Shown one piece after another: positions 1-49,902 of a stretch of DNA of 49,902 bases. The DNA comes from Candidatus Kuenenia stuttgartensis. Its GTDB lineage: Bacteria > Planctomycetota > Planctomycetia > Planctomycetales > Planctomycetaceae. The stretch covers positions 1 to 49,902 of the forward strand of contig CAMAXD010000009.1 of assembly GCA_945861975.1 (NCBI GenBank). Direction: 5' to 3'. Position numbers and translations under genes: made by a program. Positions within the stretch are counted from its first letter, which is position 1. Every line of letters starts with the position of its first letter. The notes under the pieces are model-generated. The model worked only from the letters and a program-made list of their open reading frames with translations, was not told where the DNA came from and did not search any database.

Positions 1-1
1 A

Positions 2-69
2 GTAGCCGGATTCGTGAGAATTCGGAGGCATTCCATGTGAGCTCCCGTAATTCTCACGAATCCGGCTAC
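2..69. repeat. Intergenic hairpin repeat, 21-bp perfect arms
   Basis: Positions 2-22 and 49-69 are exact reverse complements (the arm begins gtagccggattcgtgagaat), separated by 26 bases. It lies downstream of the minus-strand PPC-domain gene that ends at 118. There is no T-run, so it is more like a dispersed intergenic palindrome than a classic terminator, although it could fold in RNA. I recall similar palindromes as common in planctomycete genomes; that recollection was not checked. Confidence 0.85.
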
Positions 70-81
70 GAAGAACTTTTC

Positions 82-101
82 GATGGGCAGGAATGCCCAT
101 C
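82..101. repeat. Short hairpin downstream of the PPC-domain gene
   Basis: The 8-bp arms gatgggca (82-89) and tgcccatc (94-101) flank a GGAA loop. The hairpin sits 17 bases past the stop codon of the minus-strand gene, so it may stabilise or end that transcript. There is no clear U-tract on either strand. Confidence 0.6.
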
Positions 102-117
102 CCACTAAATCTCATCA

Positions 118-2370
118 CTAAGGAGCCTTCACGCGAATCGCGATCGGCTCCGACAAAATAATATCAACAGTGTCTCTTGGTGTGGCAAGGTCGGTTGCCG
201 CTTTGACTTTGGCTGCGGAGGCCGTCACTGCAGCATCAGCCGCCTGCTTCTTTGCCGTTGCATCGGCAACGGCCTTGTCAGCTTCAGCCTTCTTTTCCGA
301 GGCTGCTGCCGCTGCCTCTTCAGTCAGTTTCTGAACCTCTGCAGTAATCGCGGTCGCTTCATCCGTAACTCGTTTCTGTTCTGCTTCCGCAGCAGCCACT
401 GCATCCGGGTTGTAGCGATATTTTGCCACAGCGCTGCCGTAGAACGTGATCAAGTAATCGCCCGGTTGAGTTCCCAGAGCCTTCGTGTCGAGCACTGCTT
501 CAGAAGTATCGGCTGTCAGAGAAACATCGAAGCGAGGATTTCCTTCGAAGCCATCACCGGATGTCTTGAGCTGCAGAATTGTGCCGGAGAACTCGGCTCG
601 CTTTGTGTGCACCAGAGGGACCGTTAACTTCTCCCCGGCCGTCACTTCCCAGACTTTCTTTTCGCTCGGCGCGATTGAGATCGGAGCGAACTCGGACCCA
701 GTCACCGAAACCGGCAGCCCGGTCACAAGTCGTGGACTGGGAACTTCGCCCCATGAATCCACGATCGGCCACGCGTGGCTGGCCATATGCATTGGTCGTT
801 TAAGTTCTGTTCCGTCAAGTGCTGACTTGCCATAGAACGTAATGTTGGCCAGTGATCGCGGAGCATTTTGGTCGGCTGTTAACAGCATGATGCCGCGAGT
901 CTTCCCTTTCGGGATCTTCAATCCCTGAGCCGTGACACCTTCCGGAAGTCCTTCCATTACCAGTTCGATGTCGCCATCGAAGCCGTCGCGGCGAACGGCA
1001 ACAACTTCCAGAGCCACGGTGATTCCACCGCGAAGTGCGAGCGGTTTTGAGAGGGCATTTCGGTCACCGTTACGCAGTTCCATATGCAAGCCCCATGCGG
1101 CGACGGCATAGTCCGGAGCAGCTTTGCGGATTACAAGGCGGTAAATATTGCGAGCATCATTGCGAGTGCCGCCGAACAGATCAGAGATTTGCAGACGATG
1201 CACACCGTCTTCTTTGATCTCCAGCTTGCCAATGATATCAGCCGAGCCACCGTCGAACGGAGGCCCATCGTACGCGTAGCCATTGCTGGATGGCTTCATT
1301 GGAGGAGCGATGTCGGTGAACTCAGCCACGTCCGTGATTTTCTGCTCGGCGCCCTCACCAGCCACATGCTGAACGAGGATTGAAGGATCCGTCGGACGTC
1401 CGAGTCGCTCTGAGGCCACTTCAACCCACCACACCTCGCCTTTTGTGGCGGTGAATTCAAACGTGTCGACATCGGCTGCCGGGAAGAAGTTGCCGGACAG
1501 ATCACAAGGCAGAGTAATCTTCTGCACCTGAGTTGCCCCGTTATTGGGTTCAACTTCTGCGAGCCCTGCAATCTCGGGAAGTCCTGCTGCTGGCCAGGAA
1601 AATGAGTTCACCGTCTTTGTTGACGCAAACATCGGCACGGGTGAGTCGGCCGGAATGTTCTGCAACGATAAGCGGTAATAGTAAGCCGGACCACCTTTGA
1701 AGGTCAGCTCGTGAACCTTGATCGTGTGTTTGCCATCTTCTTTGGCGGCAAAATCCAGAGTGCCTCCGCGACGTTCCACCATCAGATCTCGCCCAGCCGC
1801 GTCACCGATGATCAATACAGCCTCAAGCTTGGAATCGATTCCTCGCGACGCCACATTGACGATGTACCGCTGACCTTTGACTGCATCGAATGTGTAGTGA
1901 TCAACCGCGCGGTTGGTCATGACGGCGTTGCAAATCGAATTGACCGCGACCGGCATCGCTGTCGCCAGTGTTGTGTTCGGAGTGGTCTGAACCAGTTCCT
2001 GCAGCGTGTCTACGCAGAAAACTCGTGAAGAAGTCACTCCCAAACGAGTCATCAGTCGGGCTTCATGGATACCCGGAGGGCAATCTGCAGCGATCGTGAC
2101 GATCCATTTGTTGGCTTCTGGTTGACCATTCGCGTCCAGCTTGGGTTTCGCCGTCAAGCCGGGATGCGTGAAGATCAGCTCACTGGCGTCTTCGAGGTTT
2201 TCGCCGGTGATGACAATCTCAACCTCGGAGCCGACTTTGCCGCCCATCGGCATTGTGGTCAAAAGCCGAGGCAACGGCAGGCAGACAGTTTGTGCTGAGG
2301 CTGACAGACTGCTCAGCAGCAAAGCACTGACAATCGCGAGACTTCGAATTCCGTGAGAAGCGATCTTCAT
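118..2370 (-). CDS. Secreted PPC (pre-peptidase C-terminal) domain protein
   Basis: A 750-residue exported protein of the type found beside DUF1549/DUF1553 genes in planctomycetes. The ATG at 2370 is preferred over longer in-frame starts because it opens directly with a signal peptide (MKIASHGIRSLAIVSALLLS..SASAQ). An IPT/TIG-like beta domain follows (motif GSEVEIVITGENLEDASEL), then two PPC-like beta-sandwich domains; the second begins with the hallmark EVEPNNGATQ and has DVDTFEFTATKGE. Near the C-terminus about 75 residues are almost entirely Ala, Glu, Lys, Asp and Thr, predicted coiled coil, inserted just before a final beta strand. No catalytic motif is visible. It lies 132 bp downstream of the DUF1549/1553 gene on the same strand and is probably co-transcribed. 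The role is likely binding or structural at the cell surface, but the substrate is unknown. Confidence 0.85.
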   Translation of the reverse strand: MKIASHGIRSLAIVSALLLSSLSASAQTVCLPLPRLLTTMPMGGKVGSEVEIVITGENLEDASELIFTHPGLTAKPKLDANGQPEANKWIVTIAADCPPGIHEARLMTRLGVTSSRVFCVDTLQELVQTTPNTTLATAMPVAVNSICNAVMTNRAVDHYTFDAVKGQRYIVNVASRGIDSKLEAVLIIGDAAGRDLMVERRGGTLDFAAKEDGKHTIKVHELTFKGGPAYYYRLSLQNIPADSPVPMFASTKTVNSFSWPAAGLPEIAGLAEVEPNNGATQVQKITLPCDLSGNFFPAADVDTFEFTATKGEVWWVEVASERLGRPTDPSILVQHVAGEGAEQKITDVAEFTDIAPPMKPSSNGYAYDGPPFDGGSADIIGKLEIKEDGVHRLQISDLFGGTRNDARNIYRLVIRKAAPDYAVAAWGLHMELRNGDRNALSKPLALRGGITVALEVVAVRRDGFDGDIELVMEGLPEGVTAQGLKIPKGKTRGIMLLTADQNAPRSLANITFYGKSALDGTELKRPMHMASHAWPIVDSWGEVPSPRLVTGLPVSVTGSEFAPISIAPSEKKVWEVTAGEKLTVPLVHTKRAEFSGTILQLKTSGDGFEGNPRFDVSLTADTSEAVLDTKALGTQPGDYLITFYGSAVAKYRYNPDAVAAAEAEQKRVTDEATAITAEVQKLTEEAAAAASEKKAEADKAVADATAKKQAADAAVTASAAKVKAATDLATPRDTVDIILSEPIAIRVKAP

Positions 2371-2453
2371 AGCTATTCGTCTACTCAAATATCGGAGGTT
2401 GACTTTAATGACAGGTTGCAGCGGCGCCCGGAGGTGGCAAAAGAACAAAACAA

Positions 2454-2482
2454 CTCGGAGGGCTGACGCCCTGCTGCTCGCC
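2454..2482 (-). repeat. Post-stop GC-rich repeat element, copy 1
   Basis: The plus strand reads ctcggagggctgacgccctg then ctgctcgcc. The core AGGGC-GTCA-GCCCT forms a short hairpin. A nearly identical 29-bp copy lies at 40773-40801, and two diverged copies occur in 12936-13056. Here it follows the 3' end of the DUF1549/1553 gene by about 20 bases, reading in the gene's direction. Confidence 0.8.
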
Positions 2483-2485
2483 CTT

Positions 2486-2518
2486 TAGTGGTTGAACAAA
2501 TTCTAGTGGTTGAACAAA
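2486..2518. repeat. 15-bp direct repeat spanning the stop codon of the DUF1549/1553 gene
   Basis: The sequence tagtggttgaacaaa occurs at 2486-2500 and 2504-2518. On the minus strand this duplicates the last codons and the TAG stop of the upstream gene. It looks like a small replication-slippage duplication that leaves the protein end intact. Confidence 0.8.
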
Positions 2519-4746
2519 AACTCTTTCGTATTGATCAGAGCCCAGATCAAATCCTGAAATTTTTCCTGACCGGCGCGTTGGGCGTCGACGGGGTTGCCGG
2601 CGGAATCGAGTAACGGTTCAGCCAGGAAATCAACAGCCACTTTCAATTCTTCAGCTTTTGGTTCTCGTGAAAACGCGACCATATAAAGTTCGCGAATTCT
2701 TTCTTCCGGCGGTTTGTCTGATTTGGACAACCGGTCTGCTCGCCCACTTCCCGTTGCCAGTTTCCCTTTGATATCCGCCGCATTCATCAAGTGCAGACTT
2801 TGAGCAAGGCTGGATGACTGAATTCGCTCACACTCACAGACGCTTTCATTTTCCGGGCGACCGAAGACCCTTAGAAAAGGTGAGGCGTTGTTGTAGCTGT
2901 TATCCGGCAATGCAATTGCACGAGTTCCAGCCGGAAGGTTTGGGAAGTCGGTTTTGGCCCCGGTCAGATCGTCGATCGCATCCAGCATCACTTCCGCCTG
3001 AAGTCGACGTGGATAATAACGGGAGTAGTTTTGCACGTCGGCGATGTTATGTTCGTTTGGCGTTGCGCTCAATTGATACGCGTTGGATTGAACGATCACT
3101 TTCACCAGTGACTTCAGATCAAAGTGGCTGTCGATAAAATGTTTTTCCAGAGCGGCCAGCAGTTCAGGATTCGTCGGCGGATTTGAGTCACGAATATCGT
3201 CTTCCGGCTCGATGAGACCTCGTCGGAAGAAATGTTTCCAGTAACGATTCACCAGCGCTTTGGCGAAGAATGGGTTCTGTGGAGAACTCATCCAGTCCGC
3301 AAGTTTCAGGCGAGGATCTTCGTCCGGGGCAATGGCAGGGATTGCGTCGCCCAGAGCTGCGGGCTTCAAAGACGAACCTGTCTTGATGTTCGTGGCCACA
3401 GCAACGCCACGTTTGTGAAAGATCAGGTCTTCACCGCGAGTCGCCGATGGTTTGCGACCCACCTGAGTAAAGAACGCGGACAGACTGTAATAGTCATCCT
3501 GGCTCCAGCGTTCGAACGGATGATGATGGCACTGGGCACATTGCATGCGCACGCCGAGGAACAGTTGAGCCACATCTTCAAGCTGCTGCTTGGGCTCTTT
3601 GACTCGTTTGTACCACGCCACAGGAGGATTCGCGATCACGGTGCCCGTGGCCGCGAGCAGTTCTCGCACCATTTGATCGTAGGGCTTGTTCGCCAGCAAA
3701 CTGTCTCGCACCCACGCATAGAATGCAAAGTTGGACGTGATATCGCTGGCGTCGTCACGGCGATTCTTTAGCATCGCCGTCCACTTGTTCGCGAAGAAGT
3801 CGGCATACTCGGGACTGCTCAGCAAACGATCGATGACATGATCGCGTTTGTCAGCGGCTGTATTTGCGAGGAACGTGCGAGATTCTTCTTCGGTCGGTAA
3901 GCGGCCGGAGATATCCAGCGTAATACGGCGGAGGAATGTGGCATCGTCGCAAACGGGCGAAGGCGGAACTCCGATCTCTTTGAGATTTGCAAACACCAGA
4001 TCGTCAACGAAGTTCTTTGACGGCGGAACATTCTCAACGGGTGCTCCCAGCGGGATTGATGCGTTGAAGACAGTGATTCGTCCATGGTAGCGAACCATGA
4101 TGGCCACCTTCCCCGGGATGTCGAGAACTTTTACGAGTCCTCGATCGGACACATCGGCCATGCTCTTATCGTTTGATTCGAACAGAGCCTGTTCGGTCAC
4201 ATCGCGTTCCGAACCATCGGAGTATTTCGCGACGGCCTTGAGTTGTTGCTCGGTGTTTCGCTGGACGGTGCCTCGTCCGGGTTGAACATCCACGGCAAGC
4301 AGTTTGGGAGCCACTTCGCCATCGAACGTTGCCCCCTGACGAATCCAGTTCAGGAGGATCTGATAGGCGTGCGAATCGGCCTTGATTCGGAGTCCCCCGC
4401 CGTGCGGAGTTTTTCCGGACGCTTTGGTCAGCAGGAGGCTGTTTTCGGGAACGGACAGGAACAGTCGGCGCCCGCGATTTTCTTTGACGATGTGTTCGTA
4501 GTCTTCGCCCGGTTCGAAGCCCAGCAGCGACAGATGAAAACCTTTTTGGCCGCCGCCCGCTTTGGCGTGGCATACTCCGGCGTTGCAACCGGCTTTGGTC
4601 AGCACGGGAACGACATCGTTCACGAAGCTGATGGCCGGAGAAGATTCCTGAGCGTGAATGGAGCCCGGAAGATTGGCGGACGTCATGACGACGACGCACA
4701 GAGATAAACGACGAACGTGGTCGCCGAGTGGTAGCTTTGAGGCCAT
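2503..4746 (-). CDS. DUF1549/DUF1553 planctomycete cytochrome-type secreted protein
   Basis: A 747-residue exported protein of the planctomycete-specific DUF1549-DUF1553 family. It starts at ATG 4746 with an N-terminal hydrophobic segment ending near SIHAQE. In order: an N-terminal planctomycete cytochrome-like region with CNAGVCH, a Big2/Ig-like region (QLKAVAKYSDGSERDVTEQA), DUF1549 (FLRRITLDISGRLPTEEE) and DUF1553 (FFAKALVNRYWKHFFRRGL). A canonical CXXCH haem-attachment motif (CAQCHHHPF) lies between the two DUFs. The family is usually linked to periplasmic c-type cytochrome function and to secreted sulfatase or polysaccharide loci, but the reaction is not established. Its usual DUF1501 partner is absent here; the next gene downstream encodes a PPC-domain protein instead. 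Confidence 0.92.
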   Translation of the reverse strand: MASKLPLGDHVRRLSLCVVVMTSANLPGSIHAQESSPAISFVNDVVPVLTKAGCNAGVCHAKAGGGQKGFHLSLLGFEPGEDYEHIVKENRGRRLFLSVPENSLLLTKASGKTPHGGGLRIKADSHAYQILLNWIRQGATFDGEVAPKLLAVDVQPGRGTVQRNTEQQLKAVAKYSDGSERDVTEQALFESNDKSMADVSDRGLVKVLDIPGKVAIMVRYHGRITVFNASIPLGAPVENVPPSKNFVDDLVFANLKEIGVPPSPVCDDATFLRRITLDISGRLPTEEESRTFLANTAADKRDHVIDRLLSSPEYADFFANKWTAMLKNRRDDASDITSNFAFYAWVRDSLLANKPYDQMVRELLAATGTVIANPPVAWYKRVKEPKQQLEDVAQLFLGVRMQCAQCHHHPFERWSQDDYYSLSAFFTQVGRKPSATRGEDLIFHKRGVAVATNIKTGSSLKPAALGDAIPAIAPDEDPRLKLADWMSSPQNPFFAKALVNRYWKHFFRRGLIEPEDDIRDSNPPTNPELLAALEKHFIDSHFDLKSLVKVIVQSNAYQLSATPNEHNIADVQNYSRYYPRRLQAEVMLDAIDDLTGAKTDFPNLPAGTRAIALPDNSYNNASPFLRVFGRPENESVCECERIQSSSLAQSLHLMNAADIKGKLATGSGRADRLSKSDKPPEERIRELYMVAFSREPKAEELKVAVDFLAEPLLDSAGNPVDAQRAGQEKFQDLIWALINTKEFLFNH

Positions 4747-5164
4747 ATCGTTACCGCTTCAGGCCAGAGGGAAGGATGCAGTCAAGAATGACTACACGAA
4801 AATCAGGAGGGAGTCCGCGGGGCCGGACCACTTAAATCTAATCGGAAAGCAGGGCATTCGTCTATCGTCAAACTGATTTTAAGCCCGGATTCTGGAATCG
4901 TCCTGCGGCAGTACTGCGGAGAGCCCTGTCTAATCGGAAGAACCGGAATGATGTTTTTTGTTCACAAATTGAGGATTGAAAGCCAGCATTCCTGGGGGTT
5001 GACTGGCTGTCGCCCGATTCCCATCCCCCTCATTCTAAAGCCGATTCGAAGTTGCTCCGTGAGTACCGCTTGAAAGCCTGCTGGCGTCTGTTTACGCTCA
5101 GCAACAGAGCCTGTCAGCAACAGAGCCTGTCAGCAAGAAATCTGTTCATCGGTTGGAGAATTCT
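4747..5164. other. Divergent intergenic region
   Basis: This 418-bp region separates the minus-strand DUF1549/1553 gene from the plus-strand lipoprotein gene, so promoters for both should lie here. I see no confident -35/-10 pair. Near its right end is a 16-bp tandem repeat. No conserved reading frame was recognised. Confidence 0.5.
5099..5136 (+). repeat. 16-bp tandem repeat, 2.4 copies
   Basis: The unit cagcaacagagcctgt occupies 5099-5114 and 5115-5130, followed by a partial copy at 5131-5136. It lies 28 bp before the start codon of the lipoprotein gene, inside the probable 5' untranslated leader. Confidence 0.85.
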
Positions 5165-7753
5165 GTGGTCATTTCAGCCACTCGGACGCCTCTGCGGCGG
5201 TTGTTTGTCGACGCCTTCCTGCCAGCGATGCTCCTTTTTAGCGTTGGATGCGGCGGTGGGGAAGAGGCGGCCACCGATTCTGCGGCTCCATCGGATGCCG
5301 CTCCTGCCGCTCCTGCAGGTGGTGCGGCGGCTGGCATGCCAGCGGGCGAGCCAGCTGGCATGGGGGCAGCGGGAGCTCCGGGAATGATGCCAGGAATGAT
5401 GCCGGGAATGATGCCGCCAGCCGGAGCGGGGGGCAGTGCAAACGCTGGCGCGCCGGGGCAAGCGGCAGGAATGGTTCCCGGTGCAGCGTATCCGGGGGCG
5501 GCTTATCCTGGAGCTGAACCGGGTTCCGCGTATCCCGGGGCAGTCGGAAATACTCAACCTCAGATTCCGTCGCGGCCGGAAGACGTAGCAACATGGACTG
5601 ATGAGCAGCTTGTTGATGCCGTTCACGAACGAGATCCAAAACTGCTGAATGCCATTGATAGTCGAGTAAAGTTGTCGCCGGGTGATCCAAAGGTGGCGGA
5701 AATGCTCACAAGCCTGTTGATGGCTCTGGCAAATCCTCGCGTTCCCGCTTCACCCAATCAGCAGGCAGGAGCGGCCGGTTATCCGGGTGATCCAGCAGCA
5801 GGTTATCCCGGAGCCGCCTTCCCGGGCAGCAACGGTGCCGCTGGTGCGATCACGCCAGGAATGGTGCCGGGAGCAACGCCGGGAGCAGGCACTCCGGCTT
5901 TGCAGGCAACGCCACCAGCTCAGGGTTCAATTCGACGAAGGAAGCAGGACGATCTTGCCGTTGACTCTATTTCCCTGATGTTCCTCGAATCGGCTACTGC
6001 GTATTATCAGGGTGGCGGAGTCGGAGCGATGGCAGGGAAGAATATTCCAGGAGCCATCGGCGTATCGGCACAGAATCCAGCCAACGCGGGGGCAGCAGGT
6101 GCTCAGATTGGTTCCGCTGCCGCGATGCCTGGCGGGGCGATGCCTGCAGGCTACCCCGGCGCAGAATATCCAGGAGGAGCCTATCCGGGTGCGCAGCCCG
6201 GAATGCCCGGTGCCGGGAACGCTGCTTCAGGCCAATTGGCAGAGTTCCAATTGATTGAACGGATCGTGGACGGACTTATTCGAAATGGTTCTCCCGGAGC
6301 GTGGCAGACGATTTATGGAATCGCGGCTCAGACGGTCAAGACGCCACTCCCGCCGGGATCCGGTGCGGAAATTGTTGCTCACGGTCTCTACCGAAATATT
6401 GACAGCAACCCTACGATGATTGAACCCATTCTGCTCTCTCTGATTGACGGTTCAGCACAATTGCCGCTCGAGAGTCGTTCTGCGGCATTAAGTGTCACCG
6501 CTCAGATTTCTGGACTTGCCGCAGACAAGTTCACGGGATTCCGGCCTGTGTCGAGTCCCGCGACAGGAAGCGGACAGTTTGGTTTGCCGGGAATGCCCGG
6601 CGGTGGAATGCCGGGGCAGGCCGCAAATTCTTACCCCGGAGCTGAGGGCCAGGCCGCTGGAGCTGCGGGATATCCTGGTGCCGCTTATCCCGGAGCGGCA
6701 GGAGCCGAGGGCTATGCTGCAATGCCGGGCGGAGCAATGCCGGGCGGAGCAATGCCGGGGACTGGTATGAACGGAACTACTCCCGGTGGAATCAATGCTG
6801 TGGGAAAACCGCTCATTTCTGATGCTGCTCTGATGCGTGCCGCCAGTTTTCTTTGGGGGCCGAAATGCGTCGATGCCCTGGTGAAACAACTGGAGGCCTC
6901 TACTGATATCGGGATCGTCGAAGGATTTGTCGGGGGAGGCGACTTTGTTCGTATCGCAGCTTCTGTTCCTAATGATCGAGTTCGCAGGGCGCTGGCTGGC
7001 TTGTTCGAGAAGACGGCTCCGGCGAGTGTAGGCCAACTTGGTAAAACGAAGTTCTTTTCGACAGCCGTTCATGATCCCGGCATGTTGATCTCACTGAAGT
7101 CTCTGCCGAGGCCAAAGCCGACTCGCACGGAGGCCGCTCAGGGTATGCCGATGGATGCCTGGTCCACGGCGAGTCTTGAAGTTGTGTTGTCTCTTCGCGA
7201 TCGCATGAGAGCACTTTCGGCCACACCTGGAAAGCTGACACCGGTGACAGAGAATCTTCCGATTCGACTGCATAAGAATGCTGTGGCTGAATTCTATGGT
7301 GTGCTGACTCTGCCGGGACCGGCGGGATTGGATCTGAACGAATCCGCACCATCGCCAACAAAAATCTATTACGCTCGCACGTCGTTCACGCCGGAGAAGC
7401 CCAAAGATCAACAGGATCTGGCCGAGCATTACGAGTCTCGGGCAACTGGAATTAAGCGAGCCAGTGAAGCGCAGGGCGTTCTGTTGTGGATCGACGGATT
7501 TAAGGCGACTCAGACCGGAGCAAAACGCACCGCAGATGTGCTTGTTCAATCGTCAGCGGGTGGTGGTGGCGTTGGTGCCGCGGCGGGCGGATATGGAGAA
7601 TCGGGTGCTCCCGGAGCCCCAGCGGGATACGGTGCTCCAGCCGGAGGTGGAGCTACCGGAGCGTTCTCCATTGAAATCATTGTGGTCGAAACCAGCGATG
7701 CAAAATCGCCTGCTGCTGACGACGCAAAAGCGGAAACCGCTGCTAAGAAATGA
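5165..7753 (+). CDS. Large lipoprotein with YPGA / MPGG low-complexity repeats
   Basis: I do not recognise a named family. The GTG at 5165 is chosen because GGAG (5155-5158) sits 6 nt upstream; a TTG at 5153 is in frame but overlaps that site. The N-terminus has basic residues, a hydrophobic stretch and a lipobox LLFSVGC (Cys 29), so a lipid-anchored envelope protein is expected. Ala/Gly/Pro-rich segments with YPGA, YPGG, MPGG and PGMM units alternate with ordinary helical blocks, for example around residues 140-190, 350-440 and 540-810. These blocks contain no catalytic motif I recognise. The C-terminus returns to Gly/Ala/Pro-rich sequence and ends in an acidic-Lys tail. The repeats resemble elastin- or collagen-like spacers. 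The gene stands alone between divergent and convergent neighbours. Function unknown. Confidence 0.85.
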   Translation: MVISATRTPLRRLFVDAFLPAMLLFSVGCGGGEEAATDSAAPSDAAPAAPAGGAAAGMPAGEPAGMGAAGAPGMMPGMMPGMMPPAGAGGSANAGAPGQAAGMVPGAAYPGAAYPGAEPGSAYPGAVGNTQPQIPSRPEDVATWTDEQLVDAVHERDPKLLNAIDSRVKLSPGDPKVAEMLTSLLMALANPRVPASPNQQAGAAGYPGDPAAGYPGAAFPGSNGAAGAITPGMVPGATPGAGTPALQATPPAQGSIRRRKQDDLAVDSISLMFLESATAYYQGGGVGAMAGKNIPGAIGVSAQNPANAGAAGAQIGSAAAMPGGAMPAGYPGAEYPGGAYPGAQPGMPGAGNAASGQLAEFQLIERIVDGLIRNGSPGAWQTIYGIAAQTVKTPLPPGSGAEIVAHGLYRNIDSNPTMIEPILLSLIDGSAQLPLESRSAALSVTAQISGLAADKFTGFRPVSSPATGSGQFGLPGMPGGGMPGQAANSYPGAEGQAAGAAGYPGAAYPGAAGAEGYAAMPGGAMPGGAMPGTGMNGTTPGGINAVGKPLISDAALMRAASFLWGPKCVDALVKQLEASTDIGIVEGFVGGGDFVRIAASVPNDRVRRALAGLFEKTAPASVGQLGKTKFFSTAVHDPGMLISLKSLPRPKPTRTEAAQGMPMDAWSTASLEVVLSLRDRMRALSATPGKLTPVTENLPIRLHKNAVAEFYGVLTLPGPAGLDLNESAPSPTKIYYARTSFTPEKPKDQQDLAEHYESRATGIKRASEAQGVLLWIDGFKATQTGAKRTADVLVQSSAGGGGVGAAAGGYGESGAPGAPAGYGAPAGGGATGAFSIEIIVVETSDAKSPAADDAKAETAAKK

Positions 7754-7907
7754 GTGTGCTTTTTGCCGTCCGGATGCCGATGGAAATGAGCGATCATCCT
7801 CGGAGATTGGCGCACGAGGCCGATCGTTTTGCAAAGACCAGTGTCTTTGGCGGCTGGCTGCGAACATGGGCCAACACATGATGTTCGCCTTGAACACGTG
7901 TTCGTCT

Positions 7908-8396
7908 TTAGACGGTCTGTTTCGCAGACCGCGATCGGAACGCACCGCTTGAAACCAGGCTTGCGATCAGGGCCAGCATTGCACTGGTGACCATTGACGT
8001 CAACAACAGTGAGCCCTCGCCGGTCAAGCGGATCCCGAAGCGAAGATGGATGATTATACCGAACGTCAGCCAGATCAAAAGATTGACAAACTGAGCCATC
8101 AGGATTGTTCGAGGCCCGGAGGAGCGTCGCCCCAGCAACCAGCCAAAGGCGATGGAAAGCACACCACTCAAAAATAAGTTTGCAATTGTGTAAACGTTGA
8201 GGTCGCCCACTCGTGGTGAAGAAGAATGAAGCGTGACCATTACCAATGTCATAGCGGCCTCAATCACGGGAGCAACCACCAACCACTTCAGGACTGATCC
8301 GAGTGCATGTGCTGGGCGATCAACCACGACACGCTCGTGCATTTCCGGAGCGACATAGGGATTGAGCGCAAACGGATCATCCTGCGAATCAATCAT
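7908..8396 (-). CDS. Small four-helix membrane protein (NPY-type N-terminus)
   Basis: A 162-residue hypothetical membrane protein. The ATG at 8396 gives MIDSQDDPFALNPYVAPE, the kind of NPY-containing soluble N-terminus seen on many small planctomycete membrane proteins. About four hydrophobic segments follow (WLVVAPVIEAAMTLVMV; VYTIANLFLSGVLSIAFGWL; ILMAQFVNLLIWLTFGIII; LLLTSMVTSAMLALIASLV). An in-frame start 12 codons upstream would run into the rpoD terminator and is disfavoured. It lies downstream of rpoD on the same strand but is separated by that terminator. Function unknown. Confidence 0.7.
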   Translation of the reverse strand: MIDSQDDPFALNPYVAPEMHERVVVDRPAHALGSVLKWLVVAPVIEAAMTLVMVTLHSSSPRVGDLNVYTIANLFLSGVLSIAFGWLLGRRSSGPRTILMAQFVNLLIWLTFGIIIHLRFGIRLTGEGSLLLTSMVTSAMLALIASLVSSGAFRSRSAKQTV

Positions 8397-8433
8397 GCGA
8401 GATCCTGTGAAGGCGACTTCGTCTGAGCGCATG

Positions 8434-8462
8434 AAAACGCCCGCAGAGAACTTCTGCGGGCG
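8434..8462 (-). terminator. Rho-independent terminator of dnaG-rpoD
   Basis: On the minus strand, CGCCCGCAGA pairs with TCTGCGGGCG around a short loop and is followed by TTTT. It lies about 70 bases past the rpoD stop codon. Confidence 0.88.
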
Positions 8463-8490
8463 TCTGTTTCTAATACTTATTCCAATACTT

Positions 8491-8520
8491 ATTTGAGATT
8501 TCAGATTTGAAATCTCAAAT
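8491..8520. repeat. 30-bp AT-rich hairpin just downstream of rpoD
   Basis: The perfect 13-bp arms atttgagatttca and tgaaatctcaaat flank a GATT loop. It sits between the rpoD stop (8534) and the terminator. The 18-mer atttgagatttcagattt recurs in inverted orientation at 10252-10269, upstream of rpoD. Confidence 0.85.
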
Positions 8521-8533
8521 TGTTCGGAACGAA

Positions 8534-10174
8534 CTAATGCCCTGCGACAGCGGAAATCCCTTCCAGAAATCCCTGAAGCTGACGGCTTCGGACCGGATGC
8601 TGAAGCTTGCGAACGGCCTTGGCTTCAATCTGGCGAACTCGTTCACGAGTTACCTTGAAGATGCGACCCACTTCTTCCAGCGTGTATGTGTAACCATCGC
8701 CCAAACCGTAACGCAGCTTGATGATTTCGCGTTCGCGGTAGGTCAGAGTCTTCAGGACAACATCGATCTTGTCCTTCAGCATTTCAGAAGCGGCATTGCT
8801 GACCGGGCTGTCGTTACCACGATCTTCCAGGAAGTCACCGAACGCGCTGTCGTCGCTTTCGCCGATCGGCTTGTCCAGACTGATTGGCTGGCGAGAAATT
8901 CTCATGACACGACGAGCTTCATCAATCGGTACATTGGCCACTTCAGCCATCTCTTCAACGGATGGTTCGCGGCCAATTTCCTGCAGAAGAACTCGAGCAG
9001 CTGCTCGCAACTTGGTCATCGTTTCGATCATGTGGACAGGCACACGAATCGTACGAGCCTGGTCTGCGATCGCACGAGTAATCGCCTGACGAATCCACCA
9101 TGTGGCATAAGTGGAGAACTTATAGCCGCGGCGATATTCGTACTTATCGACGGCTCGCATCAGGCCGGTGTTGCCTTCCTGAATCAGGTCGAGGAACGTC
9201 ATGCCACGATTGCGGTACTTCTTGGCGATAGAAACCACCAGACGCAGATTGCCCCCGGAGAGATCCCGCATCGCTTTGTCGTATTCGCCATGTCGCTGGA
9301 GAATGGCCTGCATCTGAGCCGCCATTGATTCCGGCGATACGCGAGTCAGCAGGATCAGATCGTTCAGCTCTTTCTGCAGGTGCCGACGTTCATCGACAGC
9401 CGAGGTGAGATTACGCAGGCTGCAGATCTGTTCGTGCAGTTCCGTCATGCGATTGGAAATCTGTTCCAGACGCTTCATGCAGGGCTGCAGACGCTGAGTT
9501 CGCAAGCTCAGTTCTTCCAGCAACGTCACACAGCGACGACGGCGTTCAGCCAATTGATGCTGAATTTCAGTGCGGTTAGATGCGGGCAGGTCAGTGGCCA
9601 GTTTCGCGTAGTCTTCTGCATCGCGTGAGCGAATGTTCTCAATCGTAGCCAGGTTGAAAGGCATACGGCCGAGAATCTGTTCCTTCTCCAGGCTTTCCGT
9701 CATGGAAACTTTGATCGTACGATCGAACGGAAGTTCTCCGCGATGTACTTTGACCAGAGTTTCATGGCAGAAATTCAGAGCGAACTCGTTGCTCAGCAGA
9801 GCACGACGGAAGCGGCGACGAGTGACTTCGATTTGCTTGGCGAGGAAGATTTCTTCGTCACGCTTCAGCAGAGGAATCTCGCCCATCTGGCTCAGATACA
9901 TCCGAATCGGATCTTCGGTGCCGCGTGAGTCGTCATCGATACGGATTTCCGGCTTGCGTTTTTTGCGAGTGGCCAGCGGTTCGGAAGCAACTTCCTTCAC
10001 TGGATCCACCACCAGCGGCATGTTGAGTTCTTCGAGATAGGTGATCAAGTGATCCAGGAAGAGCGGATCGGTGGCTTCATCAGGCAGATAGGAATTGACC
10101 TGGGAGAAGTAAAGATGGCCCTGCTTGATTCCGGTTTGGATCAGGCTTCGCAGGCTTTCATCGAGGCATTGCAT
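8534..10174 (-). CDS. rpoD: RNA polymerase primary sigma factor (sigma-70)
   Basis: A 546-residue housekeeping sigma factor that directs core RNA polymerase to promoters. Region 1.2 has [18 protein letters not shown] long helical non-conserved region follows. Regions 2.1-2.4 carry [37 protein letters not shown] and [17 protein letters not shown]. Region 3 contains [12 protein letters not shown]. Region 4.2 ends with the helix-turn-helix [23 protein letters not shown] 10174 has GGAG about 8 nt upstream. It lies 129 bp downstream of dnaG on the same strand, preserving the dnaG-rpoD part of the classic macromolecular-synthesis operon without rpsU. A terminator follows at 8434-8462. Identity is secure. 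Confidence 0.97.
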
Positions 10175-10246
10175 AGGAGTGTCTCCGAGGAATACTTTTT
10201 CGACTGATTGATTCGTAGTGTGAGACTTGGCGTCAATTCATTTTCA

Positions 10247-10269
10247 ATTTGAAATCTGAAATCTCAAAT
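10247..10269. repeat. Second copy of the rpoD-flanking AT-rich repeat
   Basis: The plus strand reads atttgaaatctgaaatctcaaat. Its reverse complement shares atttgagatttcagattt with the hairpin at 8491-8520. It lies in the 129-bp spacer between dnaG and rpoD, so the same short element brackets the rpoD gene. Confidence 0.8.
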
Positions 10270-10303
10270 GACAGGGATCCGATTCTCTGATGGCAGGTGG
10301 CTG

Positions 10304-12208
10304 CTATTTCATTTCCGTGGGATTTCCCATCTGACTTTGACGAAATTTGTGAAGGCGTCGAAGTGCGTCTATTGTCCCGTCGTCGAGTGTGCTCATGGAC
10401 TGTGCCGGTTGAGCCAATAATTGTTTCGACACGAGGTTCAGTCGTTTTTCTCGCCGTTCCAGAATGGGGCGGAGGACCCGTTCCAGATGCGATGGTGCCG
10501 AAACACCACCGGCTTTTTCATGAGCGTTCGGCTGATCGTTCATGAGTTTCAGGATTCCTTTCTCCTCGGCCGAATCCACCACTGCGTTGATCAGGCTCAG
10601 AAGATCTGAGTCTGATTCAGCGGCAATGATCATTCGACCCAACTCCGGAAGGTCCCCGTCTTCCTTCCAGACATCAATGCACAAATCCAGCAGCCGCTGG
10701 TGTCGCACATTCTCAAAATCATCCGCCCCGATCTGGTGCCGGATGACATCAATTGATTCAGGACAAGTTAAGATGATTTCTAATACCTCCCGTTCTGCAC
10801 GTTCGAAGGCATTTTCGACTCGGGTTTTCAATTCGACAGGTTGCCTTTCGGCACCACGTCGCGTGAACCCCTTTTTCTGTGTCTGACCCCGCAATTCTTT
10901 CAATTGCTGGCGAGCCATCCGTTCATCCACCTGGACACGCCCGCAGACATTCCGAAGAATCATATCTTCTCGAATACTGCCAGCCAGCCCTTGTGAGGCT
11001 GCCAGGAACTCCATCATCTGATTCAAAACCTGCTGACGACCAGCAATCGTCGTAATGCTGATTCGCTGCAGAATCGACTGCAATTTGTATTCCCACGCCT
11101 CACTGGCTGATGCCGTAAGGGCATAGAATTCTTCTGCTGTGTGATCTTCCAGATAGTCCGCCGGATCTTTACCCGACGGGACGCTCAGGATTCTCAGGTC
11201 CAGATCCTCGGCCAAAAACCGTGAAATGGATCGTTCTGCGGCATCCTGCCCTGCTTTGTCCGAGTCATAAACCAGGACAACTTTTTCTGCGAATCGCCGC
11301 AGAAATCGCACATGATCTTCGGTCATTGCTGTCCCGAGTGTGGCGACAGCGTTCGTAATTCCAGCCTGATGACAGGCGATGCAGTCCATGTATCCTTCAA
11401 CTATTATGGCCGTCTTGCTGCGCCGAATTGTTTCTCGAGCTCGATCGAACGCATAAAGTGTTTGACGCTTATGAAAGATAGCACTTTCCAGACTGTTCCA
11501 ATATTTCGCATCACTTTCAATGTTGCCCCCCGGCAACACTCGTCCTCCGAATGCAACCGGTCGGCCTCGCTCATCAATGATGGGAAAGACCAGGCGACCG
11601 ACTAAATTGTCAAAGTATCCAGGACCATTGTTTCGCTCCTGAATCAAACCGGCCGCTACCAGTTGAGCTGGAGTAAAGCGTGCGCGAGCCTGTTCAAGAA
11701 ACCAGTTCCAGTCCTCTGGGTGATACCCCAGTCGGAAGTTCCGCACAGTATCTTCCGAGAGTTTTCTCCTTTTGACGTACTCCCGGGCGTTCTCTGCCTT
11801 CGCGCTGGTTCGCAGCGTTGAATGCATGAGATTGACAGCCCACTCGACTACCGCGAGCGAATCGGTCTTTTTGAGCTGATTGTCTGAAGTCGCTTCATCA
11901 CGCTTCTTTTTGGGAACCTCCAGCCTCGCTCGGCGCGCTAGAGACTCCATCGCTTCCGGGAAAGGAAGTTTTTCCATCTCCATGACCCAGCGGAAGCAGT
12001 CTCCCCCCTGATCACAGACCCAGCACCGATAAGTTTGACGATCCGGATAAACGTGAAACGAAGGATTCTTGTCGTCATGGAACGGACACAATCCTAAAAA
12101 ATCACGTCCTCCATGAATTGGCTTCAGTGAGACTGTTTCAGACACCAGATCCACAAGATTGGTGCTGGACCGAACCAGTTCCTTGAAGTCATCCCCAAAA
12201 CCAACCAC
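10304..12208 (-). CDS. dnaG: DNA primase
   Basis: A 634-residue primase that makes RNA primers at the replication fork. The N-terminal CHC2 zinc finger spans about residues 40-72 (CPFHDDKNPSFHVYP, then YRCWVCDQGGDCF). The catalytic core has the segment VFPIIDERGRPVAFGGRVL, and the TOPRIM domain shows AIIVEGYMDCIACHQAG and VVLVYDSDKAGQDAAERS with its metal-binding acidic residues. The C-terminal part is helical, as expected of a helicase-binding domain. The start is GTG 12208 with GGAG upstream on the minus strand. It is probably co-transcribed with rpoD downstream. The length is normal for bacterial DnaG. Confidence 0.96.
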   Translation of the reverse strand: MVGFGDDFKELVRSSTNLVDLVSETVSLKPIHGGRDFLGLCPFHDDKNPSFHVYPDRQTYRCWVCDQGGDCFRWVMEMEKLPFPEAMESLARRARLEVPKKKRDEATSDNQLKKTDSLAVVEWAVNLMHSTLRTSAKAENAREYVKRRKLSEDTVRNFRLGYHPEDWNWFLEQARARFTPAQLVAAGLIQERNNGPGYFDNLVGRLVFPIIDERGRPVAFGGRVLPGGNIESDAKYWNSLESAIFHKRQTLYAFDRARETIRRSKTAIIVEGYMDCIACHQAGITNAVATLGTAMTEDHVRFLRRFAEKVVLVYDSDKAGQDAAERSISRFLAEDLDLRILSVPSGKDPADYLEDHTAEEFYALTASASEAWEYKLQSILQRISITTIAGRQQVLNQMMEFLAASQGLAGSIREDMILRNVCGRVQVDERMARQQLKELRGQTQKKGFTRRGAERQPVELKTRVENAFERAEREVLEIILTCPESIDVIRHQIGADDFENVRHQRLLDLCIDVWKEDGDLPELGRMIIAAESDSDLLSLINAVVDSAEEKGILKLMNDQPNAHEKAGGVSAPSHLERVLRPILERREKRLNLVSKQLLAQPAQSMSTLDDGTIDALRRLHKFRQSQMGNPTEMK

Positions 12209-12297
12209 AGTGAGCTCCGACGTCGATCACCCAAAGTAAACTCAAAACCAGCGATCCGTCAGGCAATCGGAACCACTCTATATTGTCCATGGCTCAG

Positions 12298-12367
12298 AAA
12301 AGGGGTCAGGAACCAATAGTGCGCAGCACCCTTCGGGCCATTTGGCTATTGGTTCCTGACCCCTTTT
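12298..12367. repeat. REP/REPIN-like palindrome, 22-bp perfect arms
   Basis: Positions 12298-12319 (starting aaaaggggtcaggaaccaat) and 12346-12367 are exact reverse complements around a 26-base spacer containing CACCCTTCGGG. GGGGTCAGG-type palindromes are known to accompany REP-associated tyrosine transposases (RAYT, IS200/IS605-like) in many bacteria. No RAYT gene lies in this window. The right arm ends in TTTTT, so the element could also terminate plus-strand transcription. Confidence 0.85.
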
Positions 12368-12935
12368 TATGAGCCCCCTTGCACCAATCTGTTCTTGTCC
12401 CTGCAGTTCATTCCTCAGCGCAGCGAAGAACGCGGCGATGTATCACGGGCTACGGGGAACTATTCAAAACAGTAGGAGCTTCAATCTTGCTCGACCACTG
12501 AAACTTCCAATGAGTAACAAAGGACTTTTGATGAGTGACGCCTGGAGCATGCATCCTGCAACTCCCCTGTCTGGCGTCGCGCAATTCTAGCCGCGATCCG
12601 TTGGCGGTCAAGGACTTCGGTCCAACTCGCCGGGTGAAACATGACCCCTCCAACTCCCGCAGAGAACAACGGTGCAGGTCTTCTTTCGAGGCTTCTTCGG
12701 CGTGCCGAGCAGACTTTCTCAGACCCGCATGCCAGGCGATTACGGCAGAGTTTCCCTGAGAGATCCGCGGTTCAGCAAGATCTCCCAAACTGTGGAATTT
12801 CTCCGAGAAGCCGTTTGACGCCTGAGAATGCGGCCTTTTGACGATTCTGTGCCTGCGGAAAACTGGTGTGCTGTTCAGGATACAGATGAGCGGGATCGCT
12901 CATGAAATTGGGAAGTTTCCACAAGTCCGGGTGCT

Positions 12936-13056
12936 AAACCAGCGAGCGGTTGGCGTCAGCCCTCCGTGTCCGTCCCTGTCTGTTCTTTGTGACTTGCCCA
13001 TCACGAAAAATCGCTGAGACACGGATAGCTGACGCTATGCCGCTCGCCGGGGTTCC
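12936..13056. repeat. Inverted pair of diverged GC-rich post-stop repeats
   Basis: The left arm is 12936-12970 (aaaccagcgagcggttggcg, then tcagccctccgtgtc). The right arm is 13018-13056 (gacacggatagctgacgcta, then tgccgctcgccggggtt). They are inverted and imperfect, and both resemble the 29-bp element at 2454-2482 and 40773-40801. A further ctaaaccggcgagc lies at about 13059-13072, echoing the left edge. Confidence 0.7.
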
Positions 13057-13119
13057 ACTAAACCGGCGAGCAGAAATGAATCCGGCGCGCGCGAGCACTA
13101 ACACCTCTGGAATGTTGAC

Positions 13120-14115
13120 ATGGCAAAAGATCAAAGACCGTTCGAACCGGTGAAGATAGGCGTGATCGGGCTTGGCCGATTTGGGCGGCTGCATGCGTTG
13201 ACGCTGTCTTCACTGGCGGAAGCCGAATTGGTCACCGTTGTCGCGCGGCGGCAGGCCAGCCTCGACAAATTCATGGCCGAGATGCCCGATGTGCAGGGTT
13301 GGCTGGATGTGGATCGGGCGATAGCCGAATCGGGGGCCGAGGCGTGGGTTGTGGCTTGTTCGACGTCTGAGCATGTGAAGGTTGCAACGAAGTTGCTGCA
13401 GGCCGGAAAGACGGTGCTGCTCGAAAAGCCAATCTCTGATTCGCTGGCCGAGGCGGAGTCGCTGAGTCCACTGGTGAACCAGGATTCCTCAAACCTGATG
13501 CTTGGCCACATTCTGCTGTTCAATAGCGAGTTCAGGCAGCTTCGCCAGGAAGTCTCGAGACGCGGCAGGCCGACATTCATCGACTGCGTACGTCATCGGC
13601 CGGCCAGCATTGTGCGGGAATTCCCCGGCGAGAACCCGCTGCAGGCTGCGATGGTTCACGATTTGTATTCTGTCCAGGTGCTTATGAATCGTGCTGAGCC
13701 GAATCGATTCAGTTCGCAGTTCCATCGTGTCGCAAATGGCTCTGTCGATGTGGCGCTGGCTCAATTGCAGTGGGCCGACGGAACATTGGCCTCGTTCGCA
13801 GCGGGCTACATCACGACGAATGGCATGGCTCCGCGCGGGTTCGATCGGATGGAGGTCTTCGGTAACGGCTGGGCGGCGCGCATTTCACCGAATCCACGAC
13901 CGATTGAAGTCTGGGACGACAAGGCGTTATGGCCGATGGCGCTTGAAATCCGAGCCGATCTGTCCGGTCCAACCGGCATGATGGCCGAAGAACTCCGCTG
14001 CTTCTGCCGAGTCGTTCGCGGAGCCGAACCGGTTCCTGTTGGAGCATCGTTCTCCGATGCTCTACAAATTCAACGCTGGATGGACCGACTGGTTTCTGAC
14101 GTACAGTCAACGTAA
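13120..14115 (+). CDS. Gfo/Idh/MocA family NAD(P)-dependent oxidoreductase
   Basis: A 331-residue cytosolic dehydrogenase of the Gfo/Idh/MocA family, which oxidises or reduces sugars, inositols and related compounds. The N-terminal Rossmann fold shows the dinucleotide motif GVIGLGRFGRLHALTL (about residues 14-29). The family EKP motif appears as LLEKPISDSLAEAE (about 108-121), with the Lys expected in catalysis. The C-terminal half is the alpha/beta substrate domain. The substrate cannot be read from the sequence. Start ATG 13120; the ribosome-binding site is weak. The gene stands alone. Numerous paralogues of this family are usual in planctomycetes. Confidence 0.9.
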   Translation: MAKDQRPFEPVKIGVIGLGRFGRLHALTLSSLAEAELVTVVARRQASLDKFMAEMPDVQGWLDVDRAIAESGAEAWVVACSTSEHVKVATKLLQAGKTVLLEKPISDSLAEAESLSPLVNQDSSNLMLGHILLFNSEFRQLRQEVSRRGRPTFIDCVRHRPASIVREFPGENPLQAAMVHDLYSVQVLMNRAEPNRFSSQFHRVANGSVDVALAQLQWADGTLASFAAGYITTNGMAPRGFDRMEVFGNGWAARISPNPRPIEVWDDKALWPMALEIRADLSGPTGMMAEELRCFCRVVRGAEPVPVGASFSDALQIQRWMDRLVSDVQST

Positions 14116-14607
14116 CCGGATGACAATTGACGGCGGACCTTACGCACTAAGAGACCTGATTCCGTTAAGACCAGCGACCACATCCGGCTGGCCCGTTTCC
14201 GTGGTTTTTAATGACAATGCGGGTGGCACTTCCACGGAGTGGGAGTGTGCCGGAGGCACAAGAAGCCTCAGGGAGGACTCACTTCTGGAAGCCAGCATGC
14301 CATGAAAATTCAATGTGCACAGCTGAGCTTCTTGTTGGTCCGCAGCACAGCCTATCCCGGCTATGCCATCCGGGAGAAGCTCTGTTATCATCAATTGCCG
14401 ATCGTGGCCGGGGTCTCTGCAACCCGCCTATTGAATTCGGAAGAAATTATACGGCACACTTGATGTTCTGGAAGGGTTTGTGACCATTCGCTCTGAGAGA
14501 AGGTTTTGATCGACTCGCTTTTTCGACTACGCGTGGTTTTTGACGCACAATGTCAGGTCGTTCAATCGAATTCCTCGCCAGGTTTTCAGACAGGGAAGTT
14601 GCATTCA
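14116..14607. other. Intergenic region with a small hairpin
   Basis: A 490-bp gap before the SNF2 gene. A 9-bp stem, cacttccac (14227-14235) with gtgggagtg (14239-14247), folds with one G-T pair and is followed by gccggaggcac. A 53-codon frame from ATG 14301 to 14463 lacks a ribosome-binding site and any recognisable feature, so I do not call it. Otherwise nothing was recognised. Confidence 0.5.
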
Positions 14608-17600
14608 ATGGCTCGCGGTAAGAATTCCAGAGGTCGCCGAGATCCTCGTTCGATATCTCGGTTTGCCGATCCTGAATTACTGGCACAACTCGTGGCTCGT
14701 CTGGGAGGCAATAAGGGGAAAGCTAAGCCTCAGGTCGATCCGGATCTGGATCCGGAAGTGCTTCATGCAAACTGGAGCGATGCGGTGAGTTCCTTCTGTG
14801 GCGCCCATGACGACGAGGTCGCGGTTCGAGGAGAAAAGCTTCGAGCGCAACTCAAGGTCAATTCTATCGACCGCCTCTCGGGGGTGGAATGTTCCGTATC
14901 CGTCGGCTTCGACAACTATGAATGCTCGTTCAGGATCAACCTGACGCAAACTGCGTATGACTACAATTGCTCCTGTGGCGATTTCGAGCTGTGTGAGCAT
15001 ACGTATTTCATGGGTTTGAAGCTGGAGGCCATGCTTGAGGATCCGAAGTCAGCGTTGTCGAAGGCCATACTCGGTGCCGGGGCGGACAATACCGACAAGG
15101 GGTTTCGCCAGACGCTCTCACTGCTGAAGTCACTGACTCAGAATGCCCAGCTGGAACAAGCGGTCCAATCCGAAGTGACGGTCGAGGAGAAACCTCAGAC
15201 GCGTTACGTCTGGAATCTTGCCGAGGATGGCTACTACGGTTCGAGCCGTCTGTTTCCCTGCATCCAACAGGAGAAAAAGGGCGGCTGGACTAAAGGCAAA
15301 GAAAGTTCGGTAGAAGCTTTCCTCAAAGCAGCTCGATCGAATTGGTCACCGATTGACCATCAATTGGCAGATCTAGTCAAACAGGAACGCTGGCAGCCTC
15401 CCACGCTTGAAGTGGCGGAAGGATTGCGAGTCCTGGCGGGGACTGATCTGTTCTGTTATGACCGAGAACCTTGTACGCTCAGAATGTTGCCCCTCGAAAT
15501 CCTTGTTCTTGAGTCCGATCAGGGGTTGCAGCTTTCCACCAGTGTCGGCGACTATGTCACGCAGTTGGGGAAAACTGGTGAGGTCAAGCTTCTGGACGTC
15601 TCCCGAGGCGTCCTTGTTTACGTCCAGGCACTGAAAGAAGCGGTTTACTTTCGAGGACCGTTGCATTCGTTCGAGATTTGCCGCCAATTGCTGGAGCAGA
15701 AGGATGTCGTGTCGAAAGACAAGATGCCGGTGCTGCTGCAGCAACTGGAACAGTTGCGAGCCTGCATGGCGGTGCGTCTGCCGGAGTCTGTTGCGGGCAA
15801 AGAAGTTCCCGCAGAAACTCAGCCTGTGCTGATGCTGCAACTCCGCCGCAGCGGCGCGCTGGATGTCTCGATTCAGGTTCGAGATCGCAATCAGATGCTG
15901 CATGCGCCGGGAGAAGGTCTGGCACGGATTCACGAAAAGGTCGATGGCGAACCCGTGCAGTTCGTTCGCGACATACCGACTGAGATTCGACGTGCTCAGG
16001 ACATCGTGGCGGAATTGCAGATCCATCGAGGCCTCCCGCTGAGCCGCTGGAGCTGGCGTATGACGGATGGCGATGCCATTAGCAATTTGCTTACGGAAGC
16101 CGGTTCGGCGGTCGAAAGAGCAGAACTGGCTGTCCTGTGGCACAAAGATTCGGTCAGCCGTTTTGATGTAATTGGTCGACTGACTGCAAATAATGTGCGT
16201 GTCGAAGTCTCACGCCAGCGAGACTGGTTTGGGCTGAGCGGAACATGTCAGATTGGTGATCAGGAGATTTCTCTGAAGGATCTTCTGGCCGGAATGCATG
16301 GTCGGCCGATGAACGGCCTGATGGAAATCTCGCCCGGAAAATGGGCGGCCGTCGCTGCGGAACTACGAGATGCACTGAAGCGTCTTTCCGATGTGAGTCA
16401 GGAGAATCGTGGCAAACTCCAATTGGATGCTTCAGCCGCTCCGATTGTCAATGTGCTCGAAGCCGCCAGGATTCAGATCGAAGCCGACAAGCACTGGGAA
16501 AAATGTTTCAAGCGTCTGCGTGATGCTCAGGATACTGTTCAGGACCCACCGGCGGGGCTGAATGCGGAATTGCGAGATTACCAGATCGAAGGTTTTCGCT
16601 GGCTGTGCAGGTTGTCTCAATGGGGCGTTGGTGGAATTCTGGCTGACGACATGGGGCTCGGTAAAACCGTGCAGACGCTGGCTCTGTTGTTGACTCGAGT
16701 CGAATCCGGACCGACTTTGGTGATTGCTCCGACATCGCTGGGTTTCAACTGGCAGCGTGAATGTGAACGCTTTACTCCGTCACTGACGCCGATTCTGTTT
16801 CGTGATATCGATCGCATCGATCTGAAGAACAAAGTCGGCGAAGGAGATCTCGTGATCTGCAGCTACGGGCTTGCTCTTCGCGAGGCTGAACTGCTGAGGG
16901 AGATCAAATGGGGCACGTTGATTCTGGACGAAGCTCAGAACATCAAGAACAGCAACAGCAAGACGGCCGCACAGATCCGTACGTTCGAAGCTGAATGGAA
17001 AATTGCTCTGACCGGTACGCCGATGGAGAATCATCTGGGAGAACTCTGGAGCATCTTCCACACGGTGGCTCCGGGAGTTCTTGGTTCATGGGAACAATTC
17101 CGTCGACGCTTTGCGGCACCGATTGAAAAAGAGAGCAACAGCGATCGCCGTCAGGCTCTGTCGCAGGTCATTGCACCGTTTATTTTGCGTCGATCCAAGC
17201 GTGACGTGTTGAAAGATCTGCCAGCTCGTACTGAAACGAATCTGATGGTGGATCTCAGCACCGAAGAGCGACTGCGGTATGACCAGATGCGGCTCGCCGC
17301 GGTGACCGAACTGGATCAAATCGGTGATGAGAACTTGTCGCACGATCAGCGATTCAAGGTTCTCCAGATGCTGACTCGACTGCGTCAACTGTCGTGTCAC
17401 ATTGGTCTCGTGGATGACAAGTGGAAAGGCTCCTCGGCAAAACTGGACGTGCTGATGGAACAGCTTGAACAGTTGAAGGAACAGGGTAATCGTCCGCTGA
17501 TCTTCAGCCAATTCACAACTCACCTGGCACTCATTCGGCAAGCTTTGGAGAAGGCCGGTTTCAGTTATCAATATCTCGACGGCCAAACCACACCTGTTCA

Positions 17601-17967
17601 GCGACAGGAACGAGTGGAAGCGTTTCAACGCGGCGAAAGCGATGTCTTTTTGATCTCGCTGAAAGCTGGTGGAACCGGACTGAACCTCACGGCGGCCGAT
17701 TACGTGATTCATATGGATCCATGGTGGAACCCCGCGGTCGAAGATCAGGCCACCGATCGAGCACATCGTATTGGCCAGACAAAGCCCGTGATGGTCTATC
17801 GCATTATTGCTCGTGGAACGATCGAAGAGCAGATCCTGCAGATGCATGATGAGAAACGGGATCTGGTTGACGGAGTTCTCTCCGGGGCTGACGCAGCCGG
17901 AAAACTATCGACGAAAGAACTGGCCGAAATGATTCGTCAGGGAATTGAAGTTCCTGGTCGGCGTTGA
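14608..17967 (+). CDS. SWIM-domain SNF2-family helicase/ATPase
   Basis: A 1119-residue Swi2/Snf2 DNA translocase. ATG 14608 is preferred over an in-frame TTG at 14506. A SWIM zinc motif (YNCSCGDFELCEHTYF: CxC...CxH) sits near residues 118-132. A long poorly conserved middle region follows, then the two RecA-like helicase lobes: motif I DDMGLGKTVQTLA (about 680), motif II LDEAQN (DEAQ box, about 773), motif III LTGTPMENHLGELWS, motif IV LIFSQFTTHLALI, motif V KAGGTGLNLTAADYVIHMD and motif VI QATDRAHRIGQ (about 1048). All catalytic residues are present. Bacterial SWIM-SNF2 proteins are thought to remodel protein-DNA complexes or act with RNA polymerase, as RapA/HepA does. No methylase or nuclease neighbour suggests a DISARM-like defence role. 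The gene appears monocistronic. Confidence 0.95.
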   Translation: MARGKNSRGRRDPRSISRFADPELLAQLVARLGGNKGKAKPQVDPDLDPEVLHANWSDAVSSFCGAHDDEVAVRGEKLRAQLKVNSIDRLSGVECSVSVGFDNYECSFRINLTQTAYDYNCSCGDFELCEHTYFMGLKLEAMLEDPKSALSKAILGAGADNTDKGFRQTLSLLKSLTQNAQLEQAVQSEVTVEEKPQTRYVWNLAEDGYYGSSRLFPCIQQEKKGGWTKGKESSVEAFLKAARSNWSPIDHQLADLVKQERWQPPTLEVAEGLRVLAGTDLFCYDREPCTLRMLPLEILVLESDQGLQLSTSVGDYVTQLGKTGEVKLLDVSRGVLVYVQALKEAVYFRGPLHSFEICRQLLEQKDVVSKDKMPVLLQQLEQLRACMAVRLPESVAGKEVPAETQPVLMLQLRRSGALDVSIQVRDRNQMLHAPGEGLARIHEKVDGEPVQFVRDIPTEIRRAQDIVAELQIHRGLPLSRWSWRMTDGDAISNLLTEAGSAVERAELAVLWHKDSVSRFDVIGRLTANNVRVEVSRQRDWFGLSGTCQIGDQEISLKDLLAGMHGRPMNGLMEISPGKWAAVAAELRDALKRLSDVSQENRGKLQLDASAAPIVNVLEAARIQIEADKHWEKCFKRLRDAQDTVQDPPAGLNAELRDYQIEGFRWLCRLSQWGVGGILADDMGLGKTVQTLALLLTRVESGPTLVIAPTSLGFNWQRECERFTPSLTPILFRDIDRIDLKNKVGEGDLVICSYGLALREAELLREIKWGTLILDEAQNIKNSNSKTAAQIRTFEAEWKIALTGTPMENHLGELWSIFHTVAPGVLGSWEQFRRRFAAPIEKESNSDRRQALSQVIAPFILRRSKRDVLKDLPARTETNLMVDLSTEERLRYDQMRLAAVTELDQIGDENLSHDQRFKVLQMLTRLRQLSCHIGLVDDKWKGSSAKLDVLMEQLEQLKEQGNRPLIFSQFTTHLALIRQALEKAGFSYQYLDGQTTPVQRQERVEAFQRGESDVFLISLKAGGTGLNLTAADYVIHMDPWWNPAVEDQATDRAHRIGQTKPVMVYRIIARGTIEEQILQMHDEKRDLVDGVLSGADAAGKLSTKELAEMIRQGIEVPGRR

Positions 17968-18017
17968 ATGGAAGACCGTAAGGGATTTTGGCGTGATTCC
18001 GAACAATACAGCGAAGA

Positions 18018-18049
18018 CAAAAAAACGGCGGAGCTTTTTGCTCCGCCGT
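18018..18049 (-). terminator. Rho-independent terminator of argG
   Basis: The 10-bp perfect stem ACGGCGGAGC / GCTCCGCCGT has a 5-nt loop and is followed on the minus strand by seven or more T. It lies about 50 bp past the argG stop and 50 bp past the convergent SNF2 gene, so it may also block read-through, although the plus strand lacks a T-run. Confidence 0.92.
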
Positions 18050-18096
18050 CGTAGTTAAATTGAGACATCTGCAACGAACGATTGCTCTGGACTGAA

Positions 18097-19314
18097 TCAG
18101 TACTTGCGAGGGCGAACAGAACCCTGAACTCGTACCGGCAGGCCCATGATGCGGAGGAAACCTTCCGCGTCAGTCTGGTCGTACGAACCGCCACGTTCCA
18201 TGCTGGCGATGTCGGCTTTGTACAGGCTATACGGCGATGTCCGACTGCTGACTCGCACGTTGCCCTTATAAAGAGTCAGCTTCACTTCTCCGGTAACAGG
18301 CTTCTGAGTTTCGCGGATGAAGGCCATCAAAGCATCCATCTTGGCACAGTACCAGAATCCGTAATAGACCATCTCAGCAACCTGAGCGCTGAGTGAGTCA
18401 CGCAGGTGAGTCAGGTCGCGGTCGAGTGTCATCTGCTCCAGACCCTGATGAGCCGCATACAGCAGCGTCATGCCCGGGGCTTCGTACACTCCACGGCTCT
18501 TCATGCCGACGAAGCGATTTTCCACGATGTCGATTCGACCGCAGCCATTGCGGCCGCCGATCTGGTTGAGTTCCTCAACGAGCTTCGCCGGGCTGAGCTT
18601 CTGACCATTGACGGCCACAGGTACGCCCGATTCAAACTGGATGGTGACAGTTTCTTCTTTGTCAGGAGCCTGCTGTGGAGAAACGGACATGCCGAAATCA
18701 ATGACGCTGGTGCCATCAACAGTAGGGTCTTCCAGGTCGCCGGCTTCGTAGCTGATATGGAGACAGTTTTCGTCGCTGGAGTAGGGCTTCTTCGCCGTTG
18801 CCTTCACTGGAATATTCTTCTTCTCGCAATATTCCAGCATCTCAGTACGGCCAGGAAACAGATCGCGGAACTTCTGCATGCGCCAAGGGGCGATAATGCG
18901 AATGCCCGGCTCCAGAGCTTCGGCGGCAAGCTGAAATCGACACTGATCGTTGCCCTTGCCAGTCGCGCCGTGTACAAAAGCTTCCGCGCCAACTTCACGG
19001 CCTCGCTGCAGGCAGGCTTTGGCGATCAGCGGACGAGCGATGCTGGTCCCCATGAGATAAATGTTCTCATACCGTGCTTGCCACTGCAGAACGGGGAACG
19101 CAAAGTCCCGACACAGCTCTTCACGAACGTCCACAAGTTCCGCAGACCTGGCTCCGATATCATGAGCCTTCTTCATGATGGCATCACGGTCTTCGCAGGG
19201 CTGACCGAGATCAACGTAGAGACAGTGAACGTCGTAACCTTCGTCCTGAAGCCATCCAACCAATACTGACGTATCCAGTCCGCCGCTGTAGGCCAGCACA
19301 ACCGATTTGCCCAC
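18097..19314 (-). CDS. argG: Argininosuccinate synthase
   Basis: A 405-residue enzyme that joins citrulline and aspartate with ATP to give argininosuccinate, the penultimate step of arginine synthesis, in the cytosol. The N-terminus has the ATP-pyrophosphatase P-loop LAYSGGLDTSVL. Further family sequences include YENIYLMGTSIARPLIAK, HGATGKGNDQCRF and the C-terminal VENRFVGMKSRGVYE. The GTG at 19314 is the start: GGAGAAG lies 6 nt upstream on the minus strand and the P-loop falls at the normal position. A longer frame to 19395 adds 27 residues unlike the family. A terminator follows at 18018-18049. argB lies elsewhere in the window (37543-38418), so arginine genes are scattered here. Confidence 0.96.
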   Translation of the reverse strand: MGKSVVLAYSGGLDTSVLVGWLQDEGYDVHCLYVDLGQPCEDRDAIMKKAHDIGARSAELVDVREELCRDFAFPVLQWQARYENIYLMGTSIARPLIAKACLQRGREVGAEAFVHGATGKGNDQCRFQLAAEALEPGIRIIAPWRMQKFRDLFPGRTEMLEYCEKKNIPVKATAKKPYSSDENCLHISYEAGDLEDPTVDGTSVIDFGMSVSPQQAPDKEETVTIQFESGVPVAVNGQKLSPAKLVEELNQIGGRNGCGRIDIVENRFVGMKSRGVYEAPGMTLLYAAHQGLEQMTLDRDLTHLRDSLSAQVAEMVYYGFWYCAKMDALMAFIRETQKPVTGEVKLTLYKGNVRVSSRTSPYSLYKADIASMERGGSYDQTDAEGFLRIMGLPVRVQGSVRPRKY

Positions 19315-19865
19315 GTGAGTCTTCTCCAACAATCCGATCCAATGAAAAACTAAACCACAGGGCGGAATGGTATCCTTGACCGGGCCGCTCGCCACCCTTG
19401 ACCCCTGAAATCAGGAAAAAGGGAATCGCGGGGATCTGGGGGCGAGTTGATTTCATGCGGATCGTGAACTGAAAAGTATCATGATCCCTTTGATTCAGGG
19501 GCGTTGATGATCTCAGAGTTCTGAATAACTGAGTTCTGAACATCTGAGTTCTGAATAACTGAGTTCTGAATAACTGAGTTCTGAATAACTGTGATGTATC
19601 ACGATGCCAGTCCTGCTGGCCATGTTCAGGGCACGAATAAGTGAATCTAACTCTCTTCACCAGATGAGCGCCTGATTGACTCTCCAGTGAGAAGAAAGCC
19701 CAACGGAAACGCGATAAAGTCATAAGTTGTTTTATGCCAATGACTTAAGGAATACATTGCGGCGTGAATCCCAATTGACGCAAGGTCGGTGTTCGCCGTA
19801 CACTTCCGGGGCGATCATCAGCAGGGAAAGCGGATGGTCTCTGGGAATTTGTCAGGGACGACAGT
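19315..19865. other. Divergent argG-kdsD intergenic region
   Basis: This 550-bp region contains the promoters of the divergent argG and kdsD genes. It holds a five-copy 15-bp tandem repeat (19516-19590). No confident promoter hexamers, arginine-repressor boxes or leader structure were recognised. Confidence 0.5.
19516..19590. repeat. 15-bp tandem repeat, five copies
   Basis: The unit gagttctgaataact is repeated at 19516, 19531, 19546, 19561 and 19576; the second copy differs (gagttctgaacatct). On the minus strand it would read as an LFRTQ pentapeptide repeat, but that frame has no start context and runs into the argG promoter side, so I treat it as non-coding. Copy number may vary between strains. 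Confidence 0.92.
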
Positions 19866-20942
19866 ATGCCACCGAACACAACACCGCGCGCGGTCATCTC
19901 CTTCGAAGATGTTGAGCAACTGCGTGAAGCGCGGAGGATCATTCGGCAGGAAGCGGATTCGCTCGTGCGGCTTTCGGAGTCGCTTGACCCCTGTTTTTGT
20001 GACGCTGTTCGGCTCATCCGGGACTGTCGTGGTTGTGTGATCGTCACGGGCGTTGGCAAAGCCGGGCTGATTGGTCAGAAGATCGTCGCCACGCTGGCCA
20101 GTACCGGAACTCGCGCCCACTTCATGCATCCGACGGAAGCACGCCACGGTGATCTCGGCTGCGTTGGTTCTGCGGATGTCATCCTTGCGTTGTCCAATAG
20201 CGGTGAGTCTGAAGAACTGATCAGTCTGATCCCTTCCATTCGACAGCTTCAGGTGCCGCTGATTGCGGTGACTCGGGATTCTGACAATACGCTCGCCCGG
20301 CATGCCAGTGTCGTCGTGCGATTTGGAAAGCATGAAGAAGCGGGAAGTCTGAATCTTGCCCCATCATGTTCCACGACTGCGATGCTGGCCATTGGCGACG
20401 CGATGGCCCTTGTTTTAAGTCAGTTGCGAGGCTTCACGTCTCACGACTTTGCGAAGTATCATCCTGCCGGAAGCCTTGGCCGTCAGTTGTGTCCGGTGCG
20501 CGACGTCATGCGTTCGGGGCCGCAGTTGCGAATTGCATCGGAGAACGAAACGGTACGAGAAGTCATGATTCATCATAGTCATCCGGGGCGACGGACTGGA
20601 GCTGTGATTCTGACGGATGGCGAAGGTCGACTGACGGGGATTTTCACCGACAGTGACCTTGCCCGCCTGTTTGAAAATCGTCGAGATGAACAGTTGGATC
20701 AGCCGATTCGCATGGTCATGACAGCGAATCCAATTACCGTCGCACCGGGCGTGCTGCTTCCGGAAGCGATCCATCTGATGTCGGAACGCAAGCTGAGCGA
20801 AGTTCCGGTGATTGATCCGGATCGTTTTCCCATTGGAATGCTGGACATTACCGATGTGCTGCAGCGAGTCGAAAGTGCGGATCGGTTGCTGAGAAGTCAC
20901 TCGGATACTGTTCTCCCCCAGCCCACAATTCGTTCGGCGTGA
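19866..20942 (+). CDS. kdsD: D-arabinose-5-phosphate isomerase (KpsF/GutQ family)
   Basis: A 358-residue enzyme that interconverts ribulose-5-phosphate and arabinose-5-phosphate, the first step of Kdo synthesis for LPS. The N-terminal SIS domain (about residues 40-180) has VTGVGKAGLIGQKIVATLAS, the STGT-type segment followed by HPTEARHGDLG, and LSNSGESEEL. Two CBS domains follow (about 218-345) with DVMRSGPQ and VMTANPITVAPG. KYHPAGSLGRQL is a family signature. It is about 30 residues longer than E. coli KdsD, mostly at the ends. The large LptA-like envelope gene begins 113 bp downstream on the same strand, which fits an outer-membrane lipopolysaccharide role. Confidence 0.93.
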   Translation: MPPNTTPRAVISFEDVEQLREARRIIRQEADSLVRLSESLDPCFCDAVRLIRDCRGCVIVTGVGKAGLIGQKIVATLASTGTRAHFMHPTEARHGDLGCVGSADVILALSNSGESEELISLIPSIRQLQVPLIAVTRDSDNTLARHASVVVRFGKHEEAGSLNLAPSCSTTAMLAIGDAMALVLSQLRGFTSHDFAKYHPAGSLGRQLCPVRDVMRSGPQLRIASENETVREVMIHHSHPGRRTGAVILTDGEGRLTGIFTDSDLARLFENRRDEQLDQPIRMVMTANPITVAPGVLLPEAIHLMSERKLSEVPVIDPDRFPIGMLDITDVLQRVESADRLLRSHSDTVLPQPTIRSA

Positions 20943-21034
20943 TCGTCAAAACTCTTATTCAAGATGTGGCCACGATTGAGGCTGTCATGGATCAGGTCTC
21001 CCGCGAACACTCGACGTCAATTTATACCGTGTGA
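20939..21034 (+). CDS. Possible 31-codon ORF overlapping the kdsD stop
   Basis: A GTG at 20939 overlaps the kdsD TGA (GTGA junction) and opens a 31-codon frame (VIVKTLIQDVATIEAVMDQV, then SREHSTSIYTV) ending 21 bp before the next gene. The sequence is not low-complexity and is helix-compatible. There is no independent ribosome-binding site and I recognise no homologue. It may simply be chance. Confidence 0.2.
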   Translation: MIVKTLIQDVATIEAVMDQVSREHSTSIYTV

Positions 21035-21055
21035 AAAATAGTTCTGAAAACAATC

Positions 21056-24000
21056 ATGTCGCTGTCATCATTATCCAGTGGACCTCGAACCGTGCTTGTC
21101 GGCATCGGTCTGGTCGCTGTGTATCTGGTGTATTCGCGACTTACGTCGCCGTGGCTGATTGTGGAACGCAAGCAGGCTCCGGTTCCGAAACAATCGCGGG
21201 ACCACGAAAAACAGCCGTTGTTTACTCAGCAGGCCGCAAAATGGTTTGAACAGGATCGCTGGGTTCAGAACGCGAACGCCCGATTTCGTGACGGCCAGCG
21301 GTTGTTATTTTTCAATGACTACGAGCTGGAAAACAACAGCCATTCGATCGCCATCAGTCCGGTCGCCTTGTTGTGGCAGCAGGACGACAGCGAGCAACCG
21401 ATCACCGCGACTGCTGATTCTGCACAGTTGAATTCGTCATCAGCGTTTGACATGCAGCAGGGGAAATTTGGAAAGATCGTTTCCGGTTTCCTTGCCGGTG
21501 ACGTTCATATCGCCGGTCCGGATGGACTCAGTATCGAAGGCAGCGGATTTCATATCTCCGAAGATGCGATGAAGATCTGGACCAGCCAGCCCGTAAAGTT
21601 TGCCTGGGAAACTCATTCGGGGCGTGCAGAGTCGGGAGCGGAGATTGAGTTGCTGGCTTCGAAAGATTCGGCGAAATCCGGATTGATGGCTGTGAATGAT
21701 GTTCAGCGGATTCGCCTGCGAGGTCGGGTGCACTGTAATCTGTGCTTCAATGATCGTCACGGAGATCGTGAGCCGGTGCAGATGACGGTCAGCGCTGCCA
21801 ACGGCTTTGAATTCTTCGTGCCGACGAAGCAGGCCACATTTCACGGTTTTGTGGACCAGAAGGTCAACATGGACAATCAGGTTCTTGTTGAGCGTCCGAT
21901 GCCGAATGGCACGCTGGATCGTCTGCATTGTGCACGTCTCGACCTGATGTTCCAGCCGAAGATTCGTGATGCTGCCGCAGGACAAAAATCAACTCAACTG
22001 CAGCTTTCAAGAATCATTGCGGAGGGACAGCCGGCCGAGTTTCGAACGATCAAAGACGGTGAAGATCAGGTCTACGCGGCCATGGGCAAGATGGTCTACC
22101 ATCTCAATGATCATCGTCTGGAATTGATGGATCGAAGCGTCGCCGCTGATGGCAGCCGAATTCCGGTGGAAGTTCATCAGAATGGTACGAAACTGACCAC
22201 GGCCTATTCGGTTGTGACGATGACAGAAGATAATGACGTACAGGCGATCCAGTGTCGCGGCGAAGGCCGGATCGGTCCATCGACACGCATTCCGGGTGAG
22301 GGCGATCAAAGCGAAAAGCCGATCTTCGGAGCCGCCTGGAAAGAGTCGCTCGTTATGCTTCGCGGTGAGGAACCCAGGATCACTCTGACTGGTGCCGCCA
22401 AAGTCGTTCAGGCCAGTCGACAGCCCACGGGAAAGCTTGCTGTGGATTTGTCTCTGGGTGGCAATCGGATCGACATGTTGCTGGACGAAACTGCTCAGGA
22501 ATCGCCGGCAGCCGAGTCTATTAATAAAGCCGAGTCTATTAATAAATCTGAGATGACATCTTCTATGCAGGGGATGAGCCTGTCGAACTTATCGCCTCGA
22601 CAACTTGTGGCGACTGGCAACGTGAGTATGCTCGGGCAAGGAGTGAACGGGGAGGTTCGAGAGAAACTGACCGTGACATTTCAGAAGACACCGGCTCTGG
22701 TTCCCGAGGCTGGTTCCATACGAACCGTCAGTCAAACGGCGGAATCACCACCGGCAAAGCCCAACGGGAAGACACAGTTTTCTTCGGACACTGTCGAAGC
22801 CATTGTCTTGATGGTCGAATCATCAAAGCCACAGTTTGATGATGTTTGGCTGAAGGGCAATGTTCAGATTTCAAATGAGTCAGTCAGTCCGAAGGATGCA
22901 AAGGACTCCCGAAACTTCAAAGCCAGTGGCAACATGTTGCATGCGGCCGGTGGCTTTCGTGAAAACACGGAGCTCAGTCTGTTCGGAGATCCCGCTGTCG
23001 TTGTGAGTTCCGACAATCGCATCGAAGGCCAGCGAATTGATCTGACGGAGATGAAGGCTACGTCATCCGGGAATCAGCGACAGGCTCGTGTGGATGGCAG
23101 TGGCCGCATTCGTTTCGTTGTCAACAGGGGACTCGATGGGAAACCACTGGAGAAGGATTCTCCGCTGGACATCTATTGGGGCCAGGAAATGAGCTACAGT
23201 GGTCGCACCGCCCATTTCGTGGGTAATGTTCGCGCAGTCCTTAACAATGAGCTCGATCACGACGTCGAACTGACCTGCGCCGGACTGAAGGTGCATTTTT
23301 CGGAAGACGTGAAACTGGAGCCGTCCGGGAAAGCGGATGAATTTCGTCTGGCGGAGTCCGGCGGTTCGCAGGCTCCCTCCGGAGATATTGAACGCATTGA
23401 ATGTGAGAGCCGTGTCGTCGTGAAGATCGACATCATGACGGCCGGCGCGGTGACTGCTCGCCATTATGCGGAGTTCGCGGACCTGGAATTCAATGCACTC
23501 ACGGGCGATTTCAAGGCGACCGGTCCGGGACTGATTGAGTCCGTCCAGCCGGATAAAGGACAGCGCGGGCTGGCGGCTTCGAATCGGACAGTCGCTCGTT
23601 CCAATACGCCCGCCAAAACATCTGAGGAAGCGTTCTACTACATTCGCGCACAGTTTATCGGGACTCTGAATGGCAACTCTCACAGTGAATATGTTCGACT
23701 CAAACAGCATGTTCGAGGAACCTTTGGGCCGGTGCGAGAACTGACCGGTCGACTGAACATTGATGGTTTGAATGCTGAAGAACTGCCGGATAATGCCGGA
23801 GCCCTTGAGTGTGAAAATCTGTCGATTTCTGCGGTCCCCAGTACATTGCCGGAACAGCAGTCGTCGTTCTCGTTGGTGGCGGAATCCAACTCGTCAGCAT
23901 CGAGCTCGGGAACTCGACGCCCCTGTCGGTTTGAGTCACGCTTGTTTGCTGGACTGGCAGACAAGATTATGTACGACCATTCTAAGCAGCAGTTTATTTT

Positions 24001-24160
24001 GCTGGCTGATGAAGGCCGCCAGGCAACTGTTTCCAACCAGCGCGACGGGGGAGACAGACAGGTTCTGAATGGTGGTCGGTTTGAATACTATCGAGACAAG
24101 AACCACCTGAAGGCGAATCAGATTACGGGCGTGCAAAGCACCGGTGACCTGACCGATTAG
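21056..24160 (+). CDS. Very large LptA/OstA-like envelope protein
   Basis: A 1034-residue protein with a single N-terminal membrane anchor (VLVGIGLVAVYLVYSRL, about residues 13-29) and a long extracytoplasmic beta-rich remainder. Recurrent short units resemble the OstA/LptA/LptC fold, for example FLAGDVHIAGPDGLSIEGSG, VATGNVSMLGQGVNGE, VWLKGNVQISNES, VDGSGRIRFVVN and FVGNVRAVLNN. LptA and LptC carry LPS across the periplasm, and the gene directly follows kdsD, so an LPS-export or assembly role is a reasonable inference. Typical LptA and LptC are about 180-190 residues, so this would be a strongly expanded form with several OstA-like blocks. A short in-frame duplication (AESINKAESINK) lies near residues 485-496. 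ATG 21056 has no strong ribosome-binding site. The family assignment is tentative. Confidence 0.65.
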   Translation: MSLSSLSSGPRTVLVGIGLVAVYLVYSRLTSPWLIVERKQAPVPKQSRDHEKQPLFTQQAAKWFEQDRWVQNANARFRDGQRLLFFNDYELENNSHSIAISPVALLWQQDDSEQPITATADSAQLNSSSAFDMQQGKFGKIVSGFLAGDVHIAGPDGLSIEGSGFHISEDAMKIWTSQPVKFAWETHSGRAESGAEIELLASKDSAKSGLMAVNDVQRIRLRGRVHCNLCFNDRHGDREPVQMTVSAANGFEFFVPTKQATFHGFVDQKVNMDNQVLVERPMPNGTLDRLHCARLDLMFQPKIRDAAAGQKSTQLQLSRIIAEGQPAEFRTIKDGEDQVYAAMGKMVYHLNDHRLELMDRSVAADGSRIPVEVHQNGTKLTTAYSVVTMTEDNDVQAIQCRGEGRIGPSTRIPGEGDQSEKPIFGAAWKESLVMLRGEEPRITLTGAAKVVQASRQPTGKLAVDLSLGGNRIDMLLDETAQESPAAESINKAESINKSEMTSSMQGMSLSNLSPRQLVATGNVSMLGQGVNGEVREKLTVTFQKTPALVPEAGSIRTVSQTAESPPAKPNGKTQFSSDTVEAIVLMVESSKPQFDDVWLKGNVQISNESVSPKDAKDSRNFKASGNMLHAAGGFRENTELSLFGDPAVVVSSDNRIEGQRIDLTEMKATSSGNQRQARVDGSGRIRFVVNRGLDGKPLEKDSPLDIYWGQEMSYSGRTAHFVGNVRAVLNNELDHDVELTCAGLKVHFSEDVKLEPSGKADEFRLAESGGSQAPSGDIERIECESRVVVKIDIMTAGAVTARHYAEFADLEFNALTGDFKATGPGLIESVQPDKGQRGLAASNRTVARSNTPAKTSEEAFYYIRAQFIGTLNGNSHSEYVRLKQHVRGTFGPVRELTGRLNIDGLNAEELPDNAGALECENLSISAVPSTLPEQQSSFSLVAESNSSASSSGTRRPCRFESRLFAGLADKIMYDHSKQQFILLADEGRQATVSNQRDGGDRQVLNGGRFEYYRDKNHLKANQITGVQSTGDLTD

Positions 24161-24169
24161 AATGCGCCT

Positions 24170-24207
24170 GAGCAGCAACGTGAGGGATGAGCAGCAACGT
24201 GAGGGAT
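24170..24207 (+). repeat. 19-bp tandem duplication after the LptA-like gene
   Basis: gagcagcaacgtgagggat occurs at 24170-24188 and again at 24189-24207, and a third copy starts (gagc). It lies immediately after the stop at 24160. Confidence 0.88.
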
Positions 24208-24396
24208 GAGCGAACAACTGGCGGACTCCGAGCGAAAGTGCTGGCACAAGAACCCGCTGTTTGCGGTAAAAAATGACTCTTACTGATCGTTTGGATTGGC
24301 GTTGGTTAAAAAAATGAGCAGAATCTGCAGAGCCCGGAAAATCGGTGTAACCGACATTTGGCCGGGTTGAATTGCTCTGCAGGGTGCCTCTCCGTC

Positions 24397-24570
24397 ATGT
24401 CCAGCGATATTCCTCCGGATCGCCGTGAACTCAGATTCGCGCAGCCCCTTTCCGCCTTTCTGTCTGATGACAGCGTCCGGGTTTTCGTGCCGGAAACGAG
24501 TGTCGTGGGAGCAGCCCTGTGCCTGATTGCCTGGGCGGTCGTGTCGTGGATGGGGCTGATTTCGGCCTGA
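24397..24570 (+). CDS. Possible small single-pass membrane protein
   Basis: A 57-codon frame from ATG 24397: a charged N-terminus (MSSDIPPDRRELRFAQPLSA) followed by one hydrophobic helix (VVGAALCLIAWAVVSWMGLI). It ends 37 bp before the SUI1-like gene, in the same direction, so the two could be co-transcribed. No family was recognised. The amino-acid pattern (soluble lead, one clean transmembrane helix) supports a real gene, but there is no strong ribosome-binding site. Confidence 0.45.
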   Translation: MSSDIPPDRRELRFAQPLSAFLSDDSVRVFVPETSVVGAALCLIAWAVVSWMGLISA

Positions 24571-24607
24571 TGTTTATTCGGTGCGGCGATTAACGGAGTG
24601 ATCAGAC

Positions 24608-24949
24608 ATGGGTTTGCTGGCTGGGACCAAATTTGATCGACCACCCCATTGTGATCGTTGTGAAAAACTCGAGTCAGAATGTACCTGCCCTCCGCCAGAG
24701 CCAAAGCGAAAACCTCCCGAGAAACAGACCCTTCGGATCGGTGTCGAAAAGCGTAAGCACGGCCGCGTGATGACGATCGTTCGTGATCTCGATGCGGCGG
24801 AAAATGATGTGCCGGAGCTGCTGAAGAAGCTGAAGAATGCCTGCGGTGCTGGCGGGACGATTGCAGACGGCAATATCGAAGTTCAGGGTGCTCACCTGGA
24901 TCGAGTTCGCGCGGAGCTGCAGAAGATCGGATACAAGGTCAAAGGCTGA
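24608..24949 (+). CDS. yciH: SUI1/eIF1-like translation factor
   Basis: A 113-residue protein of the SUI1 (eIF1/YciH) family, which affects start-codon selection fidelity. The N-terminus has CDRCEKLESECTC, a possible zinc-binding cluster, and a basic linker. The SUI1 fold follows: LRIGVEKRKHGRVMTIVRDL, LLKKLKNACGAGGTIADGNI and the C-terminal helix VRAELQKIGYKVKG. The GAGGT segment is the conserved family loop. ATG 24608 has GGAG about 9 nt upstream. SUI1 proteins occur in archaea, eukaryotes and some bacteria including planctomycetes; the exact role in bacteria is uncertain. Confidence 0.9.
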   Translation: MGLLAGTKFDRPPHCDRCEKLESECTCPPPEPKRKPPEKQTLRIGVEKRKHGRVMTIVRDLDAAENDVPELLKKLKNACGAGGTIADGNIEVQGAHLDRVRAELQKIGYKVKG

Positions 24950-25095
24950 TCAGGGGCAAAGGATCACGTTTACCGTATCGGTTCTTCGCACGTTTTGCAT
25001 TCAGGGCGGGTGTTCGCAGCATACCTTCAGTATTCAGCCTCAATCGTGGCAGTGAAAAACAATGGTGTGTCTCTACCACTTTTCGGAGCTCTGAA

Positions 25096-25461
25096 TTGCA
25101 TCACAACGTCAAATCAATTCGCCCATTCATCGGGGCAAAAGCCTTTGAGATCTCCCGCCAGTTCTACAGAGATCTGGGGTTTGAGGAGTCTGTGGTTTCA
25201 AAGGACATGAGCTTGTTTAAGACAGATGGAGTTGGCTTCTACCTTCAGAACGCTTACGTGAAGGACTGGATCGACAACACGATGTTGTTTCTGGAAGTCG
25301 ACGACGTGGAACGCCATTGGAGCGAACTGAAGACGTTGGAACTGCCTGCCAGGTATGAAAATGTCAGGCTGACTTCGATTCGCACGGAGCCCTGGGGCAA
25401 AGAGTACTTTCTGCACGATCCCTCAGGAGTTCTCTGGCACTTTGGTGAGTTTCGAAACTGA
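25096..25461 (+). CDS. VOC-superfamily (glyoxalase/bleomycin-resistance type) protein
   Basis: A 121-residue single-domain protein of the vicinal oxygen chelate fold. The first half has IRPFIGAKAFEISRQFYRDL and the second ends in DPSGVLWHFGEF, the usual terminal beta strand of VOC domains. The start appears to be TTG 25096, with GGAG about 9 nt upstream. Metal ligands are not fully preserved, so it may bind a small molecule rather than catalyse. It stands alone, 146 bp after the SUI1-like gene. Confidence 0.8.
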   Translation: MHHNVKSIRPFIGAKAFEISRQFYRDLGFEESVVSKDMSLFKTDGVGFYLQNAYVKDWIDNTMLFLEVDDVERHWSELKTLELPARYENVRLTSIRTEPWGKEYFLHDPSGVLWHFGEFRN

Positions 25462-25720
25462 GGCCGCTTCAATTCCGCATCAGAAAGAATCAACAGGCTT
25501 GTACGATCGCCTTCTGCATGTCAACTCGTTCCTTGCCACGAGCGGGCTGGAGACAGATTGACATTCTGGCGGAAGAAGTCATTCGTCGTAGTGCGGCATG
25601 GAAACACACTGATCGCCAGTGACGGAGAAACAATGCGATACTCTGTTTGAATCAGCGATCTGTAATCGTACGATGCACGCATGATTTGACGCCGAAGAAA
25701 TCTTCAGGAGTGTGTATTGA

Positions 25721-26335
25721 ATGAGACGTTCTTACCTGTCGGGCTGTCTGGCCCTGTTGATGGTGACAACCGCAATGGCTGAAGACTCGCTCATTCCATT
25801 GTTCGATTTCACTGGAGTCGAGGCTGTCAAAGATTGGCAGGCGGTGAACGATGGCGTGATGGGGGGCGTGTCGGAAGGCAAGTTTAAGATCACTGATGCG
25901 AAGACGATGGAATTCTTCGGCACGCTGTCATTAGCAAACAATGGTGGCTTTGCTTCGGTGCGGTCGAAGACGAAGAAGTTCGATCTGAAGAAAGGTGATA
26001 CGCTGGTCGTCAAGATCCGTGGCGATGGGCGGGAATACACGCTGAACCTCTACCCGAACAGGTCAAGAACCGCCTTTTCATACAGGGCTCCGGTGCAAAC
26101 GAAGAAGGATGAATGGATCGAAGTCAAAGTCCCGCTCGATGAATTCGAAGCGACTTCATTTGGTCGGGTTGTCAGGGAAGCCGGTCCTGTAAAACCAGAA
26201 GAGATCAGCTCCGTGGGTTTTCTGTTGGGTGACAAAAAGGCTGGGTTGTTCAAGCTGGAAGTGGAGTCGATCAAGGTGGAACGGGCTGCAATTGCGAGCG
26301 GCGAGATCGAAGGCAAAAAACCAGATTCCGAATGA
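25721..26335 (+). CDS. Secreted CIA30 (NDUFAF1-like) family protein
   Basis: A 204-residue protein of the CIA30 family, named after the mitochondrial complex I assembly factor NDUFAF1; bacterial members have no firm function. A signal peptide (MRRSYLSGCLALLMVTTAMA) is followed by the CIA30 domain with WQAVNDGVMGGVSEGKF, NNGGFASVRSKTKKFDL and VGFLLGDKKAGLFKLEVESI. AGGAG lies about 10 nt before ATG 25721. Periplasmic location is expected. A carbohydrate-binding jellyroll fold is the usual prediction for this family. It is convergent with the MFS gene, 31 bp apart, with no clear terminator between. Confidence 0.88.
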   Translation: MRRSYLSGCLALLMVTTAMAEDSLIPLFDFTGVEAVKDWQAVNDGVMGGVSEGKFKITDAKTMEFFGTLSLANNGGFASVRSKTKKFDLKKGDTLVVKIRGDGREYTLNLYPNRSRTAFSYRAPVQTKKDEWIEVKVPLDEFEATSFGRVVREAGPVKPEEISSVGFLLGDKKAGLFKLEVESIKVERAAIASGEIEGKKPDSE

Positions 26336-26366
26336 TTCTTTGCCTCTCTTCCAAACCCCTAAAGCT

Positions 26367-27599
26367 TCAAAACTTCTTTTCAGCCTTACTGCTCGCAAAC
26401 GCTCGATACAGTAACAAGTCGTAAACGATCTTGATGCCACCGGCCAGAAAAAACGGCATGCTCATCCATCCAGCGCTGCCGACGAGGAGGGTCGCCAGCA
26501 TGGGCGAGATTGATGCACCCACCGACCGAGCAACTGCGGTGACGCCTGCCGCGGCGGAGCGTTCATCGGGTCGCACGACGGCCATCGTGTAGGCCTGGCG
26601 AGTCGGCACGTCCATCTGCGAAATGCTGAACCGCAACAGCAGAAGGCCGATGGCCCAATACACATCCGGCATTAATGGGACAAGAATCAGCAGCACGTTC
26701 GACGGCAGATGCGTAAAGATCATCGTGTTGATCAGCCCGATGCGTCGAGCGAGCCAACCAGCCGCCAGGGCCGAGACACCAGCCAAAAGGTTGGCGAACA
26801 GAAAGATCGTGCCGATCATCGCTGGGTCGAGTTGGAATCGGATGTGAAACCAATAAGCGATGATGCTTTGAATAACGAAGCCCCCGCCAAACGCATCGAG
26901 GGCGAACAGAAGCGACAGCTTGAAGATTGTCCGTTTGGATTCGTGGAGTCCCAGCACCGACCTGGGAGGCAGGACAGACTCATCTCTCGTTGCTTCTATC
27001 CCAGACGACAGAGACGAAAACCCAGCGATCAACGCCACGCCGATGCCTGAGTAAGCCAACAACACCGGACGAAAAGCAGCGGCTCCTGTCAGGCCGAAGT
27101 GTGATGAGGCTTCGGCAATCAAACCACCCGCCAAAGCGCCCAGGGCCGTCGAAAACGAATCCACGAGGTTGTACCAGGCGAACACATCGGTGCGCCGTTC
27201 ATCGCTGACGATATGCGAAAGCGCTGCCTGCTCCACAGACAGGAATGGCCCGATTTCGTTTCCGCTGGGGCTGATGACGCCAATCGTGGCGGCGATGACG
27301 AGCAATACAAAACTGCTGGTCGAGGCGAAGACGACCCCGGCCAGGACCATGAGGATTGCACCAAGGATTAACGTGCGACGACGTCCGAGCCGGTCAGCAG
27401 TTGTCGTGAGCCAAAGCGAGATCGCCGTGTCGCCAGCCAGAGTAAGACTCAGGAGAAGGCCGACTTCCCATTCCTTCAAACCAACATCGACCAGATAAAG
27501 CACCAACACGACCGAGAGCAGGCCATAGGCGAACATCCTTGAACATCGAGTCGCAAACAGCAGCCAGCCATCTCGTGTCAATTTGGCTGCAATGCTCAC
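26367..27599 (-). CDS. Major facilitator superfamily transporter
   Basis: A 410-residue, about 12-helix inner-membrane transporter. MFS motif A is visible between helices 2 and 3 as DRLGRRRTLILGA (about residues 69-81). The second half repeats the pattern around AAGWLARRIGLINTMIF. The start is GTG 27599 with GGAG about 11 nt upstream on the minus strand. The substrate cannot be read; the general shape fits drug or metabolite efflux families. There is no adjacent regulator. It is separated by about 165 bp from the MOSC gene upstream. Confidence 0.88.
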   Translation of the reverse strand: MSIAAKLTRDGWLLFATRCSRMFAYGLLSVVLVLYLVDVGLKEWEVGLLLSLTLAGDTAISLWLTTTADRLGRRRTLILGAILMVLAGVVFASTSSFVLLVIAATIGVISPSGNEIGPFLSVEQAALSHIVSDERRTDVFAWYNLVDSFSTALGALAGGLIAEASSHFGLTGAAAFRPVLLAYSGIGVALIAGFSSLSSGIEATRDESVLPPRSVLGLHESKRTIFKLSLLFALDAFGGGFVIQSIIAYWFHIRFQLDPAMIGTIFLFANLLAGVSALAAGWLARRIGLINTMIFTHLPSNVLLILVPLMPDVYWAIGLLLLRFSISQMDVPTRQAYTMAVVRPDERSAAAGVTAVARSVGASISPMLATLLVGSAGWMSMPFFLAGGIKIVYDLLLYRAFASSKAEKKF

Positions 27600-27763
27600 C
27601 AGAAGGCTCCATCCGATTTGACGTCGACTATGACTGAGTTCCAGCCGTTAAAGAATAGGATTCTCATCTCGGCCCCTGGTCACTCTGCTCCGGCTAATTG
27701 CCGCAAGTAGGCCTCATTGTATCGCCGGCATTGGCGAGGTTCCCTGCTTTCAATACAGCTTAA

Positions 27764-28342
27764 TCAAAGTTGGGCGATTCGATGATCCAACTTCGTGATC
27801 AGGTCTTCCAGACGAACAACACCGGCCTCGATAACTTTGGCATAAACTCCACGGAGTCGAAGTTGTTTTCCTGCAGGCGAATTTACGACCTTGAGGGCCG
27901 GGGCACCAAAACGTTGACTGAATTTGCCACAGCCATTGTGGGCCTGTTCGGTAATCTCAATAACGCACTCGCCGATTTTCAGCAATTGACCGGCCTGCAG
28001 GTTTTCTCGACTGAGATCCAGATCCACAAAAAGATTGTCCCCGGCCAGTTCCCATCGGGCCTTGTTGCCTGCTACCAGATCGATCATCCGGGAGTTCATG
28101 ATACAGATCTGGACGTCAGGATCAGGACTTCCATCCGGAAGTTGCAGCCAGCAGCCTCGCGCCCATGCATCGCCCTCTGTTCCACCTTCAGGGCTGAGGC
28201 GACACTCTTGCAAGCTGCGTCTTTCTTCGTGACCAGGACGAATGACGATGGCTTTAAGCACGCCGGAATTCTGCGGAGACTTCAGAACCTGAGCTAAACC
28301 GTCCGTGATTTCCTGTTCCGTGAGGTGAGTGACTTGCGACAT
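27764..28342 (-). CDS. MOSC domain protein
   Basis: A 192-residue protein with a single MOSC (molybdenum cofactor sulfurase C-terminal) domain. The family is expected to bind a sulfur- or Mo-cofactor-linked group. Visible signatures are GGTEGDAWARG, the segment ARWELAGDNLFVDLDLSREN and HNGCGKFSQRFG with the conserved Cys. ATG 28342 is preferred because GGAG lies about 10 nt upstream; a TTG at 28363 is possible. No molybdenum cofactor genes are nearby, so the partner is unknown. Confidence 0.88.
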   Translation of the reverse strand: MSQVTHLTEQEITDGLAQVLKSPQNSGVLKAIVIRPGHEERRSLQECRLSPEGGTEGDAWARGCWLQLPDGSPDPDVQICIMNSRMIDLVAGNKARWELAGDNLFVDLDLSRENLQAGQLLKIGECVIEITEQAHNGCGKFSQRFGAPALKVVNSPAGKQLRLRGVYAKVIEAGVVRLEDLITKLDHRIAQL

Positions 28343-28468
28343 CAGATTCTTTTCTCCGGACAATCGACTGGTTGTTTCCCGACGCGAACGGCAGAAGGAG
28401 AAGTTCCTGCTGAGCCTGAGGCGCTAGCCGCTATGACAAAAGGAAAGCATGGGCAGGACACATGGCAT

Positions 28469-28840
28469 TCATCTTCTCCTCCACGACAAGATCGCAGCTC
28501 CAATGAATATCATCCACTCTGTCGCTGCGAGGGCTATTGTTGTCCCGGGTACTCCGCTGTAAAGCCCGAAACTGAGAGTCCGAAAGACAACCAGACAGCC
28601 ATGAATCAAAACGCACAGAAACAGCGGAAGGGCAATGTCTGACGGACGGTACAGCGGCCAAAGAAAAGCGAGTCCGATCGCGACCTGCAGTCCGCCGTAG
28701 ACTGTCAGGAACTCCGACTGCCCTGCGCCCGGCTGAAGCGTAAAACCCACTGAATTCGATGTCGTCTCGGGCAAAATGGCGCACCATGCGGCCAGTATGA
28801 GATACGCTGCTCCGACAATTGCCAGAAAGATACGAGTCAT
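28469..28840 (-). CDS. Small four-helix membrane protein, DUF4345-like
   Basis: A 123-residue membrane protein. ATG 28840 is the start because the first helix begins at once (MTRIFLAIVGAAYLILAAWC) and GGAAAG lies upstream. Four hydrophobic segments are present, and the FLTVYGGLQVAIGLAFLWPL segment resembles the DUF4345 family, whose function is unknown. It ends in WRRR. The MOSC gene lies downstream on the same strand with a 126-bp gap. Confidence 0.65.
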   Translation of the reverse strand: MTRIFLAIVGAAYLILAAWCAILPETTSNSVGFTLQPGAGQSEFLTVYGGLQVAIGLAFLWPLYRPSDIALPLFLCVLIHGCLVVFRTLSFGLYSGVPGTTIALAATEWMIFIGAAILSWRRR

Positions 28841-29005
28841 GGAGATTCTTTCCGTTTGATCAGACCAGAGACTCAGATGCAAAAGAAAGCGATTCTGATC
28901 TGCCTCAGGATAGAAAAGCTGTCGGGTACGAATGACACTGTCGTCATCGTAGCATGATGACTATCACTCACAACCAGCACCGGGCATTTGGGAATTGGAG
29001 CGACC

Positions 29006-29473
29006 ATGAAAGGGTTTGTCCCGACGGCGATCCTTGCAGTCCTTTGTGCGGGATGCGACCCCGGCTATTTTTATCGTCCAGTCAATGATGAAGGCGTCCA
29101 ACTGTCCCGAATGGAGATCGAGATTCAAGGAGTGACTGTCAGTCTCGGGGAATTCGAAACACTCATCGGATCAGGTTCGGTCGCCCAGCAACTGACGATC
29201 AGAAATTCTGGTTCCAAGAATGTCATCCTGCTTGCTGGAACGTTCCGCTCAAAGCAAAACTCCATTTCCGTGCAGCTTCCTGGGGATGGTGAGTTAGAGT
29301 GGCGAACTGTCCCAGCCGGTGAATCGAAGGAGATTTATTGCCTTGTGGATCTGAGTGAATCTGGTGGCGACGCAGAAGCTGCCCTGGACACCAGTCTCAC
29401 ATGGGAATGGGACATTCAAATCGGCGATGAAAAGCGGACGCTACGGATGAAAATGGTCCGGGTCCATTATTGA
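29006..29473 (+). CDS. Hypothetical lipoprotein
   Basis: A 155-residue protein with a lipoprotein signal peptide (MKGFVPTAILAVLCAGCDPG; lipobox VLCAGC, Cys at about residue 17). The remainder is mostly beta strand (VTVSLGEFETLIGSGSVAQQ, VILLAGTFRSKQNSISVQLP), compatible with an Ig-like domain. ATG 29006 is chosen because GGAG sits at 28997-29000 and the signal peptide starts immediately; an in-frame start 6 codons upstream is less likely. No family recognised. It stands alone. Confidence 0.7.
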   Translation: MKGFVPTAILAVLCAGCDPGYFYRPVNDEGVQLSRMEIEIQGVTVSLGEFETLIGSGSVAQQLTIRNSGSKNVILLAGTFRSKQNSISVQLPGDGELEWRTVPAGESKEIYCLVDLSESGGDAEAALDTSLTWEWDIQIGDEKRTLRMKMVRVHY

Positions 29474-29858
29474 ACACCCGGGAGATCACGTAAACTCGAG
29501 GAGCCTTTGGTTTTTTCGGCCGCCTATTCGTTTGAATTGTGGCCACGGTCGAGTGTTTACGCGATCTTTGCAGAGCAATGCCTCAATCGTGGCCGAGCAC
29601 AGAACAGACGGCATTCTATATGCAGGCTGGAATGCAGCGACGTTGGATTACCAAAATCATCGGCATTGCCATTCGTTCCAGACATCCTTTTCAGCGCCTT
29701 GCTAACGCTCGACGGTGATCAGGGGGGGCCTGCATCATCGCGGTTGCCAACGAATTTGTCGTGGGTGTCGCCATGCCTGGAACACGACGACGTCAGTGCG
29801 TACCATGCACGGCGGAAATCAATCTTCCCACAAATATTGCCTGGCACAGGAGATCGTA
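29474..29858 (+). other. Intergenic region before the DUF1080 gene
   Basis: 385 bp with no recognisable gene. It contains the leader of the DUF1080 gene. An open frame covering 29507-29920 has no ribosome-binding site and no family features. No hairpin or promoter was confidently recognised. Confidence 0.5.
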
Positions 29859-30590
29859 ATGCGAAGTCTGGTGTTTGCTCTGACTGCGGTCCTTACATGT
29901 TCATCATTCGCGTTCGCTGATGACGCACCCGCTGAAACCAAAGATATGCAGGTGCTTTTCAACGGAAAAGACCTGACAGGCTGGGATGGCAATCCGGATC
30001 TTTGGACAGTGAAAGACGGCGTGATTCATGGTGAAACCACGGAAGAGAAGAAAGCCGATGGTAACACCTTTCTGATTTGGAAAGACGGAGTTGTCAAGGA
30101 CTTTGAACTGCGTCTGTCGTGCCGCTGTAACGCGACCAACAACTCCGGGATTCAGTATCGTTCAAAGCACATCACCGAAGGCAATCCGCGAAACAAGTGG
30201 GTCGTGCGAGGCTATCAGCATGAGCTTCGCAACGAAGTGGGCTTTCCGAATATCTCCGGGTTCATCTACGACGAAGGCGGCAAGCGGGGTCGGATTTGTC
30301 TGATCGGCGAAAAAGCCACCTGGGAGACTTCCGGCAAGAAGGTTGAGAAGTCTGATCTGATTGACGAAGCCGGCTGGAAGAAACTATTCCGCCTCGACGA
30401 CTGGAATGATGTTGTGATCATCGCCAAAGGCAATCACGTTCAGCATTACATGAACGGTAAACTGGTGCTCGACTTCACCGACAACGAACCCAGCCTGACG
30501 TTACTTGAAGGCGTTCTGGCGGTGCAACTTCATGCCGGTAAGCCAATGTGGGCGGAGTTCAGGAACATCCGCATCAAGGAACTGAAGTAA
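29859..30590 (+). CDS. Secreted DUF1080 (3-keto-disaccharide hydrolase-type) protein
   Basis: A 243-residue secreted protein of the DUF1080 family, abundant in planctomycetes. Some members hydrolyse 3-keto-disaccharides and related glycosides; others may be carbohydrate-binding. ATG 29859 follows AGGAGA and starts with a signal peptide (MRSLVFALTAVLTCSSFAFA). Family signatures are MQVLFNGKDLTGWDGNPDLW, WTVKDGVIHGE, NNSGIQYRSK and the C-terminal GVLAVQLHAGKPMWAEFRNI. The fold is a concanavalin-like jellyroll. Substrate unknown. A terminator follows at 30668-30710. A longer in-frame start at 29715 is rejected. Confidence 0.92.
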   Translation: MRSLVFALTAVLTCSSFAFADDAPAETKDMQVLFNGKDLTGWDGNPDLWTVKDGVIHGETTEEKKADGNTFLIWKDGVVKDFELRLSCRCNATNNSGIQYRSKHITEGNPRNKWVVRGYQHELRNEVGFPNISGFIYDEGGKRGRICLIGEKATWETSGKKVEKSDLIDEAGWKKLFRLDDWNDVVIIAKGNHVQHYMNGKLVLDFTDNEPSLTLLEGVLAVQLHAGKPMWAEFRNIRIKELK

Positions 30591-30667
30591 GCCTCAAAGA
30601 CTTTCGGACAGTTGCCAGGTCCGTCAATTAAACATTGACGGCTGATACAAAGACGACTGTTAAATGC

Positions 30668-30710
30668 AGCGGAGGAAACGGTCTTTTCGGGACTGTTCCT
30701 CCGCTGTTTT
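30668..30710 (+). terminator. Rho-independent terminator after the DUF1080 gene
   Basis: AGCGGAGGAA pairs with TTCCTCCGCT, the stem extending inward with imperfect pairs to a TTTTCGG loop, followed by GTTTT. It lies about 80 bp past the stop codon. Confidence 0.75.
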
Positions 30711-30763
30711 CGTTGCCTGAAGAACTCCTGCGGAGAACTTCGCATTCTGCGGTTCTGGTAGAG

Positions 30764-31609
30764 TTAATTCGATTCAGCCACCATCAGGACTCGCTGACGA
30801 TCCCGGATGATTTGTCGGTCGCTTTGAATTGCCTGCCGGAGTCGCTCGACTTCAGACAGACTGCTGTCGAGGCATCGTTCCAGAGTCATCTCGGCCTGAG
30901 CCAGCAGCAGTTCTGCTTCTTTCAGGTTGCGATCCAGTAGTCTCAGGCGGGCCTGAAGAATCAGATCCAACGCCGTTGAAAAATTGGCACCAGCCTTAAT
31001 ATGGCAGGCCAGTGCGTGAGTCAGAAACGTTTCTGCTTTTGTTCGATTGCGAGTCTGAGCAATCAGGCAGGCTTTGATCGCAAACAAATCTCCTGCGGCC
31101 CTCTGGAACTCCGGAGACTCCACATTCAGATCTTTTCCCTGCATCGTCCGTTCGGCCTGCTTGAGCCACGTTTCACACGAATCCAGATCCTGCTTCAACA
31201 ACGAGTTGGTGGCAAGAACAAGCCACGCGATAGTGGATCCGCTTTGAACAGAATTCGACGGCGATGTGGAGTGCAACTGCAATGCTTTTTGCAAGCAGCG
31301 ATCTGCCATGGCGAATTTACCCGTGGCCATTAATTTGTGAGCAGACCCGAAAAGATGTTCGGCCGTCAGGGTTGCGGAATTTTCCGCGACCTGTTGATCT
31401 GCCAATTCAAATGTACGGGCGTCAGCGAACGGCAGATGTTCGAGTGAAGTGTTGTTGTGGAACCAAAGCACCGGCAATGCCCCGTCGATTGGAATCGTTG
31501 ACGGCAATGATGGAGTTCGAATGCGCGAGCACAACAATACAGGAGTCGCCGCAGCAGGACTGGCGACAGGCAAGCCAAACAGTTCAAAATTCATGGGCAC
31601 GAGTTCCAT
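30764..31609 (-). CDS. TPR-like helical-repeat protein, function unknown
   Basis: An intracellular-type protein of about 281 residues. The start is uncertain: ATG 31609 (MELVPMNFELFG) or ATG 31594; a longer frame reaches 31741. The N-terminal third is non-conserved. From about residue 90 on, paired helices resemble tetratricopeptide repeats (LFGSAHKLMATGKFAMADRC, then LQKALQLHS; later AETFLTHALACHIKAGA; ALDLILQARLRLLDRNLKEA). The C-terminus is a charged helix (SEVERLRQAIQSDRQIIRDR). It is probably a scaffold for protein interaction. It is convergent with the DUF1080 gene. No partner can be named. Confidence 0.6.
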   Translation of the reverse strand: MELVPMNFELFGLPVASPAAATPVLLCSRIRTPSLPSTIPIDGALPVLWFHNNTSLEHLPFADARTFELADQQVAENSATLTAEHLFGSAHKLMATGKFAMADRCLQKALQLHSTSPSNSVQSGSTIAWLVLATNSLLKQDLDSCETWLKQAERTMQGKDLNVESPEFQRAAGDLFAIKACLIAQTRNRTKAETFLTHALACHIKAGANFSTALDLILQARLRLLDRNLKEAELLLAQAEMTLERCLDSSLSEVERLRQAIQSDRQIIRDRQRVLMVAESN

Positions 31610-32095
31610 GCAGGTTAGACCAGCCGAAAATCCTTGGGATCTTCGGCTTCGGAAGCAATCCGACGTGCTCAGTTCAGGCAGCGAGAAGGGGAGAAAAATT
31701 TGAGAGACGGCACTGTAGCGAAGCGGCGATTCGCCCTTCAATCACAAAATGTTAATTTGGGGTGTTTGTGTCTGTTTTTATGGTTCTGCGGCTTGAGACG
31801 ACTTTAATACTGACCAGCGTTCGTCTGCCAGTATAAATCCGCGCCAAAACGGCAGGCTGCAATCTGCCATTGCTTGGGCAGGTGCCTGCTTCTGTTTCGC
31901 AAGGTGTTTCGTGTAAACAACTTACGTCATGAAATGCTTTGGTGGCACGTAATTCGCGTCGAGGCGAAGCTCATTGGTGCATTTTCTGCAAATCTGGCCG
32001 CTGACAGTCCGGTATGCCTTAACGGCCGACCGGTGGTTAGTGGAAATGAATTTGTAAACTCACAAGAAGTTCGATCGACAGGTCAGGAGAAAGTC
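31610..32095 (+). other. Upstream region of groES-groEL
   Basis: The space contains the promoter region of groESL. No CIRCE inverted repeat (TTAGCACTC-N9-GAGTGCTAA) was found, so HrcA control is not supported by sequence here. A short stem ggcag / ctgcc near 31851-31868 may fold. No gene was recognised; an open frame upstream of groES has no ribosome-binding site. Confidence 0.5.
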
Positions 32096-32407
32096 ATGGC
32101 GAAGAAGGCTTCCGCGGTAGGCACTCGCATTGTGCCTCTGGGGGATCGCGTTGTGCTGAAGCGAGCCGAAGCTGAAGAAAAGACAGCCGGCGGGATTTTG
32201 CTTCCGGATTCAGCTCAGGGCAAACCACAGCGTGGAGAAGTGATCGCGGTTGGCGACGGTCATACCAACGACAAGGGTGGCAAGGTTCCATTGTCGGTTA
32301 AAGAAGGCGATCGAGTGATCTTCAGTTCCTATGCTGGAGACGAGATCATTGTTGGCGACGTCACCTACCTGTTGATGCGCGAGAGTGACATTCTGGCGAA
32401 GGTCTGA
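32096..32407 (+). CDS. groES: Co-chaperonin GroES
   Basis: A 103-residue GroES, the heptameric lid of the GroEL folding chamber. ATG 32096 is preceded by AGGAGA and gives the standard size. Family sequences are [40 protein letters not shown] and [20 protein letters not shown], with the mobile loop rich in Lys, Thr and Gly. groEL follows 109 bp downstream on the same strand. Confidence 0.97.
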
Positions 32408-32516
32408 TTTGGCGGTACTTGAAGGACTCCAGCCGGAGACTTTCGTGCTCTGACCCGTCCATTCGTCTCAGTCTGATATTCAAAGTTTTAGATTTATCTC
32501 ATCGGAGAAGTTCGAC

Positions 32517-34136
32517 ATGGCAAAGATGATTGCCTTTGATCAGGAAGCTCAGGAAGCGATGCGTCGTGGAGTCACGAAGCTGGCACGAGCCGTAAAAGTA
32601 ACTCTTGGCCCACGTGGCCGCAATGTCATCATTGAAAAGAGTTTTGGTTCACCGACTGTCACTAAGGACGGTGTGACTGTTGCTCGTGAAATCGAACTGC
32701 CAAACAAGTTCGAAGACATGGGTGCTCGCATGGTTCGCGAAGTGGCCAGTAAGACCAGCGACGTTGCTGGTGACGGCACAACAACTGCGACCGTGATGGC
32801 AGAGGCAATCTACAACGAAGGCTTGAAGGCTGTTGTCGCCGGTGTCAGCCCGCTTGACATGAAGCGTGGCATGGACAAGGCTGTTGCCGACATCATCGAA
32901 AACCTTCGTGGGATGGCTCAGGATTGCCGCTCCAAGAAGGCAATTGCTCAGGTTGGTACTGTAGCGGCCAACGGCGACTCTGAAATTGGCCAGATTCTGG
33001 CTGACGCGATGGAGCAGGTTGGCAAGGACGGCGTTATCACCGTCGAAGAAGGCAAGAGCCTTGAAACCAGCTTCGAAGTTGTTGAAGGTCTGCAGTTCGA
33101 CCGTGGTTACCTGTCACCTTACTTCGTGACTGATTCAGAAAGCATGGAAGTCGTCCTCGAAGACGCTTACGTGCTGATTCACGAAAAGAAGATCTCCAGC
33201 ATTAAGGACCTCGTGCCTGTTCTGGAGAAGGTCGTCAACTCCGGCAAGCCACTGCTGATCATTGCGGAAGAAGTTGAAGGCGAAGCCCTGGCAACTCTCG
33301 TGATCAACAAGCTGCGTGGTACCTTCAAGATCGCTGCCGTAAAGGCACCTGGTTACGGCGATCGTCGTAAGGCCATGCTGCAGGACATCGCCATCATGGT
33401 CGGTGGCACCGCGATCTTCGACGACCTGGGAATCAAGCTGGACAGCATCGAACTGGCCGACCTTGGAACAGCTCGCAAGATTGTTATCGACAAAGACAAC
33501 ACGACTGTTGTTGAAGGCGGCGGCAAGAAGGGCGACATTCAGGCACGAATCGAACAGATTCGTCGTGAACTGGCCGGCAGCTCCAGTGACTACGATCGCG
33601 AAAAGCTCGAAGAGCGAATTGCGAAGCTCGCAGGCGGTGTTGCTCAGATCAACGTCGGTGCCGCTACCGAAAGCGAAATGAAGGAAAAGAAGGCTCGCGT
33701 TGAAGACGCTCTGCACGCAACTCGCGCTGCTGTTGAAGAAGGAATTCTTCCTGGCGGTGGTGTGGCGATTCTGCGAGCTTCCACAGCCGTAAAGCCTGGC
33801 AAGCTGACTCACGACGAAAAGGTCGGTTACGACATTATCGTTCGAGCCTGCCGTGCTCCATTGACACAGATTGCTGACAACGCCGGTGTTGACGGTGGGG
33901 TTGTCTGCGAGAAGGTTGCCAACGGCGAAGGAAACTACGGCTACAACGCAGCGACAGACAAGTTCGAAGACATGGTGAAGGCCGGTGTTATCGACCCAAC
34001 CAAGGTGACTCGAACAGCTCTGCAGAACGCAGCCAGCGTTTCCATTTTACTGTTGACCAGTGATGCTTTGATTGCAGAAAAGCCAAAGGACGACAAGAAG
34101 GGTGGCGGTCACAGCCACGACGAAGATATGTACTAA
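32517..34136 (+). CDS. groEL: Chaperonin GroEL
   Basis: A 539-residue ATP-dependent chaperonin. The equatorial ATP-binding sequences [19 protein letters not shown] and [15 protein letters not shown] are intact; the signature [18 protein letters not shown] is present. The C-terminus is [13 protein letters not shown] rather than the GGM repeats of E. coli GroEL. Codon choice is strongly biased, as in highly expressed genes. A terminator follows at 34280-34315. Only one groEL copy lies in this window; planctomycetes often have several, so this one's specialisation is unknown. Confidence 0.98.
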
Positions 34137-34279
34137 GAAGTCAAGGAGCTGACTTGAGTCGGCTCATGTGCCTTCTTCCGCAGGCGCGTTCCGGGTTCTG
34201 ATTTTTTGACCTGCCGTTTTTTTTTAACGCAGCAGTAAATCAGACTAACAGCCGGTACGAGTACGGATGTTTCGATAGA

Positions 34280-34315
34280 AGGGCTGTTCAACTTTTTGTT
34301 GAGCAGCCCTTTTTC
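34280..34315 (+). terminator. Rho-independent terminator of groESL
   Basis: The stem AAGGGCTGTTCAAC / GTTGAGCAGCCCTT (one G-T pair) with loop TTTTT is followed by TTTTCG. It lies about 145 bp past the groEL stop. Confidence 0.92.
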
Positions 34316-34410
34316 GTTTGTCAGGGTTATTATTCACGACGTTGTTATTCACGACGCGGCAGATGGGCAGGATCGCGTCGACCTCAGGAGTGATTCAGCA
34401 GCCTGCGAAA

Positions 34411-35615
34411 TCACGAGGCCATCGTGAGACTTTTATTCACTGGCTGAGCAGCTTCTGCTACTGGTTTGGGCGGCTTGTTCTGGGATAGAGTTTGCATGAA
34501 TTCACGTCCGGCCACCACAAACTGATCAATGACCTGTGCCGTTTTTTCCGACGCTTCGCGCCTTTGTGCTCGTTGCGTAGCTGATTCAACAGGGCATTAA
34601 AGCCTTCTGCCAGCACGCCAATCTCATCTTTTCGTTCGACATTCAGACGCAGCTCAGGCGTGGTTTGAGTACTGATGGCGGCGATTTGGGAACTGAGTTG
34701 CTGAAGAGGTCCTGTGATCCAATGACGCAGCACGAAGAAGAGAACCAGAACCAGCAATAATCCGCCACCCAGGGAAAGGCAGGTCGCTGTAAGGCCCGCT
34801 CGTTTTCCCGGTTGAGACACAGTTCGATCCATTGTGACTCGCGCGAATGCAGCTGGCGTACCTCGTGGGTCTGTCAATGCGACGTAGCCACACAGCTGTT
34901 TGTTGTCGACAGGAACAATGATCTTTTCGCAAAAACCATGTAGTCGTCCGGCATTCTGCCTGACATCGTCCGGGATGGATCCCGCATTCGTCGGCCAGTG
35001 ATCAATCTGCAGATGAGTTCGATCAGCAATGGCGGCAATACAATCGGAGCTGAGGTAGCGTCCAAAAACAACAGCGCCGCGTGCAGGACTTTTGCGATCC
35101 GTGGTCGTAATCGGACGTGAAGCCAGCAACATTGCCCCGCGCGCTGTCAACGCAACCCCGGTGAAGTCATCATCAATGGTTCCGAATCGCTGCAGCCCAT
35201 TGACGGGATTTAAGACAAAAGAAAACAGATCGGGGACTGCGAGGTAAGTGCGGCTCTTTTGATCAAAGCACTTACCCCAGATGACTTCATTCTGCAGGGT
35301 CAGAAAGCAGAGGAAATCGGTATCCGTATTTGTGAACGTTTCGTCGACCAGGTTTGCCTGCTGAAACGTCTCATTGCGATCGGCGGCGATTTATTAGGTG
35401 TCGTTCCATGCACCCCAGTCGTTGGCCCGTTTGGAAAGGATCTGAAGTTCGTTCTCAATCGAATCGAGAAATCGTTCGACATCTTTCTCCGCCTGTTCAT
35501 TCTCCAACTGATCGAACGCTGGTAAAAGCACGGCCGAGTAGGCCAGCCACTTTATGCACAGAAACGGAACAGCCAGGCAGAGCAGCAGTAACGAGATCTT
35601 TGACCGAATACTCAT
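34411..35615 (-). pseudogene. Broken CHASE4-HAMP membrane receptor
   Basis: Reading from ATG 35615 (GGGGGAA upstream), the product has a membrane helix (SKISLLLLCLAVPFLCIKWL) and a CHASE4 sensor domain beginning LPAFDQLENEQAEKDVERFL. At the conserved WNDT it meets two adjacent TAA stops (35391-35396). The same frame then continues for 230 codons through the rest of CHASE4 (GAMLLASRPITTT; GAVVFGRYL), a second helix and a HAMP domain (RHWITGPLQQLSSQI, then ERKDEIGVLAEGFNALLNQL). Near 34550-34572 a frameshift is needed to reach a conserved-looking tail (EASEKTAQVIDQFVVAGREF) ending at TGA 34411. The intact protein would have lacked kinase or cyclase output. Two lesions support inactivation; sequencing error is the alternative. 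Confidence 0.8.
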
Positions 35616-35814
35616 GATTCCCCCATAGCACGCTGTGAACATCAAGATGTGGGGGTCATGGGTTCTTGCAACACCTTGCACCCGCAGCGTCACTATCGGA
35701 CAATTCGGAGAGGACTTACCCACCCCACGCCGAAATGCGGGATAGACCCACCTGGGGAAAAATGTGCATGACAGCCGTGCAGGAGGTCCCTCGCAATAAT
35801 GTGATGCGAAGATG

Positions 35815-36270
35815 TCACATTCGCGATGACTTGAGTTTCATATACAGTCGTTGCACTTCGCGCAGACAGCAACGGCCGTCGACGGCAACAGCCTGACAGC
35901 AAGCCTCTGGAGAGTGGGATCGAGCCAGCAAGGCTCTGATTCTGAGCGGCTGCGACTCGTCGGCGTCATCCTCAACATCCTGCAAAGTGAATCCGAAGCA
36001 CGCGCAAATCGGGGCGTTGGAATCATAAGGATAGACGGGAGTCAGGAGTTCGACTGCGCGCACAGTCTGTTCAAACATGTTGTAGTAGACAACTTCGCAA
36101 GCCGCATTGGAGCAGCACCATGCGGCATTTTTCATCTGATCCTGCAATGGAGCCGGAACGTAAAGTTCAATTGGTCCATTGCCGACTGTTGTGCCCACAG
36201 AGCCACAGCGCGGACAGGTGACTCGAGCGTCAGCATCGGGCTCTCGGACAAATGCTTTATTCATTTGCAT
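35815..36270 (-). CDS. Cys-rich CopZ N-terminal-like metal protein
   Basis: About 151 residues, cytosolic. Three Cys clusters are visible: CPRCGS near the N-terminus, AAWCCSNAACEVVYY in the middle, and CACFGFTLQDVE followed by CCQAVAVDGRCC. The last resembles the zinc/[2Fe-2S] N-terminal domain of archaeal CopZ, which reduces or delivers copper. The usual C-terminal CopZ heavy-metal domain is absent. The start is ambiguous (ATG 36270 or 36264; GTG 36297). It lies 43 bp downstream of map on the same strand and may be co-transcribed. Metal-handling is an inference from Cys spacing. Confidence 0.65.
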   Translation of the reverse strand: MQMNKAFVREPDADARVTCPRCGSVGTTVGNGPIELYVPAPLQDQMKNAAWCCSNAACEVVYYNMFEQTVRAVELLTPVYPYDSNAPICACFGFTLQDVEDDADESQPLRIRALLARSHSPEACCQAVAVDGRCCLREVQRLYMKLKSSRM

Positions 36271-36313
36271 GGACCGCGCGAAAGAAAACACCGACACAAG
36301 AGCACCGACTGGG

Positions 36314-37120
36314 TCAGAACTTATGCCCTTCCTGCGGGCCCTCTTTTGTGAAGGTCAGGATTTCCGGCCCGTCTTCTGTCATCAGAATTGTGTGTTCAAA
36401 CTGAGCCGATAACGCCCCGTCGATTGTGCGTACAGTCCACTTGTCTTTCTTGTCGACACGTGTCTGCCACGACCCAATATTCAGCATCGGTTCGATGGTG
36501 AAGCAAGTCCCGGGACGCAGCAGATCTCGATTGGACTTCAACGTGGGGAAATGTGGAACACCGGGTTCCTGATGAAAATCACGACCGATTCCGTGACCCT
36601 GATACTCACGCACAACTGAATAGCCAGCCTTAGTCGAAAATGTTTGAATCGCACGACCAATCTCCGTGACGGTTCCACCAGGTCGAGCTGCGTGAATGCC
36701 GACGAACAATGCATCGTGAGTTGACTGTACCAGCCGACGAGCACTGTTGCTCACGTTGCCGATCATGAAGGTTTCGGATTGGTCACCGTACCAGCCGTTC
36801 ACAATCGTCGTGATGTCGACGTTTACGATGTCGCCATCCTTCAGCGGTCGTGTATTCGGGATTCCGTGGCAGACGACTTCGTTGACGCTGGTGCAGATTG
36901 TTTTGGGATAACCAAGGTAACCCACGCAGGCTGGCACGTGCCCGTGATCAAGAGTGTATTCGTTGGCCAGCTTATCAAGCTTCTCTGTTGAGACACCTTC
37001 TTTGACATGCGGGCGCAGAAAGTCCATCAACTGCGCATTGAATCGACCGGCTACTCGCAGTCCTTCGCGTTCTTCTTCTTTCAGGTAGAGCGGTATCGGG
37101 GTATTCTTCACGGCAGGCAA
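36314..37120 (-). CDS. map: Methionine aminopeptidase, type I
   Basis: A 268-residue cytosolic metalloprotease that removes the initiator methionine. The five metal ligands of the pita-bread fold are visible: Asp in [10 protein letters not shown], Asp in WYGDQSETF, His in GHGIGRDFH, Glu in CFTIEPM and Glu in SAQFEHTI. The conserved [14 protein letters not shown] lies before them. The length is normal for type I without an N-terminal zinc finger. Start ATG 37120. The CopZ-N-like gene follows 43 bp downstream. Confidence 0.96.
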
Positions 37121-37381
37121 GAGGCAACATCCGAAGGCGTGGTGGAGAAAAACGGGGACTCACAAACAGGCGACCAATGGGGCTAATTCTCAAAGTATCC
37201 CCTGTGAGGAAGGGCGATTATTGTGCCCTGATCTGCTCTGTCAATCGGTGGACCACAATACTTATCGATTCCTCGGAATCTCCGGAACTCGCCCCACATC
37301 AAAAACCTGGAGTTATTCTGTGCGCGGCCATGGTTAAAGCAATGATCTGAATGATTTATCCCGCGAACAACTGCCCTCAAA

Positions 37382-37543
37382 TTATGCGGCCCGAAGAATA
37401 ACTGCCAGCAGCAGGAAAATGCCCATCTTGTCAGCGTTTTTCTCCGATTCGTGGCTCCATTGCCGTGCTGTTTCGACAGGCGATTGTGTTCCGCGATTCT
37501 GCCCCAGGGAAGTAACTCCGAACAATTCAGAGTCGAAGTCCAT
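37382..37543 (-). CDS. 53-residue ORF translationally coupled to argB
   Basis: ATG at 37543 shares its A with the argB TGA stop (TGATG). The frame runs 53 codons: [20 protein letters not shown] at the start, a polar middle ending SHESEKNADK, and a short hydrophobic C-terminal tail MGIFLLLAVILRAA before TAA. The overlap suggests coupled translation from the argB message. The product may be a small tail-anchored protein. No family was recognised. Chance is possible, but the stop-start overlap and the clean hydrophobic tail support a real gene. Confidence 0.5.
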   Translation of the reverse strand: MDFDSELFGVTSLGQNRGTQSPVETARQWSHESEKNADKMGIFLLLAVILRAA

Positions 37544-38418
37544 CAGGGGACGATTTCTGTTCCTACACCCGTATCGGAATAGATCTCCAGCAACACAGAA
37601 TGCAGCATGGACGCATCGACTATGTGTACCTTGCGAACGCCGGCATCGAGCGATTCCAGCGCGGCTTCGACTTTTGGCACCATACCACCAGCGATCGTGC
37701 CGTCCGCAATCAGTCCCCGCACCTGAGCGGCAGTTACGTGGGACAGCCGAGAGGTCGGATCCTTAATGTTGGTCAGGATCCCCGGGATATCACTGAGGAA
37801 AATAAGTTTCTCTGCGGAGAGTGCTCTGGCAACGGCGGCAGCGGCAGTGTCAGCATTGATGTTCAGTCGATGGCCCACAGAGCTGAGAGCAATGCTGGGA
37901 ATAACGGGAATGGTGCCGGTCGAGCAGACGCGCACAAGCGTGTCGACATCCACTTCGGTCACGTGTCCGACGTGTCCGAGATCAACAGGATTCCCCTGAT
38001 CATCCTTCAATGTCAGTTTCTCGGCCGTCAGGACATTTTCGGTGCCATAGTGTAAGCCAGTTGACCGGGCACCGTTGCGATTGATCTGGTCTACGACTGA
38101 CTGGCAGATGTCTTCCACGAGTACTCGTGAGGCGATTTGCAAAGTCTGACGATCAGTGTAGCGACGGCCGGCGACAAAGCGGGCTTCAATTCCAGCCGCA
38201 TTCATTGCAGCGCTGATGGCTTTTCCGCCACCATGCACGATCACGGGTTTCATCCCAACAGTCGCCATAAAGACAACGTCGGTAAGCAGGCTGTTCACCG
38301 CGGTGACATCATCCAGAGTACTCCCGCCCAGTTTGACCACCACATAGCGACCTCGAAATCGCTGAATCCAGCTCAAGGCTTCGATCAGAACTTTGGCTTT
38401 GCGAATCGCTTCTTCCAT
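37543..38418 (-). CDS. argB: Acetylglutamate kinase
   Basis: A 291-residue amino-acid kinase that phosphorylates N-acetylglutamate, the second step of arginine synthesis. It has the nucleotide-binding motif [11 protein letters not shown], the substrate loop [44 protein letters not shown] and [11 protein letters not shown] near the C-terminus. The length matches the family. ATG 38418 has only a weak GAAAG upstream. A small ORF overlaps its stop codon. It is not clustered with argG, about 18 kb away, or with other arg genes. Confidence 0.96.
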
Positions 38419-38868
38419 CAGACTTTCACTATTTTGGCTATGAGGGGCGGGCAGATTTGGCTACGCGGGGCGGGCAGACACTTTGGTCGAGCAACTATTT
38501 CGGCCCGACCAGATGAAGGCCGGCACTGCAAAGAGAAACCAGTCAATTGAAATGAGATCTTGAAAACGCACGATTCTAGCCGGACCGCGCCAGGTTTCTA
38601 TCGGCCAGAGCAAGCTGCCGACGGTTTCCTGCTGGGAAAGCATGCCGATTGGACCGGACCTTTTATTGATGTGTTCGAGGGTTCTCGGAATGAAATGGGC
38701 CGAATTCCTTGCAAGTCTGGTGCGTCCCTGGACAATTGCCGCGCCCCGCAGTTCCAAGGATGGTGACTTTGCTGCCTTCTCCCACCAGTGCCATGCCCGG
38801 AAACAGGATCCGGTCCACTGCAACATGCAGACGCCCACTCGTCTGACCATGAGAGTGAAAGAGTTGAC
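38419..38868. other. Divergent argB-transporter intergenic region
   Basis: This 450-bp region between divergent genes should hold both promoters. It contains a 23-bp tandem repeat (38433-38478) just upstream of argB. A 129-codon minus frame at 38461-38850 has no recognisable features and is not called. Confidence 0.5.
38433..38478. repeat. 23-bp tandem repeat upstream of argB
   Basis: The unit tttggcta-yg-mggggcgggcaga occurs at 38433-38455 and 38456-38478, differing at two positions. It lies 15 bp before the argB start codon, in the probable promoter/leader, and could affect expression. Confidence 0.85.
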
Positions 38869-40662
38869 ATGTCATCCCTGAACGCACCTGGCTCCTCAGG
38901 TTCATCTGCAACTGTCGGCAAAACCGCTGCTGAAGAAACCTATTCTCCTCAGCCGGGCACGTCCCATATGCCTGCCTGGACTGTGGGCGAACTTCCGGAA
39001 GCCCCCCGGTTTCAGTGGTCAAAGCTCGCTTTGATGCTCGGGCCGGGATTGGTTATGGGCGGAGCTGCCATCGGAGGCGGAGAATGGCTCACGGGCCCCT
39101 TGGTGACTGCACGCTATGGCGGTGCCATGCTGTGGTTAGCCACATTGAGCGTGATCTTTCAGGTCATCTACAACGTGGAGATCAGTCGCTACACACTGTA
39201 CAGCGGCGAACCGATCTTCACCGGAAAATTTCGAATTGGTCCACATCCGCTGTTCTGGCTGGGGCTCTACCTGGTCCTCGATTTTGGATCGGTCCTGCCC
39301 TACCTCGCGTCGAACGCTGCGATTCCGGCCGCGACCATGATCCTTGGTCGGATTCCTGACACCGTTAACAACCCGGACCATAAATCACTGGTGCTGGGAC
39401 TTGCGATTGCGATCTTCGTGTCCGTGTTTATTCCTCTGACCATCGGAGGCAAAGTCTACAACTCCATCAAGGCGATGATGACTTTTAAACTCGTATTCGT
39501 GCTCGGGCTGTTGGTGTACCTGGCGGTGTGTTATTCCGACATGTCGACATGGAAGGAAATTTGCTCCGGGTTCGTGAAGTTTGGCAACGTTCCGGTGATG
39601 CCTGTGGAGGATGTCAACAAAAATGGAAAACAGGATCTCGCTGAAGACATGAATGGCAACGGTGTTCTTGATGAAGGTGAGGATCTTAACAAAGACGGGA
39701 AGCTCGATGTGGCAGAAGCTCCACATGGCCCGATCGTTGATAATTTGTTTGTCGCGATGTCACAAGGGCGGGACGTTGCGTTCGACTGGACGCTGGTTGG
39801 CATTCTGGCGTCTATGGTTGCGATCTCAGGCAACGGTGGTCTGACGAATACGCCGATCAGCTCATTTACCCGCGATCAGGGCTGGGGAATGGGCAAGTAT
39901 GTGGGGGCCATCCCAAGTCTGGTGGGCGGACATGAGATAGAACTGTCGCATGCAGGTAAAGTTTTTCGAGTCACCAAAGAGTCAATGCAGCGGTGGTTCG
40001 GCTGGATGGCTCATGTGCAGCGTGAGCAGTATCTTGTCTGGCTGCCAGCCTGCTTCGTCGGATTGGCGTTGCCGAGCATGTTGTCTGTGCAGTTTCTGAC
40101 TCGCGGAACCGTTCCCGCGAACAAATGGGAAGCAGCCAGCATGACGGCCGGCGGCGTCAGAGAAGCGGTGGGACCCGCCTGGGGACAGACGTTCTGGTAT
40201 CTGACCCTGTTCTGCGGACTACTGATCCTCGCGACAAGCATGGCGGCGACCGCTGATGGGTTCCTGCGACGCTGGGTCGATGTTTTCTGGACCGCCAGCA
40301 AGCGTCTGCAAAAATGGGACACGCGGCACATTGGACGGCTCTACTTTGGCGTGTTGTGCGCCTACTTTGCGCTGGGACTGACAACACTGATCCTGTTCCA
40401 GAATGGCGAGACGCTGCTGACGACGGCAACCGGCATGTTTTACAATTATGCGTTAGGATTCAGTTGTCTTCACACGCTGGTGGTTAACACGACATTGTTG
40501 CCACAGGAGTTGCGGCCTCGATTGTGGCAGCGAATTTCTCTTGTTCTTGGCGCAGTCTTTTTTCTAACAATCGGTGTCCTGGCGACCTACTCTGCATTGC
40601 CGAACCTGAAGGCAGAAGCCCAGAAGATGTTTGGCAGCAAAGCGAATGTGGCGGCCAAATGA
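38869..40662 (+). CDS. Divergent Nramp-like transporter with EF-hand-like insert
   Basis: A 597-residue, roughly 11-helix inner-membrane protein related to the Nramp family of metal/proton symporters. ATG 38869 is preferred over 38788. A cytosolic N-terminus precedes helix 1 (MLGPGLVMGGAAIGGGEWLT), where classic Nramps have DPGN; here GGGEW replaces it. The helix-6 segment is ISGNGGLTNTPISSF rather than one with MPH. These changes make the canonical metal-binding site doubtful. Between helices about 5 and 6, residues about 248-285 form an acidic insert with three calcium-loop-like units: DVNKNGKQD, DMNGNGVLDEGE and DLNKDGKLD. This is rare for the family as I know it. The gene stands alone, divergent from argB. 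Confidence 0.85.
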   Translation: MSSLNAPGSSGSSATVGKTAAEETYSPQPGTSHMPAWTVGELPEAPRFQWSKLALMLGPGLVMGGAAIGGGEWLTGPLVTARYGGAMLWLATLSVIFQVIYNVEISRYTLYSGEPIFTGKFRIGPHPLFWLGLYLVLDFGSVLPYLASNAAIPAATMILGRIPDTVNNPDHKSLVLGLAIAIFVSVFIPLTIGGKVYNSIKAMMTFKLVFVLGLLVYLAVCYSDMSTWKEICSGFVKFGNVPVMPVEDVNKNGKQDLAEDMNGNGVLDEGEDLNKDGKLDVAEAPHGPIVDNLFVAMSQGRDVAFDWTLVGILASMVAISGNGGLTNTPISSFTRDQGWGMGKYVGAIPSLVGGHEIELSHAGKVFRVTKESMQRWFGWMAHVQREQYLVWLPACFVGLALPSMLSVQFLTRGTVPANKWEAASMTAGGVREAVGPAWGQTFWYLTLFCGLLILATSMAATADGFLRRWVDVFWTASKRLQKWDTRHIGRLYFGVLCAYFALGLTTLILFQNGETLLTTATGMFYNYALGFSCLHTLVVNTTLLPQELRPRLWQRISLVLGAVFFLTIGVLATYSALPNLKAEAQKMFGSKANVAAK

Positions 40663-40740
40663 GTCGCCGGAGAACTCAATCCTGCAGCGGCTGTCGAATG
40701 GCACGGCGAAGTGAGATCTGATCGCCGCTCTGTTTCAGTG

Positions 40741-40768
40741 GATCTGGTGACGTGGATCTGGTGACGTG
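40741..40768 (+). repeat. 14-bp tandem duplication
   Basis: gatctggtgacgtg occurs at 40741-40754 and 40755-40768, in the convergent space between the transporter and nadK, next to the GC-rich post-stop repeat. Confidence 0.85.
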
Positions 40769-40772
40769 TAAT

Positions 40773-40801
40773 CTCGGAGGGCTGACGCCCTGCCGCTCGC
40801 C
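40773..40801 (-). repeat. Post-stop GC-rich repeat element, copy 2
   Basis: The plus strand reads ctcggagggctgacgccctg then ccgctcgcc, one base different from 2454-2482. It abuts the nadK stop codon (40802-40804), reading in the direction of nadK transcription. The core AGGGC-GTCA-GCCCT hairpin could protect or end the message, but there is no T-run. Confidence 0.85.
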
Positions 40802-41674
40802 TTACTGTCCTCGACGTTCGCGATAGTCCAACTGGCCTTGCCAGCCAAGCTTGCGATGGAGGGTTCCGTAGTAGCTGTGTCCCGGCAGACGAATCAGTTT
40901 CAAAGTCGGTTCAGCGCGAGAGACTTCGACCACTTCGTTTGCGCCCAGAGGTCTGCGGATTTGTCCGTCGATTACCACCATGACGCCGGGTGGAGCGTCC
41001 TTGACCGACAGACGAAATATGCGGTCTGCCGAATCCACGATCGGGCGAATGGTCAAGGTATGCGGGCAGATCGGCGTGATAGCAAAGACCTTGAGTTCCT
41101 GCCTTAGGATGGGACCACCGGCAGACAAATTGTGAGCCGTGGAGCCCACCGGAGTGCTGATGATGAGTCCGTCGCAACTGAATGTTGTCACATCCTCGTC
41201 ATCGATGCGAAGAGTAATATCCAGCATCTTCAAAGCACCGCCACAGGTCACAGTGACTTCATTGAGCCCAAGGTCGGTGACAATTGAACCGTCGGCTTGA
41301 TGATGGGAGCAGCGAAACATCAGGTGTTCAATGATAGAATACTGACCGCGTTTTAAAGCCGGCAGCCCCTTCCGAAATTCTGCGGGACTGAGGTCCGTGA
41401 GGAAGCCCAGACGGCCAAGATTGACGCCGATGATCGGCAATTGACGTTGTCCCAATTGCCGGCATCCACGGAGAATGCTGCCATCGCCACCCAGCACTAC
41501 GACCATATCCGCAATGAGATCTTCGGGAATCTGTTCGTTCGCGGAGAAAACACCCACGACCTCAACGTCACGCACTCCCGCCAGATAAGCTTTCAGATCG
41601 CTCCACGCGGAGAGTATGTCCGGTCGATCGCTGCCGGTCAAAACAATGATTCTGAGCAAGTGCTGGTCTCTCAT
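40802..41674 (-). CDS. nadK: NAD kinase
   Basis: A 290-residue cytosolic enzyme that phosphorylates NAD to NADP. The GGDGS motif (VVVLGGDGSILRGCRQL) marks the nucleotide site. Further family sequences are IIGVNLGRLGFLTDL, LGLNEVTV (NE motif) and CDGLIISTPVGSTAHNLSAG. GVMVVIDGQ lies in the C-terminal beta domain. Start ATG 41674. The length is typical. Confidence 0.96.
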   Translation of the reverse strand: MRDQHLLRIIVLTGSDRPDILSAWSDLKAYLAGVRDVEVVGVFSANEQIPEDLIADMVVVLGGDGSILRGCRQLGQRQLPIIGVNLGRLGFLTDLSPAEFRKGLPALKRGQYSIIEHLMFRCSHHQADGSIVTDLGLNEVTVTCGGALKMLDITLRIDDEDVTTFSCDGLIISTPVGSTAHNLSAGGPILRQELKVFAITPICPHTLTIRPIVDSADRIFRLSVKDAPPGVMVVIDGQIRRPLGANEVVEVSRAEPTLKLIRLPGHSYYGTLHRKLGWQGQLDYRERRGQ

Positions 41675-41830
41675 GCTTGTGACTTCATTCCAGAACGAAA
41701 TTGCTCGTCCCCGTATCGCAAACGAGTTATAGACGCTCCGTTAATCACTCACCAGCGCAGGGGCGATGGGGCGATGGATGAAGTTTATGATTGGATGCGA
41801 TGGCGTCCGCTGAATGGCGACCTCCAAACA

Positions 41831-41866
41831 AAAAAACCGCAGCGAAACACAAGGTCTCGCTGCGGT
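41831..41866 (-). terminator. Rho-independent terminator of the porin gene
   Basis: On the minus strand, ACCGCAGCGA pairs with TCGCTGCGGT around a short loop and is followed by six or more T. It lies about 50 bp past the porin stop codon. Confidence 0.92.
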
Positions 41867-41913
41867 CTGTAGTGTGAATTCAGAGGAAGGCTGTGGCCTT
41901 CACTGAAATCAGA

Positions 41914-43302
41914 TTAGTAGGTGATGATCGCGTCGATACCGAACACGGTCTGGTTGAACAGATCATCGTGGCCTGCTCCACCAGCACCGTTGGAACCTGG
42001 CGCCCACATGTGACGAACTTCAGGTCGAATGACCAGCTTGTCAACCGGCGTGATGTTCACACCGTAGGTCATCGTGTTATAGGAAGTGCCGTCAGCCTTG
42101 TACCATTCCTGACGAGCACCAGCTTTGACCTTGTCGTTGATCGTGTAGAACAAGTAGTTGATCAAACCGGTTGAGTTATCAGCAACAGCAGTCGCTGGCA
42201 CGCCACTCCCGAAGTCGTAGCCCTGGTCGCTGGCTCCGTTTGTACCGAGGATGTCGAATTGATGCACGCTCTGCCAGTTGTCATCCCAGTTCTGTGACAG
42301 GATGAAGCTGTTGATTGCTCCGTCGCCACGCAGACCGAAGTTGCCAACGGTTGACATGTAGGTGAAGGTTGTCGATTCGGACAGGGTGTAGATGAAACCG
42401 CCCAGCCATGCGCTGCCGCCCTGGAAGCGGTCAAACCCGGTGTCCATACCAAGTGTCCATCCACCCAACACTTGCAGGTTGTCGCCAGCAGTGTAGGTAC
42501 CCAGAGCACCGGTATGAGTAAACGGTTCGCTGTTGTAGAAGGTCAACTGACGGCTGAGGAAGAAGTTGCCACCAGAAGGAATCACTTCGTAGCCAACCGG
42601 GGTGTAGAAGTGACCCAGTTTCACTGACAAATCACCTGTGGCGACTTCGGCATACAACTGAGGCAGAGCCCACTCGTATGTGCCATGGTCCAAACCGTTC
42701 AGATAGTCGTATCGCCCAGGATTGTTACCGAACGACTGAGCTTCATTACCGTCAACACCGTAGATCATTTCAGCTCGGAAGCCAAGACCGATGCCGTTGC
42801 TGCCGTCAGCAGTCTTGTTCAAATACAAGCCCTGCTGATTGAGGTTGAATTTGTTCCATTCGTTGCCTGTTGGATGTGAACCAGCACCGAATCGAACGTC
42901 GTTAAGCTGGCCGTTACCGGTGAAGGCACCGTCCGGTCCGTCCTGGTAGCCGAACTGAGTCCAGCCACCGAACTCGATTCCGCTGCCTGACTCGCCAAAC
43001 AGGTCGCAGCCTTCGCCGCAACCGTCTCCACAGCCTTCGCCGCAGACATCGGAAAGTGGATCTGCACATCCGTCATCACAGACGGAGGCTGGTGCACAGC
43101 AGCTTGCGCTGTCATCGCAACAGCTCATTGTGGCCAATTGGTCGGTCAGTTTTTGACCGGCGTCGGCAAAAATCTGTTCGCAGTTTTGACAGTCTCCGCA
43201 TCCTGGAGTGCAGCCCCCGTCAGCGAATGCGGTATTGCTTACCGCGATTCCACCAACAAGTGCCATACTCGCGATGAGCGACTTCCATGATCGTCGGACC
43301 AT
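41914..43302 (-). CDS. Outer-membrane beta-barrel porin with Cys-rich N-terminus
   Basis: A 462-residue exported beta-barrel protein of the planctomycete BBP2/OmpL-like porin group. ATG 43302 begins a signal peptide (MVRRSWKSLIASMALVGGIA). The next about 80 residues carry many Cys: CTPGCGDCQNCEQ, CCDDSASCCAP, then CGEGCGDGCGEGC. The barrel follows with alternating strands such as GIEFGGWTQFGYQDG, VKLGHFYTPVGYEVIPSGG, FFLSRQLTFYNSEPFTH and a C-terminal NQTVFGIDAIITY ending in aromatic Tyr. Abundance is likely, since codon choice is strongly biased and a strong terminator follows. The Cys-rich segment may cross-link the porin in the periplasm or to the cell wall; this is an inference. Confidence 0.88.
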   Translation of the reverse strand: MVRRSWKSLIASMALVGGIAVSNTAFADGGCTPGCGDCQNCEQIFADAGQKLTDQLATMSCCDDSASCCAPASVCDDGCADPLSDVCGEGCGDGCGEGCDLFGESGSGIEFGGWTQFGYQDGPDGAFTGNGQLNDVRFGAGSHPTGNEWNKFNLNQQGLYLNKTADGSNGIGLGFRAEMIYGVDGNEAQSFGNNPGRYDYLNGLDHGTYEWALPQLYAEVATGDLSVKLGHFYTPVGYEVIPSGGNFFLSRQLTFYNSEPFTHTGALGTYTAGDNLQVLGGWTLGMDTGFDRFQGGSAWLGGFIYTLSESTTFTYMSTVGNFGLRGDGAINSFILSQNWDDNWQSVHQFDILGTNGASDQGYDFGSGVPATAVADNSTGLINYLFYTINDKVKAGARQEWYKADGTSYNTMTYGVNITPVDKLVIRPEVRHMWAPGSNGAGGAGHDDLFNQTVFGIDAIITY

Positions 43303-44014
43303 TTTCAATCCCTCGCGTTCATCCATGAATTCTCAGGCCTCGCATTCCTCCCGAATGCCTTGAGCCCTTCGAACTTGGTCAACTTGTGAGCAGGCAGCGT
43401 CGGAGTCACTGCGTTCGACACTTCCTGCAACCTTGATTCCCTGAGCCCACACGATGTGGTTAAAACTCATTCCGGGGGGGTTTCGAGGGTATCGACAGCG
43501 CCTTTCGCATCAAGCAAGGACTTTGCTGCCCAAAGTTGTGCCATTTAAAATCAAGATGGCGCTGATGGCGTACAAAGCTTCTGATCTGCCAGGTCAACGA
43601 ATGAGGCAAAGCCGCCCTACTGTCTCTATTGTGAATGGAAAACGGTCATTTTAGTGGCTCATGTTCAGCAGTACGTCGTGGCTGACGGCATCAAACTCCC
43701 CAAGAACGGGTCTCACTCTCAAAGAAAAGGTCTCGTATAAAACCCGTGTTTTAAGAATTCCTGAGAGATTTTTTGAGTTTCAGGATACTCTTAGCGAACC
43801 TCTCGGGGTGATCCTGCGTCTGAGGGGCATCGGACAAGGTCCGTCGGTGCTCGGGGTGCATTCCCAACTGAACACTTTTTTTGATGACCGAACTTGTCGG
43901 GAACACCAGTCGTTTCCGACGCCAATTCTTGCCGCCGACGTGCGGCATTCATCAGTGACTCGCAATTCCTGTGACAGAAAGTCACAAACGCGGGACAAAT
44001 TTGGAGGCAGAACA
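43303..44014. other. Intergenic region between porin and small unknown gene
   Basis: About 710 bp with no gene I can support. It must contain the porin promoter and that of the 44015 gene. The frames here are short and lack ribosome-binding sites. No repeat or hairpin with strong arms was seen. Confidence 0.45.
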
Positions 44015-44332
44015 ATGCTGCTCAACACAACGATTCATGCTCTGGTTGCATCTACACAGGCCGTTGCGGCCCATGTGATTGCCGGACTGTTCGTCGGTGC
44101 TGCCTCCCCCGTGGTCTTTGCAGTGGTACCGAAACAGGAACGCATAAAGCGCTCGATGCGCTGGCGTTATCTGCCAGGACAACCGGCCGGCGAGAGTAAA
44201 CAGTGTTGCGGAGGACTCTCCGAATGCTGCCAAAATTCGCTAAGTTGCCTCAGTTCGAGATTACTCTCGAATTTGAATCGAGCCCTCCATCTGGGTTCGG
44301 GTTGTCTGACCGGTACCAGCGGCAGAAGCTGA
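44015..44332 (+). CDS. Small hypothetical protein with one hydrophobic segment
   Basis: A 105-residue protein. ATG 44015 has a near-perfect ribosome-binding site, GGAGG at 44003-44007 with 7-nt spacing. The N-terminus contains a hydrophobic helix (HVIAGLFVGAASPVVFAVV). Next is a basic segment and a Cys-rich patch (QCCGGLSECCQNSLSC). The open frame extends 118 codons upstream, but only this start is supported. No family was recognised. It lies 336 bp before the ECF sigma gene and could be linked to it. Confidence 0.5.
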   Translation: MLLNTTIHALVASTQAVAAHVIAGLFVGAASPVVFAVVPKQERIKRSMRWRYLPGQPAGESKQCCGGLSECCQNSLSCLSSRLLSNLNRALHLGSGCLTGTSGRS

Positions 44333-44667
44333 AGAGCAAGTTCGATGCACAACTGCGGTTGAGATGATGTTCAAGGGACTGTTCCCGAGAACACTCGGCC
44401 TCAAAAAATTCTGTGCAAAGAAAAATGCTCCCCGTCTTCGGACGAAATCAGATCTTCTTCCGCTCGAACCGCTCGAAATGGGTCGCACACGTTGTGCCAT
44501 CCATGTTCTTCGTGTGAGTTTCCGAGGTTGTCGCTGTTTTCCCAGCGTCTTTCCGCCTCGCACTCACGGCTGTTCCTGCGAATCTCCTTCACGGCTCATC
44601 CGTTCCTGCCACTGGCAAACTCCCCGGATGCAGTGCTCGTGATTTTTCAGACTGGAGTCTGACGATA
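44333..44667 (+). other. Region before the ECF sigma gene
   Basis: 335 bp. A 92-codon frame at 44364-44642 (MMFKGLFPRTLGLKKFCAKK at its start) is basic and Cys-rich but has no ribosome-binding site or family features; I leave it uncalled. The sigma-factor promoter should lie here, but no motif was recognised. Confidence 0.45.
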
Positions 44668-45234
44668 ATGACTACTTCTACTTTGACGACTGATTCTTTG
44701 ACTTCCATTGTTTTGCGAGCCCAGGCCGGTGACCGGGATGCTTTTGGTGATCTCGTCACGTTGTTCGAATCCCGGATCTTCGGGATCGTCATGCAGCGAT
44801 TGCGAAACACAGCGGAAGCCGATGAAGTGGTGCAGGAAGTCTTCCTGCGAGCATTCCGGAAGCTGCCTCAGCTTCAGGATGCGGAACGATTCGGCGGCTG
44901 GTTGTGCCAGATTGCCGTTCGACTGTCTATCAATCGAGCTGTCCGGAGACCTAACGAAACCTGCGTTGAACCTGAGTCTTTCGATTCTGCTCAGGAATGC
45001 GAGGACACTCCGTTCGCGGCAATGATTCGACAGGAAAACATTGCACAGGTTCGCGAAGGTCTGAGCCAGCTTGGCCGATTGGATCGAGAAACCTTGTGGG
45101 CGTTCTACTTCGAAGGCTCTTCGTTGAAGGAAATGAGCGAGCAGTTTGAAAGCCCGATCGGGACGATCAAGCGGCGATTGCACACGGCTCGAGGTCGATT
45201 GCGGGATGTCATCAGCGCGATGCAGCCTGCCTGA
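44668..45234 (+). CDS. ECF-family RNA polymerase sigma factor
   Basis: A 188-residue extracytoplasmic-function sigma factor with regions 2 and 4 only. Region 2 has FGDLVTLFESRIFGIVMQRL and AEADEVVQEVFLRAFRKLPQ, and continues to FGGWLCQIAVRLSINRAVRR. Region 4 has LDRETLWAFYFEGSSLKEMS and the helix-turn-helix SPIGTIKRRLHTARGRLRDV. ATG 44668 follows GGAG at a long spacing. No anti-sigma factor gene is adjacent: the next gene is convergent. The stop codon runs directly into a 7-bp tandem repeat. Target promoters are unknown. Confidence 0.92.
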   Translation: MTTSTLTTDSLTSIVLRAQAGDRDAFGDLVTLFESRIFGIVMQRLRNTAEADEVVQEVFLRAFRKLPQLQDAERFGGWLCQIAVRLSINRAVRRPNETCVEPESFDSAQECEDTPFAAMIRQENIAQVREGLSQLGRLDRETLWAFYFEGSSLKEMSEQFESPIGTIKRRLHTARGRLRDVISAMQPA

Positions 45235-45317
45235 TGCCTGTTGCCTGTTGCCTGTTGCCTGTTGCCTGTTGCCTGTTGCCTGTTGCCTGTTGCCTGTTGC
45301 ATGTTGCCTGTTGCCTG
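45234..45317. repeat. 7-bp tandem repeat, 12 units
   Basis: The unit ttgcctg is repeated from the last base of the ECF sigma stop codon: one atgcctg, eight exact ttgcctg, one ttgcatg, then two exact units. A unit length that is not a multiple of 3 means copy-number change would shift any frame reading through it. It lies between the stop codon and a bidirectional terminator. Confidence 0.95.
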
Positions 45318-45345
45318 TTGTACTTCTATCAAGCCGTCCCTGAAC

Positions 45346-45385
45346 GAAAAGCCCGGCCTGCCTTCAAGAAGCGGCCGGGCTTTTC
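45346..45385. terminator. Bidirectional Rho-independent terminator
   Basis: The perfect 13-bp stem GAAAAGCCCGGCC / GGCCGGGCTTTTC has a 14-nt loop. The A/T ends of the stem supply a T-run on both strands, so it can end both the plus-strand ECF sigma transcript and the minus-strand DUF1559 transcript. Confidence 0.9.
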
Positions 45386-45452
45386 TGTTTGCGATGCCGA
45401 ACAAAATTCAGGGAACGTATTTACGGCGAAGTAGGCATCCCCAATGTGGAAG

Positions 45453-47963
45453 TCAGAATTCTCCCACATCCTCTGCACCCGCTTTGGTCGCCAGAGCTTC
45501 CAGAATTGTCTCATCGACATTTACCGAAACAGCTCGCACGGATCCGTCGGCCAGCACCATTTGTACGACTCCCGTATGAGGTGACCCAATTCCATCGGGA
45601 CCATTCAGATAAGGCGACTGACTGAAGCCTCTGATCGTTGCTCGACCACCAGCCAGATAAGACGCGTTTGGCTCCGAGGCATCTGTAATCATAATCGTAT
45701 TCGATGTGCCATCAGTAATGTCTCTAAAGCGGCACTCACGATTGTACCCAAAGATTCCTGCGCGCGGATCATCATTTTCCAGTGTCGCTGCATCCTCACC
45801 AACTCCAGCCATCGCCACGTAATCACCCGCAGAAGGATTTGCTCGTGCACCAGGCTGGCTGGGATTCTGGAAATTTGGCACGGCGATCTGTAGGGCCTGT
45901 GAATTCTCCTCTGCCTCCCAGCCGGCTTCACCATCGATCGACTCATGCAAGGCCTGCTGTTCGATGTACGGCAGAATTGAATAAGCCCAGCTCAGCCGTT
46001 CATCTGGTTCAAGATCATCGTTTTCGACTGTGCCTCGAGGAAATTCGTTGAAGGTATCGTGGTAGTTGTGGATCGCCAGTCCAAGCTGCTTGAGATTGTT
46101 TTTCGATTGCGTCCTCCGGGCAGCCTCGCGCGCCTGCTGAACAGCGGGCAGCAACAGGGCAATCAATACCGGTACGCCAACACTGGCTGACATGTTCCCC
46201 ATTGGATTTGCTGGAACTGATTGTCGTGTGGTTGACCCCAGTCCCTGTTCTGTTGCGTACCCCACGGTCACGTTTGGAAACATAGGCTCAGTGACCATCT
46301 CGACTGCTGGCAGGTCTTCCAGCCCGAATGGCATTTCCAGCCTTCCTCCCGCAATCTGCGGCAACACGTTCTGTTCCAGCAGATTGAACCCCATTGGAGC
46401 CAGTTGCAGAAGTTGCTGATAAGAAGGTGCTGGATCGGAAACCGTGATTGAGGAATACGCGCCGGGGAGTTCAGCCAGTGCCGCCGTCACATTTGCATCG
46501 GGTTTCCAGGCTGGCAGCTTTCCAGCTTCACGTTGTGCCATGGATTGAGCAGATCCCGGAGTCACGCTGGCGATCAGCCATTTCTCGCTCACCATGACTG
46601 TCGGAACGACTGGCATTCCCGGGAGGCTGAAGGAGAAGTACTCTCGCCCGTCCTTGCTGGTTTGGCGAATCGTGAATTCCGGATGCCTGACCTGTTGCTG
46701 GGCCAGTTCAGCGAGTCTGGCAATTCCTGCCACCAGCTTGTTCTTGTCTTTAACACTTGCTGCCACAACCGGCGAAAAGCCAATTGGAATCGGCAGAGCC
46801 GCGGGATCGGCATAAACGCACCAGACGTCTCCGAACGCGTCAATGAAATTTTCACGTGGATCACTGCCGAAGACTTCTGTGATCCTGGCAAGACCCTCTT
46901 CAAGTTCTACTTCTGCCTTTGGTTCCAGTTTCTGCATCAGGCTGCGAACAGTTCCGAGGACGGTATCGATCGAGCCACCCAGATCAAACGTTGCTGCGGC
47001 AAAACCAGAGGTGGCTTTGGGCATCGGTGGCAGTTCATTCAGCGAGAGGTTTCTTTGCTTCAGCAAAGCCGCGAGCCCCGTGAGCGGTCCCTCTGCATTC
47101 AGCCGCATATCCTGCCATGTCTGCGGTCCCTGATATCCTGTCTGCATTGTTAGTTCACGAATATTGTGGAGTCCCAGCAATGCGGCGAACTCACGAATCG
47201 TCATCACCTCACCCGATGGTGTAGGCGGCATGCTGAAGTCACCAAACTCATCCAGCAGGCGGCCACTATCCAGCCAGGCAAAGCTGTCCACGGTGTATCC
47301 GGCATGAGATCTGAGTTTAGCCCAAAGTGGATTCTTCGTGATGTTCTCTGTTTTACCCGATGCGGTCGCAATAATCTGTTCGCTCGCATTGAGCCCGATA
47401 CCCATCACAAGATGTCCCGATTCATTCCACCAACTGAACTCCACATTGGGAACGTTGGTACCAATGAACGACACCGCGCGACCTTCAATGCTTTTCAGCT
47501 GCACGTCTTCGTGAGCTGACGCGGCAGCTTGCTGAATCAACGGCTCAAGGACTTCAATGAATTTACCGGCATCATGCAGGACAACGAGACCATAGGGGCT
47601 GAAGCCGTCACCACTGCCTGACATGCTGCCTGCGATTGAAAAGCCCTGTTGTCGCAGATGCTCGATCGCTTCTCGTGCCAGAACGCCCTGTTCTTCACCA
47701 GCGGCAGAAATCAACATTTGCCCGATGTCGAGCAGTCTTGCCGTTAGTTCGGTTTCTTCCAGAGCCTTCCACGCAGCCGTCTCTTTGATCGCCGGCAAGT
47801 GGGCGGAGGTTCCATCAAACGTAACAAGCAGAAAACTGCTGGATGGCAGCAACTCCGTTACTGCGACTTTTGATTCTTCCGTCTTTTCTTCATCAGCACC
47901 GCCGACCCACGCCAGGGACATGCCCGCCGCGAGCATGCTCATCCATGCCATCAGGATTTTCAT
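45453..47963 (-). CDS. Long secreted protein with C-terminal DUF1559-like domain
   Basis: An 836-residue exported protein. ATG 47963 has a strong ribosome-binding site (AGGAGG about 5 nt upstream) and starts a signal peptide (MKILMAWMSMLAAGMSLAWV). The first about 570 residues are an alpha/beta region with FLLVTFDGTSAHLPAIKETA, resembling DUF3352-type sequences but not clearly assigned. From about residue 590, DUF1559 (SBP_bac_10) features appear: LIALLLPAVQQAREAARRTQ, SKNNLKQLGLAIHNYHDTFN, EFPRG, FRDITDGTSNTIMITDASEP, and VQMVLADGSVRAVS at the end. Typical DUF1559 proteins are 300-400 residues with a pilin-like methylation helix at the N-terminus; here the same helix is internal. Function unknown. 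Confidence 0.85.
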   Translation of the reverse strand: MKILMAWMSMLAAGMSLAWVGGADEEKTEESKVAVTELLPSSSFLLVTFDGTSAHLPAIKETAAWKALEETELTARLLDIGQMLISAAGEEQGVLAREAIEHLRQQGFSIAGSMSGSGDGFSPYGLVVLHDAGKFIEVLEPLIQQAAASAHEDVQLKSIEGRAVSFIGTNVPNVEFSWWNESGHLVMGIGLNASEQIIATASGKTENITKNPLWAKLRSHAGYTVDSFAWLDSGRLLDEFGDFSMPPTPSGEVMTIREFAALLGLHNIRELTMQTGYQGPQTWQDMRLNAEGPLTGLAALLKQRNLSLNELPPMPKATSGFAAATFDLGGSIDTVLGTVRSLMQKLEPKAEVELEEGLARITEVFGSDPRENFIDAFGDVWCVYADPAALPIPIGFSPVVAASVKDKNKLVAGIARLAELAQQQVRHPEFTIRQTSKDGREYFSFSLPGMPVVPTVMVSEKWLIASVTPGSAQSMAQREAGKLPAWKPDANVTAALAELPGAYSSITVSDPAPSYQQLLQLAPMGFNLLEQNVLPQIAGGRLEMPFGLEDLPAVEMVTEPMFPNVTVGYATEQGLGSTTRQSVPANPMGNMSASVGVPVLIALLLPAVQQAREAARRTQSKNNLKQLGLAIHNYHDTFNEFPRGTVENDDLEPDERLSWAYSILPYIEQQALHESIDGEAGWEAEENSQALQIAVPNFQNPSQPGARANPSAGDYVAMAGVGEDAATLENDDPRAGIFGYNRECRFRDITDGTSNTIMITDASEPNASYLAGGRATIRGFSQSPYLNGPDGIGSPHTGVVQMVLADGSVRAVSVNVDETILEALATKAGAEDVGEF

Positions 47964-47989
47964 TCGATCCTCCTCTGTCTGATTCAAAA

Positions 47990-48307
47990 ATGCCAGATAC
48001 GGACAATCAATCAGGCATGAATCTAGCAGACACGATAGCGAATGCTATGCGACACGCATCGGCCAAACTGATTCGAGTCACGGCGGATATCAGGAACAAC
48101 AATCTTGAATTGACCGTTGAAGACAATGGACATGGTTTTGATATGGGAAACGTTATTCAAAATATTCGCAGTGGCTACGGAATCGCTAGTATCCGAGAAC
48201 GCGCGATGATTTGTGGTGGCAGGGCCGAACTGACGACTGGACCGGGCAAGGGGACGACTGTTTTCGCACAGCTTCCACTCAAGAATCGGAGGAAGAATTG
48301 TGACTGA
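47990..48307 (+). pseudogene. 5'-truncated sensor histidine kinase (HATPase domain only)
   Basis: A 105-codon frame from ATG 47990 encodes only the ATP-binding end of a NarL-type sensor kinase: N-box TIANAMRHASAK, G1 VEDNGHGFDMG, and YGIASIRERAMICGGRAELT, then GKGTTVFAQLPL. The sensor and dimerisation/phosphoacceptor parts are missing. Only 26 bp separate it from the divergent start of the DUF1559 gene (47963), and there is no ribosome-binding site, so its 5' end was probably lost by rearrangement. It overlaps the response regulator start by 8 bp, the usual kinase-regulator coupling. Confidence 0.75.
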
Positions 48308-48656
48308 AATACGGGTGTTAATCGCCGACGATCACAATCTGATGCGATCGGGTCTGAAAATGCTGATCAATACTCAGCCTGATCTGATTGTCGTGGGCGA
48401 AGCCGGCGATTTCCCGACTGCTCGAGAGCGAATTGTCGAGTTGCGTCCCCACGTGGTCACGATGGACCTTTCAATGCCCGGTGGTGATGCTGTCCACGAG
48501 ATTAAAGAGCTGGCTCGGGATTTTCCGGACGTTCGGATTCTTGTCCTGACCATGCATGATGACTGCACCATGCTTCAGGCCGTGTTTTCGGCCGGTGCTA
48601 TTGGGTATCTGGTTAAGTCTGCGGCTGATACTGAGCTGTTAACGGCGGCGAGAAAC
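48300..48656 (+). pseudogene. NarL/FixJ-type response regulator cut after its receiver domain
   Basis: GTG 48300 begins a receiver domain: IRVLIADDHNLMRSGLKMLI with the acidic pocket, the phospho-acceptor Asp in VVTMDLSMPGGDA, the Thr in RILVLTMHDD, and Lys in GAIGYLVKSAADTELLTAA. At about 48650 homology stops at a 13-bp tandem repeat followed by IS3-type sequence on the opposite strand. The LuxR-type helix-turn-helix is missing. The open frame continues to 49085 through unrelated sequence. It cannot bind DNA as a normal NarL-type regulator. Confidence 0.8.
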
Positions 48657-48685
48657 CGTGGCGAGAAACCGTGGCGAGAAACCGT
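48647..48685. repeat. 13-bp tandem repeat, three copies, at the IS junction
   Basis: ggcgagaaaccgt occurs at 48647-48659, 48660-48672 and 48673-48685, followed by a partial ggcgag. It lies exactly where the receiver-domain homology ends and the IS3 remnant begins. Confidence 0.95.
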
Positions 48686-49373
48686 GGCGAGTGTTGGAAG
48701 TGATGATAGTCGCCATGGCGGCGGTGACGATACGAACGATGGCGGAGCCGGGCACGACACGTCGAGTACACACATCGATCACGCACGCCAGAAACCAAAA
48801 ACCTTCGTCGGTCGCAATGTCTGTCAGATCAGATACCAGCTTTTCTCCCGGCTTTTCCGCAGTGAAATCGCGATCCATCACGTTCTCCGCAACTGGCAGA
48901 GAATGATTCGAATCGATCGTCGTCACACGGACTCTCTTCTCCGTGGAAGCCGTGACTTTCCTGTTTCATCATCGCCGCCACTGAGTTTCCACGCACCTCA
49001 AAGCCCCGCTTCAACAATTCCTGATGCATCCTGGGACTGCCGTCAACATCCAGATATCACTCGGAATGGATCGATCGAACTCTGAAGCCAAAGCATCACG
49101 AAGAGCCTCACGCTCACTCGCAGGACGCTTCTTCCATGCATAAAAACCAGGACGTGCTACCTGCAGTACATCACACATCACGGTGCTGCTCAAAGAACTG
49201 GATTTCAGTTCTTTTCGTTCGCGAAGAAGGCCGCTGCTTTTTTTAGTATCTCTCGCTCCATCCGCTAACGACGGTTCTCTTCCCGAAGTTCCTCATGGAC
49301 ATCCATTTCCAACACAGGATTTCCCTTTCCGTATTTCTCACGCCACTTCCGCAGCAGGTTCACATTCATGACG
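48686..49373 (-). mobile_element. Decayed IS3-family element (orfA and orfB fragments)
   Basis: On the minus strand, 49373 down to about 49190 encodes the tail of an orfA-type transposase: MNVNLLRKWREKYGKGNPVL, then ELREENRR, a TAG where TTG (Leu) is expected, then RMEREILKKAAAFFANEK with an A7 stretch (CTAAAAAAAGC) that matches the IS3 slippery site. Downstream come orfB pieces in shifting frames: MCDVLQVARPGFYAWKKRPA (about 49175), MHQELLKRGFEVRGNSVAAM (about 49029) and the integrase start KPGEKLVSDLTDIATDEGFW, then LACVIDVCTRRVV (about 48850-48740). Homology ends before the second catalytic Asp. No terminal inverted repeats were found. The element is inactive. Confidence 0.85.
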
Positions 49374-49422
49374 CTCGCTCGGCAAGCCAAATCAAAACTA
49401 ACAGGGAAGTCTGGTTCCAGTC

Positions 49423-49902
49423 TTAGACGGCGCGATTATCAGCAATCGCTGTCAGGAAGAATTCACGATGAGCATTGACCGCGTGATTGTCCTCAAACAG
49501 TACGTGATTGGCAGCCAGAATACGATGGCTGGTCAGCATTCGCAGTTCGGGATTCTGAGCAATTTCAAGAGCTTTTCTCACATAGTCGGTCGCGGAATTT
49601 ACGACCAGATCCGGGATCCCCATCTTGAGGTAAGCCGCCAGTCCGAATCGACTGCGATGCATCGTACCGGGCCATGTAACCACCGGAGTTCCGCAGGAAA
49701 ATGCATCGTATAACGAATTCGCTCCGCCACCATAATGCAACGTATCGAGAATAACATCTGCAGCTGAAACGGTTCGCAAATATTCGACACGGCTTTGTCG
49801 ACGAAGAAACATCACACGATCGGCTACATCGGGAATGCCCTGACGAAATCGTGCTTCCAGCATTCGACTGATCGGATGTTGTGAATCTTCAATCACATAG
49901 AC
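49423..49902 (-). CDS. C-terminal part of a GT41 (O-GlcNAc transferase-like) glycosyltransferase, truncated by the window edge
   Basis: The frame is open to the window end, so the N-terminus is outside. The 159 visible residues match the C-terminal catalytic part of GT41/SPINDLY-type glycosyltransferases: AADVILDTLHYGGGANSLYD, then AFSCGTPVVTWPG and HRSRFGLAAYLKMGIPDLVV, followed by DYVRKALEIAQNPELR. In this family the segment binds the UDP-sugar. Bacterial members often carry N-terminal TPR repeats, which would lie beyond the edge. The stop is TAG at 49423. The acceptor is unknown. Confidence 0.88.
   Translation of the reverse strand, partial: VYVIEDSQHPISRMLEARFRQGIPDVADRVMFLRRQSRVEYLRTVSAADVILDTLHYGGGANSLYDAFSCGTPVVTWPGTMHRSRFGLAAYLKMGIPDLVVNSATDYVRKALEIAQNPELRMLTSHRILAANHVLFEDNHAVNAHREFFLTAIADNRAV

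Follow-up and report, generated by a model that had tools for sequence, protein, structure and literature searches.

Tandem calcium-loop motifs of variable number in an Nramp-related transporter of planctomycetes

RESULTS

A gene for an Nramp-related transporter outside canonical Nramp

The window, by which we mean the whole stretch of DNA analyzed (49,902 nucleotides from Candidatus Kuenenia stuttgartensis, contig CAMAXD010000009.1), contains a gene for an Nramp-related secondary transporter of the LeuT/APC type. Both flanking genes lie on the opposite strand, and no operon was found for the window gene. Translation from ATG gives a protein of 597 aa (P0001); a GTG at 38788 is also possible as the start. 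The features of the gene are as follows.

38869..40662, + strand: Nramp-related (LeuT/APC-type) secondary transporter gene; open reading frame and translation, 597 aa from ATG
39070..39087, + strand: IGGGEW in TM1, aligned with the canonical Nramp DPGN metal-site motif; profile alignments and conservation
39610..39645, + strand: calcium-loop unit 1, DVNKNGKQDLAE; aligned to the one loop present in most genus relatives
39646..39681, + strand: calcium-loop unit 2, DMNGNGVLDEGE; strict 12-residue loop
39682..39717, + strand: calcium-loop unit 3, DLNKDGKLDVAE; strict 12-residue loop
39826..39855, + strand: SGNGGLTNTP in TM6, presumed counterpart of the MPH region by helix order; conservation

A full-length protein copy with 97% identity is encoded in JAPLOA010000088.1, from a Planctomycetales bacterium MAG whose isolate name begins with LacPavin.

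P0001 matched NCBIfam Nramp_1 (NF037982) with 125.9 bits, above the cut-off of 50. No Pfam family matched it above threshold, and the Pfam Nramp family (PF01566) gave no match even at E up to 1. Throughout the window genome (G000, 94% complete), PF01566 had 0 matches, with 7 of 14 control genomes positive; a separate match to this family (E 5.7e-70) exists in its sister species, G004. Matches to Nramp_1 in G000 are confined to contigs C129, C60 and C9. A phmmer search of the PDB with P0001 returned no match, and NRMT was not among the matches of the PDB sequence searches. AlphaFold, run on the whole protein with a three-sequence alignment, gave a mean pLDDT of 31, too low for the model to be used.

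Canonical Nramp/SLC11 proteins (E. coli MntH and the NRAMP1 and NRAMP2 chains) could be aligned with P0001 over TM1–TM4, weakly in the case of MntH, and share its helix order. The window protein differs from them in having GGGE for DPGN, in its lack of a PF01566 match and in an added calcium-loop insert. By profile alignment, GGGE fell on the DPGN of NRAMP2 chain 9f6n (E 0.00062); a weak hhalign alignment placed it likewise on the DPGN of MntH (probability 7.4%, E 0.0048). Both profile alignments stop before TM6, so the pairing of SGNGGLTNTP with MPH rests on helix order. Judged by sequence, the transporter is Nramp-related yet outside canonical Nramp, DPGN being lost and the Nramp match coming from NCBIfam and not from Pfam. 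An earlier note on this DNA had proposed an Nramp-related protein with its TM1 metal motif replaced, and the Nramp_1 match and the alignment of GGGE on DPGN bear this out.

At locus L042, a second transporter-like open reading frame (3390-4700) follows the first on the same strand; it is 36.5% identical to P0001 over 452 aa.

Three abutting calcium loops between TM5 and TM6

The insert comprises three loops at residues 248–283 (window 39610-39717), arranged head to tail with zero linker. All three fit the pattern D-x-N-x-[ND]-G-x-x-D-x-x-E perfectly, and each is ended by the Glu at position 12. The array lies between predicted helices five and six (TM5–TM6). In a six-frame search of the window, the pattern D-x-[DN]-x-[DN]-G-x-x-D matched at these three places only, and shuffling of P0001 gave even one strict 12-mer loop in 0 of 20,000 shuffles. 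When a DNA pattern for two abutting loops was run over the 6.26-Mb genome (94% complete), it found the window array and two places in one open reading frame only; the reversed-pattern control had 0 matches in the same genome. In seven related genomes the pattern matched 0 to 4 times per genome, and the control matched none. A pattern scan of viral contigs found 76 stretches, none of which codes for a relative.

The other open reading frame (L167 4369-10563, contig C1 of G000) encodes 2065 aa, was judged by eye to be secreted, and carries the genome's only other abutting calcium-loop pairs.

Calcium-loop-like units in a loop between transmembrane helices had been predicted for this protein, and both the units and their placement hold up. 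Their description as EF-hand-like survives in part. The 12-residue loop is there; the helix–loop–helix is not, because the loops abut and leave no room for flanking helices, and P0001 has no EF-hand match in Pfam. Neither P0001 nor any of seven relatives (five with loops) matched the thrombospondin type 3 or dockerin families of Pfam, even with E values as high as 1 allowed. A PDB search with a seven-loop insert returned four weak calcium-binding matches (best E 0.21). AlphaFold of the insert alone gave a pLDDT of 56, and the geometry was not usable.

Loop number changes repeatedly among close relatives

Of 170 genomes of the family that we searched, 101 had a match with an E value of 1e-60 or lower; a few of these matches are paralogs. 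The 118 loci were reduced to 95 rows by dropping frames under 480 aa and rows with identical last 400 residues. In a quick tree of core columns only, for which the program warned of long branches among the rows outside the clade, 86 of the 95 rows lay, together with the window gene, on one side of a branch with 98% SH-aLRT support. These 86 rows are referred to as the window clade.

Loops were counted with a pattern that fixed D1, [DN]3, [DNS]5 and G6. At least one loop was present in 67 of the 86 rows, in keeping with the earlier expectation that the insert is present in homologs. Counts ranged from zero (19 rows) and one (29) through two (4), three (6), four (14), five (4) and six (3) to seven (7). 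Every one of the 198 clade loops lies at one TM5–TM6 site, with 0 of 198 elsewhere in the protein. D9 was present in 183 of the 198 and E12 in 97, neither residue being demanded by the counting pattern. The counted span varied in length from 5 to 149 residues. Under parsimony, the clade requires that the insert was gained or lost no fewer than 9 times and that copy number changed 25 times; loop-free L117, for example, is sister to L025 with seven loops. Nearer the window species, and leaving aside its sister species, 12 genus relatives could be assessed: 11 have one loop, and the pattern finds none in L039. Three loops occur in the window species and its sister, owing to a 24-residue addition, namely units 2 and 3, which are missing from all 12.

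Two further loci bear on the history of the insert. L087 (429-2282, genome G190), a paralog outside the clade, has three loops at the same site, and their wording resembles that of window-clade inserts; the insert was thus gained independently or exchanged between paralogs. L029 and L094, from different genera, have near-identical seven-loop inserts in genes that are otherwise diverged, as gene conversion or a chimeric assembly might produce.

The glycine-rich motifs have a wider distribution than the loops. In the window clade, [IV]GGGEW occurs in 84 of 86 rows though 19 of the 86 are loop-free, and TM6 has [SA]G-x-GG in all 86. Eight of the nine rows outside the clade combine IGGGEW with no loop; the ninth, L087, combines LAGGEW with loops. 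We also aligned 34 Nramp-related proteins from planctomycetes, Rubrobacter, Aureimonas, Deinococcus and haloarchaea (alignment A3). All 34 match Nramp_1 at E up to 0.001, and 2 of the 34 match Pfam Nramp. Most have [IL]G[SG]GE in TM1 and [AS]GxGGxxN in TM6. The invariant residues are G58, G71, E72, W89, E104, R107, G113, G323, G338, W379 and R467; they include the Gly-Glu of GGGEW, with E72 at the DPGN position. Since this Gly-Glu is invariant and GGGEW is found with or without the insert, GGGEW is one form of a broad Nramp-related motif, independent of the insert. The proposal that GGGEW and the insert together mark one clade is not supported. On these alignments, the insert comes and goes within a GGGEW family and is not its defining mark.

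Ligand positions are under purifying selection

Synonymous sites were saturated in several pairs, so we compared pN and not dN/dS. Across 19 close pairs, hand-picked and not all strict sisters, pN was 0.014 at ligand positions (1, 3, 5, 6, 9 and 12, scored only where the pair's first sequence has the motif), 0.121 at the remaining positions of the loops and 0.048 for the core. Removal of the L029/L094 pair, with its near-identical insert and diverged core, gave 0.016 for ligand and 0.141 for non-ligand positions. Between the window gene and its 97% identical sister, the insert codons differ by 6 synonymous and 2 amino-acid-changing substitutions, and the latter (M261L and E269D) are both at non-ligand positions. 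The pattern at the ligand positions looks like that of retained, putative metal-binding loops.

Orientation of the insert

Nramp helix order puts the TM5–TM6 loop outside. With the same helix order in the window protein, its TM5–TM6 loop is probably outward-facing. With helix bounds set by hand, Lys and Arg together number 20 among the 164 residues of predicted inside loops, 9 among the 80 of predicted outside loops (insert loop excluded) and 7 among the 83 of the insert loop; loop charges do not decide the topology. By analogy with the LeuT fold, the outer gate presumably lies beside the TM5–TM6 loop.

Gene neighborhoods of the window clade

Neighbors of window-clade genes were clustered in 40 contexts, with counts confirmed by tblastn and with one or two members per kind named by Pfam, except for a divergent protein of about 1,300 aa that has no Pfam name and occurs in 10 of the 40. 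In 11 of 40, the gene immediately upstream on the same strand encodes a universal stress protein, whether loops are present or not (L121, L124, L125, L136, L175, L181, L182 and L184-L187). Downstream of the transporter is a MotA/ExbB-like gene in 6 contexts and a GFO/IDH/MocA oxidoreductase gene in 3 (L130, L122 and L176, the latter two being 86% and 28% identical to the copy of L130); VTT-domain and SSF genes are neighbors in 4 contexts each. The stress protein, MotA/ExbB and oxidoreductase neighbors recur in other genera. At L166, a window-clade locus, the transporter gene on the first-ATG reading has a 4-base overlap with an Fe-alcohol dehydrogenase gene, and a mandelate-racemase-type gene is near.

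At L134, a gene for an Fe/Mn superoxide dismutase (4580-5188) lies about 2.7 kb from a window-clade transporter gene, a poor fit with transport of organic acids.

Gene neighborhoods of paralogs and plasmid-borne relatives

For planctomycete relatives outside the window clade, 15 contexts were read (L151, checked by tblastn only, was left out); neighbors were named by Pfam for at least one member per kind and by tblastn for the others, and short-chain dehydrogenases (SDR) by eye. Enzymes of organic-acid metabolism were found in 8 of the 15, as a raw count. In five (L152, L155, L157, L160 and L163), genes for 2-oxoacid dehydrogenase E1 and E2 and an SDR adjoin the transporter gene, and four of these contexts also have a cyclase, an FAA hydrolase or a 2-hydroxyacid dehydrogenase. 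The transporter linked to E1/E2 is an insert-free paralog of the GGGEW type, about 36–39% identical. This recurring cluster of a GGGEW Nramp_1 gene with SDR and E1/E2 genes is probably a unit for uptake and catabolism of an organic acid. A second type of paralog adjoins D-mannonate dehydratase UxuA (L153 and L161), and the paralog at L165 adjoins an FAA hydrolase and an aldehyde dehydrogenase. The remaining seven contexts (L148, L149, L154, L156, L158, L159 and L162) lack organic-acid enzymes; at L148, the window genome's own paralog, a GFO/IDH/MocA oxidoreductase gene is 138 bp upstream. The neighborhoods thus make a good case for organic-acid transport by the paralogs, and for the window clade they are only suggestive of it.

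A heavy-metal-type P-ATPase gene (10085-12244) lies about 2.5 kb from the Nramp_1 transporter gene of L158, which fits poorly with an organic-acid substrate.

Among seven annotated plasmid regions with Nramp_1 genes, four (L144, L146, L168 and L170) have clear organic-acid genes, the neighbors being Lut/UxaA/PdxA, FAD-(Fe-S) oxidoreductases or L-lactate permease. Neighbors of this kind are unclear or negative in L145, L169 and L171; L147 is without annotation. On the Rubrobacter indicoceani plasmid NZ_CP031116.1 (L144), two genes bearing the label 'Nramp family divalent metal transporter' (653-2074 and 6007-7473) lie amid UxaA hydrolase, lactate-utilisation, PdxA and lactate-racemase genes.

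PxpB-, PxpC- and PxpA-type genes (Pfam CT_C_D, CT_A_B and LamB_YcsF) are present in the window genome at 3017-5513 of L150, on contig C79, where there is no Nramp_1 gene. Because the Nramp_1 matches are on the separate contigs noted above, G000 shows no operon that links the transporter to 5-oxoproline.

DISCUSSION

Nramp-related outgroups with a diverged substrate site have been placed beside Slc11 (PMC10606218, PMC9606685; excerpts). A 2026 preprint, cited here from part of its text, recognizes groups of Nramp-related proteins that are paraphyletic. One of them, 'G-motif 3', contains MntG, a proposed importer of Mn2+; apart from this group and the NRMT-like one, the preprint terms the groups uncharacterised (PMC12873925). 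By description, the window protein resembles the G-motif groups (MntG/YcsG, PxpT), which are likewise Nramp-related, without DPGN and (going by helix order for the window protein) MPH, and matched by Nramp_1; the available part of the preprint mentions no calcium-loop insert in them, whereas the window protein has one. NRMT Mg2+ transporters (EleNRMT) can likewise be likened by description, being Nramp-related with an altered substrate site (PMC12873925, PMC9606685; excerpts). Excerpts of two functional studies disagree on what such proteins carry. B. subtilis YcsG was renamed MntG, its overexpression having raised cellular Mn2+, and the ycsG/mntG operon promoter is bound by MntR (PMC10448178). 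In C. glutamicum, growth on 5-oxoproline depends on PxpT, which shares 50% identity with YcsG; the authors of that study could not exclude that PxpT transports metal (PMC13274462).

Among the open-access papers listed, none dealt with a calcium-loop insert in an Nramp-type transporter. Calcium loops of the Dx[DN]xDG kind do occur outside EF-hands: as excerpted, the insertion of Tk-subtilisin, which is needed for folding, and thrombospondin type 3 also lack EF-hand helices and are inserted into an existing fold (PMC3123361). The window insert is unlike these in its membrane transporter host, its abutting 12-residue units, its position-12 Glu and its range of 0–7 copies. PERCAL insertions of bacterial peroxidases, in the available part of PMC3396595, also place a variable number of short calcium motifs in an enzyme domain, but their motif is G-x-D-G-x5-D-D and they occupy several places in the domain, whereas the window family has one tandem array at one site.

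Our favored reading, to which we give a probability of roughly 0.4, is that the protein imports an organic acid and has a calcium-binding loop that is periplasmic, structural and expandable. It would belong to the G-motif type of Nramp-related transporters, most of them uncharacterised, here in planctomycetes, and its core would import an organic acid anion. Glycine-rich breaks in TM1 (GGGE) and TM6 (GNGG) would form the substrate site, replacing the metal site. The TM5–TM6 loop, facing the periplasm, would bear the tandem Dx[DN]xDG calcium loops in their repeatedly changed number. These loops would most likely bind periplasmic calcium constitutively, so that the acidic loop would be compactly folded beside the outer gate, and would not act as sensors; the calcium would be structural, in the manner of thrombospondin type 3 or Tk-subtilisin. 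An organic-acid substrate is suggested by the paralog contexts (8 of 15), the plasmid regions (4 of 7), the neighbors at L166 and PxpT. Counting against it are the mostly non-catabolic neighbors of the window clade, the 7 of 15 paralog contexts that lack such enzymes, the Mn2+ effect and MntR-bound promoter of MntG, and the metal-linked genes at L134 and L158. Evidence on the substrate from the window's own clade is thin.

Calcium sensing by the putative loops and metal import by the transporter are possible. For sensing, in line with the calcium-responsive loop of the earlier note, periplasmic Ca2+ on the loops would shift TM6a/TM1b and so switch transport on or off; the loop does connect TM5 to TM6 by the presumed outer gate, and its ligand positions are conserved. 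Yet the loops number from 0 to 7 within a single orthologous clade, where parsimony has the insert gained or lost no fewer than 9 times and L117 stands beside L025. This is labile for a gating part, and no switching of periplasmic Ca2+ is known in these bacteria. We therefore regard such regulation as unlikely. Lability is what a tolerated repeat would show, that is, calcium-loop cassettes growing and shrinking in a permissive external loop with little function; the span of 5–149 residues points the same way, as do the extra 24 aa, which among assessable members of the genus only the window species and its sister have. That reading is quite improbable, however, because constraint is much stronger at the ligand positions than at neighboring positions of the same loops, and because loops are kept in 67 of 86 rows.

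If the transporter were instead a true divalent-metal importer, the acidic loop would be an antenna concentrating Mn2+, Mg2+ or Ca2+ at the mouth, and GGGEW/GNGG a new metal site. The NCBIfam Nramp_1 label, the invariant E72 at the DPGN position, the superoxide dismutase and P-ATPase genes near the transporters of L134 and L158, and the rise in Mn2+ on MntG overexpression (excerpt of PMC10448178) all speak for this. The Asp and Asn of DPGN are lost, however, organic-acid enzymes occur in 8 of 15 paralog contexts, and PF01566 is matched separately in G004, the sister species, though not in the 94% complete G000; we consider metal import rather unlikely. A broader form of the organic-acid reading would cover the whole planctomycete family: a LeuT-fold organic-acid importer, misnamed a metal transporter, whose 0–7 tandem loops, joining TM5 to TM6a in the periplasm, would form a calcium-binding 'wire', where calcium would tune or stabilize the outer gate and copy number would act as an evolutionary dial for calcium dependence. 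In this breadth the proposal is doubtful.

Two separate loose ends come together here. The first is the expansion of calcium-loop cassettes in the presumed gate-side loop of a secondary transporter; its natural variants with 0 to 7 loops offer a way to test what an appended, putative metal-binding element does to a LeuT-fold carrier. The second comes from the neighborhoods, which suggest that organic acids may be the cargo of part of a large group now annotated 'Nramp family divalent metal transporter'. Were this true, automatic annotations would be corrected, and it would bear on the disagreement between MntG and PxpT.
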